A DNA stretch of 64,000 bases, taken from positions 124,001 through 188,000 of the forward strand of contig NZ_VSFC01000052.1 in NCBI RefSeq assembly GCF_008084905.1. The letters run 5' to 3'. A model generated the notes under the pieces. It did no database searches and had not been told where the DNA came from. It saw nothing but the letters and a program-made list of their open reading frames with translations. The first letter of the stretch is position 1. Each line of letters begins with the position of its first letter. This DNA is from Xanthomarina maritima (GTDB lineage Bacteria > Bacteroidota > Bacteroidia > Flavobacteriales > Flavobacteriaceae). Below, piece after piece: positions 1-64,000 of the stretch. The translations under genes and the position numbers were made by a program.

Positions 1-345
1 ATTAAAACCATTCCTAATACAAACGAAAAATTATCCCAACAATATTCAAATACCAACCCTCCTTATTTATTATCTGAAGCTGCAATATATTTACGAGAAA
101 AAGGTGTAAAACATTTGCTTATAGATTTACCAAGTATCGATAAAGAAAAAGATGATGGAGAATTATTAGCTCATAACGAATTTTGGAATACAGCAGGAAG
201 AACAAGAATGGATGCAACTATTACTGAGTTTATTTTTGTGCCAAATTCTGTTTTAGATGGTACTTATTTTTTAAATCTGCAAATAGCTCCTTTTGAAAAC
301 GATGCTTCACCAAGTAAACCTGTTTTGTATGAAATTATTGAGTAG
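1..345 (+). CDS. Cyclase family protein (C-terminal part)
   Basis: The frame is open from the first base and ends at a stop at 345, so the gene starts outside the window and about 114 residues are visible. The stretch HLLIDLPSIDKEKDDG followed by HNEFWN is typical of the C-terminal half of the cyclase/kynurenine-formamidase-like family (PF04199), metal-dependent hydrolases acting on amide or ester bonds. The metal-binding HxGTH-type motif would lie in the missing N-terminal part, so the substrate cannot be judged. The next gene starts only 9 bases downstream on the same strand and may be co-transcribed. The family call is fairly firm; the specific reaction is unknown. Confidence 0.72.
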   Translation: MKTIPNTNEKLSQQYSNTNPPYLLSEAAIYLREKGVKHLLIDLPSIDKEKDDGELLAHNEFWNTAGRTRMDATITEFIFVPNSVLDGTYFLNLQIAPFENDASPSKPVLYEIIE

Positions 346-354
346 TTTTAAAAT

Positions 355-717
355 ATGAACATAGAACAATTTCGCACATATTGTTTAAATAAAAAAGGCA
401 CTACAGAACATTTTCCATTTGATAATGATGTTTTGGTTTTTAAAGTGTTAGATAAAATGTTTGCATTAGCTTCATTGAAACAATGGGAAAGTGGTGATGG
501 TTATATTAACTTAAAATGTAATCCAGATTACGCCATAGAATTAAGGGAGTCTTATGAAAGTATACAACCAGGATACCATATGCATAAACAGCAATGGAAT
601 AGTGTTTATATTCATCGAGGAGAGTTGCCACCTCAATTAATCTTTGAACTAATAGACCATTCTTATGATATGGTTGTAAAAGGTATGACCAAAAAAATGC
701 TAGATTCTCTTCAATAA
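355..717 (+). CDS. MmcQ/YjbR family DNA-binding-like protein
   Basis: This 120-residue protein has the usual length and pattern of the MmcQ/YjbR family (CyaY-like/double-wing fold). It starts with MNIEQFRTYCLNKKGTTEHF, then FKVLDKMFALASL, and ends with the conserved HSYDMVVKGMTKK segment. Members are small cytoplasmic proteins; some have been proposed to bind DNA, but no physiological role is established. It follows the cyclase gene by 9 bases, so the two are probably one transcript. The ATG at 355 is the only reasonable start. Confidence 0.85.
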   Translation: MNIEQFRTYCLNKKGTTEHFPFDNDVLVFKVLDKMFALASLKQWESGDGYINLKCNPDYAIELRESYESIQPGYHMHKQQWNSVYIHRGELPPQLIFELIDHSYDMVVKGMTKKMLDSLQ

Positions 718-781
718 AATAGTATGTTTGCAGTTTAGAAATATTAATTCTGAAAATCAACAATTAAAAATCCAAAATAAC

Positions 782-1360
782 ATGAGCGTATTGCAAACAT
801 TACAAGAAAGAAGTAATAATACTTGCGAATTATGTACTACTATCGAAGATTTATCACAATACACTTTGCCTCCTTCATTAAATGAAAATGTAGATAATAG
901 TGTATTGGTTTGTAAAACTTGTTTAGATCAAATAGAAGGAAATGTAGATATGGATGCAAATCATTGGCGTTGTTTAAATGATTGTATGTGGAACGAACAT
1001 GTTGCAGTGCAAATTTTATCTTGGAGAATGTTACAAAGACTAAGAAATGAAGGCTGGCCAAAAGACTTGCTAGATATGATGTATTTAGACGATGAAGCTC
1101 TAGCATTAGCAAGAGCCACTGGCGAACATGAAGATGAAGCAAGTAAAATAATTCATAGAGATTCTAATGGTGTTATTTTAGAACATGGAGATTCTGTTGT
1201 GTTGATTAAAGATTTAAAAGTGAAAGGTTCTAGTATGGTAGCTAAACAAGGAACTGCAGTAAGAAATATTCGTTTAGACCATGAAAATGCTGAATATATT
1301 GAAGGTAAAGTAGAAGGGCAGAATATTGTTATTATAACTAAATTTGTTAAGAAAACGTAG
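782..1360 (+). CDS. phnA: PhnA-like zinc-ribbon domain protein
   Basis: This 192-residue protein starts at the ATG at 782; an upstream in-frame TTG at 728 has no family support. The N-terminal zinc ribbon shows CELC near residue 14 and CKTC about 30 residues later. The C-terminal half, beginning near GVILEHGDSVVLIKDLKVKG and ending in VIITKFVKKT, is the PhnA/YjdM domain. Despite the name, PhnA proteins are not shown to cleave phosphonates; E. coli YjdM is of unknown role. Between the two domains lies a helical segment (WHCLNDCMWNEH-like region) common in Bacteroidota versions, which are longer than the roughly 110-residue enterobacterial form. No phosphonate genes are nearby, so a phosphonate role is not supported. 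Confidence 0.83.
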   Translation: MSVLQTLQERSNNTCELCTTIEDLSQYTLPPSLNENVDNSVLVCKTCLDQIEGNVDMDANHWRCLNDCMWNEHVAVQILSWRMLQRLRNEGWPKDLLDMMYLDDEALALARATGEHEDEASKIIHRDSNGVILEHGDSVVLIKDLKVKGSSMVAKQGTAVRNIRLDHENAEYIEGKVEGQNIVIITKFVKKT

Positions 1361-1568
1361 AATTTAATATTCTTAATTTGCAGGATTTTAATTAATAATA
1401 GTTTCAAAATAAGTAGATTGTCGAATAATAAAACTTTAATTTTTCATTCAACTAATTCTTGGGGTTTTTATCGATTTTATTATTTGAAAATCACTAATCA
1501 GTATATATTTACTTCATCGAACCTGATTAATAGCATAACCAGATTTACAAATTTTAATTTATGTTATT

Positions 1569-1847
1569 ATGAATCTTACAATTACTCATTACAACAACTT
1601 TTTTAAAGTTAAAGGTATTTTAAACAGACAATCTGTTGGAATATTCCAAAAAGAATTCCAAGATGTATTTGAAAAGCTAAATGCAATTACGATAAGCATT
1701 GAAGGTATAGAAAGTATAGATAGAGATGGTGTAAATGCTTTAGCAAAATTACATAACGAATCAATTATCCAAAAGAAACAATTGTCCATTATTGGTTTTG
1801 GATGTAAAGACTTATACGAGCATTTTAAATCTAATGATACTGCTTAA
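1569..1847 (+). CDS. STAS-domain protein (anti-sigma factor antagonist-like)
   Basis: This 92-residue protein is one STAS-like domain. It has alternating beta strands (FFKVKGILNRQSV, AITISIEGIESID) and a conserved helix after the DRDGVNALAKL segment, where SpoIIAA-type antagonists carry a phosphorylatable Ser/Thr. Here the position after Asp-Arg-Asp-Gly is Val, so phospho-regulation of the classical kind is doubtful. No anti-sigma kinase or phosphatase is adjacent. The stop codon directly abuts the stop of the convergent gene at 1848. Confidence 0.68.
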   Translation: MNLTITHYNNFFKVKGILNRQSVGIFQKEFQDVFEKLNAITISIEGIESIDRDGVNALAKLHNESIIQKKQLSIIGFGCKDLYEHFKSNDTA

Positions 1848-2279
1848 TTAACAGGACATATCTGCTATGATTTTCCATTCACCTTTAATTTTTTTAAAGA
1901 TAATTATAAAAACGCCATTGGCATTACCAACATCTCTAGTTAAATGGTATTCACCTATAACCCAATAACTTTCTCCTTCAATTTTAGAGATATCGTTAAT
2001 TACAAATTTTAAAGTACCTGTTTCTGCTTTTGTTGGGTATCCTTTTTTATAGTTAGATAATGTGTTTTCCCATCCTAAAGTTAAACCATTTCCACCATAA
2101 AATTTTAAAGATTCACTTTTCCAGTTGCCTTGCATAAAACCTACTAGATTATGCTTATTCCATGCTTCTTCTTGCAATTTCATGACAGTTAATATAGCCT
2201 CTTTATCTTGATTCTCATTAGACTGAGCAACACAAATAGTTGAAGAAATTAAAAATAATAGTATATAAATAGTTTTCAT
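1848..2279 (-). CDS. Secreted SnoaL-like/DUF4440 family protein
   Basis: This 143-residue protein starts at the ATG at 2279; a TTG two codons upstream is not needed. It has a Sec signal peptide (KTIYILLFLISSTICVAQS), likely cleaved near VAQ. The mature part has the NTF2/SnoaL-like pattern of DUF4440: a helix with MKLQEEAWNKHNLVGFM, then strands ending GEWKIIADMSC. Proteins of this type are small periplasmic cone-shaped domains, many without a known ligand. It is convergent with the STAS gene and shares no bases with it. Confidence 0.66.
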   Translation of the reverse strand: MKTIYILLFLISSTICVAQSNENQDKEAILTVMKLQEEAWNKHNLVGFMQGNWKSESLKFYGGNGLTLGWENTLSNYKKGYPTKAETGTLKFVINDISKIEGESYWVIGEYHLTRDVGNANGVFIIIFKKIKGEWKIIADMSC

Positions 2280-2341
2280 ATTCAAGTTTTATAGTCATAT
2301 AAATATTCTTACTAAAATTGAAATGATTTATAAACTATAGA

Positions 2342-3445
2342 TTATTTAAGAATTTTTTGTTGCTTTATAAAAAACGCATCTGTTTGCAATTGCATTAATT
2401 CTCTTGCTTTTTTACGTTTATAGTTATACAGTTCTTCTTCATTAGCAATATCATTATAAATTTTATTGTTAATAGAAATATCTGTTTCTAATAAGATGTT
2501 TCTCTCTTTTACATTTCGCTCAACCCGAGTATTCAATGCGCTTTCAGCATCTTCAAGTTTAAAATCGTATTCGCTTTTTGGAGACAAAATTTTTGCAAAA
2601 ATTGGTGAAGTTTCAATTGCTAGGAATAATAAAAATATAAAAAGAGAAGGTAACCAAGGCAGTTTGTTTAAAGCATTTACTCTAGCCATTAGTCCATCGA
2701 ATCCATCTATTATAGGTTGTGTTGTTTCAATTTCAGAATTTAAACTATTATTTAAATTTACAATTTGAGATTCGATACTTGCAATTTTCTCTTTGTTTTC
2801 AGCTTTTAGTTGATTTAATTCTGCTAAAGCAGCATCATGTTTATCTCTTTTCTCTTTGTAAACAGGTCCTTTACCTAATAGTTTGGTTCCAGCAGTACCT
2901 TCGGCTTCAGAAATATAGGAGTTGTATAAGGCATTTACTTCAGCTTCTTTTGTTGTAATTTGTTGTTGTAATGCAATAATATCATTATCTAAACTATTAA
3001 TATTTGGATTAAATTGTTTTGCAATTTGTTCTTTATTGGCAAGAGTTAAATCGTTTTTTTGTTCTAACAAAACTTGATTAATTTCTTTTTCAAATATTTT
3101 TAGTTCTAATGGTTTTGAAATAACAATTGCTATAATAATTGCTAATATAATTCTTGGAAAAGCCTGAATAACTTCGTCTAAAAATTGATTGCGTTTTTTA
3201 ATAGTAGATACAATAAATCGGTCTAGATTAAAAATTAGTAAACCCCAAATAAGTCCAAAGCCTATAGCTATAAATGGATTATCGAAAACAGTGTAAAGTG
3301 CATAGCTAGAAGCAATAAAAGCCATAATTGCAGTAAAAAAAACGGTAGCTCCAATACCAGCATATTTGTTTTGTTCGCCATTGGAACAGGTGTCTAAAAT
3401 GTCTGAATCTGATCCAGAACAAAGGATGAAGAATTTCTTTAACAT
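2342..3445 (-). CDS. DUF4407 family membrane protein
   Basis: This 367-residue protein starts at the ATG at 3445 (MLKKFFILCSGSDSDIL); an upstream frame extension to 3484 lacks family support. After the N-terminal CSGSD segment come three predicted membrane helices (ATVFFTAIMAFIASSYALY; IAIGFGLIWGLLIFNLDRF; the stretch around ILAIIIAIVISKPLEL). A long coiled-coil-rich region (about residues 120-250) follows, then a fourth helix (LPSLFIFLLFLAIETSPIF) and a charged C-terminal tail. This is the layout of DUF4407, common in Bacteroidota, with no known function. It stands alone, with a terminator between it and the M56 peptidase gene. Confidence 0.8.
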   Translation of the reverse strand: MLKKFFILCSGSDSDILDTCSNGEQNKYAGIGATVFFTAIMAFIASSYALYTVFDNPFIAIGFGLIWGLLIFNLDRFIVSTIKKRNQFLDEVIQAFPRIILAIIIAIVISKPLELKIFEKEINQVLLEQKNDLTLANKEQIAKQFNPNINSLDNDIIALQQQITTKEAEVNALYNSYISEAEGTAGTKLLGKGPVYKEKRDKHDAALAELNQLKAENKEKIASIESQIVNLNNSLNSEIETTQPIIDGFDGLMARVNALNKLPWLPSLFIFLLFLAIETSPIFAKILSPKSEYDFKLEDAESALNTRVERNVKERNILLETDISINNKIYNDIANEEELYNYKRKKARELMQLQTDAFFIKQQKILK

Positions 3446-3502
3446 GATTTGATTGATTTTGATTGATAGACTATTAGAACGCAAATTATGGTTATTTGTT
3501 AC

Positions 3503-3530
3503 AAAAAAAGCTTCAAAATTCGAAGCTTTT
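3503..3530 (-). terminator. Intrinsic terminator after the M56 peptidase gene
   Basis: Read on the minus strand, AAAAGCTTC and GAAGCTTTT form a 9-bp stem around a short A/T loop and are followed by a run of seven T. It lies 26 bases beyond the stop of the M56 gene at 3556 and before the start of the DUF4407 gene, so it separates the two. Confidence 0.75.
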
Positions 3531-3555
3531 AAATTTTGAAACTAATTTGATTAAT

Positions 3556-5376
3556 CTAATCGTCTATTGTAATTGGATCTTTACTTAGATAAACTTTTGG
3601 GTTTTTAGAAGACGAATTTTTAGAGGAAATATTCATAGATTTATTGTCTTTTAAAATACTTATAGCTTTATCTGAAGGTATTTTTTCTCCTTCAAAATAA
3701 AATGTAGCTCCTTTTTTTGCCATATCTATAACAAAATCTAATGGTGACTTTGGAGGTGGAGGTGGTGGAGGAATATTAGACACTTCACCTTTTTTTACTT
3801 TTGTATTATACCACTTATTGTATTCTTCAATTGTTTTTTGATATTTAACCTTTTCTTCTGGAGTTGCATCTGCTGGAATTGGTGGAGGAGGTGGAGGCAA
3901 ATCGTGAGCCTTTTTCATTTCTGGTGCCTTTGGTGGAACTGGAGGAGGAGGAATATTAGATAAGTCTCCTTTTTTTAAAATAGGAGAATCTGAATAATTT
4001 TTATCGTTTTTATCTACTAATTGAATTAAAATAGGTAATGGTATATTTGAATTTGTAGTTTTAATATTAAAAATTTGGATGTTTTTATTTGGTTCGTTTT
4101 CGTTTACTAAGGCAATAGCCTCTTTATTTAGCCTGTTGCCAGTTATTTTAACAGTTGGTTTACCTATAAATTTAATGAGAAAACTGATAACCTCTTCGTC
4201 TGTATTGGTGCCTAAAATTAATTTTTCAGTTGCTTCTCTAGATATGTTTACTGTACAGCCTCCTTCACAAGGAATTCCATTAATGGTTGGGATAAGTTGT
4301 TGTGTATAATTAGGAAATGGTTGTGCATTTTCTTTTTGTTGAACTGTCATTTTATTAAAAATAGATTCTAGCTTTTTCAAATCATTTAAGGGAACAACAC
4401 GTGTAGCTTCAGGTTTTAAATTATATTGTTTAATCAACTTGTTGTATTCTGCAAGTTCTTCTGGACTTACTTTTTGTTGTGTTTCATGAGATATTTCGCT
4501 TAAAATAGCAGTATCTTTTTCAATAACTTTCTTTGTGCTAAAGCTATAAATTAAAAGTGCTAACATTGGGAGTAGCACGATGCTTCTCAACCAAATTCCT
4601 GTTTTTGATGATGATGTTTTCATAACTGTAAATCGTTTTTTAATTGATGAATAATTTATGGCAGATGCTAATTGTGGTTCTAATACATTTGATGAGAATG
4701 CTAATAATATTTGTTGATAAGTAGAAAGAGATACTCCTTGATTAATAACTTCTCTATCTGCTAAAAATTCATGATTCAATTTCATGGATTTCTTGAGTAT
4801 ATAGATTAGTGGATTAAACCATAATACAATTTGACATATTTCTATAAATAAGATATCTAAAGAATGTTTTTGAACTGCATGTGCTTCTTCATGAATCAAG
4901 ACTTCCTTAGGAATTTGTTGTGTTTCAAAATGTATTTTATTTAAAAAGATGTAGCTTAAAAATGTATGTGGAACAATCAATTCTTCCAACAGAACATTTA
5001 TTGATTTCTTTGTTTTTAATTTCGAATTTTGTTTTATTTTAAGGAAGATTTTATTCAAATTGTAAATGAATTTCACAGCAAAAAACAGAACGCCTAAAAA
5101 GTATATAGACCATAAAATAAATGATAAATATTGAAATGGATCTTCAACAGAAATTATAGTTGCTGACGTAGAATTGTTAATTATTGCTTCACTAGAAGTT
5201 ACTGGAACTTCAATAATCTGAGTAAAGGTTATATAAGGAACTCCAAATGAAACTAAAACAGATGCTAATAAATAAAAACGTTTAAAAACATGCATGTTTT
5301 CGTTTTCTAAAAATAATTTATAGAAGAGCATAAAAACAACAAGACACGTACTGGATTTAATAATATATTCTAACAT
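3556..5376 (-). CDS. BlaR1/MecR1-like M56 family metallopeptidase
   Basis: This 606-residue protein has N-terminal membrane helices, the zinc-metalloprotease motif HEEAH (HExxH form) in VLIHEEAHAVQKHS followed by the LWFNPLIY helix, and another membrane helix (RSIVLLPMLALLIYSF) near residue 270. These define peptidase family M56, which in BlaR1/MecR1 senses a signal and cleaves the partner repressor. There is no penicillin-binding sensor domain. Instead, the periplasmic part has a TonB/secretin-like alpha-beta region and two proline-rich runs (IPPPPVPPKAP, LPPPPPPIPAD, IPPPPPPPKSP). The start lies 2 bases from the stop of the blaI-like gene upstream, so the pair is one operon. The inducer is unknown; a beta-lactam response is not implied. 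Confidence 0.85.
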   Translation of the reverse strand: MLEYIIKSSTCLVVFMLFYKLFLENENMHVFKRFYLLASVLVSFGVPYITFTQIIEVPVTSSEAIINNSTSATIISVEDPFQYLSFILWSIYFLGVLFFAVKFIYNLNKIFLKIKQNSKLKTKKSINVLLEELIVPHTFLSYIFLNKIHFETQQIPKEVLIHEEAHAVQKHSLDILFIEICQIVLWFNPLIYILKKSMKLNHEFLADREVINQGVSLSTYQQILLAFSSNVLEPQLASAINYSSIKKRFTVMKTSSSKTGIWLRSIVLLPMLALLIYSFSTKKVIEKDTAILSEISHETQQKVSPEELAEYNKLIKQYNLKPEATRVVPLNDLKKLESIFNKMTVQQKENAQPFPNYTQQLIPTINGIPCEGGCTVNISREATEKLILGTNTDEEVISFLIKFIGKPTVKITGNRLNKEAIALVNENEPNKNIQIFNIKTTNSNIPLPILIQLVDKNDKNYSDSPILKKGDLSNIPPPPVPPKAPEMKKAHDLPPPPPPIPADATPEEKVKYQKTIEEYNKWYNTKVKKGEVSNIPPPPPPPKSPLDFVIDMAKKGATFYFEGEKIPSDKAISILKDNKSMNISSKNSSSKNPKVYLSKDPITIDD

Positions 5377-5378
5377 AA

Positions 5379-5747
5379 TTACTTATTTTTAATTTCGGTA
5401 TCGATTAATTTTTTTAAGTCTTCTAGCTCCTCTATAGTCAGATTTGTTTCTTTAGTGAAGAAAGAAGCAAATTGAGATGCACTATCATTAAAAAAGTTCT
5501 TAATCAAACCATTTACATGTTTTGAGAAATAATCTTTCTTTTTAACTAATGGAAAATATTCTCTTGATTTTCCAAATAATTTATAGTCAATAAACCCTTT
5601 TTCAGTCATTCGTTTTAATAAAGTTGCAACAGTTGTAGTTGCTGGTTTAGGCTCTGGATAGGCATCTAATAAATCTTTCATAAAAGCTTTTTCTAACTTC
5701 CACAAGTAATTCATTAAGTCTTCTTCAGTTTTAGATAATGGTTGCAT
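5379..5747 (-). CDS. BlaI/MecI/CopY family repressor
   Basis: This 122-residue protein has the winged-helix layout of Penicillinase_R regulators: LSKTEEDLMNYLWKLEKAF at the N-terminus, then the recognition region TTTVATLLKRMTEKGFIDYK and a dimerisation tail (FFNDSASQFASFF...). It would be a dimeric DNA-binding repressor that is inactivated by cleavage by the M56 protein encoded immediately downstream. Two identical palindromes of the TACA-TGTA class lie upstream of its own start, so autoregulation is likely. ATG at 5747 is the natural start. Confidence 0.9.
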   Translation of the reverse strand: MQPLSKTEEDLMNYLWKLEKAFMKDLLDAYPEPKPATTTVATLLKRMTEKGFIDYKLFGKSREYFPLVKKKDYFSKHVNGLIKNFFNDSASQFASFFTKETNLTIEELEDLKKLIDTEIKNK

Positions 5748-5770
5748 TGTTCTACAATATTAGAATTAAC

Positions 5771-5784
5771 TCTACAAATGTAGA
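5771..5784. promoter_or_regulatory. BlaI-type operator, promoter-proximal copy
   Basis: TCTACAAATGTAGA is a palindrome with 6-base arms and a 2-base centre, matching the TACA/TGTA core bound by BlaI/MecI repressors. On the minus strand it contains TACATTTG, a perfect -7 element of Bacteroidota promoters (5775-5782). It lies 23 bases upstream of the repressor start. Confidence 0.82.
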
Positions 5785-5806
5785 ACAAATATTTTAATTC
5801 TACAAA
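5775..5806 (-). promoter_or_regulatory. Promoter of the blaI-M56 operon
   Basis: Minus strand: TTTG (5806-5803), 20 bases, TACATTTG (5782-5775). Both hexamer-like elements fall inside the two operator palindromes, so repressor binding would cover both contacts of the sigma factor. The promoter is inferred from the Bacteroidota consensus. Confidence 0.6.
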
Positions 5807-5812
5807 TGTAGA
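5799..5812. promoter_or_regulatory. BlaI-type operator, promoter-distal copy
   Basis: This is the same 14-base palindrome as at 5771, placed 28 bases further upstream. On the minus strand it supplies a TTTG at 5803-5806 that is correctly spaced (20 bases) to act as the -33 element for the -7 element inside the proximal copy. Confidence 0.8.
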
Positions 5813-5860
5813 GTTAAAATAATGAAATTTTTTACATTGAATGATTACTAGTGAAAACTA

Positions 5861-5889
5861 AAAAGCCGTTCACAATTTGAACGGCTTTT
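5861..5889 (-). terminator. Intrinsic terminator after the M20 dipeptidase
   Basis: AAAAGCCGTTCA and TGAACGGCTTTT form a 12-bp stem with a 5-base loop; the T run on the minus strand follows the stem. It lies 7 bases beyond the dipeptidase stop at 5896. The arms are symmetric enough to work in either direction. Confidence 0.85.
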
Positions 5890-5895
5890 ATTAAA

Positions 5896-7284
5896 TTACT
5901 TACTTAGTTCAGTAAAATATTTATAAAATAAAGGAATGGTTTCAATGCCTTTATAATAATTAAACAATCCAAAATGCTCATTAGGAGAATGTATTGCGTC
6001 ACTATCTAAACCAAATCCCATAAGTATGGTTTTACTTTTTAATTCCTGTTCGAATAAAGATACAATAGGAATAGAACCTCCACTTCGTTGTGGAATTGGA
6101 GTTTTACCAAAAGAATCAAAATAAGCTTTACTTGCTGCCTGATAACCAATGCTATCGATTGGAGTTACGTAACCTTGACCTCCATGATGGGGTTTTACAT
6201 TTACAGTAACACCTTTTGGTGCAATACTTTCAAAATGTTTTTTGAACAATTGAGTAATTTCTTCCCAATCTTGATGTGGTACTAATCTCATGGATATTTT
6301 CGCAAAAGCTTTGCTTGCAATTACTGTTTTTGCTCCTTCACCTGTATACCCACCCCAAATACCATTAACATCTAGTGTTGGACGAATAGAATTACGTTCA
6401 TTAGTTGTATATCCTGCTTCTCCATATACAGCGTCAATGTCTAATGATTTTTTATAAGCTTCTAACGAAAAAGGCGCTTTAGCCATTTCAGCTCTTTCTT
6501 CTTTCGAAAGATTTTCTACTTTATCATAAAAACCTGGAATGGTAATATGATTGTTTTCATTATGTAATGAAGCAATCATTTTTGTTAAAATATTAATCGG
6601 ATTTGCAACTGCTCCACCATATAAACCTGAGTGTAAATCTCTATTTGGACCTGTAACTTCAACTTCAACATAACTTAAACCACGTAAACCAGTAGTAATG
6701 GATGGCACATCCTTAGCTATCATTCCAGTATCTGAAATTAAAATGACGTCATTTTTTAGTTTCTTCTGATTCTCTTTAACATAAACAGCCAGATTAGAAC
6801 TGCCTACTTCTTCTTCCCCTTCAATCATGAATTTCACATTACAAGGCAACTGATTCGTCTTGGTCATAAATTCCATTGCTTTTACATGCATGTACATTTG
6901 CCCTTTATCATCGCAAGCACCACGAGCAAAAATAGCTCCTTCAGGATGTAAATCTGTTTTTTTAATAACTGGTTCAAAAGGTGGTGAATTCCATAAAATT
7001 AAAGGGTCTGGTGGTTGCACGTCATAATGACCATAAACTAAAACCGTTGGTAAATTATTATCAATTATTTTCTCGCCATAAACAATTGGGTAACCATCTG
7101 TTTCGCATATTTCTACATGGTCGCAACCAGCTTCTTCAAGCCTAGTTTTAACAACTTGAGCAGTTTTAATAACATCATCTTTGTATGCTGAATCTGCACT
7201 TATAGAAGGAATCTTTAATAATTCGATAAGTTCGTTCAAGAAACGATCTTTATGTTGATTCACGTAAATTGATATGTTTTTCAT
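5896..7284 (-). CDS. M20 family dipeptidase
   Basis: This 462-residue protein starts at the ATG at 7284. The open frame runs further upstream through the tRNA-Leu gene, but that extension is not coding. Family M20 features are: YGHYDVQPPDPLILW with the first zinc His and Asp; ARGACDDKGQMYMH with the bridging Asp; and MIEGEEEVGSSNL with the catalytic Glu and zinc Glu. The lid domain follows (GLRGLSYVEVEVTGPNRDLHSG) and the C-terminal zinc His lies in SDAIHSPNEHFGL. Length and motifs match bacterial carnosinase/CNDP-like dipeptidases in the cytoplasm. It is a single-gene unit with a strong terminator after it. Confidence 0.9.
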   Translation of the reverse strand: MKNISIYVNQHKDRFLNELIELLKIPSISADSAYKDDVIKTAQVVKTRLEEAGCDHVEICETDGYPIVYGEKIIDNNLPTVLVYGHYDVQPPDPLILWNSPPFEPVIKKTDLHPEGAIFARGACDDKGQMYMHVKAMEFMTKTNQLPCNVKFMIEGEEEVGSSNLAVYVKENQKKLKNDVILISDTGMIAKDVPSITTGLRGLSYVEVEVTGPNRDLHSGLYGGAVANPINILTKMIASLHNENNHITIPGFYDKVENLSKEERAEMAKAPFSLEAYKKSLDIDAVYGEAGYTTNERNSIRPTLDVNGIWGGYTGEGAKTVIASKAFAKISMRLVPHQDWEEITQLFKKHFESIAPKGVTVNVKPHHGGQGYVTPIDSIGYQAASKAYFDSFGKTPIPQRSGGSIPIVSLFEQELKSKTILMGFGLDSDAIHSPNEHFGLFNYYKGIETIPLFYKYFTELSK

Positions 7285-7346
7285 ATTTAAATTTTGAATT
7301 TCCTCAAAAATACAAAAACAAGTATAACTTTTTATGATAAGATGAG

Positions 7347-7376
7347 TTTGTATATTAAAACTAATTTTTATATTTG
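7347..7376 (+). promoter_or_regulatory. Promoter of tRNA-Leu
   Basis: TTTG at 7347-7350, an 18-base spacer, then TATATTTG at 7369-7376: a full match to the Bacteroidota sigma-A consensus. The -7 element ends 11 bases before the mature tRNA 5' end. Confidence 0.75.
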
Positions 7377-7387
7377 CACTCCTTATT

Positions 7388-7469
7388 GCGGGTGTGGTGG
7401 AATTGGTAGACACGCCAGACTTAGGATCTGGTGCCGCGAGGTGTGGGAGTTCGAGTCTCCCCACCCGCA
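7388..7469 (+). tRNA. tRNA-Leu (anticodon TAG)
   Basis: The acceptor arms GCGGGTG and CACCCGC pair perfectly. The anticodon stem CCAGA/TCTGG encloses the loop CTTAGGA, giving anticodon TAG (Leu, CUA/CUN codons). The long variable arm typical of tRNA-Leu is present (TGCCGCGAGGTGTG region), and the T arm has GGTTCGAGTCTC-like pairing (GAGTTCGAGTCTC). The discriminator A is at 7469. The next bases are CAA, so the 3' CCA is not encoded. Confidence 0.97.
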
Positions 7470-7480
7470 CAATAATAAGT

Positions 7481-7515
7481 AAAAAGCTTCAACAAATGTT
7501 GAAGCTTTTTTTTCT
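7481..7515 (+). terminator. Intrinsic terminator of tRNA-Leu
   Basis: AAAAAGCTTCAAC and GTTGAAGCTTTTT form a 13-bp stem with an AAAT loop and a run of T, ending 45 bases after the tRNA. Confidence 0.85.
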
Positions 7516-7517
7516 TA

Positions 7518-7551
7518 AAAAAAAATGTTTAGCGAAAAAAAATGTTTAGCG
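7518..7551. repeat. Perfect 17-base tandem duplication
   Basis: The unit of eight A plus TGTTTAGCG occurs twice back to back (7518-7534, 7535-7551). The second copy contains the stop codon and penultimate codon of the kelch gene; the first copy lies just beyond it. It is probably a recent slippage duplication. Confidence 0.8.
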
Positions 7552-9126
7552 TTTTATTAATTTTATTGTGTTTTTTTGTCCTTCTAAATTTTTAACTGTT
7601 ACAAAATAGATGCTATTAGTTAAGTTAGAAACATCAAAAACATGTGTTTTGTCAAAATTGCCTACAAATTCTTTTAAAAGTTTTCCAGTAATATCAAATA
7701 TTTGTAAATGATTTATTGATTTATTTATTGAGAATGATGTTCTTGTAGGATTAGGATAAAGTTTCAGATAGTCTAAATTATTTTCATTAGGTTCTAAATT
7801 TAGAGTACTGTCTAAATCACCTTCTAAGAAAATATTAAATGAAGAACTATTATTGTAAGTAACTGTTACTATCCCGTTGTTTTCAGGAAGTGTTGTATTA
7901 TTTAAAGTAACTTCAATGATTAAATCTGAATTAGCGCCTAGAAAAATATTATTAAAAGTTTGAGAAAAACTGTAATCGTTTCCAATTATTTCAATGGAGT
8001 CTATAAAAGTGCCAGTTGTTCCAAAACTGTTTGTTAGTACTAATTGTAATGTTACTGTTCCATCTTCTTCAGAATAAACGAAAGATTTTATATACTCATC
8101 AGCAGAAAATGTGCTTTCAATATTAGGACTTCCAACAGGATTATCTTCGTTATAATATTCCATGTCTTTTAAAGGAAATCCACTTTTACCTGCTGTAATA
8201 AATATACCATTTCCTGAAACAATTGCTTGAGTGCCATCTCTATACTTTCTTGTTGGATTTTTTATAGTCCAAGTATTAGTGACTGGATCTAAAGCTTCTA
8301 CATCGTTAAAAGTCCCTTCTACTTCTCCTGCTATTACATAAATTTCGTCTTCATATACTGCTACAGCAGATGCAGATCTTGGAGTAGGAAGATTTTTAGA
8401 AGCATCTAATGTAGACCATGTTTGAGTAGTAAAATTATAAACATCAATTTCAGGAATTAATGGATATCTTGATCCACCTGGTCCTCCGGACTGTCTACCT
8501 CCTAAAAGATATAATTTATCACTATAGACTGCAGCTTGAAAATGATCTCTTTGGTGTGGAGCATCTGTTAATTGAGTCCAAATTCCTGTTTGAGGGTTAT
8601 ATTCATCGAACCAAGACTGATAATTTCCGTTATGGCCTCCAATGTTTCCTCCTACAAAATAAAATTTATTGTTATAAACAACTAAACCACCTGCACCACG
8701 TCTTCTATTAGAAGGTATTTCTAATCCTTGTATCCATTGATTACTAGCAGAATTATACATGTAAATATATTCTGCTGGTGCCTCATGTGGATCATTATTA
8801 TCTATTAAAGCTCCAATTACCCATACTAATCCTTCATATTCAATAGCTTGAAAATGATGCAGTAGAATTGGGGAAGAAGCGCCTTGAGTCCAAGTATTAT
8901 TTGAGTAGTCATATATATCAACTACTTGTGTTTCACGACCACCAATAAGTAAGAATTTGTCACCTACTTGAACAAAACCACATTCATGTCTTGCTATATA
9001 GTTTTCGTCTTCATCCTTAAGTGTCCACGTTTGACTATATAATGAATTTACTATAGTGAAAAAGAATAAAGGGATATAGAGATGTAAAGTGAGTTTCTTT
9101 TTAAAAAGACCCTTAAGATGTTTCAT
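7546..9126 (-). CDS. Secreted kelch-repeat protein with type IX (Por) sorting domain
   Basis: This 526-residue protein has a signal peptide (HLYIPLFFFTIVNSLYSQ) and then about six kelch blades (for example FLLIGGRETQVVDIYDYSNN, KLYLLGGRQSGGPG, EIYVIAGEVEG), forming a beta-propeller at about residues 40-330. A beta-sandwich region follows (about 340-440). The C-terminal domain of about 75 residues has LKLYPNPTRTSFSIN, IFDITGKLLKEF and a final TIKLIKR, which is the type A sorting signal recognised by the Bacteroidota type IX secretion system. It should be exported across the outer membrane and anchored or released there. The ligand is unknown. It stands alone. Confidence 0.88.
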   Translation of the reverse strand: MKHLKGLFKKKLTLHLYIPLFFFTIVNSLYSQTWTLKDEDENYIARHECGFVQVGDKFLLIGGRETQVVDIYDYSNNTWTQGASSPILLHHFQAIEYEGLVWVIGALIDNNDPHEAPAEYIYMYNSASNQWIQGLEIPSNRRRGAGGLVVYNNKFYFVGGNIGGHNGNYQSWFDEYNPQTGIWTQLTDAPHQRDHFQAAVYSDKLYLLGGRQSGGPGGSRYPLIPEIDVYNFTTQTWSTLDASKNLPTPRSASAVAVYEDEIYVIAGEVEGTFNDVEALDPVTNTWTIKNPTRKYRDGTQAIVSGNGIFITAGKSGFPLKDMEYYNEDNPVGSPNIESTFSADEYIKSFVYSEEDGTVTLQLVLTNSFGTTGTFIDSIEIIGNDYSFSQTFNNIFLGANSDLIIEVTLNNTTLPENNGIVTVTYNNSSSFNIFLEGDLDSTLNLEPNENNLDYLKLYPNPTRTSFSINKSINHLQIFDITGKLLKEFVGNFDKTHVFDVSNLTNSIYFVTVKNLEGQKNTIKLIKR

Positions 9127-9341
9127 AAAATGGTATGAATAAGTATAATAGATTAATAGCTAACTGAAAAGATACTAATTTTTTATTTTTTATTTTAATA
9201 TGATTAATTAATTCGATAAAGGTGCTTTTTTATTCGATAATCAATAATAAAATTTTTACATTAGAATTGTAATGAAGGAAGTTATTTGGCTACTATAATT
9301 ATGTTTAAAATTTTAAGAGTATTAATTAAAAAAACTTTATT

Positions 9342-9797
9342 ATGCTAACTTGGAAAGACGTTATAAATTTTTCAGTAAATGGAAATCCTACACCTGATAA
9401 ACGTGTAAATAAACCAGATGCATATTGGCAAGCTCAATTAACTCCTGAACAATTTAGGATTACTAGACAAAAAGGAACAGAGCGTCCACATAGTGGATCA
9501 CTTTGTAGTACATATGATTCAGGAAAATATAATTGTGTTTGTTGTAATACACTATTATTTGATTCTATAATAAAATTTGATTCGAGTTCGGGTTGGCCAA
9601 GTTTTACTCAACCAATAAAACTAAACGCAATTAAGTATGAAAAAGATTCTTCAAATGGAATGATAAGAGTTGAAGTTTTATGCAATACTTGTGATGCACA
9701 TTTAGGGCATGTTTTTCCAGATGGACCAGAACCCAGTGGATTAAGGTATTGTGTAAATTCAGAATCCATTCAATTAAAAAGAGAAGATTATGACTAA
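9342..9797 (+). CDS. msrB: Peptide-methionine (R)-S-oxide reductase MsrB
   Basis: This 151-residue protein reduces the R-sulfoxide of methionine in proteins. Two zinc-binding Cys pairs are visible (YNCVCCNTLLF and VLCNTCDAHLGH), the SSSGWPSF substrate loop is present, and the catalytic Cys lies in LRYCVNSESI (about residue 137). Length is normal. It overlaps msrA by 8 bases, so the two reductases are translationally coupled and together repair both methionine sulfoxide stereoisomers. Confidence 0.95.
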   Translation: MLTWKDVINFSVNGNPTPDKRVNKPDAYWQAQLTPEQFRITRQKGTERPHSGSLCSTYDSGKYNCVCCNTLLFDSIIKFDSSSGWPSFTQPIKLNAIKYEKDSSNGMIRVEVLCNTCDAHLGHVFPDGPEPSGLRYCVNSESIQLKREDYD

Positions 9798-10332
9798 TAA
9801 TATGAAACAAGCCACTTTTGGAGGAGGCTGTTTTTGGTGTACCGAAGCTGTTTTTCAAGAAATAAAAGGAGTTAAAAAAGTAGTTTCGGGTTATTCTGGT
9901 GGAACTGTTCCAGGAAAACCTACTTATAGAGAAATATGTTCTGGATTAACAGGACATGCTGAAGTAATTCAGATTACTTTTGATGCAAATATTATTTCTT
10001 ATAAAGATCTTTTAATTATTTTCATGACAACACACGACCCAACTACACTAAATCGTCAAGGAGCAGATATTGGGACTCAATATAGATCTATAATTTTTTA
10101 CCATAATTTAGAGCAGAAAGAAATTGCTAACAAAGTTCTTTTAGAAATAGCGCTTTATTTTGAGGATACTATTGTAACAGAGGTAATTAAATTTAAAATT
10201 TTTTATGAAGCTGAAAAAGAACATCAAAATTATTACAAGAATAATCAAAAACAAGGTTATTGCAGTTTTGTAATTTTGCCAAAATTAGCAAAGCTTAGAA
10301 AACTTTATGCTGATAAATTGAAAGCTTACTAA
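9790..10332 (+). CDS. msrA: Peptide-methionine (S)-S-oxide reductase MsrA
   Basis: This 180-residue protein has the MsrA active site GGGCFWCTEAVF (nucleophile Cys14), the VSGYSGG strand, the GHAEVIQITF segment and HDPTTLNRQGADIGTQYRS. A start four codons later (MKQATF) would also serve; the first ATG is kept because it gives the 8-base overlap with msrB. The stop overlaps the last 4 bases of the convergent lipoprotein gene. No signal peptide is seen, so it acts in the cytoplasm. Confidence 0.95.
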   Translation: MTNNMKQATFGGGCFWCTEAVFQEIKGVKKVVSGYSGGTVPGKPTYREICSGLTGHAEVIQITFDANIISYKDLLIIFMTTHDPTTLNRQGADIGTQYRSIIFYHNLEQKEIANKVLLEIALYFEDTIVTEVIKFKIFYEAEKEHQNYYKNNQKQGYCSFVILPKLAKLRKLYADKLKAY

Positions 10333-11159
10333 TTAAGGTCGAAAGTGTAAATGTTTCCCCCAACAAAACCAATTCGTTCGTCGGTTATATATAGAGTATG
10401 ATTATTTTTAAAACAAACACCTTCTTTTTGAGTAAGATGATTAAATTCTAAAGATTTAATATCACCTTTAAAAAAATTATCTTTTGTAAAGTTAGATAAC
10501 TTCCATAACTTATCTTTTACAAGTAGAATTATGGTTTTGCCATCGTCACTAATATCTGCAGATGTAATTTTGTTTTTGTTATTATCCAGTTGAAATTCTG
10601 CAACGAGTTTTGCTTCGTGTTCTCCAATTTTATTTGGGACTTTAAACATTCTCCCTTTCTTATTCTCTTTATTAAAAATGTAAAAATGTTGGTTAAAAAC
10701 AAAAAATGCTTCAAAATTTTCTTGTTTCAATTTAGCTGGAAGGGTGAATGTTATTTTTTCTGCAGTTACATTAAGTGAATCTTTATTAGGCTTTTTTACT
10801 TTATAGATAATATATAAAACTCGGTCTTTTTTGTTATTTCCAAAATCACCAATATAGATATTACCTAAAGAGTCGCTTGTTAAGTCTTCCCAATCAATAT
10901 TTATCGCATCTGTTATATAAAGTTCTCTAATAACTTCACCTTTTTCATTTAAACCAAAAAGAGTGTTTTGATTTCTAGAATCTTCAATAACCCAAATCAA
11001 ATTTGAAAAAGGTGTTTTCTCAGCAGCAGAAACTTCTTTTAATGAAACAGGGAAACTAGAAATTTTATTTAAATTATCAGACTTACAGGACGTTAATAAT
11101 ATACTTAGCACTAATAAACTAATAGTAAATAGCTTTATATTTATGTTTAAATAAGGCAT
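10329..11159 (-). CDS. Lipoprotein with propeller-like repeats, function unknown
   Basis: This 276-residue protein has a lipoprotein signal ending in the lipobox SILLTSCKSD. The mature part alternates beta strands in a way that suggests a beta-propeller: LIWVIEDSRNQNTLFGLN, DSLGNIYIGDFGNNK, then ADISDDGKTIILLVKD and LYITDERIGFVGGNIY. It probably sits in the periplasm or on the outer membrane. Its stop overlaps that of msrA by 4 bases in convergent orientation. I do not recognise a specific function. Confidence 0.7.
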   Translation of the reverse strand: MPYLNINIKLFTISLLVLSILLTSCKSDNLNKISSFPVSLKEVSAAEKTPFSNLIWVIEDSRNQNTLFGLNEKGEVIRELYITDAINIDWEDLTSDSLGNIYIGDFGNNKKDRVLYIIYKVKKPNKDSLNVTAEKITFTLPAKLKQENFEAFFVFNQHFYIFNKENKKGRMFKVPNKIGEHEAKLVAEFQLDNNKNKITSADISDDGKTIILLVKDKLWKLSNFTKDNFFKGDIKSLEFNHLTQKEGVCFKNNHTLYITDERIGFVGGNIYTFDLN

Positions 11160-11242
11160 ATTTCAAAACTAATTATAAAAAATATACAAACCCAAAAATG
11201 AATTTAATAGTTTTGATAAATTAAAGAATTGAACTCTATTTT

Positions 11243-12106
11243 ATGACATCAGTAAATGATTTACTTGACCTTTTAGTTTTAGAAAAGATAAAAGAAACTG
11301 AATTTAATGGCATTAGTAAAACAGTTGGAAGTCCAAATGTGTTTGGAGGACAAGTTTTAGCTCAAGCTATTAATGCCGCTTGCAGAACCATTACAAATGG
11401 AAGAGTTCTGCACTCAATGCATTCTTATTTTCTAGAAGCTGGAAATCTAGATTTGCCTATAACATACAATGTAAATATTGTTAGAGATGGTGGAAGTTTT
11501 TCAGTACGAAGAGTTACTGCACATCAAAAAGAAACTACTATTTTTATATTATCAGCTTCTTTTCATAAAAGCGAAACTGGATATAATCACCAGATGAAAA
11601 TAAATGAGGATGTTAAACAACCTGAAGAGCTTTTAAGTTGGTCAGACATGTATAATCAATTTGGAGATTTTTTGCCTAAGCATGTTAAATCTTTTTTAGA
11701 GATAGACCGTCCTGTAGAATTCAAGCCAACTGAATTTGTAAATCCTTTAGATAGAAAAGATTTGCCTCCTTATAGTGATGTTTGGTTTAAAGTAAAAGGA
11801 GACGTAAGTGAACTTGATTTAGCTACAAAGCAACAAATTTTAACCTATATCTCAGATTATAACATTTTAGTTTCTGCTTTAAATCCTCATGCAAGTGTGG
11901 CACATTGGGGAAACACTCAAACGGCAAGTTTAGATCATTCTATGTGGTATTTTAGAGATTTTGTACTTGATGATTGGTTGTTGTTTTCAATGGAATCTCC
12001 AAATGCTTCAAATGCTAGAGGTTTTGCAAGAGGAAATATTTATACAAGGGAAGGAATATTAGTTGCTTCAGTAGCACAAGAAGGGTTAATGAGACCAAAA
12101 AATTAA
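11243..12106 (+). CDS. tesB: Acyl-CoA thioesterase II (TesB-like)
   Basis: This 287-residue double hot-dog protein matches TesB in length. Markers are VGSPNVFGGQVLAQAINAA, LHSMHSYFLEAG, VRDGGSFSVRRVTAHQ and the C-terminal hot-dog with LDHSMWYFRDFVLDDWLLF and ARGFARGNIYTREG. It hydrolyses acyl-CoA to free fatty acid and CoA in the cytoplasm. It opens an operon in which each downstream gene overlaps the last by 1-4 bases. Confidence 0.92.
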   Translation: MTSVNDLLDLLVLEKIKETEFNGISKTVGSPNVFGGQVLAQAINAACRTITNGRVLHSMHSYFLEAGNLDLPITYNVNIVRDGGSFSVRRVTAHQKETTIFILSASFHKSETGYNHQMKINEDVKQPEELLSWSDMYNQFGDFLPKHVKSFLEIDRPVEFKPTEFVNPLDRKDLPPYSDVWFKVKGDVSELDLATKQQILTYISDYNILVSALNPHASVAHWGNTQTASLDHSMWYFRDFVLDDWLLFSMESPNASNARGFARGNIYTREGILVASVAQEGLMRPKN

Positions 12107-12792
12107 TGAGAACATGTTTAAAAATAGGACACAGAGGAGCAAAAGGATATGTTGCAGAAAACACCATTGAATCTGTTCAAAAAGCACTTGATTTTGGTGT
12201 AGATGGTATTGAAATAGATGTTCATGTTTGTGCTTCTGGAGAATTGATGGTATTTCACGATTTCACTATAGATAGAATGACCAATGGAACAGGTGAAATT
12301 GGAAAACTATCACTTTCAGAGTTAAAACAATTAAAAGTAAATGGTCAATTTATTATTCCAACTCTAGAAGAAGTTTTAAATGTTATTGATAAAAAATGCT
12401 TTTTAAATATTGAATTAAAAGGTAGAAATACGGCTCTAAAAGCTTGTGAAGTTGTCCAGAAATATATTGCTGAAAAAGATTGGAGTTATACAGATTTTAT
12501 TGTGTCTAGTTTTCAGCATCACGAATTGGAAGCGACCTTTAAAATAGATAAAAATATACCCTTAGGAGTTCTAACTAAAGCCAATGTCGATGAAGCTATT
12601 GAGTTTGCCGAAACCATAAAAGCTGTTGCCATTAATCCTAACTTCGCCCTATTGACTACAGAAAACGTCAAGAGAGCACAATCAAAAGGCTATAAAATCA
12701 ATACTTGGACAGTGAATGATGTTAAAACTATTCAACGCATGAAAACTTATGGAGTTGATGGAATTATCTCTGATGTGCCAGATAGATTATGA
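12106..12792 (+). CDS. Glycerophosphodiester phosphodiesterase
   Basis: This 228-residue protein carries the GDPD motifs: GHRGAKGYVAENTIES with the catalytic His and the metal-site Glu of AENT, GIEIDVHVC, VFHDFTIDRMTNGTG with the second His, and FLNIELKG. The C-terminal INTWTVND and YGVDGIISDVPD segments are typical. It cleaves glycerophosphodiesters to glycerol-3-phosphate and an alcohol. No signal peptide is seen, so it is cytoplasmic (UgpQ-like). Its ATG shares one base with the TAA of tesB. Confidence 0.92.
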   Translation: MRTCLKIGHRGAKGYVAENTIESVQKALDFGVDGIEIDVHVCASGELMVFHDFTIDRMTNGTGEIGKLSLSELKQLKVNGQFIIPTLEEVLNVIDKKCFLNIELKGRNTALKACEVVQKYIAEKDWSYTDFIVSSFQHHELEATFKIDKNIPLGVLTKANVDEAIEFAETIKAVAINPNFALLTTENVKRAQSKGYKINTWTVNDVKTIQRMKTYGVDGIISDVPDRL

Positions 12793-14006
12793 ATAAAAAA
12801 GACATCATCATTGTTGGAGGAGGAGCAGCTGGATTTTTTGCAGCCATTAATATTGCAGAACGAAACCCAAACCTGAAAGTTGCCATTCTGGAGCGAGGGA
12901 AAGAAGGTTTACAGAAGGTGAGAATTTCTGGTGGTGGACGCTGTAATGTTACACATGCTGAATTTATTCCATCAGAATTAGTGTTGAATTATCCTCGAGG
13001 TGAAAAAGAGCTACTTGGACCTTTTCATCAATTTATGACAGGAGATACTATTAAATGGTTTGAAAAAAGAGGTGTAGAACTCAAAATTGAAGATGATGGC
13101 AGGATGTTTCCAGTAAGTGATTCTTCAAAAACTATTATCGATTGTTTTTTAAATGAAGCACAAAAGCATAAGGTTGAGGTGCTGTATAACCAAGTGGTAA
13201 CACATTTGTCACCTCAAGCAGAGTCGAATGGTTTTCAAATAACGACTAAATCTGATGAATTTACTTGTGAAAAGTTAGTAATTGCAACAGGAAGCAATCC
13301 TAAAATTTGGAAGCTACTTGAAAATTTAGGTCATACCATTTCACAGCCAGTTCCATCACTTTTTACATTTGATATTAAGGATGAAAGAATCAAAGATATT
13401 CCTGGAGTTGTAGCCTTAAACGTTGAGGTTAGGGTTTTAGAAACCAATTTGTGGAGTGAAGGGCCACTTTTGATAACTCATGTTGGAATGAGTGCACCTT
13501 CCATATTAAAACTGTCTGCTTTTGGTGCTTTAGAACTCGCAAAACGTGATTATAAGTTTGAAATTGAAATCAATTTTATTAAACAGTCGTTTGAAGATTG
13601 TTTGGAAATTTTAAAAGAACTCAAACAGGAATTAGGAAAGAAAACAGTTTATAAATCTACACAATTTGAGTTACCAAAACGACTTTGGCATAAACTGGTT
13701 TTGGCTTCAGATTTGGATATTGAAAAACGTTGGGCAGATTTAAATAAACAGCAACTGGAAAATTTATCATCCCAATTAACACAGGCCGTTTTTAAGGTGG
13801 ATGGTAAAAGTGCCTTTAAAGAAGAGTTTGTCACTGCTGGAGGTATCGATTTAAAAGAAATCAATTTTAAAACCTTTGAAAGCAAGTTGCATAACAATTT
13901 GTATTTTGCTGGAGAAGTCATTAATGTGGATGCAGTAACAGGAGGATTTAATTTTCAAAATGCCTGGACAGGAGCTTACATTGTGGCCAAATCAATTAGC
14001 GAATGA
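12789..14006 (+). CDS. BaiN/YhiN (HI0933) family FAD-dependent oxidoreductase
   Basis: This 405-residue flavoprotein starts with the dinucleotide-binding GGGAAGFFAAINIAER motif and continues with RISGGGRCNVTH, the hallmark of the HI0933/YhiN family, then KLVIATGSNPK. The C-terminal FAD-binding stretch is FVTAGGIDLKEI and GEVINVDAVTGGFNFQNAW. Substrates are not established. It overlaps both neighbours by 4 bases (ATGA-type junctions). Confidence 0.92.
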   Translation: MNKKDIIIVGGGAAGFFAAINIAERNPNLKVAILERGKEGLQKVRISGGGRCNVTHAEFIPSELVLNYPRGEKELLGPFHQFMTGDTIKWFEKRGVELKIEDDGRMFPVSDSSKTIIDCFLNEAQKHKVEVLYNQVVTHLSPQAESNGFQITTKSDEFTCEKLVIATGSNPKIWKLLENLGHTISQPVPSLFTFDIKDERIKDIPGVVALNVEVRVLETNLWSEGPLLITHVGMSAPSILKLSAFGALELAKRDYKFEIEINFIKQSFEDCLEILKELKQELGKKTVYKSTQFELPKRLWHKLVLASDLDIEKRWADLNKQQLENLSSQLTQAVFKVDGKSAFKEEFVTAGGIDLKEINFKTFESKLHNNLYFAGEVINVDAVTGGFNFQNAWTGAYIVAKSISE

Positions 14007-14551
14007 TTACATATATTGCACTTTTAAAAGGCATTAATGTTGGAGGTCATAAGAAAGTACCAATGGCAGAACTGCGTGATTTGCTCGGTAAATCTGGTTT
14101 TGAAAAAGTGCAAACCTATATTCAAAGTGGCAATGTAATTCTCCAATCTTCAGAAAAGAATAGGTTAAAGATAGAAGCATCTGTCAAAAGTGCCATAGTA
14201 GATTATTTCGGTTTTGAGGTATCCGTACTCGTATTAACTAGAAAAGATTTAAAACGAATTGTTGATAATTCACCTTTTAATGTAGAAAAAAAGAAGGCTA
14301 GTTATTTTATGATGCTACACGATATTCCTGACGATGATTTGGTAAAAATTGCATCAGAAAAAATATATGAAAATGAAGCATATAAAATTATAGAAGATTG
14401 TATTTATTATTATAGCGCAAAAGGATTTGCAAAGACCAAATTCAATGCGAATTTTTTTGAGCGAAAATTAAAAACATTTGTAACAGCAAGAAATTATAAC
14501 ACCATGGTAAAATTATTAGCAATGTCTTTAGCTATTGAAAAAGGTCAATAG
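14003..14551 (+). CDS. DUF1697 domain protein
   Basis: This 182-residue protein has the family signature YIALLKGINVGGHKKVPMAE at the N-terminus, YIQSGNVILQS, and the C-terminal ERKLKTFVTARNYNTMVKLL. DUF1697 proteins are small, widespread and uncharacterised. It is the last gene of the tesB operon, with a 4-base overlap with the flavoprotein gene. Confidence 0.9.
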   Translation: MITYIALLKGINVGGHKKVPMAELRDLLGKSGFEKVQTYIQSGNVILQSSEKNRLKIEASVKSAIVDYFGFEVSVLVLTRKDLKRIVDNSPFNVEKKKASYFMMLHDIPDDDLVKIASEKIYENEAYKIIEDCIYYYSAKGFAKTKFNANFFERKLKTFVTARNYNTMVKLLAMSLAIEKGQ

Positions 14552-14559
14552 ATATTTCA

Positions 14560-14567
14560 TATTTTTG
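14560..14567 (+). promoter_or_regulatory. Candidate -7 element for mvaD
   Basis: TATTTTTG matches TAnnTTTG and lies 67 bases before the mvaD start; a weak TTG-containing -33 region (ATTGAAAAAGG) overlaps the end of the DUF1697 gene. It marks the likely start of the isoprenoid transcript. Confidence 0.4.
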
Positions 14568-14634
14568 CAAAATATAAATTAACAAATTAAAAATCTGTCT
14601 TTAGACAGTTTTTGTCAACTGATTGAATTTAAAA

Positions 14635-15720
14635 ATGACAGAACAAGATTTTATTCCTGAAAAATATTCTAATTTAATAGAAAGCGGAAGTGTCACTTGG
14701 GAATCGCCAAGTAATATAGCTTTAGTAAAATATTGGGGAAAAAAGAAACATCAAATTCCTGAAAACCCTTCAATCAGTTTTACGTTAAATGAATGTAAAA
14801 CGATAACAACATTAACGTATTCCAAAAAAGAAAGCAATGATTATTTTTCCTTTGAGGTATTTCTTGAGGGAAAAAAGAAAGACGATTTCAAACCAAAAAT
14901 TCAAACTTTTTTTGAACGTGTAGAACCGTATTTGCCTTTTTTAAGAGATTATCATTTTAAAATTGAAACAAAAAACACCTTTCCACATAGTTCAGGAATT
15001 GCATCATCTGCATCAGGAATGAGCGCTTTGGCTTTATGTTTAATGAGTGTTGAAAAACTATATAACACAGGAAATACTGAAGAATTTTCCAATCAAAAAG
15101 CATCTTTTTTAGCACGATTAGGTTCGGGTTCTGCATGCAGAAGTATCGAAGGCGATTTAATTGTTTGGGGAAAAACGGATTCAATTGAAAACAGTTCAGA
15201 TTTATTTGGAGTAAAATACCCATATAAAGTCCATGAAAATTTTAAAAACTATCAGGATACTATTCTTTTAGTTGATAAAGGCGAAAAACAAGTAAGCAGT
15301 ACAGTTGGTCATAATTTAATGCACAACCATCCTTTTGCTGAACAACGCTTTGCTCAAGCACATAATAATTTAAATACCTTAAAACCAATTCTTGAAACTG
15401 GAGATTTAAAGAATTTCATAGCTTTGGTTGAAAGTGAAGCTTTGACATTACATGCTATGATGATGACTAGTATGCCTTATTTTATTTTAATGAAACCTAA
15501 TACACTTGAAATAATAAATAAAATATGGCGTTTTAGACAAGAGACAGGTTTGCATATTAGTTTCACTCTAGATGCAGGAGCTAATGTGCATGTGTTATAT
15601 CCAAAAAAAGAAACAAGACAAATTTTAGAATTCATTAAGAATGAATTAGTTGTATATTGTCAAAACGAACAATATATTTGTGATCAAATTGGTTTTGGCG
15701 CAAACCAGATAAATGAATAA
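14635..15720 (+). CDS. mvaD: Diphosphomevalonate decarboxylase
   Basis: This 361-residue GHMP-kinase-fold enzyme decarboxylates mevalonate diphosphate to isopentenyl diphosphate using ATP. The start is the ATG at 14635; a TTG 12 bases upstream is less likely. Diagnostic segments are SNIALVKYWGKK near the N-terminus, the nucleotide loop SSGIASSASGMSALAL, and RLGSGSACRSIEGD. The C-terminus (SFTLDAGANVHVLYP) contains the catalytic Asp region. Mevalonate kinase follows 34 bases downstream, so this organism makes isoprenoids by the mevalonate route. Confidence 0.94.
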   Translation: MTEQDFIPEKYSNLIESGSVTWESPSNIALVKYWGKKKHQIPENPSISFTLNECKTITTLTYSKKESNDYFSFEVFLEGKKKDDFKPKIQTFFERVEPYLPFLRDYHFKIETKNTFPHSSGIASSASGMSALALCLMSVEKLYNTGNTEEFSNQKASFLARLGSGSACRSIEGDLIVWGKTDSIENSSDLFGVKYPYKVHENFKNYQDTILLVDKGEKQVSSTVGHNLMHNHPFAEQRFAQAHNNLNTLKPILETGDLKNFIALVESEALTLHAMMMTSMPYFILMKPNTLEIINKIWRFRQETGLHISFTLDAGANVHVLYPKKETRQILEFIKNELVVYCQNEQYICDQIGFGANQINE

Positions 15721-15739
15721 TACGTATATTTGATACGTA
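15721..15739. promoter_or_regulatory. Palindrome around a -7-like element before mevalonate kinase
   Basis: TACGTAT and ATACGTA are perfect 7-base arms around ATTTG. The centre reads TATATTTG, a match to the Bacteroidota -7 element, placed 23 bases before the kinase start. No well-spaced -33 TTTG is seen (the nearest is 27 bases upstream), so it is a candidate operator/promoter only. Confidence 0.4.
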
Positions 15740-15754
15740 AATTGCTCTAAATAC

Positions 15755-16684
15755 ATGAAAGGACCACTGTTTTACTCAAAAATATTACTCTTTGGAGAGT
15801 ACGGAATCATAAAAGATTCTAAAGGTTTATCTATACCTTATAATTTTTATAATGGTGCCTTAAAAATGGCAGATAATTCATCTGAAACTGTCTTAAAATC
15901 TAATGAAAGCTTAAAGTGTTTTGTAGCTTATTTAAAAGGCTTAGACGCTAATTTAGTGACTTTTGATATTGAAAAATTACAACAAGATGTCGATGCAGGA
16001 ATGTATTTCGATTCTTCAATTCCTCAAGGTTATGGAGTTGGAAGTAGTGGAGCTTTAGTAGCTGCTATTTATGACAAATATGCTTTTGATAAGATAACTG
16101 TTTTAGAGAATTTAACTAGAGAGAAGTTATTGACACTAAAAGCCATTTTCTCTGAAATGGAATCTTTTTTCCATGGAAAATCGTCAGGTCTTGACCCATT
16201 AAATAGTTATTTAAGTATTCCAATTCTTATTAATTCCAAAGATAATATTGAAGCTACAGGAATTCCTTCGCAAAACACAGATGGTAAAAATGCTGTATTT
16301 TTATTAGATAGTGGAATTATTGGAGAAACAGCTCCAATGGTTCATATTTTTATGGAAAATATGAAACAGGAAGGGTTTAGAAAAATGCTTAAAACCCAAT
16401 TTATTAAACATACAGATGCTTGTGTGGACGACTTTCTAAAAGGAGATATTAAATCTTTATTCGGAAACACAAAAAAACTTTCTAAAGTGGTTTTAAATCA
16501 CTTCAAACCTATGATTCCTCAACAATTTCATGAACTTTGGAAAAAAGGAATTGAAACAAATGAATATTATCTGAAACTTTGTGGTTCTGGTGGTGGAGGT
16601 TACATCCTTGGCTTTACTGAAGATATAGATAAAGCAAAACAATCTCTTAAAGATTACAAATTAGAAGTTGTTTATAACTTCTAA
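15755..16684 (+). CDS. Mevalonate kinase (GHMP kinase)
   Basis: This 309-residue GHMP kinase has an N-terminal KILLFGEYGIIKDSKGLSIP segment, the ATP loop PQGYGVGSSGALVAAIYD, the HGKSSGLDPLNSY segment with the catalytic Asp, and the C-terminal LKLCGSGGGGYILGF motif. This pattern and its place after mvaD support mevalonate kinase, making mevalonate 5-phosphate. Phosphomevalonate kinase is not in the window; a role as phosphomevalonate kinase cannot be fully excluded. Confidence 0.85.
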   Translation: MKGPLFYSKILLFGEYGIIKDSKGLSIPYNFYNGALKMADNSSETVLKSNESLKCFVAYLKGLDANLVTFDIEKLQQDVDAGMYFDSSIPQGYGVGSSGALVAAIYDKYAFDKITVLENLTREKLLTLKAIFSEMESFFHGKSSGLDPLNSYLSIPILINSKDNIEATGIPSQNTDGKNAVFLLDSGIIGETAPMVHIFMENMKQEGFRKMLKTQFIKHTDACVDDFLKGDIKSLFGNTKKLSKVVLNHFKPMIPQQFHELWKKGIETNEYYLKLCGSGGGGYILGFTEDIDKAKQSLKDYKLEVVYNF

Positions 16685-16695
16685 ATTTTTCAAAG

Positions 16696-17598
16696 ATGCT
16701 TTCGCATAAACACAAACTCATTTTACTAAAGTTCTTTAGTATGTTTTCTGTGGTTCGTGGTTATAATATTTTAATTATTGTTATAGCTCAATATTTAGCT
16801 TCCATTTACATTTTAGCACACAATAAATCTTTAAAAGAGGTAGTTTTAGATCTCAATTTATTCATGTTAGTAATGGCATCTTCTGCAGTTATTGCTGGAG
16901 GTTATATTATCAATAATTTCTATGATTCTGAAAAAGATTTAATTAATCGTCCTCAAAAATCAATGTTGGATAGATTAGTCAGCCAAAACACCAAACTGTC
17001 TTTTTATTTCGTTTTAAATTTTATTGCTGTTGTTTTGTCAAGCTACGTGTCTTTTAGGGCTGTTATTTTCTTCTCTATTTATATTTTTGCCATTTGGTTT
17101 TATTCACATAAATTAAAAAAATTACCATTTATTGGCAATCTAACTTCGGACATTTTAACTATCACACCATTTTTCATTGTTTTTATTTATTATAAAAATT
17201 TTGAAACTGTCGTTTTTGTTCATGCCATGTTTTTATTTTTAATTATTTCGATGCGAGAATTAACTAAAGACTTAGAAAACATGAAAGGCGATTTGGCACA
17301 AAATTATTTGACCATTCCTATTGTATATGGTGAAAATGTATCTAAGATAATGCTAACCGTTTTAATTCTATTAACGCTTATTCCAATCTACTTATTGGTA
17401 AATTATTTTAATGTTGGGTATATGAGCTATTATTTTTATTTTAGTTTATTACTCTTAATTTTATTCCTTGTTTTGTTGTGGAAATCTAAATCAAAAACTC
17501 ATTATCTTATTTTACATAATATATTAAAACTTATAATTGTTGCAGGAGTATTTAGTTTATCTCTTATAGATGTAGATTTACTTTTAAATAGAATTTAA
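16696..17598 (+). CDS. UbiA family prenyltransferase
   Basis: This 300-residue polytopic protein has about eight membrane helices and the two Asp-rich motifs of the UbiA superfamily: NNFYDSEKDLINRP and RELTKDLENMKGD. These bind the Mg-diphosphate of a prenyl donor. Location directly after the mevalonate genes, 11 bases from the kinase, fits an enzyme using prenyl diphosphate. Similar flavobacterial proteins are often labelled geranylgeranylglycerol-phosphate geranylgeranyltransferase, but the acceptor cannot be told from the sequence. Confidence 0.85.
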   Translation: MLSHKHKLILLKFFSMFSVVRGYNILIIVIAQYLASIYILAHNKSLKEVVLDLNLFMLVMASSAVIAGGYIINNFYDSEKDLINRPQKSMLDRLVSQNTKLSFYFVLNFIAVVLSSYVSFRAVIFFSIYIFAIWFYSHKLKKLPFIGNLTSDILTITPFFIVFIYYKNFETVVFVHAMFLFLIISMRELTKDLENMKGDLAQNYLTIPIVYGENVSKIMLTVLILLTLIPIYLLVNYFNVGYMSYYFYFSLLLLILFLVLLWKSKSKTHYLILHNILKLIIVAGVFSLSLIDVDLLLNRI

Positions 17599-17638
17599 GA
17601 TTTATTATTATGTTGCATGATTGCAAAGGGTCTTTCTG

Positions 17639-17646
17639 TATCTTTG
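17639..17646 (+). promoter_or_regulatory. Candidate -7 element for the pseudouridine-synthase gene
   Basis: TATCTTTG matches TAnnTTTG, 16 bases before the ATG at 17663. An ATTG at 17620-17623 is a weak -33 with a short spacer of 15 bases. Confidence 0.42.
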
Positions 17647-17662
17647 CACAAAATTAGTATTC

Positions 17663-18574
17663 ATGAGCAGACATCAAGGTAGCAGTAATAAAGGTAAATC
17701 TTCAGGAAGAGGACAACAAAAGGGAGGAGCAAACCAATCATCTGCTCGTGGTGGAAACACATCTCATAACAAAAGTTATTCTAGAGGAAATTCACCTATA
17801 AAAAAACAAAAATCTCCTACTTCTAAACCTCAAACTGAGAAAAAAGAGCCAGTAAAAAAGTCGGATCCAGATGAGATAAGATTAAACAAGTATATTGCTA
17901 ATTCTGGTATTTGTTCTCGCAGAGAAGCAGATGCACACATTGCTATTGGCTTAGTAACTGTTAATGGTAAAACAGTAACAGAAATGGGTTACAAAGTGAA
18001 ATTAGAAGATGAGGTTCGATACGATGGTAGACGCATAAACCCAGAAAAGAAAGCATATGTATTACTTAATAAGCCAAAAGGTTTTGCTACAACTACTGCT
18101 GAAGGGAAAGGCAGAACGGTTATGGATTTGGTTGCTAATGCAACGAGTTCTCGTGTTAAACCAATTGGACGTTTAGGAAGAAATTCTAAAGGACTTTTGT
18201 TATTTACTAATGATGAAACTATTGTTAAAAAATTCACTAATTCTAAAAATGGTGTTGCTCGGTTATTTCAAATTGAATTAGATAAGAATTTAAAGATTGA
18301 AGATCTTAAAAAAATTAGAGAAGGATTTAAAGTAGATGGGAAACTAATAGCAGTTGAAGAAATTAGCTATATAGATGGAGCCTCTAAGAAAGAAATTGGT
18401 CTTAAAATTAAGAACACAGGAAATACCATTATAAGAACTATTTTCGATGAGTTGAAATATGATATTATAAGCTTGGATTGTGTGGCTATAGGACATCTTA
18501 CAAAAAAAGATATTCCTCGTGGACATTGGAAACATCTTACAGAGCAGGAAGTGAATACTTTGAAGATGTTGTAG
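17663..18574 (+). CDS. RsuA/RluB-like pseudouridine synthase homologue lacking the catalytic Asp
   Basis: This 303-residue protein starts at the ATG at 17663; the open frame begins 14 codons earlier. A basic, low-complexity Gly/Ser/Lys-rich tail (about residues 1-75) precedes an S4 RNA-binding domain (IRLNKYIANSGICSRREADA). The RsuA/RluB catalytic domain follows (AYVLLNKPKGFATT, then VKPIGRLGRNSKGLLLFTND). In active enzymes this last motif reads GRLD with the nucleophilic Asp; here codon 172 is GGA, giving Gly. The fold and RNA-binding parts are intact, so it may be a non-catalytic rRNA-binding or assembly factor. Confidence 0.85.
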   Translation: MSRHQGSSNKGKSSGRGQQKGGANQSSARGGNTSHNKSYSRGNSPIKKQKSPTSKPQTEKKEPVKKSDPDEIRLNKYIANSGICSRREADAHIAIGLVTVNGKTVTEMGYKVKLEDEVRYDGRRINPEKKAYVLLNKPKGFATTTAEGKGRTVMDLVANATSSRVKPIGRLGRNSKGLLLFTNDETIVKKFTNSKNGVARLFQIELDKNLKIEDLKKIREGFKVDGKLIAVEEISYIDGASKKEIGLKIKNTGNTIIRTIFDELKYDIISLDCVAIGHLTKKDIPRGHWKHLTEQEVNTLKML

Positions 18575-18580
18575 TTTCAA

Positions 18581-19594
18581 TTAATTCTTGACCTTTACTG
18601 TATATGTGGAAATTAAATCATCCCCAAAATATAGATGCACATCATAAAAACCAATTGAATTAAACTGGTAATCTATAGTTAAAGATAAGTCTTCAATTAA
18701 AGTATTAGTAGGGTTGGTTTTTTTAATATGATGGCCATTATCAATTAAAAAACTAATATCTTTTTGTTCAATAGGTTTTTGAAGAACAAATTCAAAGGTT
18801 ACCTTATCATGTTTAGTAATTGAATGATGCATCTTTTTTGGAGCAGTGTGAGCTAATAAGTATTTATAAGCTTTACCATAAATTATAGGTGATTCTAAAA
18901 AAGTTTCAAATGTATTTGTGTTACCTTCAAGAAAAATCCATTTATTTTCAACTAGAAAGTGATTTACCGCAAATAATTCAGGTTCAGATAAAAAGAATCC
19001 ATCGTTATATTGAAAAGTAAACTCTAATGTCTCAGCATTTTGGAAACCACTTGCCCATGTTGGATCACATAAATACCACTTTCCATTTAACTCAACAGCA
19101 TTCCATGAATGGTTTGGAGATTTTAATTTTTCAATATTTGTAGTACTCGTTCTGCCATAACCATGAACAATCTCACATTTTATATTGGCTAAATCAGAGA
19201 GTTTTTTTACTAAATAAGCATAACCAGTACAAATTGTTTTTTTTTCCTCTAATAGCTTATGGAATATTATTTTATTAAATCGAGTATTCCAAGCGTTAAG
19301 TTTTAGACTGTCATTATAAAATTTATTTCTTTTTCGTTCATTCTTTAAATACAAATTATAATCATTCGAAATATTAGTGCAAACCCACATATAAATAGCT
19401 CTAAAGCGTTCAACTTCTGTAGGTAATCCAGAAGTTAGTTTATAAACTAGTTTTGGTAACTTATTTAGTTTTTCATCCTTGCATGCTAATGCATTACTAT
19501 CAGCTTTGCTAAAATCAATATGACTGAAATCAGATTGTTGAGCAAAAGTCTGGCATACAAAAATGAATGCTATTATATACCAGAGGTTTTTCAT
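18581..19594 (-). CDS. Secreted transglutaminase-like protein
   Basis: This 337-residue protein has a signal peptide (WYIIAFIFVCQTFAQQ). It has the transglutaminase/papain-like triad: Cys in KTICTGYAYLVKKLSDLA, His in SPNHSWNAVELNGKWYL and Asp in CDPTWASG. These lie at about residues 115-180; a C-terminal beta domain follows. Such proteins act as periplasmic proteases or amidases, or in crosslinking; the substrate is unknown. The stop lies 6 bases from the convergent pseudouridine-synthase gene, and the start is 14 bases from the stop of the upstream small beta-sandwich gene. Confidence 0.85.
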   Translation of the reverse strand: MKNLWYIIAFIFVCQTFAQQSDFSHIDFSKADSNALACKDEKLNKLPKLVYKLTSGLPTEVERFRAIYMWVCTNISNDYNLYLKNERKRNKFYNDSLKLNAWNTRFNKIIFHKLLEEKKTICTGYAYLVKKLSDLANIKCEIVHGYGRTSTTNIEKLKSPNHSWNAVELNGKWYLCDPTWASGFQNAETLEFTFQYNDGFFLSEPELFAVNHFLVENKWIFLEGNTNTFETFLESPIIYGKAYKYLLAHTAPKKMHHSITKHDKVTFEFVLQKPIEQKDISFLIDNGHHIKKTNPTNTLIEDLSLTIDYQFNSIGFYDVHLYFGDDLISTYTVKVKN

Positions 19595-19608
19595 CTGGAG
19601 AATTTAGA

Positions 19609-20022
19609 CTATTTTTTGCGTTTGGATTTATAAGGCTTATCTACTTCTAGAGCACCTGCCATTTCAACTATTTCAGTTCCCATTGAAATTTCTAGAAAAC
19701 TACTTTTTTCATCAATTGTTCTTTCTATCGTGTTAAATCCTAAATGTGTAAAAATTAAAACATCGTTCTTTTTTAATTCCTTTGGAAATGTAAATGTCCC
19801 ATCTTTATCAGAAAATGTTCCTACATTGGCACCTTTTAAAGTAATATTAGCCTCTAGAGGTTGGCCAAATTCATCAGTCACTATACCTTTAACAGTTATA
19901 TCTGTTTGTGCGTTGATAGGAACTGAAGCTAGTAAGGTAAAGATAAAAATACCAATCAAGCCCATAGCTTTTTTTAGTTTTAAGCTATTTCTGTTTTGCG
20001 TTAATGTCATGTGCGTTTTCAT
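19609..20022 (-). CDS. Secreted carboxypeptidase-regulatory-like (CarboxypepD_reg) domain protein
   Basis: This 137-residue protein has a signal peptide (LIGIFIFTLLASVPINAQ). One CarboxypepD_reg-like beta-sandwich follows, with VKGIVTDEFGQPLEANITLKG, GTFSDKDGTFTF and VLIFTHLGFNTIE. This domain is the N-terminal module of SusC/TonB-dependent receptors, but here it stands alone with a basic tail (KPYKSKRKK). An alternative start four codons in (MTLTQN) is possible. It lies upstream of the transglutaminase gene and is probably co-transcribed. Confidence 0.8.
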   Translation of the reverse strand: MKTHMTLTQNRNSLKLKKAMGLIGIFIFTLLASVPINAQTDITVKGIVTDEFGQPLEANITLKGANVGTFSDKDGTFTFPKELKKNDVLIFTHLGFNTIERTIDEKSSFLEISMGTEIVEMAGALEVDKPYKSKRKK

Positions 20023-20152
20023 AATATTATAGTTTTATTAATTTTTCTTTTACAATTTACCATGATTGTTTATTGGAATAAACGCTTCATAAAAAGTTAA
20101 GTTATTAATTCTATTTAAGATAGTGAAAAATCTTTAAAAAAAATCAAAAAAG

Positions 20153-20182
20153 TTTTGTGTGTCAAAAAATAAATTACATTTG
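20153..20182 (+). promoter_or_regulatory. Promoter of the polyamine operon leader
   Basis: TTTTG at 20153-20157, a 17-base spacer and TACATTTG at 20175-20182 match the Bacteroidota sigma-A consensus fully. Transcription would begin near 20188, about 290 bases before speA. The bases between 20023 and 20152 hold nothing else recognisable. Confidence 0.72.
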
Positions 20183-20187
20183 CAGCG

Positions 20188-20476
20188 CTTTTTGAAACTT
20201 ATTACACAAAGACAAAACTTTTAGCTGAACACATTGAACCATGTTTTTATGTTCGGGCTTTTGAAAATTAGGAAGTCATACTCAAAAGCTGCTTACAGAT
20301 TAAGCTACCGAATTTTAAAGCTAATTTCCGTTATACCAATTTATGCTAGTCAGCATAACTATGGCTTTGTCCCTACAACACAAAGTCAGATACAAATTTG
20401 ATTTGTACTCATTATTGTTTACTTTTAAACTTTTAGTTCCAAAAAATTAGAATAATTACATTTTTAAAAACATAGA
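20188..20476 (+). promoter_or_regulatory. Structured 5' leader of the speA operon (candidate cis-regulatory RNA)
   Basis: This stretch of about 290 bases has no convincing ORF. It contains four clear hairpins: GCTTTTGA with TCAAAAGC (20257-20289, 8 bp); TTATGCT with AGCATAA (20341-20358, 7 bp, AGTC loop); CTTTGT with ACAAAG (about 20365-20385); and TACAAAT with ATTTGTA (20391-20407, 7 bp, TTG loop). The CTTTGT arm can also pair with an ACAAAG near 20206, giving two alternative folds. No U-run terminator follows any hairpin. I do not recognise a known riboswitch class. Confidence 0.45.
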
Positions 20477-21874
20477 ATGAATACAAAATATATTGATTTA
20501 ATCAATCAAACTTTTTATTTCCCACAAGAAGAATTTAAACTTGAAGACAGACATCTTCAATTCCACGATATAGATTTAATGGGTTTAGTAGAAGAATATG
20601 GCACTCCATTAAAATTCACATATTTACCACAAATTTCAAATAATATAGGTCGTGCAAAACAATGGTTTGCAAAAGCTATTAAAAAACATAAATATAAAGG
20701 TAAATACCATTATTGTTATTGTACAAAAAGTTCACATTTTAAGCATGTTTTAAACGAAGCTTTAAAAAACGATATTCACATAGAAACCTCTTCTGCATTC
20801 GATATTGATATTGTTGAAAACCTAAAGGCAGAAGGTAAAATTACAAATAAAACTTATGTGATTAGCAATGGTTTTAAACGTGCTCAATATGTTACTAATA
20901 TTGCCAGACTAATTAATAATGGACAAAAGAATTGCATCCCAATTATTGATAATTACGAAGAAATAGACCTGCTTTCACAAGAAATAAAAGGAAAATTTAA
21001 TATTGGAATTCGAATAGCATCAGAAGAAGAACCAAAATTTGAGTTCTACACCTCTCGTTTAGGTATTGGTTACAAAAACATTGTGCCTTTTTATAAAAAT
21101 CAAATCAAGGATAATAAAAAAGTGAAACTTAAAATGTTGCACTTTTTTATAAATACTGGAATTCGTGACAATGCCTATTACTGGAACGAACTTTCTAAAT
21201 GTTTAAAGGTTTACACAAGTTTAAAACAAATTTGTCCATCTTTAGACAGTTTAAATATTGGAGGAGGATTTCCTATTAAAAACTCTTTGGCATTTGATTT
21301 TGATTACGAATATATGGTTGATGAAATTATCAATCAAATAAAATTATTTTGCGAACAAGAAGAAGTGCCTGTACCGAATATATTCACAGAATTTGGTAGT
21401 TTTACAGTAGGAGAAAGTGGAGGAGCTATTTATGAAGTGCTTTACCAAAAACAACAAAACGATCGTGAAAAATGGAACATGATTAATTCATCTTTCATTA
21501 CAACCTTACCAGATACATGGGCTATTAATAAACGTTTTATTATGCTGCCTATTAATAGATGGAACGATAGTTACGAACGAGTTTTGTTAGGAGGTTTAAC
21601 TTGCGATAGCGACGATTATTACAATAGCGAACAGCATATGAATGCTATTTATCTGCCAAAATATAATAAAGAAAAACCATTGTATCTTGGGTTCTTTAAT
21701 ACAGGAGCCTATCAAGAAACCATAGGTGGATTTGGAGGACTTCAACACTGTTTAATTCCTTCGCCGAAACATATATTAATAGACAAAGATGACGATGGAA
21801 ACATCTCAACAAAATTATTTAGTGAACAACAAAAAAGTGAAGACTTACTTAAAATTTTAGGTTACCATGGATAA
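20477..21874 (+). CDS. speA: Arginine decarboxylase (fold III PLP enzyme)
   Basis: This 465-residue protein resembles the shorter Bacteroidota arginine decarboxylases of the alanine-racemase/ornithine-decarboxylase fold. The PLP lysine is in YHYCYCTKSSHFKH. The phosphate-binding region is LNIGGGFPIKN, a TEFGSFTVGESG segment follows, and the C-terminal barrel contains GGLTCDSDDYY (the conserved Cys/Asp of the active site). It would convert arginine to agmatine, the first step of putrescine formation. It overlaps agmatinase by 8 bases. Substrate could also be a carboxy-polyamine, but the agmatinase neighbour favours arginine. Confidence 0.85.
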   Translation: MNTKYIDLINQTFYFPQEEFKLEDRHLQFHDIDLMGLVEEYGTPLKFTYLPQISNNIGRAKQWFAKAIKKHKYKGKYHYCYCTKSSHFKHVLNEALKNDIHIETSSAFDIDIVENLKAEGKITNKTYVISNGFKRAQYVTNIARLINNGQKNCIPIIDNYEEIDLLSQEIKGKFNIGIRIASEEEPKFEFYTSRLGIGYKNIVPFYKNQIKDNKKVKLKMLHFFINTGIRDNAYYWNELSKCLKVYTSLKQICPSLDSLNIGGGFPIKNSLAFDFDYEYMVDEIINQIKLFCEQEEVPVPNIFTEFGSFTVGESGGAIYEVLYQKQQNDREKWNMINSSFITTLPDTWAINKRFIMLPINRWNDSYERVLLGGLTCDSDDYYNSEQHMNAIYLPKYNKEKPLYLGFFNTGAYQETIGGFGGLQHCLIPSPKHILIDKDDDGNISTKLFSEQQKSEDLLKILGYHG

Positions 21875-22808
21875 TAAAACGTATGCTGGAATAGCAGAAG
21901 AATATTCAAAATTAGACAGTTCAAAAATAGTATTAATACCTGTGCCTTATGATGGGACTAGTACTTGGCAAAAAGGAGCAGATAAAGGTCCAGAAGCCTT
22001 TTTAAATGCTTCTGAAAACATGGAGCTTTATGATATAGAAACAGGAACAGAAGTATATCAACAAGGAGTTTTCTTAGCTGATGCTGTTACTGAAAATTCT
22101 TCGCCAGAAGCTATGGTTGAAGCTGTTCATCAAATAACCAAAAAGTATATTAAAAGAAATAAATTTGTAACCGCTTTTGGTGGTGAGCATTCTATTTCTA
22201 TTGGAACCATAAGAGCTTTTAATGAATGTTTCGACAATCTAACTGTTGTACAATTAGATGCACATGCAGATTTAAGAAAAGAATATCATGGTTCAAAATG
22301 TAATCATGCTTGTGCTTTATATGAAGCGAGTCAAACTACAAACTTAATTCAAATAGGTATTCGTTCTATGGACGTGATGGAAACTACGGTTATGGATACA
22401 GATAAAACGTATTTTGCTCATGAAATGGCTGAAGATGATACTTGGGTAGATAGTGCTATTGACCAAATGACAGACAATGTGTTTATTACCATAGATTTGG
22501 ATGCTTTCGATCCTTCTATCATGCCAAGTACAGGAACTCCAGAACCAGGAGGCTTGTTATGGTACGAAACTATGGATTTTTTAAAGCAGGTATTTGCAGA
22601 AAAAAACGTGGTTGGTTTTGATATTGTGGAGTTATGTCCAAACAAAATAGATAAGTCTTCAGATTTCTTAGCAGCAAAATTGTATTATAAAATGTTGAGC
22701 TATAAATTTCAAAATGAAAGTGTGGACGATGAGTATGACAACTCTTTTGATAATTCATACGTAAATAAAAATAATAATTCAAAATTCAATGAAGACGATG
22801 AGTACTAA
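21867..22808 (+). CDS. speB: Agmatinase (ureohydrolase family)
   Basis: This 313-residue protein has the manganese-binding ureohydrolase motifs GGEHSISIGTIRAF, VQLDAHADLRKEYHG and ITIDLDAFDPSIMPSTGTPE. These match agmatinase rather than arginase in context, since arginine decarboxylase is directly upstream. It converts agmatine to putrescine and urea. A short acidic/Asn-rich tail (about 25 residues) follows the core. The stop lies inside the next gene. Confidence 0.9.
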   Translation: MDNKTYAGIAEEYSKLDSSKIVLIPVPYDGTSTWQKGADKGPEAFLNASENMELYDIETGTEVYQQGVFLADAVTENSSPEAMVEAVHQITKKYIKRNKFVTAFGGEHSISIGTIRAFNECFDNLTVVQLDAHADLRKEYHGSKCNHACALYEASQTTNLIQIGIRSMDVMETTVMDTDKTYFAHEMAEDDTWVDSAIDQMTDNVFITIDLDAFDPSIMPSTGTPEPGGLLWYETMDFLKQVFAEKNVVGFDIVELCPNKIDKSSDFLAAKLYYKMLSYKFQNESVDDEYDNSFDNSYVNKNNNSKFNEDDEY

Positions 22809-23772
22809 AGGAGCGATTTCAAATTTTATAGAAAAATATTATTTACACTTTAATGCAGCTGCTTTAGTAGATGCAGCTAAAGGATATGAAGACCAATTAA
22901 ATTCTGGTGCTAAAATGCTAGTGTCTCTAGCAGGAGCTATGAGTACTGCCGAATTAGGTAAAATATTTGCTGAAATGATTCGTAAAGATAAAGTGCAAAT
23001 AATCTCTTGTACAGGAGCAAACTTAGAAGAAGATATTATGAATTTGGTGGCTCATTCTCATTACGAAAGAGTACCAAATTATAGAGATCTAACACCTCAA
23101 GAAGAGTGGGATTTATTGGAAAGAGGACTTAATAGAGTAACAGATACTTGTATTCCTGAAGAAGAAGCTTTTAGACGTTTGCAAAAACATATCGTGAAAA
23201 TCTGGAAAGATGCCGAAGCAAACGGAGAACGCTATTTTCCACACGAATTTATGTATAAATTATTGCTTTCTGGAGTTTTAGAAGAGTATTACGAAATTGA
23301 TATAAAAGACTCTTGGATGTATGCAGCTGCAGAGAAAAATTTACCAATTATTTGTCCAGGATGGGAAGATAGTACTATGGGTAATATTTTTGCTAGCTAT
23401 GTGCTTAAAGGAGAGTTAAAAGCAAGTACCATGAAATCTGGAATTGAATACATGACATTCTTAGCAGATTGGTACACTAATAATTCTGAGAAAGGGATTG
23501 GTTTCTTTCAAATAGGAGGAGGAATTGCTGGCGATTTCCCAATTTGTGTAGTCCCTATGTTGTATCAAGACATGGAACGTACAGACACACCTTTCTGGAG
23601 TTATTTCTGCCAAATTAGCGATTCTACAACCAGTTATGGATCTTACTCTGGAGCTGTTCCAAACGAAAAAATAACTTGGGGAAAATTAGATATTAACACG
23701 CCAAAGTTTATCATTGAAAGTGACGCAACCATCGTTGCACCATTAATATTTGCTTATTTATTAGACATGTAA
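22798..23772 (+). CDS. speY: Deoxyhypusine-synthase-like protein, probable homospermidine synthase
   Basis: This 324-residue protein belongs to the deoxyhypusine synthase family: KMLVSLAGAMSTAELGK (NAD site), ISCTGANLEED, GGGIAGDFPICVVPM, SGAVPNEKITWGKL (catalytic Lys in WGK, about residue 296) and ESDATIVAPLIFAYLL. Bacteria lack eIF5A, so hypusine synthesis is unlikely. In Anabaena a DHS homologue (SpeY) is needed for sym-homospermidine synthesis, and flavobacteria are known for homospermidine. An ATG three codons upstream (22789) is an alternative start. It overlaps speB by 11 bases, so the three enzymes are coupled. Confidence 0.82.
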   Translation: MSTKGAISNFIEKYYLHFNAAALVDAAKGYEDQLNSGAKMLVSLAGAMSTAELGKIFAEMIRKDKVQIISCTGANLEEDIMNLVAHSHYERVPNYRDLTPQEEWDLLERGLNRVTDTCIPEEEAFRRLQKHIVKIWKDAEANGERYFPHEFMYKLLLSGVLEEYYEIDIKDSWMYAAAEKNLPIICPGWEDSTMGNIFASYVLKGELKASTMKSGIEYMTFLADWYTNNSEKGIGFFQIGGGIAGDFPICVVPMLYQDMERTDTPFWSYFCQISDSTTSYGSYSGAVPNEKITWGKLDINTPKFIIESDATIVAPLIFAYLLDM

Positions 23773-23782
23773 CCTATAAAAA

Positions 23783-24139
23783 ATGAAACGAGTAATAGTA
23801 GATTATCAAAAACTAAACGAAGATATATTAGATCTTCTAGTTGAAAAATTCCCTGATGGTTATGATGATGAAGATATCATTTCCTTCAGAAATATTAAAA
23901 ATGAAATTGTTGAAGCCGTAGAAGTAAGAACAGAAGACACCATTTACCTAGTTAAAGTTGGTGTTAGATTAGTTCAAGCTATGGAAGATTATTCAGATGA
24001 TGATAATGATACTGACGATGATGATGTTGTTGGAGATGAGGAAGTTGTAAAAGATCTGGAATTTGATGATGCAGACGACGATGTGGACGATGTAGATGAT
24101 GTTGAAGACGTAGTAGATGTAGATGATGATGAAGATTAA
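23783..24139 (+). CDS. Small protein with a highly acidic tail, unknown
   Basis: This 118-residue protein starts 10 bases after the DHS-like gene. Residues 1-70 look folded (MKRVIVDYQKLNEDILDLLV, FRNIKNEIVEAVEVRTEDT). The last 50 residues are almost all Asp, Glu and Val (DDDNDTDDDDVVGDEE and similar). Similar acidic-tailed proteins occur in flavobacterial polyamine operons as far as I recognise, without a known role. Binding a polycation such as homospermidine is a speculative possibility. Confidence 0.7.
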   Translation: MKRVIVDYQKLNEDILDLLVEKFPDGYDDEDIISFRNIKNEIVEAVEVRTEDTIYLVKVGVRLVQAMEDYSDDDNDTDDDDVVGDEEVVKDLEFDDADDDVDDVDDVEDVVDVDDDED

Positions 24140-24151
24140 TGTAATGAAGTG

Positions 24152-24382
24152 ATGAGAGAAGCTGAATTTTTATCTTATAAAGATGGTTACTTTACCTTCT
24201 TATTTGAAAATGGAGAAGAACTAGTTTTCGATGAAGTTCATCCTAGAGTTTTAAAACAATTCGATTTAAAGAACGATAAAAGTTTAATTAACAAGTCTTT
24301 TAAAATAACTTTTATTGAAGTTTATGAAGATAATGACGAAGATTTCGTAATTTACAGAGTAGAAAGTTTAAAACCACTCTAA
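24152..24382 (+). CDS. Small hypothetical protein
   Basis: This 76-residue protein starts at the ATG at 24152; a GTG one codon upstream is less likely. It lies 12 bases after the acidic-tailed gene and is probably the last gene of the polyamine operon. It is a small alpha-beta protein (FLSYKDGYFTFLFENGEELV) rich in acidic residues. No family is recognised. Confidence 0.65.
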   Translation: MREAEFLSYKDGYFTFLFENGEELVFDEVHPRVLKQFDLKNDKSLINKSFKITFIEVYEDNDEDFVIYRVESLKPL

Positions 24383-24393
24383 TCTGTAAATTT

Positions 24394-24807
24394 ATGAATA
24401 CGTCTTTTCACATGTCAATACCATGTTTAAGTGTAAAAGAAACAAAAAATTTTTACACTAACAGTATTGGCGCAACTTCAGGCAGACATGCCCAAAATTG
24501 GGTTGATATAAATTTATTTGGTCACCAACTAACATTTATAAAAGCCGAAAAATTTAACTTTAATAGTCCAAATTATGTTTTCGAAGGTAAAATTTTACCC
24601 TCGTTTCATTTTGGAATTATAGTAGACGAAAAAACTTGGCAAGACATCTATTCTAAATTAAATAAACAAAATTTAGAAATTGTTGAGAAAACCACGTTTT
24701 TAAGTAACAAAGCAGGAGAGCATGCTTCTTTTTTTATAAAAGATCCAAACGATTATATGTTGGAATTTAAATGCTTTAAAGATTCTAAAAACATATTTAA
24801 ATCCTAA
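24394..24807 (+). CDS. VOC-superfamily (glyoxalase/dioxygenase-like) protein
   Basis: This 137-residue protein has the VOC beta-alpha-beta-beta-beta pattern: FHMSIPCLSVKETKNFYTNS (first metal His position), then LFGHQLTFI, SFHFGIIVDEKTWQDIY and FFIKDPNDYMLEFKCF with the C-terminal Glu ligand. Substrate cannot be predicted. It starts 11 bases after the small gene before it, so it may belong to the same transcript. Confidence 0.85.
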   Translation: MNTSFHMSIPCLSVKETKNFYTNSIGATSGRHAQNWVDINLFGHQLTFIKAEKFNFNSPNYVFEGKILPSFHFGIIVDEKTWQDIYSKLNKQNLEIVEKTTFLSNKAGEHASFFIKDPNDYMLEFKCFKDSKNIFKS

Positions 24808-24808
24808 T

Positions 24809-25572
24809 TACACAGTTGTTGCTTATCAAGTAGCAAACACTATCCAAATTAAAATAAGTAAGCAGCAATTGTCATGGCAATTGCTGTTTCAAGATAGTGA
24901 TGAACTTTTTTATAAAAGAGCTCAAGACAAATTCATTTACATTTTTCATTACGGGACTGGTTTGTTTTTTTAACATGACGTCTACCGAAATTGAAAAAGC
25001 TTTACAAGACATAAAGCCATTTTGTGATACTTTTTTAGTTAAGCCCAATCAGAACAAATGCCTATTTACATTGAGCCTGATTCAATTTGATCATGTTATT
25101 TTGCCTGAATTAAATCACGAGATGATTCGTTGGTAATGTTAAACACTTCCCAATCTGTCACTCTTAATAGCTATTCTGAAATTACCGAAGAACTATTAAT
25201 TGAACCAACAAACACACCAAATACCTTGAAAATAAAGGAAAACTAGATATTTCTGGAAACAAATTGAAACGATTTATTGGAAAGATATTAAACATAAAAA
25301 ATCGTATTTTAGAAAACCTATATATTTTTGATTCTCCTGTCATTACTTGGGAAAATGAGCAGCTTAACAAGTTGAATACAGATTTAAAACAAACGTTCGA
25401 TTTAAATGATAGGTATATATAAATTCATGACAGAATTGAGATTATTAAAGAAAATTTGGAGCTCTTTAAAGACATTATGGACCACAAAGAAAGCAGTAGG
25501 CTGGAATGGGTTATAATAATCCTTATAGTTATAGAAGTGGTAGATATGTTTATTGCCAAATTACTTTTATAA
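24809..25572 (+). pseudogene. RMD1/DUF155 family gene, decayed
   Basis: Pieces of one protein appear in order across shifting frames: TVVAYQVANTIQIK and ELFYKRAQDKFIYIFHYG (frame of 24809, stop at 24971); MTSTEIEKALQDIKPF (frame of 24897, stop at 25134); LVMLNTSQSVTLNSYSE (frame of 25130, ends in TAG near 25243); KLDISGNKLKRFIGKIL through LNDRYI (frame of 25237). An in-frame TAA sits at 25420, after which IHDRIEIIKENLELFKDI, SSRLEWVIIILIVIEVVDMF and a stop at 25570 complete the DUF155 C-terminus. This makes three frameshifts and one nonsense codon, and no start Met is visible. No functional product is likely. Confidence 0.87.
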
Positions 25573-25613
25573 GTAAAAATTAGCTATCTTCATTAGAATT
25601 TAATTCTATAGTT

Positions 25614-25826
25614 ATGAATACAAAAGCCATAATTGCAATCATCCTTATCTTGTTAATTGTAACTTTTACCATGCAAAATACCGAAGTGGTAACCATCAAG
25701 CTACTGACATTCGATATCTCCATGTCCTTAGTTCTGGTTATTCTTGGTTGTTTTTTATTGGGTTTGCTCTCTGGTGTTTTGTTGTCTTATAGAAAACGAA
25801 GCAAAAACAAGATTGAAAAAGTTTAA
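25614..25826 (+). CDS. LapA-family (DUF1049) small membrane protein
   Basis: This 70-residue protein has two membrane helices (KAIIAIILILLIVTFTMQN and SLVLVILGCFLLGLLSGVLL) joined by VVTIKLLTFDISM, then a basic cytoplasmic tail (YRKRSKNKIEKV). This is the LapA/DUF1049 pattern; E. coli LapA helps regulate LPS synthesis. Its stop overlaps the convergent hydrolase gene by 4 bases. Confidence 0.85.
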   Translation: MNTKAIIAIILILLIVTFTMQNTEVVTIKLLTFDISMSLVLVILGCFLLGLLSGVLLSYRKRSKNKIEKV

Positions 25827-26644
25827 AGTACTTTTTTTAAATCCTCGTAATACTGCTTGGTAATATGTAATCCGTTGTGTCCAGCATCTGTAATGGGAAA
25901 AAGTTTTATATTACTTGGTTGCAAAGCTTCAAGTTTTTTAGCATTGGTATCTGGATGAATTAAAAAATCTCGAGTGCCATAGAATATTTTTATTGGACAT
26001 CTTACTTGCTTTACAAATTGATACGAAGGAATATCGTATTTAATAATAAATTCTGGAATTGGAGGTGCAATTTCTTCAGAAATTAAAGTCTTCCAAGAAT
26101 AGTAAGGAGCATTTAAAATAAGCATTTTCGGATTGTTTTTTGAAGCTAAATAACTGGCTAATCCAGATCCTAAAGAAAAGCCAAGTACCACAATTTCTGA
26201 TTCTTTATAACGGGTTTTTGTGAAATTGTAAACCTTTTGCATGTCGCTAAACAGATCTTCAGGGTTACAGTATTCACTATCGCTTTTTCCATATCCTCTA
26301 TAATCTACAAACAAAATATCGTAATTATTTTCTAAATATAAAGGCGCTCTTTTTCCCCAATCATGAATGGCTCCAGCATTACCATGTAAATATAAAATAA
26401 CACCTTTAGAATTTTCTGCTTTAAATAAAACAGCATTCAAATTTATGTTATTAGCAACCGGAATATTTAACTCTTCAAAAGTCTCTTTGAACTCAAACTG
26501 ATAATCTTTTGCTAATATTTTGGGGTTGAAAAAGAAACGCTCTTGTTTAAAATAAACAAAAACTAACGAAAGCAAATACAATGCAAAAAGCGTTGCAATA
26601 ATTCTGGCAATACGTCTAAAGATTTTCGGATAATTTAGATTCAA
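25823..26644 (-). CDS. Alpha/beta hydrolase with N-terminal membrane anchor
   Basis: This 273-residue protein has an N-terminal helix (IIATLFALYLLSLVFVYF) and an alpha/beta-hydrolase core: YLHGNAGAIHDWG oxyanion region, LFVDYRGYGKSDS, nucleophile elbow GFSLGSG, Asp in RDFLIHPD and His in DAGHNGLH. This is the BEM46/FrsA-like serine hydrolase type. There is no ATG in a useful place; the only plausible start is TTG at 26644, and a stop lies five codons upstream. It overlaps the previous gene by 29 bases, so translation is probably coupled. Confidence 0.85.
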   Translation of the reverse strand: MNLNYPKIFRRIARIIATLFALYLLSLVFVYFKQERFFFNPKILAKDYQFEFKETFEELNIPVANNINLNAVLFKAENSKGVILYLHGNAGAIHDWGKRAPLYLENNYDILFVDYRGYGKSDSEYCNPEDLFSDMQKVYNFTKTRYKESEIVVLGFSLGSGLASYLASKNNPKMLILNAPYYSWKTLISEEIAPPIPEFIIKYDIPSYQFVKQVRCPIKIFYGTRDFLIHPDTNAKKLEALQPSNIKLFPITDAGHNGLHITKQYYEDLKKVL

Positions 26645-28004
26645 CAGATTTCTTACTTAAAATATCGTACAAAAATACAGCATAAACTATTATATATTCC
26701 AAACCAATAACCCATAAATTTTCTGTATTGTTGGAATTAGTATAAGCTAAGTAGCTTAAAATTATAACCAAACTCCAAACCAATGGAAATTTGTATTTAG
26801 TAAATACGGATAAAATTAAAAGAGTTGCCAAATACCAAGGATGCACTGTTGTGGCTGTAAAATAATAAAAGGATAAAGCCAGTAACATGGCAGAAATGAG
26901 CTGAACCATGGAAGTGTTCTTTCTCAATAAAGCCAAACCAATAACGAATAATATAACAAAAATTGCCATATATTTTCCTATAATGGCTATCTGATTATAA
27001 CCTGTATACACATAGCCAATTTCCCTAGCAACATAATAGAGGCTGGCATTAAACTCAAAGTTTTGAAACCATAAACCAACGGTTTCAGCATAATTTATAA
27101 TAAATTGTTGAGAGTAAAAAGGAATAAAAAGCAGTGCAACAACCAACCCGACAATAACATAAAATCCTATTAATTTTGCCATGCTTAGCGTAGTAGAAGC
27201 ATCTTTTTTATTGTGTAAAAACCACTGCCAAAATAATGGTAAAAATAATAAAGGGATAAGCTTTACAGAAACAGAACAAGCAAATACAAGCGCAGCAAGC
27301 ATCCATTTATTACAATACAATAAATACAGACTCCACACCAAAAAGAAAATCATGACACCTTCAAAGTGTAAATTACCAGTAAATTCTATAATTATAAACG
27401 GATTCAAGACATACCAAAATATATTATAACTAGGTAATTTTAATTTTTTTAGTAGTTTTTTGCCAAAGTAAAGTGTTCCAAAATCGGCTGCTATAATAAT
27501 CAATCGTAGTCCAATAACTGAACTTAAAACACTCTTTCCTGGAAATAGATTAGCAAGAGCAAAACATAACTGATTTAATGGAGGATAATTTGTGTAATGG
27601 TTGGCACTCAAACTTCCCATGTCTTCATGTAATTCTTTAGCTTGCCAAATTGGGAAATCATTTATGGATATAAAGAAATCTGGAGTATAAAGATAAGGGT
27701 TGAAGCCTTCGAGAATCATTCGTCCATCCCAAATAAAACGATAAAAATCTTGTGAGAGATTTGGAATCGCCAAAATAAAAACTGCTCGAAATAGAAAAGC
27801 TAAAACGGTTAAAAACTTGAAGTTGCTTTTATTTATTTGAACTAGTTTATAGAATAAAAAGAACAATGCAACATATAAGGATATAAGCTTTATAGAATCT
27901 GCTCTTTGTAAACTATAAGCAAAGCTAAAATAGAATAGCAAGCTTGAAATGACAAAAGCTATAGGGATTTTATGAAGTTTTAAAAAGGAAGGGTTTAAAA
28001 GCAT
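26616..28004 (-). CDS. Polytopic GT-C-type glycosyltransferase (mannosyltransferase-like)
   Basis: This 462-residue protein has about ten membrane helices and a conserved first loop SQDFYRFIWDGRMILEGFNP with Asp, typical of GT-C/GT87-like lipid-linked sugar transferases of Bacteroidota. A second loop is NHYTNYPPLNQL. Such enzymes use polyprenyl-phosphate sugars on the outer face of the inner membrane. The donor and acceptor are not known. It overlaps the hydrolase gene by 29 bases. Confidence 0.75.
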   Translation of the reverse strand: MLLNPSFLKLHKIPIAFVISSLLFYFSFAYSLQRADSIKLISLYVALFFLFYKLVQINKSNFKFLTVLAFLFRAVFILAIPNLSQDFYRFIWDGRMILEGFNPYLYTPDFFISINDFPIWQAKELHEDMGSLSANHYTNYPPLNQLCFALANLFPGKSVLSSVIGLRLIIIAADFGTLYFGKKLLKKLKLPSYNIFWYVLNPFIIIEFTGNLHFEGVMIFFLVWSLYLLYCNKWMLAALVFACSVSVKLIPLLFLPLFWQWFLHNKKDASTTLSMAKLIGFYVIVGLVVALLFIPFYSQQFIINYAETVGLWFQNFEFNASLYYVAREIGYVYTGYNQIAIIGKYMAIFVILFVIGLALLRKNTSMVQLISAMLLALSFYYFTATTVHPWYLATLLILSVFTKYKFPLVWSLVIILSYLAYTNSNNTENLWVIGLEYIIVYAVFLYDILSKKSVESKLSENL

Positions 28005-28094
28005 CCATCAAATATAAATAAAATAGGCAATTCGTTTAATAAAATACTTTTTTGATGCTATCTTACAAACTGTTTTTTAAAATCCCATTCTATC

Positions 28095-29324
28095 ATGAAA
28101 ACTTGGAAAAAAATTGGTTTAGTACTCTTATTTATACTCATTGTTTGTTGTATTTGGCTTTACCCAAAATATAAAATGGTAAACTTAACGATGCATCTTT
28201 TTGATGAAGATAAAATTGTAACTAATTTTAGATCTTTCGATTCTATTTGGCCAGTTTCTGTCTTGGAAGCACCTTCTAATAAACATATTTATTCAGAAGG
28301 AACACCTTTAAATTTACCTGAAAGTTTTCAATTTGAAGGTAAAGATTACAATATTCAAAACTTTATCGAAGATTCATGGACAACTGGATTGCTAGTGATT
28401 CAGAATGACAGCATTGTATATGAAAACTATTATTTGGGCAATACAGAATCTACTAGAAATATTTCTTGGTCTATGGCAAAATCTTTCATTTCTGCTTTAA
28501 CGGGAATTGCTATTGAAGAAGGACATATTAATAGTATTGAAGAATATGTAGAAGTCTATGTGCCAGAATTAAAAGGAACAGCTTATGAAGGAGTTAGAAT
28601 AAAAGATGTGTTACAAATGTCTACTGGAGTTAAATTTAATGAAGATTATGCCGATTTTTTCAGCGATATCAATCGTTGGGGAAGAGGTTTTGCTATGGGA
28701 AATTCTCAAGATAAATTTGCAGCCACTTTAGAACGTGAGGTTGAACCTGGAACTGTTTGTCATTATGTGAGTATTAACACCCATGTTTTGGGTATGATTC
28801 TTAAAAGAGCTACAGGAAAAACCATTACAGAATATATGCAAGATAAGTTATACAATCCTTTAGGAATGGAGTATGATGGATATTGGTTGCTTGATGGTAC
28901 AAATATGGAAATGGTTCTTGGAGGTTTAAATTTAACGTTGAGAGATTATGCAAAAGCTGGCTCTTTATTTTTACATCATGGGTTTTTAAATGGGAAACAA
29001 ATTGTGTCAGAAGACTGGGTAAAAGCTTCAACAACACCAGATGCTCCACATGTGCAACCAGGAAATGAATTTGGTTATGGGTATCAATGGTGGATTCCTA
29101 AAAGCGAACAAGGCGAGTATATGGCTATGGGAGTTTATGGACAGTATATATATATCAATCCAACAACCAAAACGGTTATTGTTAAATTATCTGCCAACCC
29201 AAAATATAATGAAAGCTCTTATGTTCCAAGTAGCGATTTTTCAACTTTAGAATTTTTTAGAGCCATTGCTTTACCTTTTCAAGAAAATGAAAAAGATGAA
29301 GATTTAATTTCTATTGTTGAATAA
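28095..29324 (+). CDS. Class C beta-lactamase-type serine hydrolase
   Basis: This 409-residue protein has an N-terminal membrane/signal segment (IGLVLLFILIVCCIWLYP). The serine-hydrolase motif is SWSMAKSF (SxxK, catalytic Ser/Lys), followed by DVLQMSTGVKFNEDY. A Tyr-containing second motif lies in CHYVSINTHVLGMIL, and the C-terminal region has FGYGYQWW and MGVYGQYIYINP. This is the penicillin-binding-protein-like beta-lactamase family, mostly esterases or peptidases; antibiotic resistance is not implied. It is transcribed away from the membrane-protein gene, with 90 bases between. Confidence 0.88.
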   Translation: MKTWKKIGLVLLFILIVCCIWLYPKYKMVNLTMHLFDEDKIVTNFRSFDSIWPVSVLEAPSNKHIYSEGTPLNLPESFQFEGKDYNIQNFIEDSWTTGLLVIQNDSIVYENYYLGNTESTRNISWSMAKSFISALTGIAIEEGHINSIEEYVEVYVPELKGTAYEGVRIKDVLQMSTGVKFNEDYADFFSDINRWGRGFAMGNSQDKFAATLEREVEPGTVCHYVSINTHVLGMILKRATGKTITEYMQDKLYNPLGMEYDGYWLLDGTNMEMVLGGLNLTLRDYAKAGSLFLHHGFLNGKQIVSEDWVKASTTPDAPHVQPGNEFGYGYQWWIPKSEQGEYMAMGVYGQYIYINPTTKTVIVKLSANPKYNESSYVPSSDFSTLEFFRAIALPFQENEKDEDLISIVE

Positions 29325-29350
29325 TAAATAAAAACTTATTAGATAAATAT

Positions 29351-30160
29351 ATGATTATAGATGTCCACACACACATTAACAATTACCACGAAGATCGAGT
29401 AGCCTCTTTAGAAGATTGTTTAAATCTTCTTACAGAAACCATGATAGAAAACAAAGTAGATTATTCTTTAGTGCTGTCTTCTTATAAGGTGAATGAGCAT
29501 AGACCTAGTACAAAACAAGTAGTCGAAGCTATTAAAGGCAGAAACAATCTAGGTGTAGTTTCAGGGATAAGCTATCTTAATTATAATCATAGAGATATTA
29601 GAGAAATAGGTGAATATCTTGAGAGGGGTTTAATTAAAGGCTTGAAATTTTATCCAGGTTATGAGCCATTTTATCCAAACGATACCAGATTGAAAGTTTG
29701 GTATGAAATGGCTATTGAATATGATGTTCCTGTCATGTTTCATTCAGGTGATACGTATGCTCCAACAGGAAAAGTAAAATATTCTCATCCACTTCATATA
29801 GACGATTTAGCAGTAGATTATCCCGATTTAAAAATAGTTATTTGTCACGTAGGTAACCCTTGGATTAGAGACTGTATGGAAGTCGTTTATAAAAACCAAA
29901 ATGTCTATGCTGATATTTCAGGATTGGTTCTTGGCGATTTTTCCGAAAAGTTTGAACGCTTCATGAAAAAAGAAATTGAAGAAATGATTACTTATGCTGG
30001 CGATCCGAATTACTTGCTATATGGAACAGATTGGCCTATTTCTAATATGAAATCTTATTTAAAATTTATGGATCAATTAGAACTTTCAGACGACAAGAAA
30101 GATAGAATTCTTTGGAAAAATGCTGCAGAGCTATTTAAAATTGATGTTACAAAACTTTAA
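29351..30160 (+). CDS. Amidohydrolase (amidohydrolase-2 family)
   Basis: This 269-residue TIM-barrel metal-dependent hydrolase has IIDVHTHINNYHED at the N-terminus (metal His pair), PVMFHSGDTYAPTG, IVICHVGNPWIRD and YGTDWPIS (metal Asp). These are amidohydrolase-2 features, as in decarboxylases or hydrolases of aromatic acids. The substrate is unknown. It lies 26 bases after the serine hydrolase and its end overlaps the convergent glycosyltransferase by 4 bases. Confidence 0.87.
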   Translation: MIIDVHTHINNYHEDRVASLEDCLNLLTETMIENKVDYSLVLSSYKVNEHRPSTKQVVEAIKGRNNLGVVSGISYLNYNHRDIREIGEYLERGLIKGLKFYPGYEPFYPNDTRLKVWYEMAIEYDVPVMFHSGDTYAPTGKVKYSHPLHIDDLAVDYPDLKIVICHVGNPWIRDCMEVVYKNQNVYADISGLVLGDFSEKFERFMKKEIEEMITYAGDPNYLLYGTDWPISNMKSYLKFMDQLELSDDKKDRILWKNAAELFKIDVTKL

Positions 30161-31638
30161 ACTCTAGAAGTTATAGATTTAAAAAATACAAATCCAAACC
30201 CCAAAAAAAGCATCAGGTGAAAAGGAAATAACCCAAAATCACCACCTTGATCTCCAACAACAAAAGCAGAATACATTCCAAACGCAAAATAGATGGTTAG
30301 CAAACCTTCAAAAAGAACATTTAAGGATATATTATTCTTTAAGTACTTATTGTCTTTAATGGCGTGAATGTTGAATTTTGGTGTTCTAATAAAATCACTT
30401 CGTTTTCCTAAATGACCTTCAATAACTGCCATGGAATTATGTAACGAAAATCCCATAGCTATTGAGAAAAAAGTGAAAAACATCATGATGTATTGCACGA
30501 AATTCTTTAAACCACTTCCATATATTTTTTTGTACATAAACCAATAACAAACAAAGAATATGAGTGAGCTTATTACAAAGAAACTCATCATATAGAAGTA
30601 TGGTTTTAAATGCGCATATTCGTTTTTAATATACAACATAGGAATGCTTAAAACAGCCACAATAAGCACATTTAAAAACATGGTAGAATTTAATAAATGC
30701 AATAAACCATGAGCTTTTGTTTTTGCTGAAATATTTTTACTTTTAATAACCTTCCAAGCCATTTTTCGAAAGTTTTCTGCACCACCTTTATTCCATCTAA
30801 ATTGTTGCGATCTCGCTGCACTAATAACTATTGGAAGTTCTGCAGGAGTTTCTACTTCTTCCAGATATTTGAATTCCCAATTTTTTAATTGAGCTCTATA
30901 ACTTAAATCCAAATCTTCTGTTAACGTGTCTCCTTCCCAATTGCCTGCTTCAATGATGCAGGTTTTTCGCCAAACTCCAGCTGTTCCGTTAAAATTAATA
31001 AAATGCCCTTTACTATTTCGACCAACTTGTTCTAGGGTAAAATGTGCATCCAGAGCAAAAGCTTGTATTTTTGTTAAAACAGAAAAATCTCTATTTAAAT
31101 GACTCCAACGTGTTTGAACCACTCCAAGTTGTTCATTTTTAAAGTATGGGATGGTTTCTTTTAACCAGTTAGATTTTGGAAGGAAATCTGCATCAAATAT
31201 GGCGATGAATTCTCCATTGGCAGTTTTTAAGCCTTCTTTTAGGGCTCCAGCTTTAAAACCTTTTCTGTTTTTTCTATGAACATGTGAGATGTTTATTCCT
31301 TTGTTTTGAAGGGAAGCAATTTGAGTAGCTGTAGTTTCAAAAGATTCATCTGTTGAATCATCTAAAACCTGAATTTCAAATTTATCTTTTGGATAATCTA
31401 TTTGAGATATGTTATTGAGTAACCGTTCCATAACATACATTTCGTTATATACAGGAAGTTGAATGGTAACGAAGGGTATGTCATCTGGATTTGAGAAATC
31501 AAATTTAGGTTCTTTCGACTTGTTTTTTTGTGCTGCAAGATAATTTGAAAGTAAGTTAAGTTGTGCTAATGCATATAGAAATATAAGCAATAAAGCCATG
31601 GTGTAAATAACAATGATAAGACTTATCAAATAGATCAT
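30157..31638 (-). CDS. Membrane glycosyltransferase family 2 (cellulose-synthase-like)
   Basis: This 493-residue protein has an N-terminal helix and a cytoplasmic GT-2 domain with PFVTIQLPVYNEMYVMERLL, VLDDSTDES, FDADFLPKSNW (DxD) and the catalytic ED in DTLTEDLDLSYRA. The RSQQFRWNKGGAENF motif is the processive-type QxxRW. Four to five C-terminal membrane helices follow. It probably makes a polysaccharide or glycolipid at the inner membrane. It overlaps the upstream DPM1-like gene by 4 bases. Confidence 0.9.
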   Translation of the reverse strand: MIYLISLIIVIYTMALLLIFLYALAQLNLLSNYLAAQKNKSKEPKFDFSNPDDIPFVTIQLPVYNEMYVMERLLNNISQIDYPKDKFEIQVLDDSTDESFETTATQIASLQNKGINISHVHRKNRKGFKAGALKEGLKTANGEFIAIFDADFLPKSNWLKETIPYFKNEQLGVVQTRWSHLNRDFSVLTKIQAFALDAHFTLEQVGRNSKGHFINFNGTAGVWRKTCIIEAGNWEGDTLTEDLDLSYRAQLKNWEFKYLEEVETPAELPIVISAARSQQFRWNKGGAENFRKMAWKVIKSKNISAKTKAHGLLHLLNSTMFLNVLIVAVLSIPMLYIKNEYAHLKPYFYMMSFFVISSLIFFVCYWFMYKKIYGSGLKNFVQYIMMFFTFFSIAMGFSLHNSMAVIEGHLGKRSDFIRTPKFNIHAIKDNKYLKNNISLNVLFEGLLTIYFAFGMYSAFVVGDQGGDFGLFPFHLMLFLGFGFVFFKSITSRV

Positions 31639-32324
31639 TTAAAACTGTATTTAAAAATCCATCCTAAAATTTTAATGCCTGCCATTGTAGCACCTTGTAT
31701 GGTTCCTGAAACTTTAGAAACACCAATTCTGTTTCTGTAATTCACAGGAATTTCAAAATAAGTCATTTTATGTTTTAAAACTTTCAATTGCATTTCAACA
31801 GTCCATCCATAGGTTTTGTCATCCATGTTTAAAGCCAATAATTTATCATATTTAATAGCTCTAAAAGGACCTAAATCGGTAAATTTTGAGTTGAATAAGA
31901 TTTGCATTAATTGTGTAGCAAGCCAGTTTCCAAAAATTTGTGGTTTGGTCATAGAGCCTTTTTCACGGAGTTGTTTTACACGTGCTCCAATTACAAAATC
32001 GATGTTATCTTCAATAATTGGTTGAATAATTTTGGTTAATTCCTCTGGATAATCACTATAATCACCATCTAAAAATACAATTATATCTGGTTTTGTTTCC
32101 TGATTTGAAATATAGTCTATGCCTTTTAAACAAGCATAGCCATACCCTTTGTTTGTTTCAGTTAAAACGGTTGCTCCAGCTTTTTTAGCGTTGAATTCAG
32201 TATTATCTGAAGAATTGTTATTAATCACAATAATTTCATCAACTACTTTAGGAATATCATTTATTACGTTAGCAATAGAATCAGCTTCATTATAAGCAGG
32301 AATGATGACTTTTATGATTGACAT
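31635..32324 (-). CDS. Glycosyltransferase family 2 (DPM1-like)
   Basis: This 229-residue GT-2 enzyme has IIKVIIPAYNEADSIANVI at the N-terminus, VINNNSSDNTE, ETNKGYGYACLKG and VFLDGDYSDYPEEL (DxD). No membrane segment is seen apart from a short C-terminal hydrophobic stretch. It resembles polyprenyl-phosphate sugar synthases. It is the first gene of a pair with the membrane GT-2 and may supply its lipid-linked substrate. Confidence 0.88.
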   Translation of the reverse strand: MSIIKVIIPAYNEADSIANVINDIPKVVDEIIVINNNSSDNTEFNAKKAGATVLTETNKGYGYACLKGIDYISNQETKPDIIVFLDGDYSDYPEELTKIIQPIIEDNIDFVIGARVKQLREKGSMTKPQIFGNWLATQLMQILFNSKFTDLGPFRAIKYDKLLALNMDDKTYGWTVEMQLKVLKHKMTYFEIPVNYRNRIGVSKVSGTIQGATMAGIKILGWIFKYSFK

Positions 32325-32355
32325 TGGGAATTCTTTTCAAAAACAAAAATACAAT

Positions 32356-32814
32356 TTAGTTCTCGTTATTTTCTAATTCCATCTGTTTGTATTCTTCCTG
32401 CTGAGCTGGGACAATATGTTCATCAAAATACCATGAAGACCATTTTTCTAAAGATAAAAAGATGCCTAATCCTAAAATAGCTGTAATAATAATCATTAAA
32501 ATCAAGTTCTTCTTTTTACGTTTTGGTTCTATTGAACACTGATTTTGTTTTTTTCTATATAGATAAATGCCGTAAAGCCCTATGATGATTGCAAAACCTC
32601 TTAGAATCCAGGAACCTAATCCAACCGAGCCATCTTCGGCATAAAAGAAATCTGCAAAGGAGATAGCATAAACACCTCCCATGAGTCCAAACATGAATAA
32701 CACAGCTGGAGCTACACAGCATAAAATTCCAGCTATTCCAGCAGTAGCAGCATATTTAAATGCCCATTTAAAAAAATTTGGTTCTTCTTGTTTTTCCACA
32801 TTTTCAGAATTCAT
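32356..32814 (-). CDS. Small membrane protein with MerT-like Cys-Cys helix
   Basis: This 152-residue protein has three predicted helices. The first, GIAGILCCVAPAVLFMFGL, contains a vicinal Cys pair as in mercuric transport protein MerT, and the last is LILMIIITAILGLGIFLSL. Length is near that of MerT, but the periplasmic-side Cys pair of MerT is not present and no mer genes are nearby. Function is unknown; a metal-binding role is only a hint. Confidence 0.6.
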   Translation of the reverse strand: MNSENVEKQEEPNFFKWAFKYAATAGIAGILCCVAPAVLFMFGLMGGVYAISFADFFYAEDGSVGLGSWILRGFAIIIGLYGIYLYRKKQNQCSIEPKRKKKNLILMIIITAILGLGIFLSLEKWSSWYFDEHIVPAQQEEYKQMELENNEN

Positions 32815-32876
32815 AGAGATTATTTTGCTGATTTGTCCATAAAAATAAGAAGTCCTTTCAGTTATTGGTGTTAATT

Positions 32877-35800
32877 TTATTCTAAACTAATCACTAAATC
32901 TTCTGAATTTACCATTACTCCAGCTTTTAACACCAATTGTTTTACTGTGGCTGCTTCGTTTGCAGTAATGGTAGTTTCCATTTTCATAGCTTCAATAATA
33001 AAAAGTGGCTGATTTTTAGTGACTGTTTCACCTTTCTTAACTAACATCGTTGAAAGCAAGCCTTGTAAAGGAGCGCCTATTTCTTTTGGATTTGATTTGT
33101 CTGCTTTTACATGTTCCACTTTATCAACTTTAATAGATTCGTCTTTTATTTGAACCGATCTGCCTTGTCCATTTACCTTAAAATAAACCGTAACCATGCC
33201 ATCTGTATTAGGTTTTCCAACAGAATCTAATGTGATAAGAAGTGTTTTTCCTTTGTCTAATTCTACAATTATTTCTTCACCTCTTTCCATTCCATAAAAG
33301 AAATTTTTGGTAGGTAAATTCATCAGGTTATCATATTTAAGATGCTTATTATAAGAATCTGTAAATACTTTTGGATAGAGTTTATAGGATAAGAAATCCA
33401 TGATTGTTAAAGGTCTGCTTAAATCTTTTTCAAATATTTTTCTAAAAGCTTTATACTCTTCTTCAAAATCTATTGGTTCTAGATGCGCATTTGGCCTATC
33501 TGTATAAGGTTTTTCATCTTTTAAAATCAATTTCTGAAGATCTTTTGGAAAGCCTCCAACAGGTTGGCCTAAATCGCCTTTAAAGAAACTCACCACAGAT
33601 TGAGGGAAAGAAATAGTATCGCCACGTTCTAAAACATCTTGAACGGTTAGGTTATTGCTTACTAAATATTGAGCCATATCTCCAACTACTTTCGAGCTAG
33701 GAGTTACTTTAACAATATCACCAAAAAGTAGATTCACATCTCCATACATTTTAGTTATTTCATGAAATCTGTCTTCCAAACCTAATGCTTGCGCTTGAGG
33801 CTTTAAATTTGAATATTGACCTCCAGGAATCTCGTGTTTAAAGACTTCTCCAGAACCTGCTTTTAAACCAGATTCAAAGGGATAATAGTATTCTCTTACA
33901 GTTTCCCAATAGTTGGAGTATTCGTTTAAAGAATCGATGTTAAGGTTGCTTTTTCTATCATGGAATTTCAACATTTCCACAACCGAATTAAAGTTTGGTT
34001 GTGATGTTAATCCAGATAACCCACCAAGAGCCACATCTACCACATCTACACCAGCGTCAATAGCTTTTAAATAAGTTGCCGATTGAATAGATGAGGTGTC
34101 ATGTGTGTGTAAATGAATTGGAATATTGATTTCTTGTTTTAAGGCAGAAACCAACTCGAATGCTGCATAAGGCTTTAGTAAGCCAGCCATATCTTTAATG
34201 GCTAAAATATGAGCTCCTGCATTTTCTATGTCTTTTGCAAGCGTTGTATAATATTTTAGATTGTATTTGGTGTTTTTAGGATTTAGAATATCACCTGTAT
34301 AGCAAATAGAACCTTCAGCCAAACCTTGTGTTTTATTTCGAACGTGTTCAATGCAAGGAGCAATAGATTTCATCCAGTTTAAAGAGTCGAAAATTCTGAA
34401 AATATCCACGCCATTTTCCCAAGATTGCTCCACAAATTTCTCAATTAAATTGTCTGGATATGCAGTATAACCAACACCATTAGAGCCTCTAATTAGCATT
34501 TGAAGCAATATATTTGGCATGGCTTTGCGTAATAACTGCAGGCGTTCCCAAGGGTTTTCCTGTAGAAAACGAAAACAGACATCAAACGTGGCTCCACCCC
34601 AAACTTCCATACTAAATATATCTGGATTGTTTTTAGCATAACCTTCAGCTACTTTAAGCATGTCGTACGTTCGCATTCTGGTAGCTAATAAACTTTGATG
34701 CGCATCACGCATGGTGGTGTCTGTAAAATGAATTTTCTTTTCAGCTTTTAACCATTGCGAGAATTTGTCTGGGCCTAACTTTGTCAATAAATCTTTGGTT
34801 CCTTGTGGATAAGAACCATTAGGAGCATATTTTGGCACAATTGGTTTTACAAAGGTTTTAGTTGGATCCATTTTTTTGACATCTGGATTGCCATTCACAA
34901 TAACATCTCCTAAATAAGTGACTAGTTTTGTAGCTCTGTTTCGAGGAGCTTTAAAGACAAATAAATCAGGATTTTGCTTGATGAAATTTACTGTGACGTT
35001 TCCTTTTCTAAAGGTTTCGTGTTTTAAGATATTATCTAAAAAAGGCATGTTTGTTTTAACACCTCTAATTCTAAATTCTGCTAAAGCACGACGCATTTTT
35101 CTACAAGCTCCATCTAAAGTTCTGCTGTTGGCAGTTACTTTTACAAGCATGGAATCGAAGAAAGGAGATACTATTGCTCCTTGGTAAACAGATCCAGCAT
35201 CTAAACGAATTCCAAAACCTGAAGCACTTCTATAGGTAGTTATTTCTCCATAATCTGGTTTGAAATCGTTTTGTGGATCTTCAGTAGTAACTCTACATTG
35301 TAAAGCGTACCCATTAACTTTTACAGCTTCCTGATTTGGAATTTTTATTTGTTGGTCTGATAATTTATAGCCTCCAGCAATAAACAATTGCGTTTTAACT
35401 AAGTCGATATTTGTTACTACTTCAGTAACTGTATGTTCTACTTGAATTCTAGGGTTTACTTCAATAAAATAGATAGAACCATCATCATCTACTAAAAATT
35501 CAACGGTTCCAATATTATTATAATCAACAGCTTTACAGATTTTAATAGCATATTGGTAAAGTGCCTGTTTTGTTTCTTGTTTTAAATCGTATGAGGGAGC
35601 AAACTCAATCACTTTCTGGTAGCGACGTTGAACTGAACAATCGCGTTCAAATAAATGAACCGTATTTCCATAATTATCTGCTACAATTTGAATTTCTATA
35701 TGCTTAGGGTTTTCAACAAATTTTTCTAGGAAAACCGTATCGTCTCCAAAAGCATTTAGGGCTTCACGTTTACTTTCGTTAAAAGCACCAGTCAATTCTT

Positions 35801-36329
35801 CGGCATTTCTAATAACTCGCATGCCACGACCACCACCACCAGAAGCTGCTTTTAACATAACTGGGAAGCCAATTATATTGGCTTCACTCAAGGCGATTTC
35901 AATATTTTTTAAAGGTTTTTCATTGCTACGAATAATTGGAATATTATTAGCAACTGCCACTTCTTTAGCAGTAATTTTATCGCCAAGAGATTTAAGAACA
36001 GAGACTTTTGGGCCGACGAAAATAATGCCGTTTTCTTCACATTTTTTTGCGAATTGGGCATTTTCAGATAAGAATCCATAACCAGGATGGATGGCATCTG
36101 CACCACATTCTAGAGCAACTTTAATAATTTCATCAATATTTAAATAAGGCTTTAAAGGCTCGTTGTCTTCTCCTATTTGATAAGATTCATCTGCTTTGTA
36201 TCTATGTAGAGAATATCTATCTTCAAAAGTGTAAACACCAACTGTTTTGACGTTAATTTCTGTACAGGCTCTAAAAATTCTAATAGCAATTTCTCCTCTG
36301 TTGGCAACAAGTACTTTTTTGATTTTCAT
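32877..36329 (-). CDS. pyc: Pyruvate carboxylase
   Basis: This 1150-residue multidomain enzyme has a biotin carboxylase domain at about residues 1-450 (KVLVANRGEIAIRIFRAC; ATP-grasp loop KAASGGGGRGMRV; FIEVNPRIQVEH). The carboxyltransferase domain at about 530-810 has TTMRDAHQSLLATRMRT and HLHTHDTS (metal His pair), followed by a PYC allosteric/tail region. The C-terminal biotinyl domain carries IIEAMKMETTI (biotinyl-Lys near residue 1116). It carboxylates pyruvate to oxaloacetate. Domain order and length match single-chain pyruvate carboxylases. It is transcribed alone. Confidence 0.97.
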   Translation of the reverse strand: MKIKKVLVANRGEIAIRIFRACTEINVKTVGVYTFEDRYSLHRYKADESYQIGEDNEPLKPYLNIDEIIKVALECGADAIHPGYGFLSENAQFAKKCEENGIIFVGPKVSVLKSLGDKITAKEVAVANNIPIIRSNEKPLKNIEIALSEANIIGFPVMLKAASGGGGRGMRVIRNAEELTGAFNESKREALNAFGDDTVFLEKFVENPKHIEIQIVADNYGNTVHLFERDCSVQRRYQKVIEFAPSYDLKQETKQALYQYAIKICKAVDYNNIGTVEFLVDDDGSIYFIEVNPRIQVEHTVTEVVTNIDLVKTQLFIAGGYKLSDQQIKIPNQEAVKVNGYALQCRVTTEDPQNDFKPDYGEITTYRSASGFGIRLDAGSVYQGAIVSPFFDSMLVKVTANSRTLDGACRKMRRALAEFRIRGVKTNMPFLDNILKHETFRKGNVTVNFIKQNPDLFVFKAPRNRATKLVTYLGDVIVNGNPDVKKMDPTKTFVKPIVPKYAPNGSYPQGTKDLLTKLGPDKFSQWLKAEKKIHFTDTTMRDAHQSLLATRMRTYDMLKVAEGYAKNNPDIFSMEVWGGATFDVCFRFLQENPWERLQLLRKAMPNILLQMLIRGSNGVGYTAYPDNLIEKFVEQSWENGVDIFRIFDSLNWMKSIAPCIEHVRNKTQGLAEGSICYTGDILNPKNTKYNLKYYTTLAKDIENAGAHILAIKDMAGLLKPYAAFELVSALKQEINIPIHLHTHDTSSIQSATYLKAIDAGVDVVDVALGGLSGLTSQPNFNSVVEMLKFHDRKSNLNIDSLNEYSNYWETVREYYYPFESGLKAGSGEVFKHEIPGGQYSNLKPQAQALGLEDRFHEITKMYGDVNLLFGDIVKVTPSSKVVGDMAQYLVSNNLTVQDVLERGDTISFPQSVVSFFKGDLGQPVGGFPKDLQKLILKDEKPYTDRPNAHLEPIDFEEEYKAFRKIFEKDLSRPLTIMDFLSYKLYPKVFTDSYNKHLKYDNLMNLPTKNFFYGMERGEEIIVELDKGKTLLITLDSVGKPNTDGMVTVYFKVNGQGRSVQIKDESIKVDKVEHVKADKSNPKEIGAPLQGLLSTMLVKKGETVTKNQPLFIIEAMKMETTITANEAATVKQLVLKAGVMVNSEDLVISLE

Positions 36330-36373
36330 AGTTAGTTGTGTGTTTTTTGAAGAATATTAATGAACATTCGTTA

Positions 36374-36381
36374 CAAATTTA
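36374..36381 (-). promoter_or_regulatory. Candidate -7 element for pyc
   Basis: On the minus strand TAAATTTG matches TAnnTTTG, 44 bases before the pyc start. Upstream there is only a poor TTTC in place of -33, so strength is uncertain. Confidence 0.38.
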
Positions 36382-36443
36382 AGAAGCGAAACTGTATAAT
36401 CAATGATAATATGAATCAGAATATTACAGATTATTAACAAGTT

Positions 36444-37166
36444 TTAAGCAATATGTTTTTTATAATAATTATATAGATCCTCAGATGAAGCACCAAACCA
36501 TTTTTTTACATAAATAGCCCAAAAATGAAACTGTAGTTTCCAGATTCCGTGGGTTTGATAGCGTCTAGCTGAAGTAATTATCCATTCTTGAATAACAACA
36601 AATTGCTTTCTGGCATATAGTTTATTGATGAGGTCGTTGTCTTCATAAATGGTGAATTGTTCATCGAATTTGCCTATTTCGTTGAATAATACTTTAGTTA
36701 TAAACTGACTTTGGTCTCCACCTCTACAAGCTCTCCAAGAAAATTGAGTTAGCCAACCAGCTAATTTTAACCACCAATGTGTGCTGTCAAATTTCATTTT
36801 AAAACAACCAGCAAGATGTTCATTTTCTACTTCATTGATAATTAATTGATCGAAGTTTTTTGGAGGAAAAGAATCTGCATGAAGAAAGTATAGGATGTTG
36901 CCTTTGGCAAATTCAGCACCTGAATTCATTTGTTTGGCTCTGCCTTTTGCAGATTCTATAAGACAGAATTTTTTATCTAATGAGTTGTTGTAATGTTTTT
37001 TAAAGAATGACTTTAGTATTTCCTGAGAACCATCTGTACTTCCTCCATCTACTACAATAATTTCTGAAATATTTTCTGGATTTGAATTTAGAGCAAGATG
37101 TTGGAGCAGGTTTTGAATATTTTCTGCTTCATTTAAAATAGGTATGATGATGGAAATTTTATTCAT
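36444..37166 (-). CDS. TIGR04283-type arsenosugar biosynthesis glycosyltransferase
   Basis: This 240-residue GT-2 enzyme has KISIIIPILNEAENIQNLLQ at the N-terminus, IIVVDGGSTDGSQEI, SAKGRAKQMNSGAEFAKG and YFLHADSFPP (DxD-like His-Ala-Asp). ACRGGDQSQF and YEDNDLINKLY lie near the active site. These are typical of the TIGR04283 branch found with radical SAM ArsS. It is the last gene of the eight-gene operon, overlapping the DUF547 gene by 8 bases. It should transfer a sugar or glycerol-related group in arsenosugar synthesis; the exact step is unknown. Confidence 0.87.
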   Translation of the reverse strand: MNKISIIIPILNEAENIQNLLQHLALNSNPENISEIIVVDGGSTDGSQEILKSFFKKHYNNSLDKKFCLIESAKGRAKQMNSGAEFAKGNILYFLHADSFPPKNFDQLIINEVENEHLAGCFKMKFDSTHWWLKLAGWLTQFSWRACRGGDQSQFITKVLFNEIGKFDEQFTIYEDNDLINKLYARKQFVVIQEWIITSARRYQTHGIWKLQFHFWAIYVKKWFGASSEDLYNYYKKHIA

Positions 37167-37872
37167 TTAAATCCCAATTGTAATCCAAGAAACTCCTATT
37201 AGCCTTAGGAGATATTTCAATTTTCGAATACTGATTTAAAAAATCGATTAGACTTCCATTTTGTGTGAAATCTTCTGAAAACCATTTAAAAATTTTTGAG
37301 AGTTTGATGTTATCTTCAGACACATTGTTTTTAGTATTATCTGATAGGAACTCTTCAGTAGCAATAGTTAATTGATGATCTAATTTTGAAGGAGTGTAAG
37401 CTTCATTTAATAATTTTGGACAAGATTTTGAAGCACAAACTATAGCAAAATGAATTCTGGGTTCATCCAATTTACGCAATATATTGTGTTCAATTTCATT
37501 TAGTGACATAAGTTGTTTTTCAATTGGTATAAATTTTTCCTCCCAAGGTTTTTTTATGTCTTTAATACTTTTAATAGGATACTTATCGATAATTAGTTTG
37601 ATAGTAAAGGCATTATAAGCATTTATCCAATAGGCTAATTTTTCTTCTTTAGACCAAGAATTATTAGGTTGATTTTTTGAAAAATCGTTTAAACTGTTTA
37701 ATAATAAGCGTTGATTTTTAATTATTGATTTATAATTAACATCGCCAGAATTATTTACATGTTTTTGAAGAAATTCATTCCAAGAATTAAATTGAAGTGC
37801 TTGTGCATTGGTTGATTGAAATACACCTAAACAAATAAAAAAAATGAATAAGGAATAGATTTTAAATGTCAT
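37159..37872 (-). CDS. DUF547 domain secreted protein
   Basis: This 237-residue protein has a signal peptide (YSLFIFFICLGVFQSTNAQ). The DUF547 core follows: EKLAYWINAYNAFTIKLIID, NEIEHNILRKLDEPRIHFAI, CASKSCPKLLNEAYTPSKL. The family has a papain-like Cys/His pattern and no known enzymatic assay. Here it sits in an arsenosugar-type operon, overlapping the genes on both sides by 8 and 11 bases, which suggests it acts with them, in the periplasm. Confidence 0.87.
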   Translation of the reverse strand: MTFKIYSLFIFFICLGVFQSTNAQALQFNSWNEFLQKHVNNSGDVNYKSIIKNQRLLLNSLNDFSKNQPNNSWSKEEKLAYWINAYNAFTIKLIIDKYPIKSIKDIKKPWEEKFIPIEKQLMSLNEIEHNILRKLDEPRIHFAIVCASKSCPKLLNEAYTPSKLDHQLTIATEEFLSDNTKNNVSEDNIKLSKIFKWFSEDFTQNGSLIDFLNQYSKIEISPKANRSFLDYNWDLNE

Positions 37873-38761
37873 CCTTTTTTTTGAATTTGATTGGATACAT
37901 TTCCTGATGGATAAAATCTTTAGGAAATGTTTCGTCTCCAGAAAAGCCTAATTCAATATCACGACCATCATAAGGGATGTAATTGGTTTTAAATATATAG
38001 TCCCAGACACTTAAGGTTAAGCCATAATTTACACCATACCTTGCATGTTTTGGAAGATCTTTGACATGATGCCAAATATGCATTTTTGGATTGTTGAAGA
38101 TGTATTTTAATTTACCATAATCCCAACCCAAATTAGCATGATTTAAATGACCGATTGTTATGTTGAAAAAGTGGACAATAGCGACATCTTGAGCATCAAA
38201 TCCTCCAATAATTGCTAAAGGAATATATAAGATAGATTTGTATACTACAGGTTCCATCCAATGGTAACGTAAATGAGCAGCAAATCCCATTTCTTTTACA
38301 GAATGATGCACTTTATGGAAATTCCAAAGCAAAGGCACACAATGTAAGAGTCTGTGTGTGTTCCATTGTACAAAATCTGCAACTATAAAAAAGATAAATA
38401 GACCTAATACTTTTGGTAGATTATCAACATCAAATAGTTGAAAACTGGAAATAGACAATCCAAAAACTCCTAAAAAATCATTAAAAAATTCGGCAACGGT
38501 ATTTGATAATGCAATTAGAACTATGAGATTTAGTAGAAAGAAATTAAAAAACATGTAAAAAGTATCTAGCCAAAAATCTTTTCTAAAAATAGATTGATTT
38601 TCTCTCCAAGGAAATGCAATTTCAAGAATCCAAACTAGTATTGAAATAATAATAAGCCCATAAAAATAATTGTCCCAATGGTTTACATAAATAATCTCGT
38701 TTTTAAGATAATTAAAATAGCCAGAATAGGAGTTTTTTATTATTTCAAGATATTTTTCCAT
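37862..38761 (-). CDS. Sterol desaturase/fatty acid hydroxylase family membrane protein
   Basis: This 299-residue polytopic protein has the di-iron His clusters of the family: QWNTHRLLHCVPLLW, FHKVHHSVKEMGFA, HFFNITIGHLNHAN and HIWHHVKD. About four membrane helices flank them. Such enzymes hydroxylate or desaturate lipids at the inner membrane with O2. In this operon a lipid-modifying or arsenolipid-related step is conceivable but unproven. It starts 12 bases after the PNP stop. Confidence 0.9.
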   Translation of the reverse strand: MEKYLEIIKNSYSGYFNYLKNEIIYVNHWDNYFYGLIIISILVWILEIAFPWRENQSIFRKDFWLDTFYMFFNFFLLNLIVLIALSNTVAEFFNDFLGVFGLSISSFQLFDVDNLPKVLGLFIFFIVADFVQWNTHRLLHCVPLLWNFHKVHHSVKEMGFAAHLRYHWMEPVVYKSILYIPLAIIGGFDAQDVAIVHFFNITIGHLNHANLGWDYGKLKYIFNNPKMHIWHHVKDLPKHARYGVNYGLTLSVWDYIFKTNYIPYDGRDIELGFSGDETFPKDFIHQEMYPIKFKKKDDI

Positions 38762-38773
38762 GATAATAATTAA

Positions 38774-39586
38774 TTAAAGTGTTTTAATTAATTCTTTAAA
38801 CAAGATAATCATTTTTGGTTCTGCTTTACCAGCCATTTCTATTATTTCTTTAATATTTACAGGTTTTAAATTATCAGGATCACATTCATCTGTTAAGACA
38901 GACACTGCTGCTGCTTTTAAATTTAAATGATTGGCTACAATAATTTCAGGAACTGTACTCATTCCAACTGCATCTGCTCCAATAATTTTTAACATTCTGT
39001 ATTCAGCTCTGGTTTCTAATTGAGGTCCTGCTACACTAGCATATACACCTTCGTGTAACTTAATGTTATTTGCTTTTGAAATTTGTTTAAAAACTTGGTT
39101 TAATTTTTTGTTGTAAGGTTCGCTCATGTCTGTAAAACGTTCGCCTAAAAATTCGACACCTTTAAATGCCAAAGGAGAGCTGCCTTGAAGATTGATATGA
39201 TCGTCAATTAACATCAGTTCTCCTTTTTTGAAATTTTTGTTGATGGCTCCAGAAGCATTAGAAACTAAAAGTGTTTTTATGCCTAGTTTTTCCATAACAC
39301 GAACTGGATATGTTACATCGCGAAGCGAGTAGCCTTCGTAAATATGAAAACGACCTTGCATAACTACTACTTTTTTACCCTCTAAATTTCCGTAGATGAG
39401 TTTTCCTTTATGAAATTCGACTGTAGCTGTTGGAAAGTTTGGAATGTGGTTATAGCTAACTTCTGCAAGGATGTCTATCTCGTCAATTAATTTTTCTAAA
39501 CCAGTACCTAGAATGATGCCTATTTCTGGTTTAATAAATCCTTTTTCTTGTAAATATTCGGCAGTTTCTGTAATATATTTAATCAT
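38774..39586 (-). CDS. Purine-nucleoside phosphorylase
   Basis: This 270-residue protein is a trimeric-type (class I) PNP. Markers are EIGIILGTGLEKLID (phosphate loop), VVMQGRFHIYEGY, LLVSNASGAINKNF, AGPQLETRAEYRML (purine/ribose region) and VGMSTVPEIIVANH. It phosphorolyses purine nucleosides to base and sugar-1-phosphate. In the arsenosugar context it could remove adenine from a 5'-deoxy-5'-dimethylarsinoyl-adenosine-type intermediate. It overlaps the TIGR04282 gene by 8 bases. Confidence 0.9.
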   Translation of the reverse strand: MIKYITETAEYLQEKGFIKPEIGIILGTGLEKLIDEIDILAEVSYNHIPNFPTATVEFHKGKLIYGNLEGKKVVVMQGRFHIYEGYSLRDVTYPVRVMEKLGIKTLLVSNASGAINKNFKKGELMLIDDHINLQGSSPLAFKGVEFLGERFTDMSEPYNKKLNQVFKQISKANNIKLHEGVYASVAGPQLETRAEYRMLKIIGADAVGMSTVPEIIVANHLNLKAAAVSVLTDECDPDNLKPVNIKEIIEMAGKAEPKMIILFKELIKTL

Positions 39587-40187
39587 TTGTAATTAGCTCT
39601 TTAAGTAGTTTGTAATTGTTAAGATCTTCAAAAGTATCAATATCATTTAACTCTTCTAAAAGGTAAACGTCTAGAAGTTGTAAATCTTTTAAAGTATCTT
39701 CTAAAACTGTTGCTGTTCCCCAAGATTTATTATTAAATATATGTGGCTGAAGTTGTTTCATGCCTAATAAATAATATCCTCCATCTAGTGCAGGTCCAAT
39801 AACGACATCATGAGACTCTAATTTAAGAAAAGTTTCTGAAATATGATCTGGTTTTAAATCTAATATATCGCTTCCAACAATGATTATTTTTTCATATTTA
39901 TTATCAAAAGCATATTTAAAAGCATGTAACATTCTAGATCCTAAATCTTCTCCAATTTGTTGATGTTTCTGATAACTATTTGCGTTCCAAATATCATTTT
40001 CATTAACTTTTTCTGAATAAAAGATAGCTTTATCACAATCAAGTTCCCTAAGTGTTTGTTCAGTATGATTTAAAAGGTGTTTATAAATGTTTAAGGCAGA
40101 TTGATTGCCTATTGTTTTAGCTAATCTGGTTTTTACTTTACCTATTTCTGGGTTTCGAATAAAAACAATTATTAAATTATTAGTCAT
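39579..40187 (-). CDS. TIGR04282-type arsenosugar biosynthesis glycosyltransferase
   Basis: This 202-residue protein starts at the ATG at 40187; the open frame begins earlier inside the rhodanese gene. It shows LIIVFIRNPEIGKVKTRLAK at the N-terminus, then GEDLGSRMLHAF, VIGPALDGGYYLLG and ELNDIDTFEDLNNY, typical of the TIGR04282 nucleotidyl/glycosyltransferase-like family (cofC/GT-A fold). It lies in the arsenosugar-type operon and overlaps the rhodanese gene by 8 bases. Confidence 0.88.
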   Translation of the reverse strand: MTNNLIIVFIRNPEIGKVKTRLAKTIGNQSALNIYKHLLNHTEQTLRELDCDKAIFYSEKVNENDIWNANSYQKHQQIGEDLGSRMLHAFKYAFDNKYEKIIIVGSDILDLKPDHISETFLKLESHDVVIGPALDGGYYLLGMKQLQPHIFNNKSWGTATVLEDTLKDLQLLDVYLLEELNDIDTFEDLNNYKLLKELITND

Positions 40188-40680
40188 ATATTTTTTCTCC
40201 TTTAAGTAACCATTTGCTCCATTCTGGGGAAAATCCATGAATTTTTTCGGTTTTAGTTTCAGTGTCATCAAACACATCAAAACCTTTGTTTTTCCATTCA
40301 AAAATACCTCCATACAGGTTAAATACATTTGTGTATCCAGCTTTTGATAGTTTTTCGGCTATATCCTCTGAACGTATACCTAATGAACAGTATATAACAA
40401 TTTGTTGTTGTTTGTTACCAACTAGTTGTTTGGTGTTTTCTAAGTCAAATTCGCTAAACCCAACAAAAATGGCATCTTTTATATGGCTGACCTGGTATTC
40501 TTTAGGTTCGCGAGCATCTAAAATAACGGCTTGATTTTTTGGCATTGCTAATTCTTCAACAGAAATATAAGGGACATTGTTGGTATTGTATTTATTTAAT
40601 AATTGAGAAAGGGAATCTTGAGAAAAACTTATTTGAATACCTGATAAAAAGGCTAGTATGAATGTGATTTGTTTTTTCAT
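40180..40680 (-). CDS. Secreted rhodanese-like domain protein
   Basis: This 166-residue protein has a signal peptide (ITFILAFLSGIQISFSQ) and one rhodanese domain: AVILDAREPKEYQVSHI and the active-site loop VIYCSLGIRSEDIAEKL with the catalytic Cys. A final segment GFSPEWSKWLLKGEKIYD is unusual for a plain rhodanese and is probably family-specific. It is periplasmic, inside the arsenosugar-type operon, between arsS and the TIGR04282 gene. Confidence 0.88.
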   Translation of the reverse strand: MKKQITFILAFLSGIQISFSQDSLSQLLNKYNTNNVPYISVEELAMPKNQAVILDAREPKEYQVSHIKDAIFVGFSEFDLENTKQLVGNKQQQIVIYCSLGIRSEDIAEKLSKAGYTNVFNLYGGIFEWKNKGFDVFDDTETKTEKIHGFSPEWSKWLLKGEKIYD

Positions 40681-40720
40681 ATTTTAGAGATTAGCTTAGC
40701 TGAACCTATAGGTTTCCTGC

Positions 40721-41782
40721 CTACTCAGGAATTAGGTTTCCTTGACAGCTACTTCCTGCTCCAGCTGTACAGCCATAGCAATGTTGAGACGTTATGATGT
40801 TTCTATTTTGAAGTAATTCTTCATTGTATTCGCTAATATGTTTCACTTCGCTGTTTACTTTTAATTCTAGCATTTGGTTAAAATCACAATCGTATAGAAA
40901 TCCATCCCAACTAACAGAAATGGTATTGGTACACATTAGGCTTTTAACAGCTTCAGGATTGTAAGCCTCTACTAAAGCATACATATAATCTTCATAATTA
41001 TCGGTAGCAATTAAATAGTCTAGATATCTACTTATTGGTAGATTGGTTATTGCAAATAAGTTATTAAAATGGATGCCAAAATCATCCATTAAAGATTTTT
41101 TAAAATCTTTTTCCATAGCTGCCTGATTTCCTGGTAAAAAAGCTCCAGAAGGGTTATAAACCAAATCTAATTTTAAATTGCTATTTGGCACTCCAAATCC
41201 TATAGCATTTAATTCTTGTAACGCAGTAATAGAATTATCGAATACACCAGAACCTCTTTGTTTATCTGTTTTTCCTTTTGTCCAATGAGGCATGGATGAA
41301 ATGATATGGATGTTGTGATTTTTAAAGAATTCGGGTAAGTCGTAATATTTTTTATTGGCTCTTAATATTGTTAGGTTAGAGCGTACAATAACATCCTTAA
41401 TACCAACTTTGGTAGCTTCTTCTACAAACCATCTAAAGCTTGGGTTCATTTCTGGAGCTCCACCAGTTAAATCTAAGGTATGTGCATGCGTGGATTTAAT
41501 AACCTCTAAACATTGAAGCATGGTTTCTTTGGTCATAATCTCTTTTCTGTCTGGACCTGCATCAACGTGGCAATGTTCGCATACCTGATTACACATATAA
41601 CCCAAATTGATTTGAAGTATTTCCAGTTTATTGGGACGAAGTGGGAACTGATTTGATTCAGTTAATTTATTTTTAAAAGTAACAAGCTCACCATTTTTAA
41701 AAATACCATTAGATAGTATTTCTATCTGTCTAGAGCTATTTGCTAAGTCACTTTCTCGTTTATGTAAAGATTTTGTTTTCAA
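40721..41782 (-). CDS. arsS: Arsenosugar biosynthesis radical SAM protein ArsS
   Basis: This 353-residue protein has the radical SAM cluster motif GYMCNQVCEHCHVDAG (CxxxCxxC), DLTGGAPEMNPSFRWF and a C-terminal Cys-rich part (YDCDFNQMLEL, then HCYGCTAGAGSSCQG). ArsS proteins act on dimethylated arsenic with S-adenosylmethionine to form the adenosyl-type arsenosugar precursor. The only usable start is TTG at 41782: a stop lies two codons upstream and no ATG occurs before GYMC. It stands 20 bases after the peroxidase-like gene. Confidence 0.93.
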   Translation of the reverse strand: MKTKSLHKRESDLANSSRQIEILSNGIFKNGELVTFKNKLTESNQFPLRPNKLEILQINLGYMCNQVCEHCHVDAGPDRKEIMTKETMLQCLEVIKSTHAHTLDLTGGAPEMNPSFRWFVEEATKVGIKDVIVRSNLTILRANKKYYDLPEFFKNHNIHIISSMPHWTKGKTDKQRGSGVFDNSITALQELNAIGFGVPNSNLKLDLVYNPSGAFLPGNQAAMEKDFKKSLMDDFGIHFNNLFAITNLPISRYLDYLIATDNYEDYMYALVEAYNPEAVKSLMCTNTISVSWDGFLYDCDFNQMLELKVNSEVKHISEYNEELLQNRNIITSQHCYGCTAGAGSSCQGNLIPE

Positions 41783-41802
41783 TTTCTAGAATACAACTAC
41801 AA

Positions 41803-42138
41803 TTAACCGTCTAACTTATTTACTTTATTCATCATCTGAACACCATGAACTAAAGATGCTCCACCACGAATAGCAGCTGCTACATGTAAAGCTTCCATCA
41901 TTTCTTCTTTAGTAATGCCTCTTTGTAAACCATCTCCAGTATAAGCATCAATACAATAAGGACATTGAATGGTATGTGCTACAGCTAAAGCTATTAGAGA
42001 CTTTTCTCTTTCGGAAAGCGAACCTTCTTTAAAGACGGAATTATAATATTCAAAAAATTTAGAGCCTAACTCTTCGTTCCAATCAGATATTTTTCCAAAT
42101 TTCTTAAGATCGGATGGATCATAATAGGTTTTTTGCAT
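41803..42138 (-). CDS. Arsenosugar-associated peroxidase-like protein (AhpD/CMD family)
   Basis: This 111-residue protein has the carboxymuconolactone decarboxylase/AhpD CxxC-His centre: CPYCIDAYTGDGLQRG and MEALHVAAAIRGGASLVHG. In TIGRFAM-style naming this is the peroxidase-like partner of ArsS (TIGR04169). It is the first gene of the minus-strand operon. Confidence 0.9.
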   Translation of the reverse strand: MQKTYYDPSDLKKFGKISDWNEELGSKFFEYYNSVFKEGSLSEREKSLIALAVAHTIQCPYCIDAYTGDGLQRGITKEEMMEALHVAAAIRGGASLVHGVQMMNKVNKLDG

Positions 42139-42291
42139 AGCGTTTATTTTTGAGGATGAAATTACAGATTAAAGTCGGAGTTGTATATTAAAGTTTACAT
42201 AAAATCTAAAGAAAATATGGAAGTAGGACTAAAAGATATTATTATTGTAAGGAATATAACTGTAGTTAGACCAACAATAAAACCTTGAACC

Positions 42292-42903
42292 ATGACCAAA
42301 AAAATATTTTTTGTATTTACAATTTTTACTTTCACACTCGTATCTCATATTCAATCGCAAGTACCGGAAAAAGCTGAAGATATTAGTCCCCTTTTAATAG
42401 GGGAAAAAATTCCTGAAGCCAAGCTTACAGATGCAGATGGGAATGAAGTTGAATTAAACCAAATTATCAAAGAGAAGCCAACAGTTCTTGTGTTTTATAG
42501 AGGAGGTTGGTGTTTTTATTGTAATAATCAATTATCTGGTTTGGCGGAAATAGAATCTGAAATTATTGCCTTAGGGTATCAGATAGTTGCTATTAGTCCT
42601 GATAATTACCAGAATATTAAGCCAACTATGGAAGCTGACAAAGTAGCTTACCAGGTTTTATCAGATTCAAAAGGGCAACTAATTAAAGATATGGGGATCG
42701 GATTTAAAACACCAGAAAAAGTGCATAAGTATATATTTGAAAACACAAATAAAGAGGCGACAGATGTTATTCCAGTACCAACAGTATTAGTTGTTGACAC
42801 TTCAGGTGGTATTTTGTTTGAGTATATTAATCCAAATTATGACGTACGATTGAGTCCTAAATTATTGCTGGCAAACTTGGAGGTATTGAAGCTCGAGTTT
42901 TAA
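42292..42903 (+). CDS. Secreted peroxiredoxin-like (AhpC/TSA) protein
   Basis: This 203-residue protein has a signal peptide (KIFFVFTIFTFTLVSHIQSQ). The redoxin domain has VLVFYRGGWCFYCNNQLSGL, a CxxC-type centre (Trp-Cys-Phe-Tyr-Cys), so it is closer to the Prx-like/thioredoxin-type group. VPVPTVLVVDTSGGILFEYI contains the cis-Pro loop. It is divergent from the arsenosugar-type operon, 153 bases away, and ends in a terminator. Confidence 0.87.
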   Translation: MTKKIFFVFTIFTFTLVSHIQSQVPEKAEDISPLLIGEKIPEAKLTDADGNEVELNQIIKEKPTVLVFYRGGWCFYCNNQLSGLAEIESEIIALGYQIVAISPDNYQNIKPTMEADKVAYQVLSDSKGQLIKDMGIGFKTPEKVHKYIFENTNKEATDVIPVPTVLVVDTSGGILFEYINPNYDVRLSPKLLLANLEVLKLEF

Positions 42904-42933
42904 GAACAACCATTTGTTTTAAAGGTATTTATC

Positions 42934-42960
42934 AAACCTAGACGAAAGTCTGGGTTTTTT
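42934..42960 (+). terminator. Terminator after the peroxiredoxin-like gene
   Basis: AAACCTAGAC and GTCTGGGTTT pair (one mismatch-type G-T step) around a GAAA loop, followed by T run ending near 42961. Plus strand, 31 bases after the stop. Confidence 0.72.
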
Positions 42961-43098
42961 TATGCTTCATATTAGGCTGTTTAAGCTATAAGAGCTTAGA
43001 ATCTATCATATAAATATTATGCTATAAACATGTATTAAAGTTGTAATAACTATGTTATAAGCACGCTATAACCCATATGAAAATATTTTGTATATTAG

Positions 43099-43140
43099 TT
43101 GAAGTTGAAATTAAAATTGAAATCGAAGTTGAAGTTAAGA
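43099..43140. repeat. Imperfect GTTGAA-type hexamer tandem repeat
   Basis: Units of the form GTTGAA, ATTGAA and CGAAGTTGAAG repeat for about 42 bases in the 270-base gap between the peroxiredoxin terminator and the next gene. The rest of the gap is A/T-rich with no recognisable gene or promoter. Confidence 0.5.
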
Positions 43141-43230
43141 CTTAGTAGCAGTTGCAGTTGTGGTTTTGTAATAGCATAGGTTTTGGGATTGGAAGTGACG
43201 TATTTAATTATTCATTTAAAAAATCATATT

Positions 43231-43983
43231 ATGGCAAAATTTAAAGGTCTGTTTCCTGTAGTTGGAACAATAGGAGGTGTTAATTTTTATTATTTAAACG
43301 GAGAACTAGTTGCCAGAAAGGCTGGTGGTGGATTTAATGGCAAGGCTATAAAATCTAAGAAATCGATGCAACGTGTTCGGGAGAATGGTCATGAATTTGG
43401 ACAAAGCTCTCGAGTAAATAAGGCTTTTAGAATGGCTTTACGGCCTTTTTATAAAGGATATAGGTTTCCTTTTTTTCACAGTAGGTTGATGAGCTTGTTT
43501 ACAAGATTGAAAGATTTAGATGCTGTTAATCCTAGAGGAAAGCGTGTTGTTGGAGAAGGTGTTACTGATGTTAATGGACTGGCTCTGTTGAAAACGTTCA
43601 TTTACACACCTGATTGTGACCTAGCCCGTGTTTTACCATTTAATTATGATGTTGCTGCGATTAGCTATGCTTTGACTATTTCTGGATTTGATATTAAGCA
43701 GGTTGGGTTTATATCTGGTGCCACACATGTTGAATTGACATATGGGGTTTTGGATTTTGATTTTACTGGGTTAAATTCTGAGTTGTATTTGGCAACACCA
43801 GTGATGCTTTCTAAAGGGTTTACAGGGCATTCGGTTGTGCTTAGTCCTTTTGTGACACCAACTATTACTGGAACCCGATTAAGTGTCATGGGTGTGCGTT
43901 TTTATCAGGAAGTTGATGGGGTTATGTATGTGCTAAATGCTAAAGAAGGGGTTGGGATTTCTGTTTTGTATGTTGAGAGTTGA
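43231..43983 (+). CDS. Orphan protein of a flavobacterial family, unknown
   Basis: This 250-residue protein starts at the ATG at 43231; the open frame extends 16 codons upstream. The N-terminus (KGLFPVVGTIGGVNFYYL, ARKAGGGFNGKAIK, SMQRVRENGHEFGQSSRVNK) is a pattern I recognise in multi-copy uncharacterised Flavobacteriaceae proteins. The C-terminal half is beta-rich. No signal peptide. G/T-rich codon use differs from its neighbours, which suggests horizontal origin. No function known to me. Confidence 0.7.
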   Translation: MAKFKGLFPVVGTIGGVNFYYLNGELVARKAGGGFNGKAIKSKKSMQRVRENGHEFGQSSRVNKAFRMALRPFYKGYRFPFFHSRLMSLFTRLKDLDAVNPRGKRVVGEGVTDVNGLALLKTFIYTPDCDLARVLPFNYDVAAISYALTISGFDIKQVGFISGATHVELTYGVLDFDFTGLNSELYLATPVMLSKGFTGHSVVLSPFVTPTITGTRLSVMGVRFYQEVDGVMYVLNAKEGVGISVLYVES

Positions 43984-44169
43984 CATAAGTTCCAAATTCG
44001 AAGCATTAAATTTTGTAAGAGGCGCTTTTGAAAGTTAAAGATTAAAAATGAATCATGAAGCATGGATAATTGAGTTGGGTAAAATAAGTATTAAAACAGT
44101 AGGAGGTTTTAAATACACTTAAAGTATTGTACTTAGGAGTATGGATGTATTTTACATTGTAAAATAATA

Positions 44170-44177
44170 TATATTTG
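44170..44177 (+). promoter_or_regulatory. Candidate -7 element for the large lipoprotein
   Basis: TATATTTG matches TAnnTTTG and lies 19 bases before the ATG at 44197. No well-spaced -33 TTTG is seen. Confidence 0.4.
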
Positions 44178-44196
44178 TGCACCCAATTTATATATC

Positions 44197-46269
44197 ATGA
44201 AATTTATTCGTTTTGCTTCACTTTTTATACTTTTTTGTTTTGTTAGTTCCTGCGAAAAAGATGATGCACCTTTTAATTCCGGTGACAGTTTATACAGTGG
44301 AATTGATACTTCAGCTTCGCCTTCACAGTTAACGGGAATATGGTCTATTTACAATATTAGTTATGAAGGTAATATTTTGAACGTGCCAGTAGTATATTAT
44401 GAATGTGGTAGGGATTTTTTGGTGTTTTCAGAAAATGGACGCTATACGGAATATTTATTTCAAAATAGTGGTTGTACTTATGATATTAATGATTTGAATT
44501 GGGAATTAGATGGTGGAATTATCACATTATCCAATCAATTTAATCAATCTGAAGAGTGGGTGATTACCAAGTTAGATGATAATCAGCTTATTTTTAAATA
44601 TAGATTTGATATTGACGAAGATGGCTTATTGGATATTGTAACTTTATACCTGCAACATTACACTCCTATAGAAATAGATATGGTTACAAGTACATTTTGG
44701 GAAAACCCAGACGAGGCTTATGATGAACTAATAAGTTTTACTTGGCAAGCCTATGAAGGATTTAATGCGTTTGATAAGTATGAGATTTACCGAAGTCTTG
44801 GTGACAATTGCAGTTTGTCCAGTGCTGAACTTATAGCCACTATACCTGATGTAAACGTTACAGAGTTTACAGATTTGAATCCACCTGGAGAACCTTTTTT
44901 ATGCTATTACCTTAAAGTTTATACAGACCAAGGTCTATTAGGGGAGAGCTATGCCCAAACTATTTGGACAGAGACGTTGTATCCAAGTCCAGTAGCTTTA
45001 AGTCAGCCAACAGTTGTAGGGAATACGATTCAGTTTGATTGGCAAGCTAGTACAGATCCTTATTTTTCCCATTATGAGTTGGCATTCTCTAATTATTCAG
45101 GAGGGACTGGGTCTGGGAAACAAGAGTATACAGTGGCTACCATAAATGATATTCATGCAACTAGTTTTGTAGATGAAATGCCACCCTATTTAGAGAACCC
45201 TTACTACGTTTTATATGTTCATAATATTTTTGGAGGGAGAACAAGTTTCGTTAGTTCTCAAGTTACAAGTTATTGGGAGGTTGACTATAAAAGAGAAGAC
45301 ATTATTGATTTCCAAAAAATAGAATCTTATGCTATAGATATTGATAATCCTGTTGTCTTTTTTTACGGAAGAGAGAGTGGTTCTGGAAACACCATGAATA
45401 TTCATCGATTTAATTATCAAACCAAGCAAACAGAAGCCATATCGAATCTTGCACCTCAATACGGAACAAATGTTACCATAAAGTGTTTGGATACTGGTTA
45501 TGGCAAGGAAATAATTGTTGAACAAGCATCGGATTTGTTTGTTTATGATGCCATTACTTTAGATTACAAATATACTATAGATACTGGTATTTCAGGATTG
45601 GATGATTTTACATACTCTAATTTGGGCTACTGGATTTTAGTTGATAGTGATGAGGTATTTACATTTACCCGAGACCATGCTAATTTTGATTTAGTGGATT
45701 CTAAGCCACATTTTCCTAATCATCAAAGTAGTTTTAATTATCAGGTATTTGCACTTAATGGTGATAAGGTATTGGTTGGGCATCAAAATGAAAGTACAAG
45801 TTATGTATATGCTTTAAGTTCTGGAGGTGTTCTTGTTCAAGAACAGATAGTGCCAATTTCTATTAAATCTGGTTGGGATTATAAAACCCAGTACAATGCA
45901 GGAGGTAATTATCTTATAAATTTATTGGAAAATAGGTTGTACTCAACAACAACTTTTTCAATTTTAGAGTCTTTTGGAGCGCCTTATTTTCCATCTGGAA
46001 CCAGTTTAAATGGCAATCTAATATTAGGGTCCAACAATGACCCTAGTTGGCAAATTACATCTACTAGCATCCATGCCAAAGAGGCTGTTATTTATAATAG
46101 AAATACAGGTCAAGTAAATACGGTTTCTACAATAGGCTATCCGCAAGTTATTTTTGAAACTGCTTTTGGTGACATAATGTCGATTTCGAGTGGGTTGAAA
46201 AAGAACGATATCCATGATAATATTAATAATAAAGCCGATTTATTTTTAGAGATTATTGAGGTGCCATAA
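44197..46269 (+). CDS. Large lipoprotein with lipocalin-like and Fn3-like domains
   Basis: This 690-residue protein has a lipoprotein signal (LFILFCFVSSCEKDD; Cys19 region). Residues about 45-155 look like a lipocalin-like domain (QLTGIWSIYNISYEG, FLVFSENGRYTEYLF, EEWVITKLDDNQLIFKY). Two fibronectin type III-like modules follow (ISFTWQAYEGFNAFDKYEIY; IQFDWQASTDPYFSHYEL), then a beta-propeller-like C-terminal half. It probably sits on the outer membrane. Neighbours give no clue; function unknown. Confidence 0.75.
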   Translation: MKFIRFASLFILFCFVSSCEKDDAPFNSGDSLYSGIDTSASPSQLTGIWSIYNISYEGNILNVPVVYYECGRDFLVFSENGRYTEYLFQNSGCTYDINDLNWELDGGIITLSNQFNQSEEWVITKLDDNQLIFKYRFDIDEDGLLDIVTLYLQHYTPIEIDMVTSTFWENPDEAYDELISFTWQAYEGFNAFDKYEIYRSLGDNCSLSSAELIATIPDVNVTEFTDLNPPGEPFLCYYLKVYTDQGLLGESYAQTIWTETLYPSPVALSQPTVVGNTIQFDWQASTDPYFSHYELAFSNYSGGTGSGKQEYTVATINDIHATSFVDEMPPYLENPYYVLYVHNIFGGRTSFVSSQVTSYWEVDYKREDIIDFQKIESYAIDIDNPVVFFYGRESGSGNTMNIHRFNYQTKQTEAISNLAPQYGTNVTIKCLDTGYGKEIIVEQASDLFVYDAITLDYKYTIDTGISGLDDFTYSNLGYWILVDSDEVFTFTRDHANFDLVDSKPHFPNHQSSFNYQVFALNGDKVLVGHQNESTSYVYALSSGGVLVQEQIVPISIKSGWDYKTQYNAGGNYLINLLENRLYSTTTFSILESFGAPYFPSGTSLNGNLILGSNNDPSWQITSTSIHAKEAVIYNRNTGQVNTVSTIGYPQVIFETAFGDIMSISSGLKKNDIHDNINNKADLFLEIIEVP

Positions 46270-46299
46270 TTTCATATTTAAAGAGAGGGGTTGTATAGG

Positions 46300-46851
46300 T
46301 CACGAAAAATATATAAAGGGTAGATTTAGACTATTTTGTTTGAAGTAAGGCTTGTTAGTTATTAAGTAATGGTTTTTTTTTTCAATACGTTTTTGGGCAT
46401 AGCCATTTGCATCACTCATTTTTGAGGCACCCGTTATTCCATCCAATTCCTCCATTTTCAGGTTTCCATAAAAAGAGGTGCTAAAGCTGACTATGTTTTC
46501 TAGGCAGTTATGATGCTTCTGTACAAATTCTTCCACTTCAGGAGGAGGATTCCAGGTGTGCCAAGAATAGAGGAGGACTATGGCGTGATACTCTTTGGGT
46601 TCTATTTGAGATAAGGCACTTAAGGGGACGCTTTCAATCTTTAGGGGTTTGGAACGGTAATGTGCTATCAAGACATGGACTATGGAATCTTTGAAATGGC
46701 TTCCTTCACTGGCTATCAAAAGTTGGTACTTGTTGTTGGGATTGGGTTTTTTGTGGCTGTAATTGCAGGGGTTGTAAGCCTACAGCATATAAAGCAACAG
46801 GGCCAACAAACCGAAGACCGAAATTAGGACCCCTTTTTTTACAACAGACAT
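46300..46851 (-). pseudogene. Small anchored flavodoxin-like protein gene, broken by an in-frame TAG
   Basis: From the ATG at 46851 the frame reads MSVVKKGVLISVFGLLALLL, a membrane anchor. It then meets TAG at 46780-46782 and continues in the same frame as NKYQLLIASEGSHFKDSIV down to 46300. The downstream part (EYHAIVLLYSWHTWNPPPEV, SFSTSFYGNLKMEELDG) is 139 residues from an internal ATG. The anchor and body are clearly one gene, so this is either a nonsense mutant or needs the internal start at 46719. The body has a flavodoxin-like alternating pattern, but the family is not firmly known to me. Confidence 0.65.
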
Positions 46852-47228
46852 AAGCAAGGTTTTTCATACCCAAACGGTTGTTTTTACAAATACATAAAAA
46901 CTTTATTGAGATGGTGCCATAAAGGTAGGCGAAGACTTTATCGATTAAAATGATGCATGTCATCTATGGGATGTTTGTTTTGGAAGAAAAAGGTTTCTGG
47001 ATTTGAATGTTAAGTCCAGTTTGCCATTCATTTTGTTTGGTATTTGGGCCAATTGAATTTTTTGGTAAGGGAAGACCTTACTTTTAGTAAGGTTCAGCCT
47101 TAACTAAGTTTGGGTCTGTCTATTCAAAAAATGCATCACTTTAAAACTTTGGTAATTTTTTCCATAAGAAAGACAGAAATTAAGCTTTAAATTTTAACTT
47201 TAGTCATTCAATAAATTCATTCAATTTA
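46852..47228. other. Gap of about 377 bases without a supported gene
   Basis: The short ORF on the minus strand here is a shadow of the broken gene in another frame. The only structure is a hairpin ACCTTAC-TTTTA-GTAAGGT at 47075-47093. Nothing else is recognisable. Confidence 0.5.
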
Positions 47229-47687
47229 ATGGCATTATTTCAAACTTCTGTTTTAAAACAGCATCTTAAGTTACAAGACACAGCTACGGTTGATAAAGCC
47301 TATAAAAAATACACCAAATATTTTCACAACCCTACCATTCAAGAAAACATTAAAAATTCTAAAGAAGAGCAATATCAAGCGAAGTTTTTAGACGAACTTT
47401 TTGTTAATTTTCTGGACTATACGCTAAACCCAAAACCAAACTTCAATATTACCACAGAGCATAAAAACCAACAAGGAGCAGGGAAGGCAGATGGCGCTAT
47501 TTTAAAAGGAGAAACTGCTATTGGTGTTATTGAGTTGAAAGGGACCAATACCAAAGATTTAGACAACAAGAAAAAAGCCCAAACTTTACAAAGCCAAATC
47601 ACCCAAACCGAAAAGGAGATAGACCAGATGGTGTATGAATTGTATGGGTTGACCGAGGAGGAAATTAAAATTGTTGAGTGCAGTTAA
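47229..47687 (+). pseudogene. Type IIG restriction-modification gene with its middle deleted
   Basis: The 152-residue ORF joins two ends of a protein normally about 1000 or more residues long. Residues 1-115 are the N-terminal nuclease part (LFQTSVLKQHLKLQDTATVD, FHNPTIQENIKNSKEEQY, then KADGAIL and IGVIELKG, a PD-(D/E)xK-type site). Residues 116-152 (KKKAQTLQSQITQTEKEID, MVYELYGLTEEEIKIVE) are the extreme C-terminus of such enzymes. The methyltransferase and specificity domains are gone. The junction lies near DLDNKKKAQ. It is in frame but cannot be a working enzyme. Confidence 0.85.
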
Positions 47688-47760
47688 AGCCTTGTTTATA
47701 CTTTAAACTTCTGTTAAACTAAAACAAAAAGTTGTTAAAAATTCGTAACTTCGTAATTGC

Positions 47761-48174
47761 ATGAAACAGATATTCCATAAAATAATGTCTTTAGCCATGG
47801 CTTTTGTCGTGTTATGCTCTACAATGTCATTTACTATGAATATGCATTATTGTGGCGATACTTTAGTAGAAACGGCTATTTTCCATAAAGCCAAAGGTTG
47901 CGGTATGGACATGGAAAAACCTTCTACTGAAGGATGTTCTATTACCAAGAAAAATTGTTGCGATGATAAACAATTAGCAATTGAAGGTCAAGACGAACTA
48001 CAACTGCAAGTTGACAAAATTACGTTTGGGCAACAGGTATTCATTGCATCATTTGTATATGCTTATAGTAATCTTTTTGAAGGATTAGACAACAACGTAT
48101 CTTTATACGAAGCATACGAACCACCCCTCGTTATAAGGCGTATCTACAAGATTGACGAGACCTATTTAATTTGA
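47761..48174 (+). CDS. HYC_CC_PP family protein (copper-cluster associated)
   Basis: This 137-residue protein has a signal/anchor segment (IMSLAMAFVVLCSTMSFTM). The three name-giving motifs are visible: MHYCGD (HYC), KKNCCDD (CC) and EAYEPPLV (PP). The family is typical of Bacteroidota metal-efflux clusters and is likely periplasmic, binding metal through Cys/His. It opens the efflux cluster, 108 bases before cusA. The gap contains no clear promoter. Confidence 0.88.
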   Translation: MKQIFHKIMSLAMAFVVLCSTMSFTMNMHYCGDTLVETAIFHKAKGCGMDMEKPSTEGCSITKKNCCDDKQLAIEGQDELQLQVDKITFGQQVFIASFVYAYSNLFEGLDNNVSLYEAYEPPLVIRRIYKIDETYLI

Positions 48175-48282
48175 TTTTAAACTTTAGACTGTATTACCCT
48201 ATGACTGCAATGTTGTAAGGATAATTCGCTGTATTCAGTGTTGTCAAAACACCAATGTCTAACTGTTTAATAATCAAAGCCA

Positions 48283-51200
48283 ATGCTAAACAAAAGCATC
48301 AAATTTTTAATAGAGAATAAACTCGTTGCCGTACTACTACTCGTCCTTTTTGTAGGATGGGGAACAGTCAATGCACCTTTTAATTGGGGCACAGGATTTT
48401 TGCCAAGCAATCCTGTGGCTGTAGATGCCATTCCAGATATTGGAGAAAACCAACAAATTGTATTTACCAAATGGGATGGTCGTTCACCACAAGATATAGA
48501 AGACCAAATTACCTATCCGCTAACAACTACACTACTCGGTATTCCAGGCGTAAAAACCATTCGTAGTTCGTCTATGTTCGGCTTTTCGAGTATCTATATC
48601 ATTTTTGAAGAAGATATAGAGTTCTATTGGAGCAGAAGTCGCATATTAGAAAAACTAAACTCATTACCAAGTGGTTTATTACCTGAAGGTGTCAATCCTG
48701 CTTTGGGTCCAGATGCCACAGGATTAGGTCAAATTTTTTGGTACACACTTGAAGGACGTGATGAAAACGGAAACGTAACTGGTGGTTGGGATTTACAAGA
48801 GTTACGCAGTATTCAAGATTACTATGTAAAATATGCACTATCCTCTGCAAGTGGCGTCTCAGAAGTTGCATCCATTGGTGGTTATGTTCAAGAGTACCAA
48901 GTGGATGTAAATCCAGAATTGATGCGTCAATATAATATTGGATTGAACCAAGTGGTAAAAGCAGTTAAGGAAAGCAACAAAGACATTGGAGCACAAACAT
49001 TAGAGATTAATCAAGCAGAATATTTAGTGCGAGGATTGGGTTATGTAAAATCTATAGAAGACATCGAAAATGCCGTAGTTACTTCCGAAGATTATACAGC
49101 CATACGAATCAAAGACATTGGAAAAGTTTCCTTAGGGCCAGCAATCAGACGTGGTATTTTAGATAAAGAAGGTGCAGAAGTTGTAGGTGCTGCTGTTGTG
49201 GCACGTTATGGTGCCAACCCCATGGAAGTTATTAATAATGTGAAAGCCAAAATAAGCGAATTAAGCGCAGGATTACCTTCCAAAGTATTAGCAGATGGTA
49301 GAACCTCACAAGTCACTATAGTACCATTTTATGATAGAACCGTATTAATTCAAGAAACATTAGACACCCTTAACGAGGCATTGACTTTAGAAATTCTAAT
49401 TACCATTTTGGTTATTATCATTATGGTATTTAATCTTCGAGCGTCCATATTAATTTCTGGCTTATTGCCTGTTGCGGTTTTAATGGTTTTTATCGCGATG
49501 AAGTTCTTTGGAGTCGATGCCAACATTGTTGCTTTATCAGGTATTGCCATTGCGATTGGTACTATGGTGGATGTGGGTGTGATACTTTCAGAAAACATTA
49601 TAAGGCACTTGGATGAAAGTGAAAAGCGAACAGTTAAAAGTGAAAAGTTAAAAGTGAATAGTGAAAAGTTAGAAGTGAATGGTGAGGTTCTTCACCCTTT
49701 TCAGAATGACAAACGTTCAATAAACCAAATTGTTTATAATGCTACGGCCGAGGTTTCTGGAGCCATAGTAACTGCAGTAATGACCACGATTATCAGTTTT
49801 ATTCCTGTTTTTACAATGATTGGAGCAGAAGGAAAATTGTTCAGACCATTAGCTTTTACAAAAACCTTTGCTCTAACAGCATCTATTATTGTCGCTTTAT
49901 TTTTAATCCCACCATTTGCAGCCTTTTTATTCAGAAAGAAACCCATTAAAACCACTTTTAAAACTATTTTAAATGGTGTTTTAATAGCATTGGGAATCGT
50001 TGCCATAGTCTATGGATACTGGTTAGGATTGATTTTGATAGCGTTTGGAATTACAGCACTTCTCAATCTTCAAAATAAGATAACAGACAAACAAGCTAAT
50101 CTTATCAATATCATTATTTCAGCATCAGCAATCATATTTCTGTTAGCCAAATATTGGCGACCATTAGGTGTTGATAAAAGCATTTTTTGGAATCTCATTT
50201 TTGTAAGTGTTATATGCTTTGGTTTATTAGGTGTTTTCTCATTATTTATTAAATACTACACGCGTATTTTAAGATGGTGTTTAGATAACAAATTAGTGTT
50301 TCTATCTGTACCAACAGCCATCGTCATTGCAGGGTTTTTCATTATGAAGAACACAGGTAAAGAGTTTATGCCATCTTTAAATGAAGGCTCATTTCTGTTA
50401 ATGCCAACCTCCATGCCTCATTCTGGTGTGGAAGAAAATAAACGCGTTTTACAGCAATTGGATATGGCAGTAGCCAGCATTCCAGAGATTGAAACCGTTG
50501 TAGGTAAAGCAGGTAGAACAGAATCAGCTTTGGATCCAGCACCATTATCCATGTATGAGAACATCATTCAGTATAAACCAGAGTACATGCTGAATGAACA
50601 AGGCGAACGTCAACGCTACAAAATCAATGAGGATGGTTTGTTTGAATTGAAAGATGGACGATTGGCTTTTGATGGAAGTGACAGACTAAAGGAATCGTCA
50701 GGTCGAGTGTCACGAGGAACGAGTGATGTATCGAGACCTAATGCTTCTCGATACAATTCTGATGAAAAATCAGAATCACTCGAAGTGACAACTAATGTTG
50801 AGCAATCTCAATTAGTTGAAGACAAGGATGGCGAATACTATCGCAATTGGAGACCAGAAATTGAATCACCAGACGATATTTGGAATGAGATTGTAAGAGT
50901 CACCAAATTACCAGGCGTTACGTCAGCACCAAAACTACAACCTATTGAAACCCGATTGGTCATGCTTCAAACAGGCATGCGAGCCCCTATGGGAATTAAG
51001 GTGAAAGGCCAAGACTTAAAGCAAATTGAAGCGTTTGGCGTCCAATTAGAAAACATTATCAAGGAAGCCGAAGGCGTTAAAAAGGAAGCCGTTTTTGCCG
51101 ACCGTATTGTTGGTAAACCGTATTTGTTAATTGATATTGATAGAGAGAAAATAGCACGTTATGGTGTAAGTATTGAAGAGGTACAAAACGTATTAAAAGT

Positions 51201-52155
51201 AGCTGTTGGAGGTATGGTATTAACACAAACGGTTGAAGGCAGAGAACGCTATGGTGTTCGTGTGCGATACCCAAGAGAATTACGAGCAAATCCAACAGAC
51301 TTACAACAGATTTATGTGCCAGTTTCAACAGGTCGTCCTGTGCCTTTAAGCGAATTGGCAACCATTCGCTACGAACAAGGGCCACAAGTCATTAAAAGTG
51401 AAGACACCTTTTTAGTAGGTTATGTCTTGTTCGATAAACAAGCTGGTTTTGCAGAAGTAAGCGTTGTTGAACATGCACAAGCCTTAATTCAAGAAAAGAT
51501 AGAATCTGGTGAATTGATTGTTCCAAAAGGAATCAACTATGCATTCACAGGAACTTACGAAAATCAATTACGAGCAGAAAAAACGCTATCCGTTGTTGTG
51601 CCATTAGCTTTGACAATCATCTTTTTAATTCTGTATTTCCAATTCCGTTCAGTAAGCACATCACTCATGGTGTTTACAGGAATTGCAGTGGCCTTTGCTG
51701 GTGGTTTTATAATGATATGGCTCTATGGACAAGATTGGTTTTTAAACTTCAATGTCTTTGGTGAAAATCTGCGTGATTTATTCCAAATGCATCCCATTAA
51801 TTTGAGTGTTGCTGTTTGGGTTGGGTTTATTGCCCTTTTCGGAATTGCAACCGATGATGGTGTAGTAATGGCAACCTATTTAACGCAAACTTTTGATAGA
51901 AATACACCAGAAAATAAAAAGGAAATTAGAGCGTCCATAGTAGAAGCAGGAGAAAAACGTATCAGACCTTGTTTGATGACCACAGCAACCACTATTCTAG
52001 CCTTGCTGCCAATATTAACCTCTACAGGGCGAGGTAGTGATATTATGATTCCTATGGCCATCCCAAGTTTTGGAGGCATGCTTATAGCCTTAATCACCTT
52101 ATTTGTAGTTCCCGTATTATATAGCTGGAAAGCTGAGTTTAAAGTGAAAAGCTAA
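48283..52155 (+). CDS. cusA: CusA/CzcA-family heavy-metal efflux RND transporter
   Basis: This 1290-residue inner-membrane pump is longer than E. coli CusA (about 1040) through the flavobacterial extra helices (about residues 550-640) and two repeat-derived insertions. Markers are TKWDGRSPQDIEDQITYPL, RSSSMFGFSSIYIIFEE, the proton-relay segment VDVGVILSENIIRHLDE in TM4, LNEGSFLLMPTSMPHSGVE and TDDGVVMATYLTQTF. The Met-containing METR-type segment IETRLVMLQTGMRAPMGIKV and copper-type neighbours favour Cu(I)/Ag(I). It pumps metal through a CusB adaptor and TolC-like channel, all present here. Repeats occupy about residues 446-476 and 807-836, and the last codons with stop also lie in a repeat. 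Confidence 0.93.
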   Translation: MLNKSIKFLIENKLVAVLLLVLFVGWGTVNAPFNWGTGFLPSNPVAVDAIPDIGENQQIVFTKWDGRSPQDIEDQITYPLTTTLLGIPGVKTIRSSSMFGFSSIYIIFEEDIEFYWSRSRILEKLNSLPSGLLPEGVNPALGPDATGLGQIFWYTLEGRDENGNVTGGWDLQELRSIQDYYVKYALSSASGVSEVASIGGYVQEYQVDVNPELMRQYNIGLNQVVKAVKESNKDIGAQTLEINQAEYLVRGLGYVKSIEDIENAVVTSEDYTAIRIKDIGKVSLGPAIRRGILDKEGAEVVGAAVVARYGANPMEVINNVKAKISELSAGLPSKVLADGRTSQVTIVPFYDRTVLIQETLDTLNEALTLEILITILVIIIMVFNLRASILISGLLPVAVLMVFIAMKFFGVDANIVALSGIAIAIGTMVDVGVILSENIIRHLDESEKRTVKSEKLKVNSEKLEVNGEVLHPFQNDKRSINQIVYNATAEVSGAIVTAVMTTIISFIPVFTMIGAEGKLFRPLAFTKTFALTASIIVALFLIPPFAAFLFRKKPIKTTFKTILNGVLIALGIVAIVYGYWLGLILIAFGITALLNLQNKITDKQANLINIIISASAIIFLLAKYWRPLGVDKSIFWNLIFVSVICFGLLGVFSLFIKYYTRILRWCLDNKLVFLSVPTAIVIAGFFIMKNTGKEFMPSLNEGSFLLMPTSMPHSGVEENKRVLQQLDMAVASIPEIETVVGKAGRTESALDPAPLSMYENIIQYKPEYMLNEQGERQRYKINEDGLFELKDGRLAFDGSDRLKESSGRVSRGTSDVSRPNASRYNSDEKSESLEVTTNVEQSQLVEDKDGEYYRNWRPEIESPDDIWNEIVRVTKLPGVTSAPKLQPIETRLVMLQTGMRAPMGIKVKGQDLKQIEAFGVQLENIIKEAEGVKKEAVFADRIVGKPYLLIDIDREKIARYGVSIEEVQNVLKVAVGGMVLTQTVEGRERYGVRVRYPRELRANPTDLQQIYVPVSTGRPVPLSELATIRYEQGPQVIKSEDTFLVGYVLFDKQAGFAEVSVVEHAQALIQEKIESGELIVPKGINYAFTGTYENQLRAEKTLSVVVPLALTIIFLILYFQFRSVSTSLMVFTGIAVAFAGGFIMIWLYGQDWFLNFNVFGENLRDLFQMHPINLSVAVWVGFIALFGIATDDGVVMATYLTQTFDRNTPENKKEIRASIVEAGEKRIRPCLMTTATTILALLPILTSTGRGSDIMIPMAIPSFGGMLIALITLFVVPVLYSWKAEFKVKS
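49618..49710 (+). repeat. GTGAAAA-type repeat plus TTCAGAATGAC unit inside cusA
   Basis: In-frame block made of AGTGAAAAGCGAACAGTTAA, then AGTGAAAAGTTAAAAGTGAA and further variants, followed by GGTTCTTCACCCTTTTCAGA-type sequence and ATGAC. It encodes a charged stretch (SEKRTVKSEKLKVNSEKLEV) in the cytoplasmic loop after TM4 of CusA. The same repeat family recurs at 52141 and, inverted, at 52625. Confidence 0.75.
50701..50790 (+). repeat. Palindromic intergenic-type repeat inserted in frame in cusA
   Basis: Nested inverted repeats: TGTATCGAGA (50727-50736) with TCTCGATACA (50746-50755), 10 bp; TTCTGAT with ATCAGAA (50757-50775); outer CGAGTGA (50720-50726) with TCACTCG (50776-50782) and GTCAC (50709-50713) with GTGAC (50785-50789). 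It encodes about 30 low-complexity residues in a periplasmic loop. The pattern looks like the short intergenic repeats of flavobacteria. Confidence 0.8.
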
Positions 52156-52222
52156 AAGTGAACAGTGAAAAGTGAACAGTGAAAAGTGAACAGTAAAAAG
52201 TGAAAAACTAAAAGTGAAAAGT
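52141..52222 (+). repeat. GTGAAAA/GTGAACA tandem repeat array
   Basis: Repeated units AGTGAACAGTGAAA with AAAAAGTGAAAAACTAAAAG at the end. The first unit supplies the last codons and TAA of cusA; the array ends two bases before the ATG of the four-helix gene. Confidence 0.8.
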
Positions 52223-52223
52223 T

Positions 52224-52577
52224 ATGAGTAAAAGTATCTTAAAAGACAAGAGCTATGATTTTGCAATATTAATTGTAAAACTATCTCAATCATTAGTAAA
52301 TGAAAAAAAGGAATATGTTTTAAGCAAACAACTATTAAGAAGCGGAACGGCCGTTGGAGCAATAATTCGCGAAGCTGAATTTGCTCAAAGCAAAGCTGAC
52401 TTTATAAATAAAATGAGTATTTCACTAAAGGAAGCTAATGAAACTTTGTACTGGCTAGACTTGTTAAAAGATACTGATTATGTAACCGAAGAAGCGCATT
52501 TATTTCATTATAACTTAAATAAAGAATTGATTGCAATGTTGGTTAGTTCAATTAAAACAACAAAATCCAGATTGTAA
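52224..52577 (+). CDS. Four-helix-bundle protein (23S rRNA intervening-sequence protein family)
   Basis: This 117-residue protein matches the TIGR02436 four-helix-bundle family: YDFAILIVKLSQSLVNEKK, LSKQLLRSGTAVGAIIREAE, ADFINKMSISLKEANETLYW. Relatives are encoded in rRNA intervening sequences, and Avd-type proteins of diversity-generating retroelements share the fold. It interrupts the cusA-cusC gene order and lies between a GTGAAAA array and an inverted copy of it, so it looks like a mobile cargo gene rather than a metal-resistance gene. Confidence 0.88.
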   Translation: MSKSILKDKSYDFAILIVKLSQSLVNEKKEYVLSKQLLRSGTAVGAIIREAEFAQSKADFINKMSISLKEANETLYWLDLLKDTDYVTEEAHLFHYNLNKELIAMLVSSIKTTKSRL

Positions 52578-52578
52578 A

Positions 52579-53871
52579 ATGATAAATTTAAAACACATAA
52601 ATCAAAAGCGAAAGCGTGTCGTAATTTTTAGTTTTTCGCTTTTCACTTTTCACTTCAAAAGCGTCTTAATTACTGCTATTTTACTTTGTTCTATCAATTC
52701 AATAAATAGTCAATCGCTAGATGTATTGGTAACTGAAGCTTTAGAAAGCAATCCAGAAATTCAAAAATTTGAGTTGCAATACAAAAGAGTTTCAGAAAAG
52801 GTAAACGAAGTCAATACCATTCCAAATACCGAATTTGGTGTAGGTTACTTTGTAAGCGAACCAGAAACACGAACAGGAGCGCAACGCTTTAAAGTATCGG
52901 CTAAACAAATGTTACCGTGGTTTGGCACCATTACTTCACGAGAAAATTATATCAGTTCGTTAGCTGATGCCAAATATGAAGACATTGTTATTGCCAAACG
53001 AAAATTGATGGCTTCCGTATCACAATCCTATTATAATTTATACGCCAACAAAGCCAAACAAGAAGTGCTAACAGAAAACATTAAACTGTTGGAGACCTAT
53101 GAAACATTAGCATTAACCTCTGTTGAGGTTGGTAAAGCATCTGCTGTAGATGTGTTGCGATTTCAAATGCGTCAAAATGAAATGCAACAACTAAAAGATG
53201 TTTTAAGTCAACAGTTTTTAGCAGAACAAACGAATCTGAATAACCTTTTGAACAGAGAAAATAATGTTACTGTTACTGTGGTAGAGAGCTTAATGATGCC
53301 TTCAGAAGACTTTGAAATCACTACTAAAAATTTAGCATTACATCCTGAATTGTTGAAGTATGACAAACTATATCAATCCATAGAGCAATCCGAATTACTA
53401 AACCAAAAAGAAAACAGTCCCATGATTGGTTTTGGATTAGACTATATTAATGTAGAACCAAGACCAGATATGAATTTCTCGGATAACGGGAAAGATATTG
53501 TAATGCCTATGGTTTCGGTTTCCATTCCAATTTTTAATAAAAAATATAAATCTCAAACCAAGCAAAATGAGTTAGAACAGCAAGAAATAACAGCTCAAAA
53601 ACAAGAACGATTAAATACTTTGGAAACGCTTTTAAGCAAAGCCATCAACGAACGTATTTCGGCAAGAATAAGTTATGAGACTCAAACCAAGAACTTAAAA
53701 CAAGCCAAAGATGCTGAAGATATTTTAATCAAAAGCTACGAAACAGGAACGATCAATTTTAATGATGTTTTGGATATTCAAGAACTACAATTAAAGTTTC
53801 AAATGAACCAAATAGAGTCTATTAAGGGCTACTATGTGCAAAGCACTATAATTAATTATTTAATACAATAG
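52579..53871 (+). CDS. TolC-family outer-membrane efflux protein (CusC-like)
   Basis: This 430-residue protein starts at the ATG at 52579, one base after the four-helix gene stop; the open frame extends 16 codons upstream. The signal peptide core VLITAILLCSINSINSQS is preceded by VVIFSFSLFTFHFKS, which is encoded by an inverted GTGAAAA repeat. The mature part has the long coiled-coil helices of OEP/TolC proteins (LETYETLALTSVEVGKASAV; LKQAKDAEDILIKSYETGTI). It forms the outer-membrane channel of the CusA/CusB pump. Confidence 0.9.
   Translation: MINLKHINQKRKRVVIFSFSLFTFHFKSVLITAILLCSINSINSQSLDVLVTEALESNPEIQKFELQYKRVSEKVNEVNTIPNTEFGVGYFVSEPETRTGAQRFKVSAKQMLPWFGTITSRENYISSLADAKYEDIVIAKRKLMASVSQSYYNLYANKAKQEVLTENIKLLETYETLALTSVEVGKASAVDVLRFQMRQNEMQQLKDVLSQQFLAEQTNLNNLLNRENNVTVTVVESLMMPSEDFEITTKNLALHPELLKYDKLYQSIEQSELLNQKENSPMIGFGLDYINVEPRPDMNFSDNGKDIVMPMVSVSIPIFNKKYKSQTKQNELEQQEITAQKQERLNTLETLLSKAINERISARISYETQTKNLKQAKDAEDILIKSYETGTINFNDVLDIQELQLKFQMNQIESIKGYYVQSTIINYLIQ
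52625..52656 (-). repeat. Inverted GTGAAAA repeat inside the TolC signal-peptide region
   Basis: Minus strand reads GAAGTGAAAAGTGAAAAGCG then AAAAACTAAAAA, matching the array at 52195-52220 in the opposite orientation. The four-helix gene lies between the two. Confidence 0.72.
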
Positions 53872-53960
53872 TAATGATATGAGCAGATGTATTATTTTAA
53901 ATCTAATCAAGATTTTTAAAAGCGAATTATATCTGTCCATTAAGAAAAAATAAACAACAG

Positions 53961-56498
53961 ATGAAACACACCTATCACATACACGGAATGACTTGCAACG
54001 GTTGTCGTACTCACGTAGAAGAAACACTTTCAAAAGTGGAAGGTGTTTCAAAAGCAACAGTCAATTTAGAAAAGGCCGAAGCCACCATCGAAATGGCATT
54101 GCATATTCCTATAGAGACCTTTCAAGAAGCCTTAAAAAATGATGGTGGGAGATACAGTATCCATAATCAAGGCGAAAAGCCCCACCCAGCCTCCCCAAAG
54201 GGGAGGAGCCAAAAAAAAGAGGAAACACATGCGCACAAGAGTAAAAACAGCCCCCTTCGGTGGTTGGGGGCTTTTTATTGTCCTATGCATTGCGAAGGCG
54301 ATAAAACTTATGAAAAACCAGGCGATTGTCCTGTTTGCGGCATGGATTTGGTCGAAGAACAAAATCTATCATCGGCTACAACAGAACAATGGACGTGTCC
54401 AATGCACCCAGAAGTTATAAAGGATGAGGCAGGTTCGTGTACTATTTGCGGTATGGATTTAGTACCAATGAAACCTGACCTTTCAGCTGAAGAAAAGACC
54501 TATAAAAAATTATTGAAGAAGTTTTGGATAGCAACTGCATTCACATTACCAATATTCTTAATTGCCATGAGCGAAATGCTCAACAACAACCCATTATACG
54601 ATATCATGGAACAGAAATATTGGAATTGGATTCAGTTTGCATTATCTATTCCAGTTGTATTTTATGCCACGTGGATGTTCTTTGAACGTGCTTATAGAAG
54701 TATAAAAACGTGGAACCTCAATATGTTTACCCTCATTGGGATTGGCGCAGGTGTGGCTTGGTTATTTAGTGTTGTAGGTATGTTGTTTCCAGATGTGTTT
54801 CCGGCACAGTTTAAAACAGACCATGGAGCTGTGCATGTCTATTTTGAGGCAGCAACTGTTATTCTAACCTTGGTGCTTTTAGGGCAGTTGTTAGAAGCTC
54901 GTGCCCATAGTAAAACCAATTCGGCTGTCAAAGAATTATTAAAGTTAGCACCCAATAAAGCTATAAAAGTAGTTGATGGCGAAGATGTTGAAGTAACCAT
55001 TGATGCTATTGAATTAAATGATATCCTAAAAGTAAAACCAGGTGATAAAATTCCTGTGGATGGTGTGATAACCGAAGGCGAAACAACCATTGACGAATCT
55101 ATGATTACAGGAGAACCCATTCCTGTAAACAAATCTCAAGATGATAAAGTAAGTAGCGGAACCATTAATGGGAATCAATCCTTTTTAATGAAAGCTGAAA
55201 AAGTAGGAAGTGACACCTTACTCTCACAAATCATCCATATGGTTAATGATGCCAGTAGAAGTCGCGCACCTATTCAAAATTTAGCAGATAAGGTGTCAGG
55301 TTATTTTGTGCCTGTAGTCGTTCTTATTTCTATCATCACTTTTATTGTATGGTCTATTTGGGGACCAGAACCCGTGTATGTATATGCCTTGGTCAATGCC
55401 ATTGCTGTTCTAATCATTGCGTGTCCTTGTGCCTTGGGATTGGCAACACCTATGTCTGTAATGGTTGGTGTGGGAAAAGGTGCTCAAAATGGTGTACTGA
55501 TTAAAAATGCCGAAGCTCTCGAAAAAATGGATAAGGTAAATACACTTATAGTTGACAAAACAGGAACCATAACCGAAGGGAAACCAACAGTAGAAACAGT
55601 AGGAGCTTTTGGTGATAGCTTTAACGAAAAACAAGTATTGAGTTATATAGTATCCTTAAACAATAATAGCGAACATCCATTAGCGGAAGCAACAGTTAAA
55701 TATGGAAAAGAACATAATGCTGAAATAATAAAATCTGAAAACTTTAGTGCTGTCACAGGAAAAGGTGTTGAAGCTATCATAAATGATAAAAAAGTAGCAT
55801 TAGGAAATCCTAAAATGATGGACTATGCCAAAGCAGATATTACTTCTAAAATGAAAGACGAAGCTAAAACGTATCAAAAGCAAGGTAAAACAGTTTCTTA
55901 TTTATCAATAGATGAAAGCGTTGTTGGCTATGTAGTTATAGGCGATAAAATAAAAGAAACAAGTGCTAAAGCTATTAAAACACTACAAGATAAAGGCATT
56001 GATGTTATAATGCTCACGGGCGACAATCACGATACGGCACAAGCAGTAGCATCAGAACTAAATCTGGCAGATTTTAAAGCCAGTATGTTACCAGAAGACA
56101 AGCTTAAAGAAGTAGAAAAATTACAAGAAAAAGGAAAGGTGGTTGCCATGGCAGGTGATGGCATTAACGATGCACCAGCATTGGCAAAAAGCGATGTAGG
56201 TATTGCCATGGGAACAGGCACAGATGTGGCTATAGAAAGTGCCATGATAACCTTGGTAAAAGGTGATTTACACGGCATTGTAAAGGCCAGAAATTTAAGT
56301 CATTCTGTGATGAAAAACATTAAACAAAATCTATTTTTTGCGCTTATTTATAACACCTTAGGTGTGCCAATAGCCGCAGGCGTGTTGTTTCCTTTTTTCG
56401 GCATATTACTCTCGCCAATGATAGCAGCTTTAGCCATGAGTTTTAGCTCTGTTTCTGTAATAGGAAATGCACTACGATTAAGAACAGCAAAAGTATAA
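53961..56498 (+). CDS. copA: Heavy-metal P-type ATPase (CopA-like)
   Basis: This 845-residue ATPase has an HMA domain (GMTCNGC, Cys12/Cys15), two heavy-metal-binding modules (FYCPMHCEGDKTY...DCPVCGMDL and TCPMHPEVIKDEAGSCTICG), a CPC motif in IIACPCALGLATP (488-490), the phosphorylated Asp in VDKTGTITEGKP (about 532), NSEHPLAEAT and GDGINDAPALAKSD. These define a P1B-1 Cu(I)/Ag(I) exporter of the inner membrane. Residues about 74-104 in the linker between HMA and metal modules are repeat-derived. It follows the TolC-like gene by 89 bases. Confidence 0.95.
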   Translation: MKHTYHIHGMTCNGCRTHVEETLSKVEGVSKATVNLEKAEATIEMALHIPIETFQEALKNDGGRYSIHNQGEKPHPASPKGRSQKKEETHAHKSKNSPLRWLGAFYCPMHCEGDKTYEKPGDCPVCGMDLVEEQNLSSATTEQWTCPMHPEVIKDEAGSCTICGMDLVPMKPDLSAEEKTYKKLLKKFWIATAFTLPIFLIAMSEMLNNNPLYDIMEQKYWNWIQFALSIPVVFYATWMFFERAYRSIKTWNLNMFTLIGIGAGVAWLFSVVGMLFPDVFPAQFKTDHGAVHVYFEAATVILTLVLLGQLLEARAHSKTNSAVKELLKLAPNKAIKVVDGEDVEVTIDAIELNDILKVKPGDKIPVDGVITEGETTIDESMITGEPIPVNKSQDDKVSSGTINGNQSFLMKAEKVGSDTLLSQIIHMVNDASRSRAPIQNLADKVSGYFVPVVVLISIITFIVWSIWGPEPVYVYALVNAIAVLIIACPCALGLATPMSVMVGVGKGAQNGVLIKNAEALEKMDKVNTLIVDKTGTITEGKPTVETVGAFGDSFNEKQVLSYIVSLNNNSEHPLAEATVKYGKEHNAEIIKSENFSAVTGKGVEAIINDKKVALGNPKMMDYAKADITSKMKDEAKTYQKQGKTVSYLSIDESVVGYVVIGDKIKETSAKAIKTLQDKGIDVIMLTGDNHDTAQAVASELNLADFKASMLPEDKLKEVEKLQEKGKVVAMAGDGINDAPALAKSDVGIAMGTGTDVAIESAMITLVKGDLHGIVKARNLSHSVMKNIKQNLFFALIYNTLGVPIAAGVLFPFFGILLSPMIAALAMSFSSVSVIGNALRLRTAKV
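54180..54272 (+). repeat. GC-rich palindromic repeat inserted in frame in copA
   Basis: Two hairpins: CCTCCCC-AAA-GGGGAGG (54190-54206) and AGCCCCC-(10 bases)-GGGGGCT (54249-54272), the latter followed by TTTTT, so it is terminator-like. Local GC is far above the surroundings. It encodes a low-complexity linker (HPASPKGRSQKKEETHAHKS and a few more residues). Confidence 0.8.
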
Positions 56499-56502
56499 TT
56501 AT

Positions 56503-57294
56503 ATGCAGAAAACAATTTTTAAAATATCAAAAATGGATTGTCCTTCTGAAGAAAATCTAATCAAGATGAAACTATCTGATATAGATGGTATTAAAAAACT
56601 TGATTTTGATTTAGAAGAAAGAACTTTAATTATCTATCATAATTGTAATGTGGATTTAATTAGTAAATCCATTAAAGAATTAAAATTAAATGAAAGTTTA
56701 ATCGGTTCAGAAGAAACAGATACAATAATTACTGAATCTACAAAGAATCAATCCAAACTGTTGTGGACAGTTCTAATAATAAACTTTGCGTTTTTTATTG
56801 TTGAAATGAGTACAGGTCTTATTTCAAAATCGATGGGATTAGTGGCTGATAGTTTAGATATGTTGGCAGATTCATTTGTTTACGGATTAAGTTTAATAGC
56901 TGTTGGTGGTACTGTTTTAAAAAAGAAACGTATTGCAAAATATGCAGGTTATTTTCAGATAACACTCGCAATTATAGGAATTGTTGAGGTAATACGTAGA
57001 TTTTTAGGCTATGAAGCGCTACCTGTATTTTCAACAATGATTATCGTTTCAATATTTGCTTTGATTGCAAACGGCATTTGCTTGTACCTCTTACAAAAAT
57101 TTAAAAGTCAAGAAGCACATATGCGTGCCAGTATGATTTTTACATCTAACGATATTATAATAAATCTTGGCGTAATTACAGCAGGTGTTTTAGTCAATTG
57201 GCTGCATTCTGGTATTCCAGATTTAATAATAGGCATCATAGTATTTGGATTGGTGATACAAGGTGCATTCAGGATATTAAAATTAAGTAAGTAA
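56503..57294 (+). CDS. Cation diffusion facilitator with N-terminal HMA-like domain
   Basis: This 263-residue protein has an N-terminal ferredoxin-like HMA-type region (ISKMDCPSEENLIKMKL, one Cys instead of CxxC; about residues 1-70). A CDF-type membrane domain follows, with the AMGLVADSLDMLADSFVYG metal site (SMGLVADSLDMLADS) and TSNDIIINLGVITAG. It is a truncated CDF without the usual C-terminal cytoplasmic domain. It lies 4 bases after copA. Confidence 0.85.
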   Translation: MQKTIFKISKMDCPSEENLIKMKLSDIDGIKKLDFDLEERTLIIYHNCNVDLISKSIKELKLNESLIGSEETDTIITESTKNQSKLLWTVLIINFAFFIVEMSTGLISKSMGLVADSLDMLADSFVYGLSLIAVGGTVLKKKRIAKYAGYFQITLAIIGIVEVIRRFLGYEALPVFSTMIIVSIFALIANGICLYLLQKFKSQEAHMRASMIFTSNDIIINLGVITAGVLVNWLHSGIPDLIIGIIVFGLVIQGAFRILKLSK

Positions 57295-57320
57295 AAAGTT
57301 TAACAATAAAATCAAAAAAT

Positions 57321-57803
57321 ATGGAAAATTCAAAAGAACACTTAAACAACCGAAATTACAAAACCTTCTTTATCATGTTGGCTTGCTCATTTGTAGCAAT
57401 GTACATCACCATGTATTTAAATACCTATTCCATAGACCACGTATGGTTTAGTTTAACACGCTTTTATATGACCTGTTTAGGGATTTCAACCATGGCAGTC
57501 ATCATGTGGTTTTATATGCGAAAAATGTATAATGATAAAAAGAAGAATATCGCCATACTTGCAGGTAGTTTTATTCTGTTTGTTGGTGCATTAGGGTTGG
57601 TTAGAACACAAGCGCCAATTATTGGTGATGTCCTTTGGATGAAAGCCATGATACCACATCATTCTATCGCTATTTTAACAAGTGAAAGAGCAGATATTAA
57701 AGACCTAGAAGTTAAAAAATTAGCAGAAGACATTATTAAAGCACAACGTAAAGAAATAGAAGAAATGAAAGCCATGATAAAACGATTAGAAAATGAAAAA
57801 TAA
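57321..57803 (+). CDS. DUF305 family membrane protein
   Basis: This 160-residue protein has N-terminal membrane helices (FFIMLACSFVAMYITMYL; MAVIMWFYMRKMY; ILAGSFILFVGALGLVRT) and the DUF305 segment WMKAMIPHHSIAILTSERAD, whose Met/His pattern suggests metal binding. A charged coiled-coil tail ends the protein. It overlaps cusB by 11 bases. Confidence 0.87.
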   Translation: MENSKEHLNNRNYKTFFIMLACSFVAMYITMYLNTYSIDHVWFSLTRFYMTCLGISTMAVIMWFYMRKMYNDKKKNIAILAGSFILFVGALGLVRTQAPIIGDVLWMKAMIPHHSIAILTSERADIKDLEVKKLAEDIIKAQRKEIEEMKAMIKRLENEK

Positions 57804-59571
57804 TAAAATACTGATATACATTGGGTTGCTAGTAGCAGGTGTTCTATTAGGATGGTTGCTTTTTGGTGGCTCATCAAGCGAACAGACAGAACATAATCAC
57901 GATGTGGTTGCAGAGACCAATCAAATGTGGACCTGTTCTATGCATCCACAAATTATGCAACCAGAACCTGGTGATTGCCCTATTTGCGGTATGGATTTAA
58001 TTCCTGCCGAAAGTGGAAGTGATGGCCTATTAGCAGACCAATTCAAGTTAACCGAAAATGCGATGGCTTTAGCCAATATACAAACAACTATAGTCGGCAA
58101 AGGAAATGTTGATGGCAACACCCTTAAATTATCTGGTAAAATTGCTGAAAATGAAGAAGCCAATGCAGTACAGGTCAGTTATTTTTCAGGAAGAATAGAA
58201 CGTTTGAATGTGAGCTTTACAGGCGAAGAAGTTCGTAAAGGTCAATTATTGGCCACCATTTATTCGCCAGAATTGTATGCAGCACAACAAGAATTGATTA
58301 CAGCTTCATCATTAAAGGAATCGCAACCTGCATTATATAAAGCAGTTCGTAATAAATTGAAGTTGTGGAAGCTCTCTGAAAATCAAATCAATCAAATAGA
58401 AGAAACTGGAAAAGTAAAAGAAAACTTTCCAGTGTATGCAACGGTTTCAGGAACAGTTACTGAAAAATTAGTAGAACAAGGCGATTACATCAAACAAGGT
58501 CAACCATTGCTTAAAATTGCAAATCTCAATACGGTTTGGGCAAACTTTGATGTCTATGAAAATCAAATCGATGTATTTAAAAAGGGACAAGACGTTTTAG
58601 TGGCTACAAACGCTTATGCTAATAAGGAGTTTAAGGGGAAAGTAGATTTTATTGAACCCATTCTAAATACTAACACAAGAACAGTAACCTTACGTGTGGT
58701 ACTTACTAATAAAAACGATGTATTTAAACCAGGCATGTTTGTAACCGCCAATATTGAACGAGTTTCAAGAAGTCATGATGAGGTATTAACAATTCCAGCC
58801 TCTGCTGTACTTTGGACAGGAGAACGTTCTGTTGTGTATGTAAAAGTTAATCCTAATCAACCAGTTTTTGAAATGCGTGAAGTTACATTAGGCAATCAAA
58901 TTGGTAATGACTATGAAGTTTTAGAAGGCTTATTTGTTGGCAATGAAATAGTAACCAACGGAACGTTTACTGTTGATGCAGCAGCACAATTACAAGGTAA
59001 AAAATCTATGATGAATAAAGATGGTGGCAAAGTAATGACTGGTCACGAAGGACATTTAGGAATAGACAATAATGCATCAAAAAAAGAAAGTGATCATACT
59101 AATATGAACGAAAGATTGACAGTATCAGGGAAATTTCAAGAACAATTAAAAGTTGTTTACAATGATTATATCAATTTAAAAGATGCTTTAGTTAAAGAAG
59201 ATTCAAAAAACACTTCAGTTAATGCAACAAGTTTATTAAACAATTTAAGTAAAGTGAATATGAAATTATTATCAGACAACAATGCTCACACCCATTGGAT
59301 GTCATTAGTAGGCGACATACAATCTTCTGCAATCTCTATTTCTAAAACGTCAGATATAAAAGAACAAAGAGATCATTTCAAACATCTATCATCACACTTA
59401 ATAAATGCTGTACAATTGTTTGGTGTTAATGAAAAAGTGTATGTGGAATTTTGTCCCATGGCAGATAACAACAAGGGTGCGTATTGGTTAAGTAAAGAAG
59501 AAAAAGTAATCAATCCATATTTTGGTAGCGCCATGCTAACCTGTGGAGAAGTAAAACAAGTTATAGAATAA
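57793..59571 (+). CDS. cusB: CusB-like RND periplasmic adaptor with metal-binding and DUF3347 domains
   Basis: This 592-residue protein has an N-terminal anchor (IYIGLLVAGVLLGWLLFGG), a heavy-metal-binding module at about residues 45-72 (MWTCSMHPQIMQPEPGDCPI then CGMDL), and the adaptor core (barrel-sandwich SYFSGRIERLNVSFTGEEVR, lipoyl-like YATVSGTVTEKLVEQGDYIK). A C-terminal DUF3347 domain covers about 445-592 (VVYNDYINLKDALVKEDS; CPMADNNKGAYWLSKEEKVI). It bridges CusA and the TolC-like channel and probably passes Cu/Ag to the pump. Confidence 0.93.
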   Translation: MKNNKILIYIGLLVAGVLLGWLLFGGSSSEQTEHNHDVVAETNQMWTCSMHPQIMQPEPGDCPICGMDLIPAESGSDGLLADQFKLTENAMALANIQTTIVGKGNVDGNTLKLSGKIAENEEANAVQVSYFSGRIERLNVSFTGEEVRKGQLLATIYSPELYAAQQELITASSLKESQPALYKAVRNKLKLWKLSENQINQIEETGKVKENFPVYATVSGTVTEKLVEQGDYIKQGQPLLKIANLNTVWANFDVYENQIDVFKKGQDVLVATNAYANKEFKGKVDFIEPILNTNTRTVTLRVVLTNKNDVFKPGMFVTANIERVSRSHDEVLTIPASAVLWTGERSVVYVKVNPNQPVFEMREVTLGNQIGNDYEVLEGLFVGNEIVTNGTFTVDAAAQLQGKKSMMNKDGGKVMTGHEGHLGIDNNASKKESDHTNMNERLTVSGKFQEQLKVVYNDYINLKDALVKEDSKNTSVNATSLLNNLSKVNMKLLSDNNAHTHWMSLVGDIQSSAISISKTSDIKEQRDHFKHLSSHLINAVQLFGVNEKVYVEFCPMADNNKGAYWLSKEEKVINPYFGSAMLTCGEVKQVIE

Positions 59572-59606
59572 TTAAACAGAAATAATAACAATTAAATTTT
59601 TAAACA

Positions 59607-60101
59607 ATGAATTTTTCAAAGAAAAATCACGAACACAAAAACGAAAATGTAATGAACGTGAGTAAAAAAGTAATTTTAAGTGTAGCTGTAATAGCAGCAT
59701 TAGGTTTAACCAGTTGTAAAAACGAAACTAAAAAAGAAACTGAATCATCAACTACTGAAATGTCCAAAGAAATAGCAATGACAGACTTGTCTTTTGGTGT
59801 AAGGGGAAATTGCGGCATGTGCAAAAAAACAATAGAAAAAGCAGCAAATGGTGTTGAAGGTGTAGCAAGTGCCAATTGGGATGTCGATAAAAAGAAAATT
59901 GATATCTCATTTGATGATACCAAAACAGATGCCATGGCCATTCATAAGGCAATAGCAGCTTCAGGTTACGACACCGAAAAAGTAGCAGGAAGTGAAGAGG
60001 CCTATAAAGATTTACCAGGTTGTTGTCAATATGACCACGACATGATGATGAACCAATCTGATGACAAGAAAAGTGATGACCATTCAGATCACGATATTTA
60101 G
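59607..60101 (+). CDS. Small HMA-domain lipoprotein
   Basis: This 164-residue protein has a lipoprotein-type signal (VILSVAVIAALGLTSCKNE; a start at 59652 would place it better than 59607) and an HMA domain with the metal-binding NCGMCKKTIEKAANGVEG. A His/Asp/Met-rich tail follows (HDMMMNQSDDKKSDDHSDHD). It is probably a periplasmic copper chaperone or sink. It is the last gene of the metal cluster, with a strong terminator after it. Confidence 0.88.
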   Translation: MNFSKKNHEHKNENVMNVSKKVILSVAVIAALGLTSCKNETKKETESSTTEMSKEIAMTDLSFGVRGNCGMCKKTIEKAANGVEGVASANWDVDKKKIDISFDDTKTDAMAIHKAIAASGYDTEKVAGSEEAYKDLPGCCQYDHDMMMNQSDDKKSDDHSDHDI

Positions 60102-60140
60102 AAGTCTAGTAGTCCCTTATATGACCCTCTTAAAAACCAA

Positions 60141-60167
60141 AAAACCCGAACATTTGTTCGGGTTTTT
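60141..60167 (+). terminator. Bidirectional-looking terminator between the metal cluster and tRNA-Phe
   Basis: AAAACCCGAAC and GTTCGGGTTTT form an 11-bp stem with an ATTT-type loop, flanked by A and T runs on both sides. It can end the plus-strand metal cluster and the minus-strand tRNA. Confidence 0.87.
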
Positions 60168-60169
60168 AG

Positions 60170-60245
60170 TGGTGGTGCCTCCAGGAATCGAACCAGGGAC
60201 ACAAGGATTTTCAGTCCTTTGCTCTACCAACTGAGCTAAGGCACC
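60170..60245 (-). tRNA. tRNA-Phe (anticodon GAA)
   Basis: On the minus strand, GGTGCCT pairs with AGGCACC in the acceptor stem, the D arm is GCTCAGTTGGTAGAGC, the anticodon stem AAGGA/TCCTT encloses CTGAAAA (anticodon GAA), and the T arm is CTGGTTCGATTCCTGG-like. The discriminator A and an encoded CCA are present, giving 76 bases. Confidence 0.97.
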
Positions 60246-60264
60246 AGTCGCATAATTGCGGATG

Positions 60265-60297
60265 CAAATATATATTCATTTTTATTATTCGCCAAAA
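60265..60297 (-). promoter_or_regulatory. Promoter of tRNA-Phe
   Basis: Minus strand: TTTTG (60297-60293), a 20-base spacer and TATATTTG (60272-60265). The -7 element lies 19 bases before the tRNA 5' end. Confidence 0.7.
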
Positions 60298-60346
60298 GAA
60301 AATAAATAAAAAATGGTTTTGTAAATTTACAACCTAAATTAAAGGT

Positions 60347-61078
60347 ATGAATTTAGTTATTGACGTAGGTAATACATTTGTTAAATTGGCTGTATTTCAA
60401 GACGATGAGATGTTTTACCAAACATCTGTAGAAGAACAGGGCTTTAAAAATGAGTTTGAAATTATTTTAGAAACGTACCCAAACATTGATACATGTATCA
60501 TTTCATCGGTAGGAAATTTAAATGGAACAGCTTTAAAACTGATAAAACATAGTTTGAAAGTAATTGTTTTAAGTTCTGAAATCAAACTTCCTTTTATTAA
60601 TAATTACACCACACCAAAAACCTTAGGAGTAGATAGATTGGCATTGATTAGTGCAGCCTCAAAACTGTATCCAATTAAAAATGTTCTGGTTATTGATGCT
60701 GGAACTTGTATTACTTACGATTTTATAACTAAAGAAAATATTTACTTGGGAGGTTCTATTTCTCCTGGAATTAGAATGCGTTATCAATCTTTAAATAATT
60801 TAACAGCTAATTTGCCGTTAATAGAAACACAAATGCCTGAAAACATTATTGGAAATTCAACCGAAAGTGCTATTCATTCGGGAGTCGTATTTGGAGTTTT
60901 AAACGAAATTGAAGGCGTAATTGGGAGTTATAAAGAAAAAAATTCAGATTTAACAGTTATTTTAACAGGTGGAGACGCTAATTTTTTGTCTAAACAATTA
61001 AAAAGTAGCATATTTGCCAACTCAAATTTCCTTTTGCAAGGATTGAACCATATTTTACAATATAATACAGCCGAATGA
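60347..61078 (+). CDS. coaX: Type III pantothenate kinase
   Basis: This 243-residue protein has the ASKHA-fold motifs of CoaX: LVIDVGNTFVKLAVFQ (phosphate 1), TLGVDRLALISAAS, VIDAGTCITYDF and ILTGGDANFLS. It catalyses the first step of CoA synthesis, with ATP, and is not inhibited by CoA. It overlaps the outer-membrane protein gene by 4 bases. Confidence 0.95.
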   Translation: MNLVIDVGNTFVKLAVFQDDEMFYQTSVEEQGFKNEFEIILETYPNIDTCIISSVGNLNGTALKLIKHSLKVIVLSSEIKLPFINNYTTPKTLGVDRLALISAASKLYPIKNVLVIDAGTCITYDFITKENIYLGGSISPGIRMRYQSLNNLTANLPLIETQMPENIIGNSTESAIHSGVVFGVLNEIEGVIGSYKEKNSDLTVILTGGDANFLSKQLKSSIFANSNFLLQGLNHILQYNTAE

Positions 61079-62400
61079 TAAAAAAACTTCTAATAGTTTT
61101 TATTGCAATATTTGCAATTCAAAGTTACGCTCAAGAAGGCACAGCTTCTCCATATTCTTTTTACGGAATTGGTAGTTTGAAATTTAAAGGAACAGTAGAG
61201 AATAGGAGTATGGGTGGCATTAGTGTTTACTCAGATAGTATTCATGTCAATTTAAATAACCCAGCGTCTTATGCATCCAAAAATATTGAAGCCTATAATA
61301 ATGAAAGTAGACCAGTAAAATTTGCTATAGGTGGTGGTCATACAAATGCAGAACTAAAAAGCGATAATGGTTCAGATGAGGTAAATTCAACAACCTTAGA
61401 CTATTTAGCCATGTCTTTTCCAATTGGAAAATTTGGATTAGGATTGGGTTTGATTCCTTATACATCTGTTGGTTACAAACTAGAAACACTTAACATGGAC
61501 AATGATCTCTCTAGCCAGTTTAGAGGTAAAGGAGGTGTCAATAAAGCATTTACCTCTTTAGGTTATATGGTTAACGATAAGCTAAGTTTAGGTGTTGATT
61601 TTGGTTTTAATTTTGGAAATATCGAAAATAAAACTATTGAGTATGTCTATACAAATGAAGGAACTTTAGCTCAATATCAGACTAGAGAAGATAATAGATC
61701 TGATTTAGCAGGAATTACTGTTAATTTAGGTGCTATATATAAGACCGTTTTAACTAACGGGTTTGAATTAACTACAACTCTAACTTATAGACCTAAATCT
61801 AATCTTACTTCTAAAAACTCAAGAACCTTTAATACAATTACTATAAACGCAGCAAATGGAGATGAGTATGTTGTTAACTCTATAAAAGCAGATTTAGATG
61901 CTGAAGGATTAAAAGAAACAGATTTAGCACTTCCAGCAAAATTATCATTAGGAGCAGGAATTGGACAGCCAAACAGATGGTTTGTTGGAGCAGAATATAG
62001 CCTGTTAAATTCTAGTGAATTTAAAAATGATTTATATGAATCAAGCGATTCTGCTGGAAACGTGACATATAAGAATGCTTCAACCATAGCTGTAGGAGGT
62101 TTCTTTATTCCAGATTACAATTCTTTTTCAAGTTATTTAAAAAGAGTAGTTTATAGAGCCGGAATTCGATTTGAAGGAACTGGTTTAAATATTAATGATG
62201 AAGATATAAACGAGTTTGGCATATCTTTTGGTCTAGGATTACCAATGGGGAATACTAATACTTTTTCTAATGTGAATTTTGGATTTGAATTTGGTAAAAA
62301 AGGAACCACCAATCAAAATCTAATTCAAGAGAATTTTATAAATTTCCAACTAAGTTTATCATTTAATGATAGATGGTTCCAAAAAAGAAAATTTAATTAA
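61075..62400 (+). CDS. Outer-membrane beta-barrel protein (FadL-like)
   Basis: This 441-residue protein has a signal peptide (LLIVFIAIFAIQSYAQEG) and alternating hydrophobic strands ending in a C-terminal aromatic strand (FQLSLSFNDRWFQKRKFN). N-terminal SPYSFYGIG and NNPASYASKNIEAY match flavobacterial FadL/TodX-like barrels. Between coaX and an LptC-linked TPR gene it may be tied to envelope biogenesis. Confidence 0.8.
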   Translation: MIKKLLIVFIAIFAIQSYAQEGTASPYSFYGIGSLKFKGTVENRSMGGISVYSDSIHVNLNNPASYASKNIEAYNNESRPVKFAIGGGHTNAELKSDNGSDEVNSTTLDYLAMSFPIGKFGLGLGLIPYTSVGYKLETLNMDNDLSSQFRGKGGVNKAFTSLGYMVNDKLSLGVDFGFNFGNIENKTIEYVYTNEGTLAQYQTREDNRSDLAGITVNLGAIYKTVLTNGFELTTTLTYRPKSNLTSKNSRTFNTITINAANGDEYVVNSIKADLDAEGLKETDLALPAKLSLGAGIGQPNRWFVGAEYSLLNSSEFKNDLYESSDSAGNVTYKNASTIAVGGFFIPDYNSFSSYLKRVVYRAGIRFEGTGLNINDEDINEFGISFGLGLPMGNTNTFSNVNFGFEFGKKGTTNQNLIQENFINFQLSLSFNDRWFQKRKFN

Positions 62401-62417
62401 ACAATAAACAAAATATT

Positions 62418-63800
62418 ATGAAAACGAAGATTACATTATTAGCTCTTATGCTGTTTTTAGGATTCAATGTCGTTAATGCACAGCAAGACGAAGAATGTAT
62501 GACTAATTTGTCAATATTCTCTGAATATGCAAAAGCTAAAAATTATGATGCTGCTTACGATACTTGGATGAAAGTAAGAAAAAAATGTCCTCAGCTTAAC
62601 AGAGCCATTTATACTTACGGTGAAGATATTTTAGATGATAAAATTGAAAAATCTTCAGGAGCTGAAAAAACAGCATACATTAACGATTTAATGAAGCTTT
62701 GGGAAGAGCGTTCACAATATTTTGCTAGTAAAACACCAAAAGGGGAATATGCAGCAAAAGCATGTCAATTAATGTATGATAATAGAGAGTTGTTAAAGAA
62801 AACGGATGAAGAATTATATGCTTGTTTTGATGCAGCTTACAAATCTGATCCAGACACTTTTACTAATCCTAAATCTTTATACACATATTTTTCATTAATG
62901 GTTGATTTATATGATGCTGATAAAAAATCTGCTTCAGACTTATTTAATAAATATGATGATGTTGTTGAAAAAGTAGAACAAGAAGTAGGGAACTATTCTG
63001 AGAGTTTAAATAAACTTATTGAAAAAGAAGATGCAGGAACTGCTTTAACAAGTAAAGAAAAAAGCTATAAAAACTATTATGAAAGTTATTTAAAAGCTTA
63101 CGACCAGATTGCTGGAAGTATAGATAGTAAATTAGGTTCAAGAGCCAATTGCGAAAACTTAATTCCATTATATACTAAAGACTTTGAAGCTAATAAAGGC
63201 AATGCTCTTTGGTTACAAAGAGCAGCAGGAAACATGTCTGCTAAAGATTGTACAGACGATCCGTTATTCTTTAAATTAGTTAATGCTTATCATAATTTAA
63301 GTCCTTCAGCTAATTCAGCTTATTATTTAGGAATCTTAAAAGATAAAGAAGGAAAAACTTCTGAAGCTATTAAATTCTACGAACAAGCCATTAGTTTACA
63401 ATCTGATAATTTCAAAAAAGCGAAACTTTACGAAAAAATTGGAGATAAATTAAAAGCCAAAGGAGATTATGGTTCAGCTAGAAATTATTTCAGAAATGCA
63501 TTAAAGTTCAATCCATCTAATGGAAGACCACATTTAAAAATTGCAGATATGTATAACAGAAGTGCAAATAACTGTGGAGATACAAACTTTAATAAGAGAG
63601 CTGTTTTCTGGTTGGCTGCAGATGAAGCAGAAAAAGCAGGTCGTGTAGATCCTACTTTAACAAGTGCAGCAGCCCAAGCAGCAGCTAGTTATAGAGCTAA
63701 AGCTCCTCAAAAATCTGAGATTTTTAGCGAAGGTAATGCTGGACAAAAAATCAATATTGGATGCTGGATTGGAGCTAGCGTTACAGTGCCAAGCTTATAA
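62418..63800 (+). CDS. Secreted TPR-repeat protein
   Basis: This 460-residue protein has a signal peptide (LLALMLFLGFNVVNAQQ). TPR motifs occur mainly in the C-terminal half (SAYYLGILKDKEGKTSEAIK; AKLYEKIGDKLKAKGDYGSA; PSNGRPHLKIADMYNRSANN). It probably forms protein scaffolds in the periplasm. The stop (TAA) shares one base with the lptC start. Confidence 0.85.
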   Translation: MKTKITLLALMLFLGFNVVNAQQDEECMTNLSIFSEYAKAKNYDAAYDTWMKVRKKCPQLNRAIYTYGEDILDDKIEKSSGAEKTAYINDLMKLWEERSQYFASKTPKGEYAAKACQLMYDNRELLKKTDEELYACFDAAYKSDPDTFTNPKSLYTYFSLMVDLYDADKKSASDLFNKYDDVVEKVEQEVGNYSESLNKLIEKEDAGTALTSKEKSYKNYYESYLKAYDQIAGSIDSKLGSRANCENLIPLYTKDFEANKGNALWLQRAAGNMSAKDCTDDPLFFKLVNAYHNLSPSANSAYYLGILKDKEGKTSEAIKFYEQAISLQSDNFKKAKLYEKIGDKLKAKGDYGSARNYFRNALKFNPSNGRPHLKIADMYNRSANNCGDTNFNKRAVFWLAADEAEKAGRVDPTLTSAAAQAAASYRAKAPQKSEIFSEGNAGQKINIGCWIGASVTVPSL

Positions 63801-64000
63801 TGACAAAAACATATTTACATAATATTTATTACATAGTCACAGCCATTGCTGTGACTATGTTTTTTTCATGTAAAAACAACTTCGAAGAAGTTAAAAAAAT
63901 AGGTGTTTCAGAAAATGCACCCATTGGAATTGCAGAGCATATTGATTTAAAATACACAGATTCTGGTCGCGTAACCGCCAACTTAAAAAGTCCCAAAATG
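63800..64000 (+). CDS. lptC: LptC, LPS-export periplasmic protein (N-terminal part)
   Basis: The first 67 residues are in the window. The signal ends in VTMFFSCKNN (lipobox-type Cys). LKYTDSGRVTANLKSPKM is the start of the LptC/YrbK-type beta-jellyroll that links LptA-like proteins to the LptBFG transporter. The gene runs past the window end. Codons for the signal peptide contain an intrinsic-terminator structure (63831-63866). Confidence 0.9.
   Translation, partial: MTKTYLHNIYYIVTAIAVTMFFSCKNNFEEVKKIGVSENAPIGIAEHIDLKYTDSGRVTANLKSPKM
63831..63866 (+). terminator. Intrinsic terminator inside lptC signal-peptide codons
   Basis: ACATAGTCACAGC and GCTGTGACTATGT are perfect 13-base arms around CATT, followed by TTTTTT. 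It begins 31 bases into lptC, directly after the TPR gene. It looks like a full-strength intrinsic terminator yet lies within a coding region. Confidence 0.8.

Follow-up and report, generated by a model that had tools for sequence, protein, structure and literature searches.

Enzymes of the ArsS family attach dimethyl-arsenic to the adenosyl moiety of SAM at its 5' carbon, which gives 5'-deoxy-5'-dimethylarsinoyl-adenosine. The closest described system is the ArsM-ArsS arsenosugar pathway, represented by the families NF038099 and TIGR04167, with the ArsS of Cheng et al. 2021 as cited in an excerpt of PMC12159101. In the open-licence literature, with subscription papers outside the scope, no paper was found that gives genes to the steps after ArsS, and the excerpts of PMC13171826 and PMC7345539 held nothing on the operon genes.

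In the window, the 64,000-nucleotide stretch of DNA that was analyzed, a block of eight minus-strand genes between positions 36444 and 42138 contains ArsS and, judged by its gene families, probably builds arsenic-containing sugars. The preferred reading, with a probability of about 0.45, is an arsenosugar operon of the Flavobacteriaceae form that works here on dimethylated arsenic which the strain does not evidently make.

Organization of the eight-gene block

The order of the eight open reading frames (ORFs), their overlaps of 8 to 11 bases and their gaps of 12 to 40 bases, as described in the sequence-only reading, were confirmed from the sequence and the ORF list. At the upper end lies the TIGR04169 AhpD/CMD-like peroxidase-like protein (41803..42138; 189.9 bits, cut-off 120), separated by 20 bases from the radical SAM protein ArsS of TIGR04167 (40721..41782; 435.4 bits, cut-off 300; its TTG start is uncertain) and, after a further 40 bases, the rhodanese-domain protein NF045521 (40180..40680; 210.8 bits, cut-off 145). 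The nucleotidyltransferase-like TIGR04282/DUF2064 protein (39579..40187; 215.2 bits, cut-off 134) overlaps the rhodanese gene by 8 bases, assuming an ATG at 40187 (the mechanical ORF begins at 40328), and is itself overlapped by 8 bases by the purine-nucleoside phosphorylase (PNP) NF006054 (38774..39586; 344.6 bits, cut-off 218). A gap of 12 bases (38762..38773), at the site of arsM (NF038099) in relatives, leads to the membrane fatty-acid-hydroxylase/sterol-desaturase-type protein (37862..38761; FA_hydroxylase PF04116, 90 bits, cut-off 31). This is followed, with overlaps of 11 and 8 bases, by the DUF547 protein with a hydrophobic N terminus (37159..37872; PF04784, 104.9 bits, cut-off 27) and the family-2-type glycosyltransferase TIGR04283 (36444..37166; 236.8 bits, cut-off 182). 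The link of family names to arsenosugars is supported: four of the operon's families already carry the NCBI label "arsenosugar".

ArsS looks intact in its sequence, with 97 of the 98 conserved positions and all eight conserved cysteines (radical-SAM and C-terminal) kept. Its Phe at position 196 is unique among 141 sequences, and its mean dN is the highest among eight genus members (0.110 versus 0.084 to 0.105). In all eight genes, dN was well below synonymous change. TIGR04282 had appeared to be the fastest-evolving in the genus owing to a too-early start; trimmed to its true start, it had a dN of 0.247, compared to 0.265 in L225, and that reading was rejected.

In the hydropathy scan, the only segments marked were the N terminus of DUF547 and three in the hydroxylase, which also has His clusters; no hydrophobic stretch was present in TIGR04283. 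For the rhodanese, described as secreted, the N terminus resembles a signal peptide by eye; it was not marked by the scan. The DUF547 structure model (pLDDT 93.9) had no PDB match at E ≤ 0.001, and PHROGs gave no match for two proteins. For the TIGR04282 model (pLDDT 95.4), the top folds were 3cgx, 7p97, 2i5e, and Rv2983. The best match, 3cgx, carries no assigned reaction and is followed by 3-phospho-D-glycerate guanylyltransferase, MM2497, and Rv2983; the named enzymes topping the list are nucleotidyltransferases, and true glycosyltransferases, which have the same general fold, rank lower. The fold ranking of this predicted model makes a nucleotidyltransferase role likelier for TIGR04282 than that of a sugar transferase.

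Conservation in relatives and the missing arsM

The gene order is beyond chance: it recurs in relatives and in each of the 8 genus genomes, where all eight genes are kept and one genome has two genes inserted. Gene order was compared as the sequence-only reading had proposed, and the genes, far from never clustering, recur together. Among the best 80 of at least 590 ArsS matches, ranked by similarity to the window's ArsS and including 13 loci with less than 9.5 kb downstream, the peroxidase-like gene was found in all 80, TIGR04282 in 66, PNP in 63, rhodanese in 55, DUF547 in 42, TIGR04283 in 36, and the hydroxylase in 23. Nearly all of these 80 locus titles are from Flavobacteriaceae because the loci are the best matches to the window's ArsS. 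Within 5 kb of ArsS in 47 fetched loci outside the family, PNP and rhodanese were not found (0/47) and the hydroxylase appeared as weak matches only (2/47); the long operon is therefore a Flavobacteriaceae form, not the general arsenosugar cluster. Both TIGR04282 and TIGR04283 were missing within 5 kb in 27 of 53 ArsS loci, hand-picked for family spread from the 121 phylum-sample genomes with an ArsS, thus neither is required beside ArsS everywhere.

The arsenosugar-type arsM (NF038099) lies after PNP in 45 of the 63 PNP-bearing loci among the best 80 of at least 590 matches. This position of arsM in relatives and its absence in this strain are new compared to the sequence-only reading. Two of the eight genus genomes (G323 and G324) have the NF038099 arsM in the operon after PNP, five have another ArsM-type gene elsewhere, and only the window's genome has neither. 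Searches of the operon and the whole genome with NF038099, one NF038099 member, and NF008823 did not find arsM; both profiles stayed below cut-off, and the best genome matches reached 26 and 41 bits. The best one was rejected as an ArsM, being a UbiE/MenG-type enzyme (TIGR01934, 255.5 bits).

In a sample taken as Flavobacteriaceae, NF038099 was present in 13 of 14 ArsS-positive versus 0 of 16 ArsS-negative genomes, and in the phylum sample all 19 NF038099-positive genomes were also ArsS-positive; the unit is therefore tied to arsenic methylation. As no arsM was found in the operon or genome, the strain has no evident means of producing methylated arsenic and may depend on that of other organisms. 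No import gene was identified in the genome, which counts against the preferred reading.

Proposed route and alternatives

In the proposed route, dimethyl-arsenic would be supplied from outside the cell and joined by ArsS, as known for its family, to the 5'-adenosyl group of SAM, yielding 5'-deoxy-5'-dimethylarsinoyl-adenosine. PNP would exchange the adenine for phosphate to give an arsenic-sugar 1-phosphate, which TIGR04282, as its fold suggests, could couple to a nucleotide, and TIGR04283 would then move the sugar onto glycerol or a lipid. The membrane hydroxylase, together with the probably exported DUF547 and rhodanese proteins, might act at the envelope to complete or handle the product. 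The fullest version, a sugar-nucleotide route with a dedicated PNP, TIGR04282 activation, and TIGR04283 transfer to an envelope lipid, fed entirely by the methylated arsenic of others after the first enzyme was discarded, is doubtful.

Several observations on the individual enzymes count against the preferred reading. In the fetched loci PNP lies near ArsS only in Flavobacteriaceae, its motifs occur without ArsS, and the operon PNP is the sole PNP match in the genome, as expected for a housekeeping enzyme; one genome, G207, has the PNP type without ArsS. The fold of TIGR04282 is common to glycosyltransferases, and the high dN and Phe 196 of ArsS weigh in the same direction, as do the 27 ArsS loci without TIGR04282 and TIGR04283 nearby. 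The PNP narrowly missed the inosine/guanosine-specific model TIGR01700 (290.4 versus 293.35). With respect to an MTAP-like, 5'-deoxy-tolerant pocket, judged by residue roles in human PNP and MTAP, it has Ile at position 245 and the Thr in GTG, and these motifs are also common in ArsS-negative Bacteroidota. The Thr (GTG), the Asp (TD), and the Ile in place of His were considered as arsenic-specific changes but dropped as specific evidence, since the second PNPs of genus g2 have the Asp too and ArsS-less genomes carry the whole motif set.

The arsenosugar could be made with the PNP being an ordinary enzyme, or a recycler of purine nucleosides and 5'-deoxyadenosine, that ended up in the operon, the sugar being freed from the ArsS product by another step. 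Besides the motifs in ArsS-negative genomes, its single copy here, and its distance from ArsS in the 47 loci outside the family, this is favored by PNP matches at E ≤ 1e-60 in 271 of 296 phylum genomes, and salvage of 5'-deoxyadenosine is described in an excerpt of PMC8102628. Against it, the PNP type (E < 1e-100) tracks ArsS in the Flavobacteriaceae sample (14/14 ArsS-positive versus 1/16 ArsS-negative genomes; Fisher 2e-7, uncorrected for kinship) and in genus g2 (3/3 versus 0/14; Fisher 0.0015, uncorrected for kinship), where the three genomes also hold a second, His-type PNP. In the split operons of G155 and G159 it stays beside TIGR04282 and arsM. An ordinary or recycling PNP is considered somewhat unlikely. 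That the unit does not concern arsenic in this strain, an ArsS-like enzyme adenosylating another acceptor, would make arsM dispensable and agrees with the failure to find it, with the 102 of 121 ArsS-positive phylum-sample genomes missing NF038099 over cut-off, and with 7 of 25 ArsS-positive genomes, hand-picked from the 80 loci partly for arsM-less loci, without either ArsM family over cut-off. It is nevertheless improbable, given an ArsS well above the curated cut-off with its conserved positions kept, and another ArsM-type gene in five of the six genus members without the operon arsM, so that arsenic methylation is retained next door.

A pathway decaying after the loss of arsM and now idle would fit the highest mean dN and the one unique change of ArsS; it is considered very improbable beside eight open, coupled frames under low non-synonymous change, with the trimmed TIGR04282 not the fastest of the genus. 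Slightly less probable still is that arsM is present and was overlooked in an assembly gap or as a member of another family: the source assembly is a draft of 62 contigs and the searches covered the three queries named above, but its completeness is 99.98%, both expected places are free of arsM within unbroken contigs, and the low-scoring matches were led by the UbiE/MenG-type enzyme.

The earlier claim of a single arsenosugar pathway is partly supported, by the conserved unit, the NCBI labels, the ArsM of relatives, and the co-occurrence of PNP with ArsS in the family, and is corrected on the missing arsM, the role of TIGR04282, and the restriction of the long operon to the family. With the preferred arsenosugar reading, the phosphorylase, the nucleotidyltransferase-like protein, and the glycosyltransferase behind ArsS offer three single-enzyme entry points to a long-open route. 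A unit kept without a recognizable arsM would suggest that marine bacterial arsenosugar formation can rest on methylated arsenic shared by the community.

Comparison with described systems

The block resembles the ArsM-ArsS pathway in its curated-family ArsS with conserved residues and in the matching ArsM held by the operons of relatives. It differs in that no ArsM was found in the window's genome, and in the coupling of ArsS to more genes than the peroxidase-like protein and the two transferase families. The PNP agrees with NF006054 in its family score over the cut-off and with its closest solved chain, the PNP 4lna, in a full-length match (E 3e-89); it differs from the second PNPs of genus g2 in having Ile where those have His. 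The hydroxylase shares the FA_hydroxylase superfamily with the OlsE-type lipid hydroxylases (NF052566), but scores far under their cut-off (87.4 versus 475). TIGR04282 shares its fold with the CofC/FbiD-type guanylyltransferases and 3-phospho-D-glycerate guanylyltransferase; compared to CofC, it matches TIGR03552 weakly (42.2 bits versus a cut-off of 105) and has ArsS and PNP as its neighbors.

Operon layout and conservation

Open reading frame (ORF) and sequence analysis bore out the eight minus-strand genes at 36444-42138 that the sequence-only reading had described as a coupled arsenosugar-type operon; four adjacent pairs overlap, by 8, 11, 8, and 8 bases, and the other three are separated by 12, 40, and 20 bases. 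Beginning with the AhpD/CMD-like (peroxidase-like) gene, the order is ArsS, rhodanese, TIGR04282, whose start is to be shifted to 40187, PNP, hydroxylase, DUF547, and TIGR04283. Searches against NCBIfam and Pfam gave the family assignments, and ArsS, TIGR04169 (peroxidase-like), TIGR04282, TIGR04283, rhodanese, and PNP scored above the curated cut-off; the NCBI names of four operon families link them to arsenosugar biosynthesis, which is a label and not a test. The DUF547 protein (37159-37872) gave a confident model (pLDDT 93.9) with no match to solved structures at E ≤ 0.001. Four consecutive DUF547 ORFs were present in one fetched locus, L011. Metal-efflux genes, namely, a CusA/CzcA-type RND pump (48283-52155), a copper-type P-ATPase (53961-56498), and an RND adaptor (57793-59571), lie downstream, and a 266-aa ORF (43183-43983) downstream of the divergent AhpC/TSA gene had no Pfam or PHROGs match at the thresholds used.

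Among the best 80 of at least 590 genome matches to the window's ArsS, with genes counted on the same strand in the fetched stretch, the peroxidase-like gene was found in all 80 loci, TIGR04282 in 66, PNP in 63, rhodanese in 55, ArsM in 51, DUF547 in 42, TIGR04283 in 36, and the hydroxylase in 23. All eight genomes of the genus share ArsS and the full set of eight genes in the same order, with two genes inserted in G321. The unit is split in genomes G155 and G159, the perox-arsS pair lying at one place and the other genes at another. The operon is real, conserved, and of a known kind.

ArsS exceeded the cut-off in 121 of the 296 genomes of the phylum sample. In a wider comparison of 53 ArsS loci from 25 families, the neighbors within 5 kb included the peroxidase-like gene (44 loci), TIGR04282 (23), TIGR04283 (19), DUF547 (9), and PNP (3, all in the window's family, Flavobacteriaceae), and 27 loci had neither TIGR04282 nor TIGR04283. 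By these counts, the core is ArsS with the peroxidase-like gene, to which one or both transferase families are added in about half of the 53 loci, and the long operon is a form particular to the window's family.

ArsS (40721-41782) keeps 97 of the 98 conserved positions (the same in at least 95% of 140 other aligned sequences), including all eight cysteines; position 196 is Phe in the window and Tyr in all 140 others. Non-synonymous change was well under synonymous change in all eight operon genes. Mean dN of ArsS was highest in the window among the eight genus genomes (0.110 versus 0.084-0.105), and TIGR04282, cut to its true start, had a dN of 0.247, with two other genomes higher (0.265 and 0.257). 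The conservation of ArsS and the dN pattern favor, without proving, use rather than decay.

The missing arsM and neighboring transporters

Immediately after PNP, 45 of the 63 PNP-bearing loci from the best 80 ArsS matches encode an arsenite methyltransferase of the arsenosugar-type ArsM family NF038099 (the member tested, from one relative, scored 577.8 bits); the window holds 12 bases at this site. In the family sample, NF038099 was over the cut-off in 13/14 ArsS-positive versus 0/16 ArsS-negative genomes, the sole ArsS-positive exception being the window's own. ArsS was present in all 19 NF038099-positive genomes of the phylum sample, NF038099 over cut-off was missing from 102 of its 121 ArsS-positive genomes, and the absence is therefore unusual only inside the window's family.

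Within the genus, arsM occupies the operon position in two of eight genomes (G323 and G324), and five (G321, G322, G325, G326, and G327) have an ArsM-type gene elsewhere, scoring 93-99 bits to NF038099, under the cut-off; the three tested, of G325, G321, and G322, passed NF008823, the other ArsM family. Genome searches with NF038099 and NF008823 found neither an operon arsM nor another ArsM-type gene in the window's genome, whose assembly has 62 contigs and a completeness of 99.98%. Its counterpart of the ArsM site of G325 showed, on one unbroken contig, a different ORF after the flanking helicase and no ArsM. Among 25 ArsS-positive genomes hand-picked partly for arsM-less loci, seven lacked a match to either ArsM family that passed its cut-off; in an eighth genome, G010, ArsM was present only as a 61-residue fragment. 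The pathway from methylated arsenic to an arsenosugar proposed from sequence alone is plausible, but starts one step later here than in most family members.

A block of SusC, SusD, sodium:solute symporter, and calcineurin-like phosphoesterase genes lies within or beside the ArsS operon in eight loci (L022, L026, L029, L032, L033, L036, L054, and L056). It was inserted in the operon in 5/7 genomes without either ArsM family versus 3/18 others, G010 among the 18 (Fisher p 0.017, the 25 genomes being hand-picked and related), which is only a hint that the block is tied to import where ArsM is missing. No such block is present in the window's operon, and SusC, SusD, and symporter profiles found a short SusC-like ORF and otherwise no clear match in the 64 kb. 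In L054 (8743-9948), a single 401-aa ORF fuses the phosphoesterase with a TIGR04169 peroxidase-like domain. A PHO4 phosphate-transporter family gene, which might serve arsenate uptake, occurs in the operon region of eight loci (L003, L007, L010, L041, L045, L047, L057, and L077), adjoining arsM in most.

Proposed chemistry and related enzymes

ArsS would form arsinoyl-adenosine, PNP would convert it to arsinoyl-ribose 1-phosphate, TIGR04282 would activate this to an NDP-sugar, and TIGR04283 would transfer the sugar, yielding a glycoside. This order makes chemical sense; published enzymology, as cited in a review (PMC12159101), stands behind the ArsS step alone, and every later step is one that we infer. 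A lipid as putative acceptor is suggested solely by the membrane hydroxylase and by TIGR04283, which distantly resembles polyprenyl-phosphate glycosyltransferases.

PNP matches at E < 1e-100 occurred in 14/14 ArsS-positive versus 1/16 ArsS-negative family genomes (the one being G207), and in 3/3 versus 0/14 within another genus of the family, g2, counts that ignore kinship; those three g2 genomes carry a second PNP of 47-50% identity. Counting against a special role, a PNP match at E ≤ 1e-60 was found in 271 of 296 genomes, the motifs of the operon copy recur in PNPs from ArsS-negative genomes outside the family, and the operon copy is the only match in the window's genome. Window position 245 is Ile, Val, or Leu in 49 of 54 compared PNPs and His in five, which are the second copies and two from ArsS-negative g2 genomes; in human PNP, the equivalent residue is a His that binds the 5'-OH, and MTAP has Val instead. 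This class of PNP may be generally tolerant of 5'-deoxy sugars and was possibly recruited. Two genomes, G211 (locus L241) and G074 (L240), have two PNP genes side by side, one per pair with TN, not TD, at the base-binding motif.

Several relatives encode a second TIGR04282-like protein after arsS (e.g., L022:11053-11736), a shorter match without the KTRLA motif and, at 110.4 bits, under the cut-off of 134. For TIGR04282 itself, the nearest solved relative by sequence was 3cgx, and 2i5e, which we take to be a CofC, reached only E 0.083. The structure model (36 sequences, pLDDT 95.4) matched 3cgx, then 3-phospho-D-glycerate guanylyltransferase, 2i5e, and Rv2983, with glycosyltransferases of the same general fold lower in the list. 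Because of this ranking, nucleotide activation of a phosphorylated compound would fit the modeled protein better than the glycosyltransferase activity implied by its family name.
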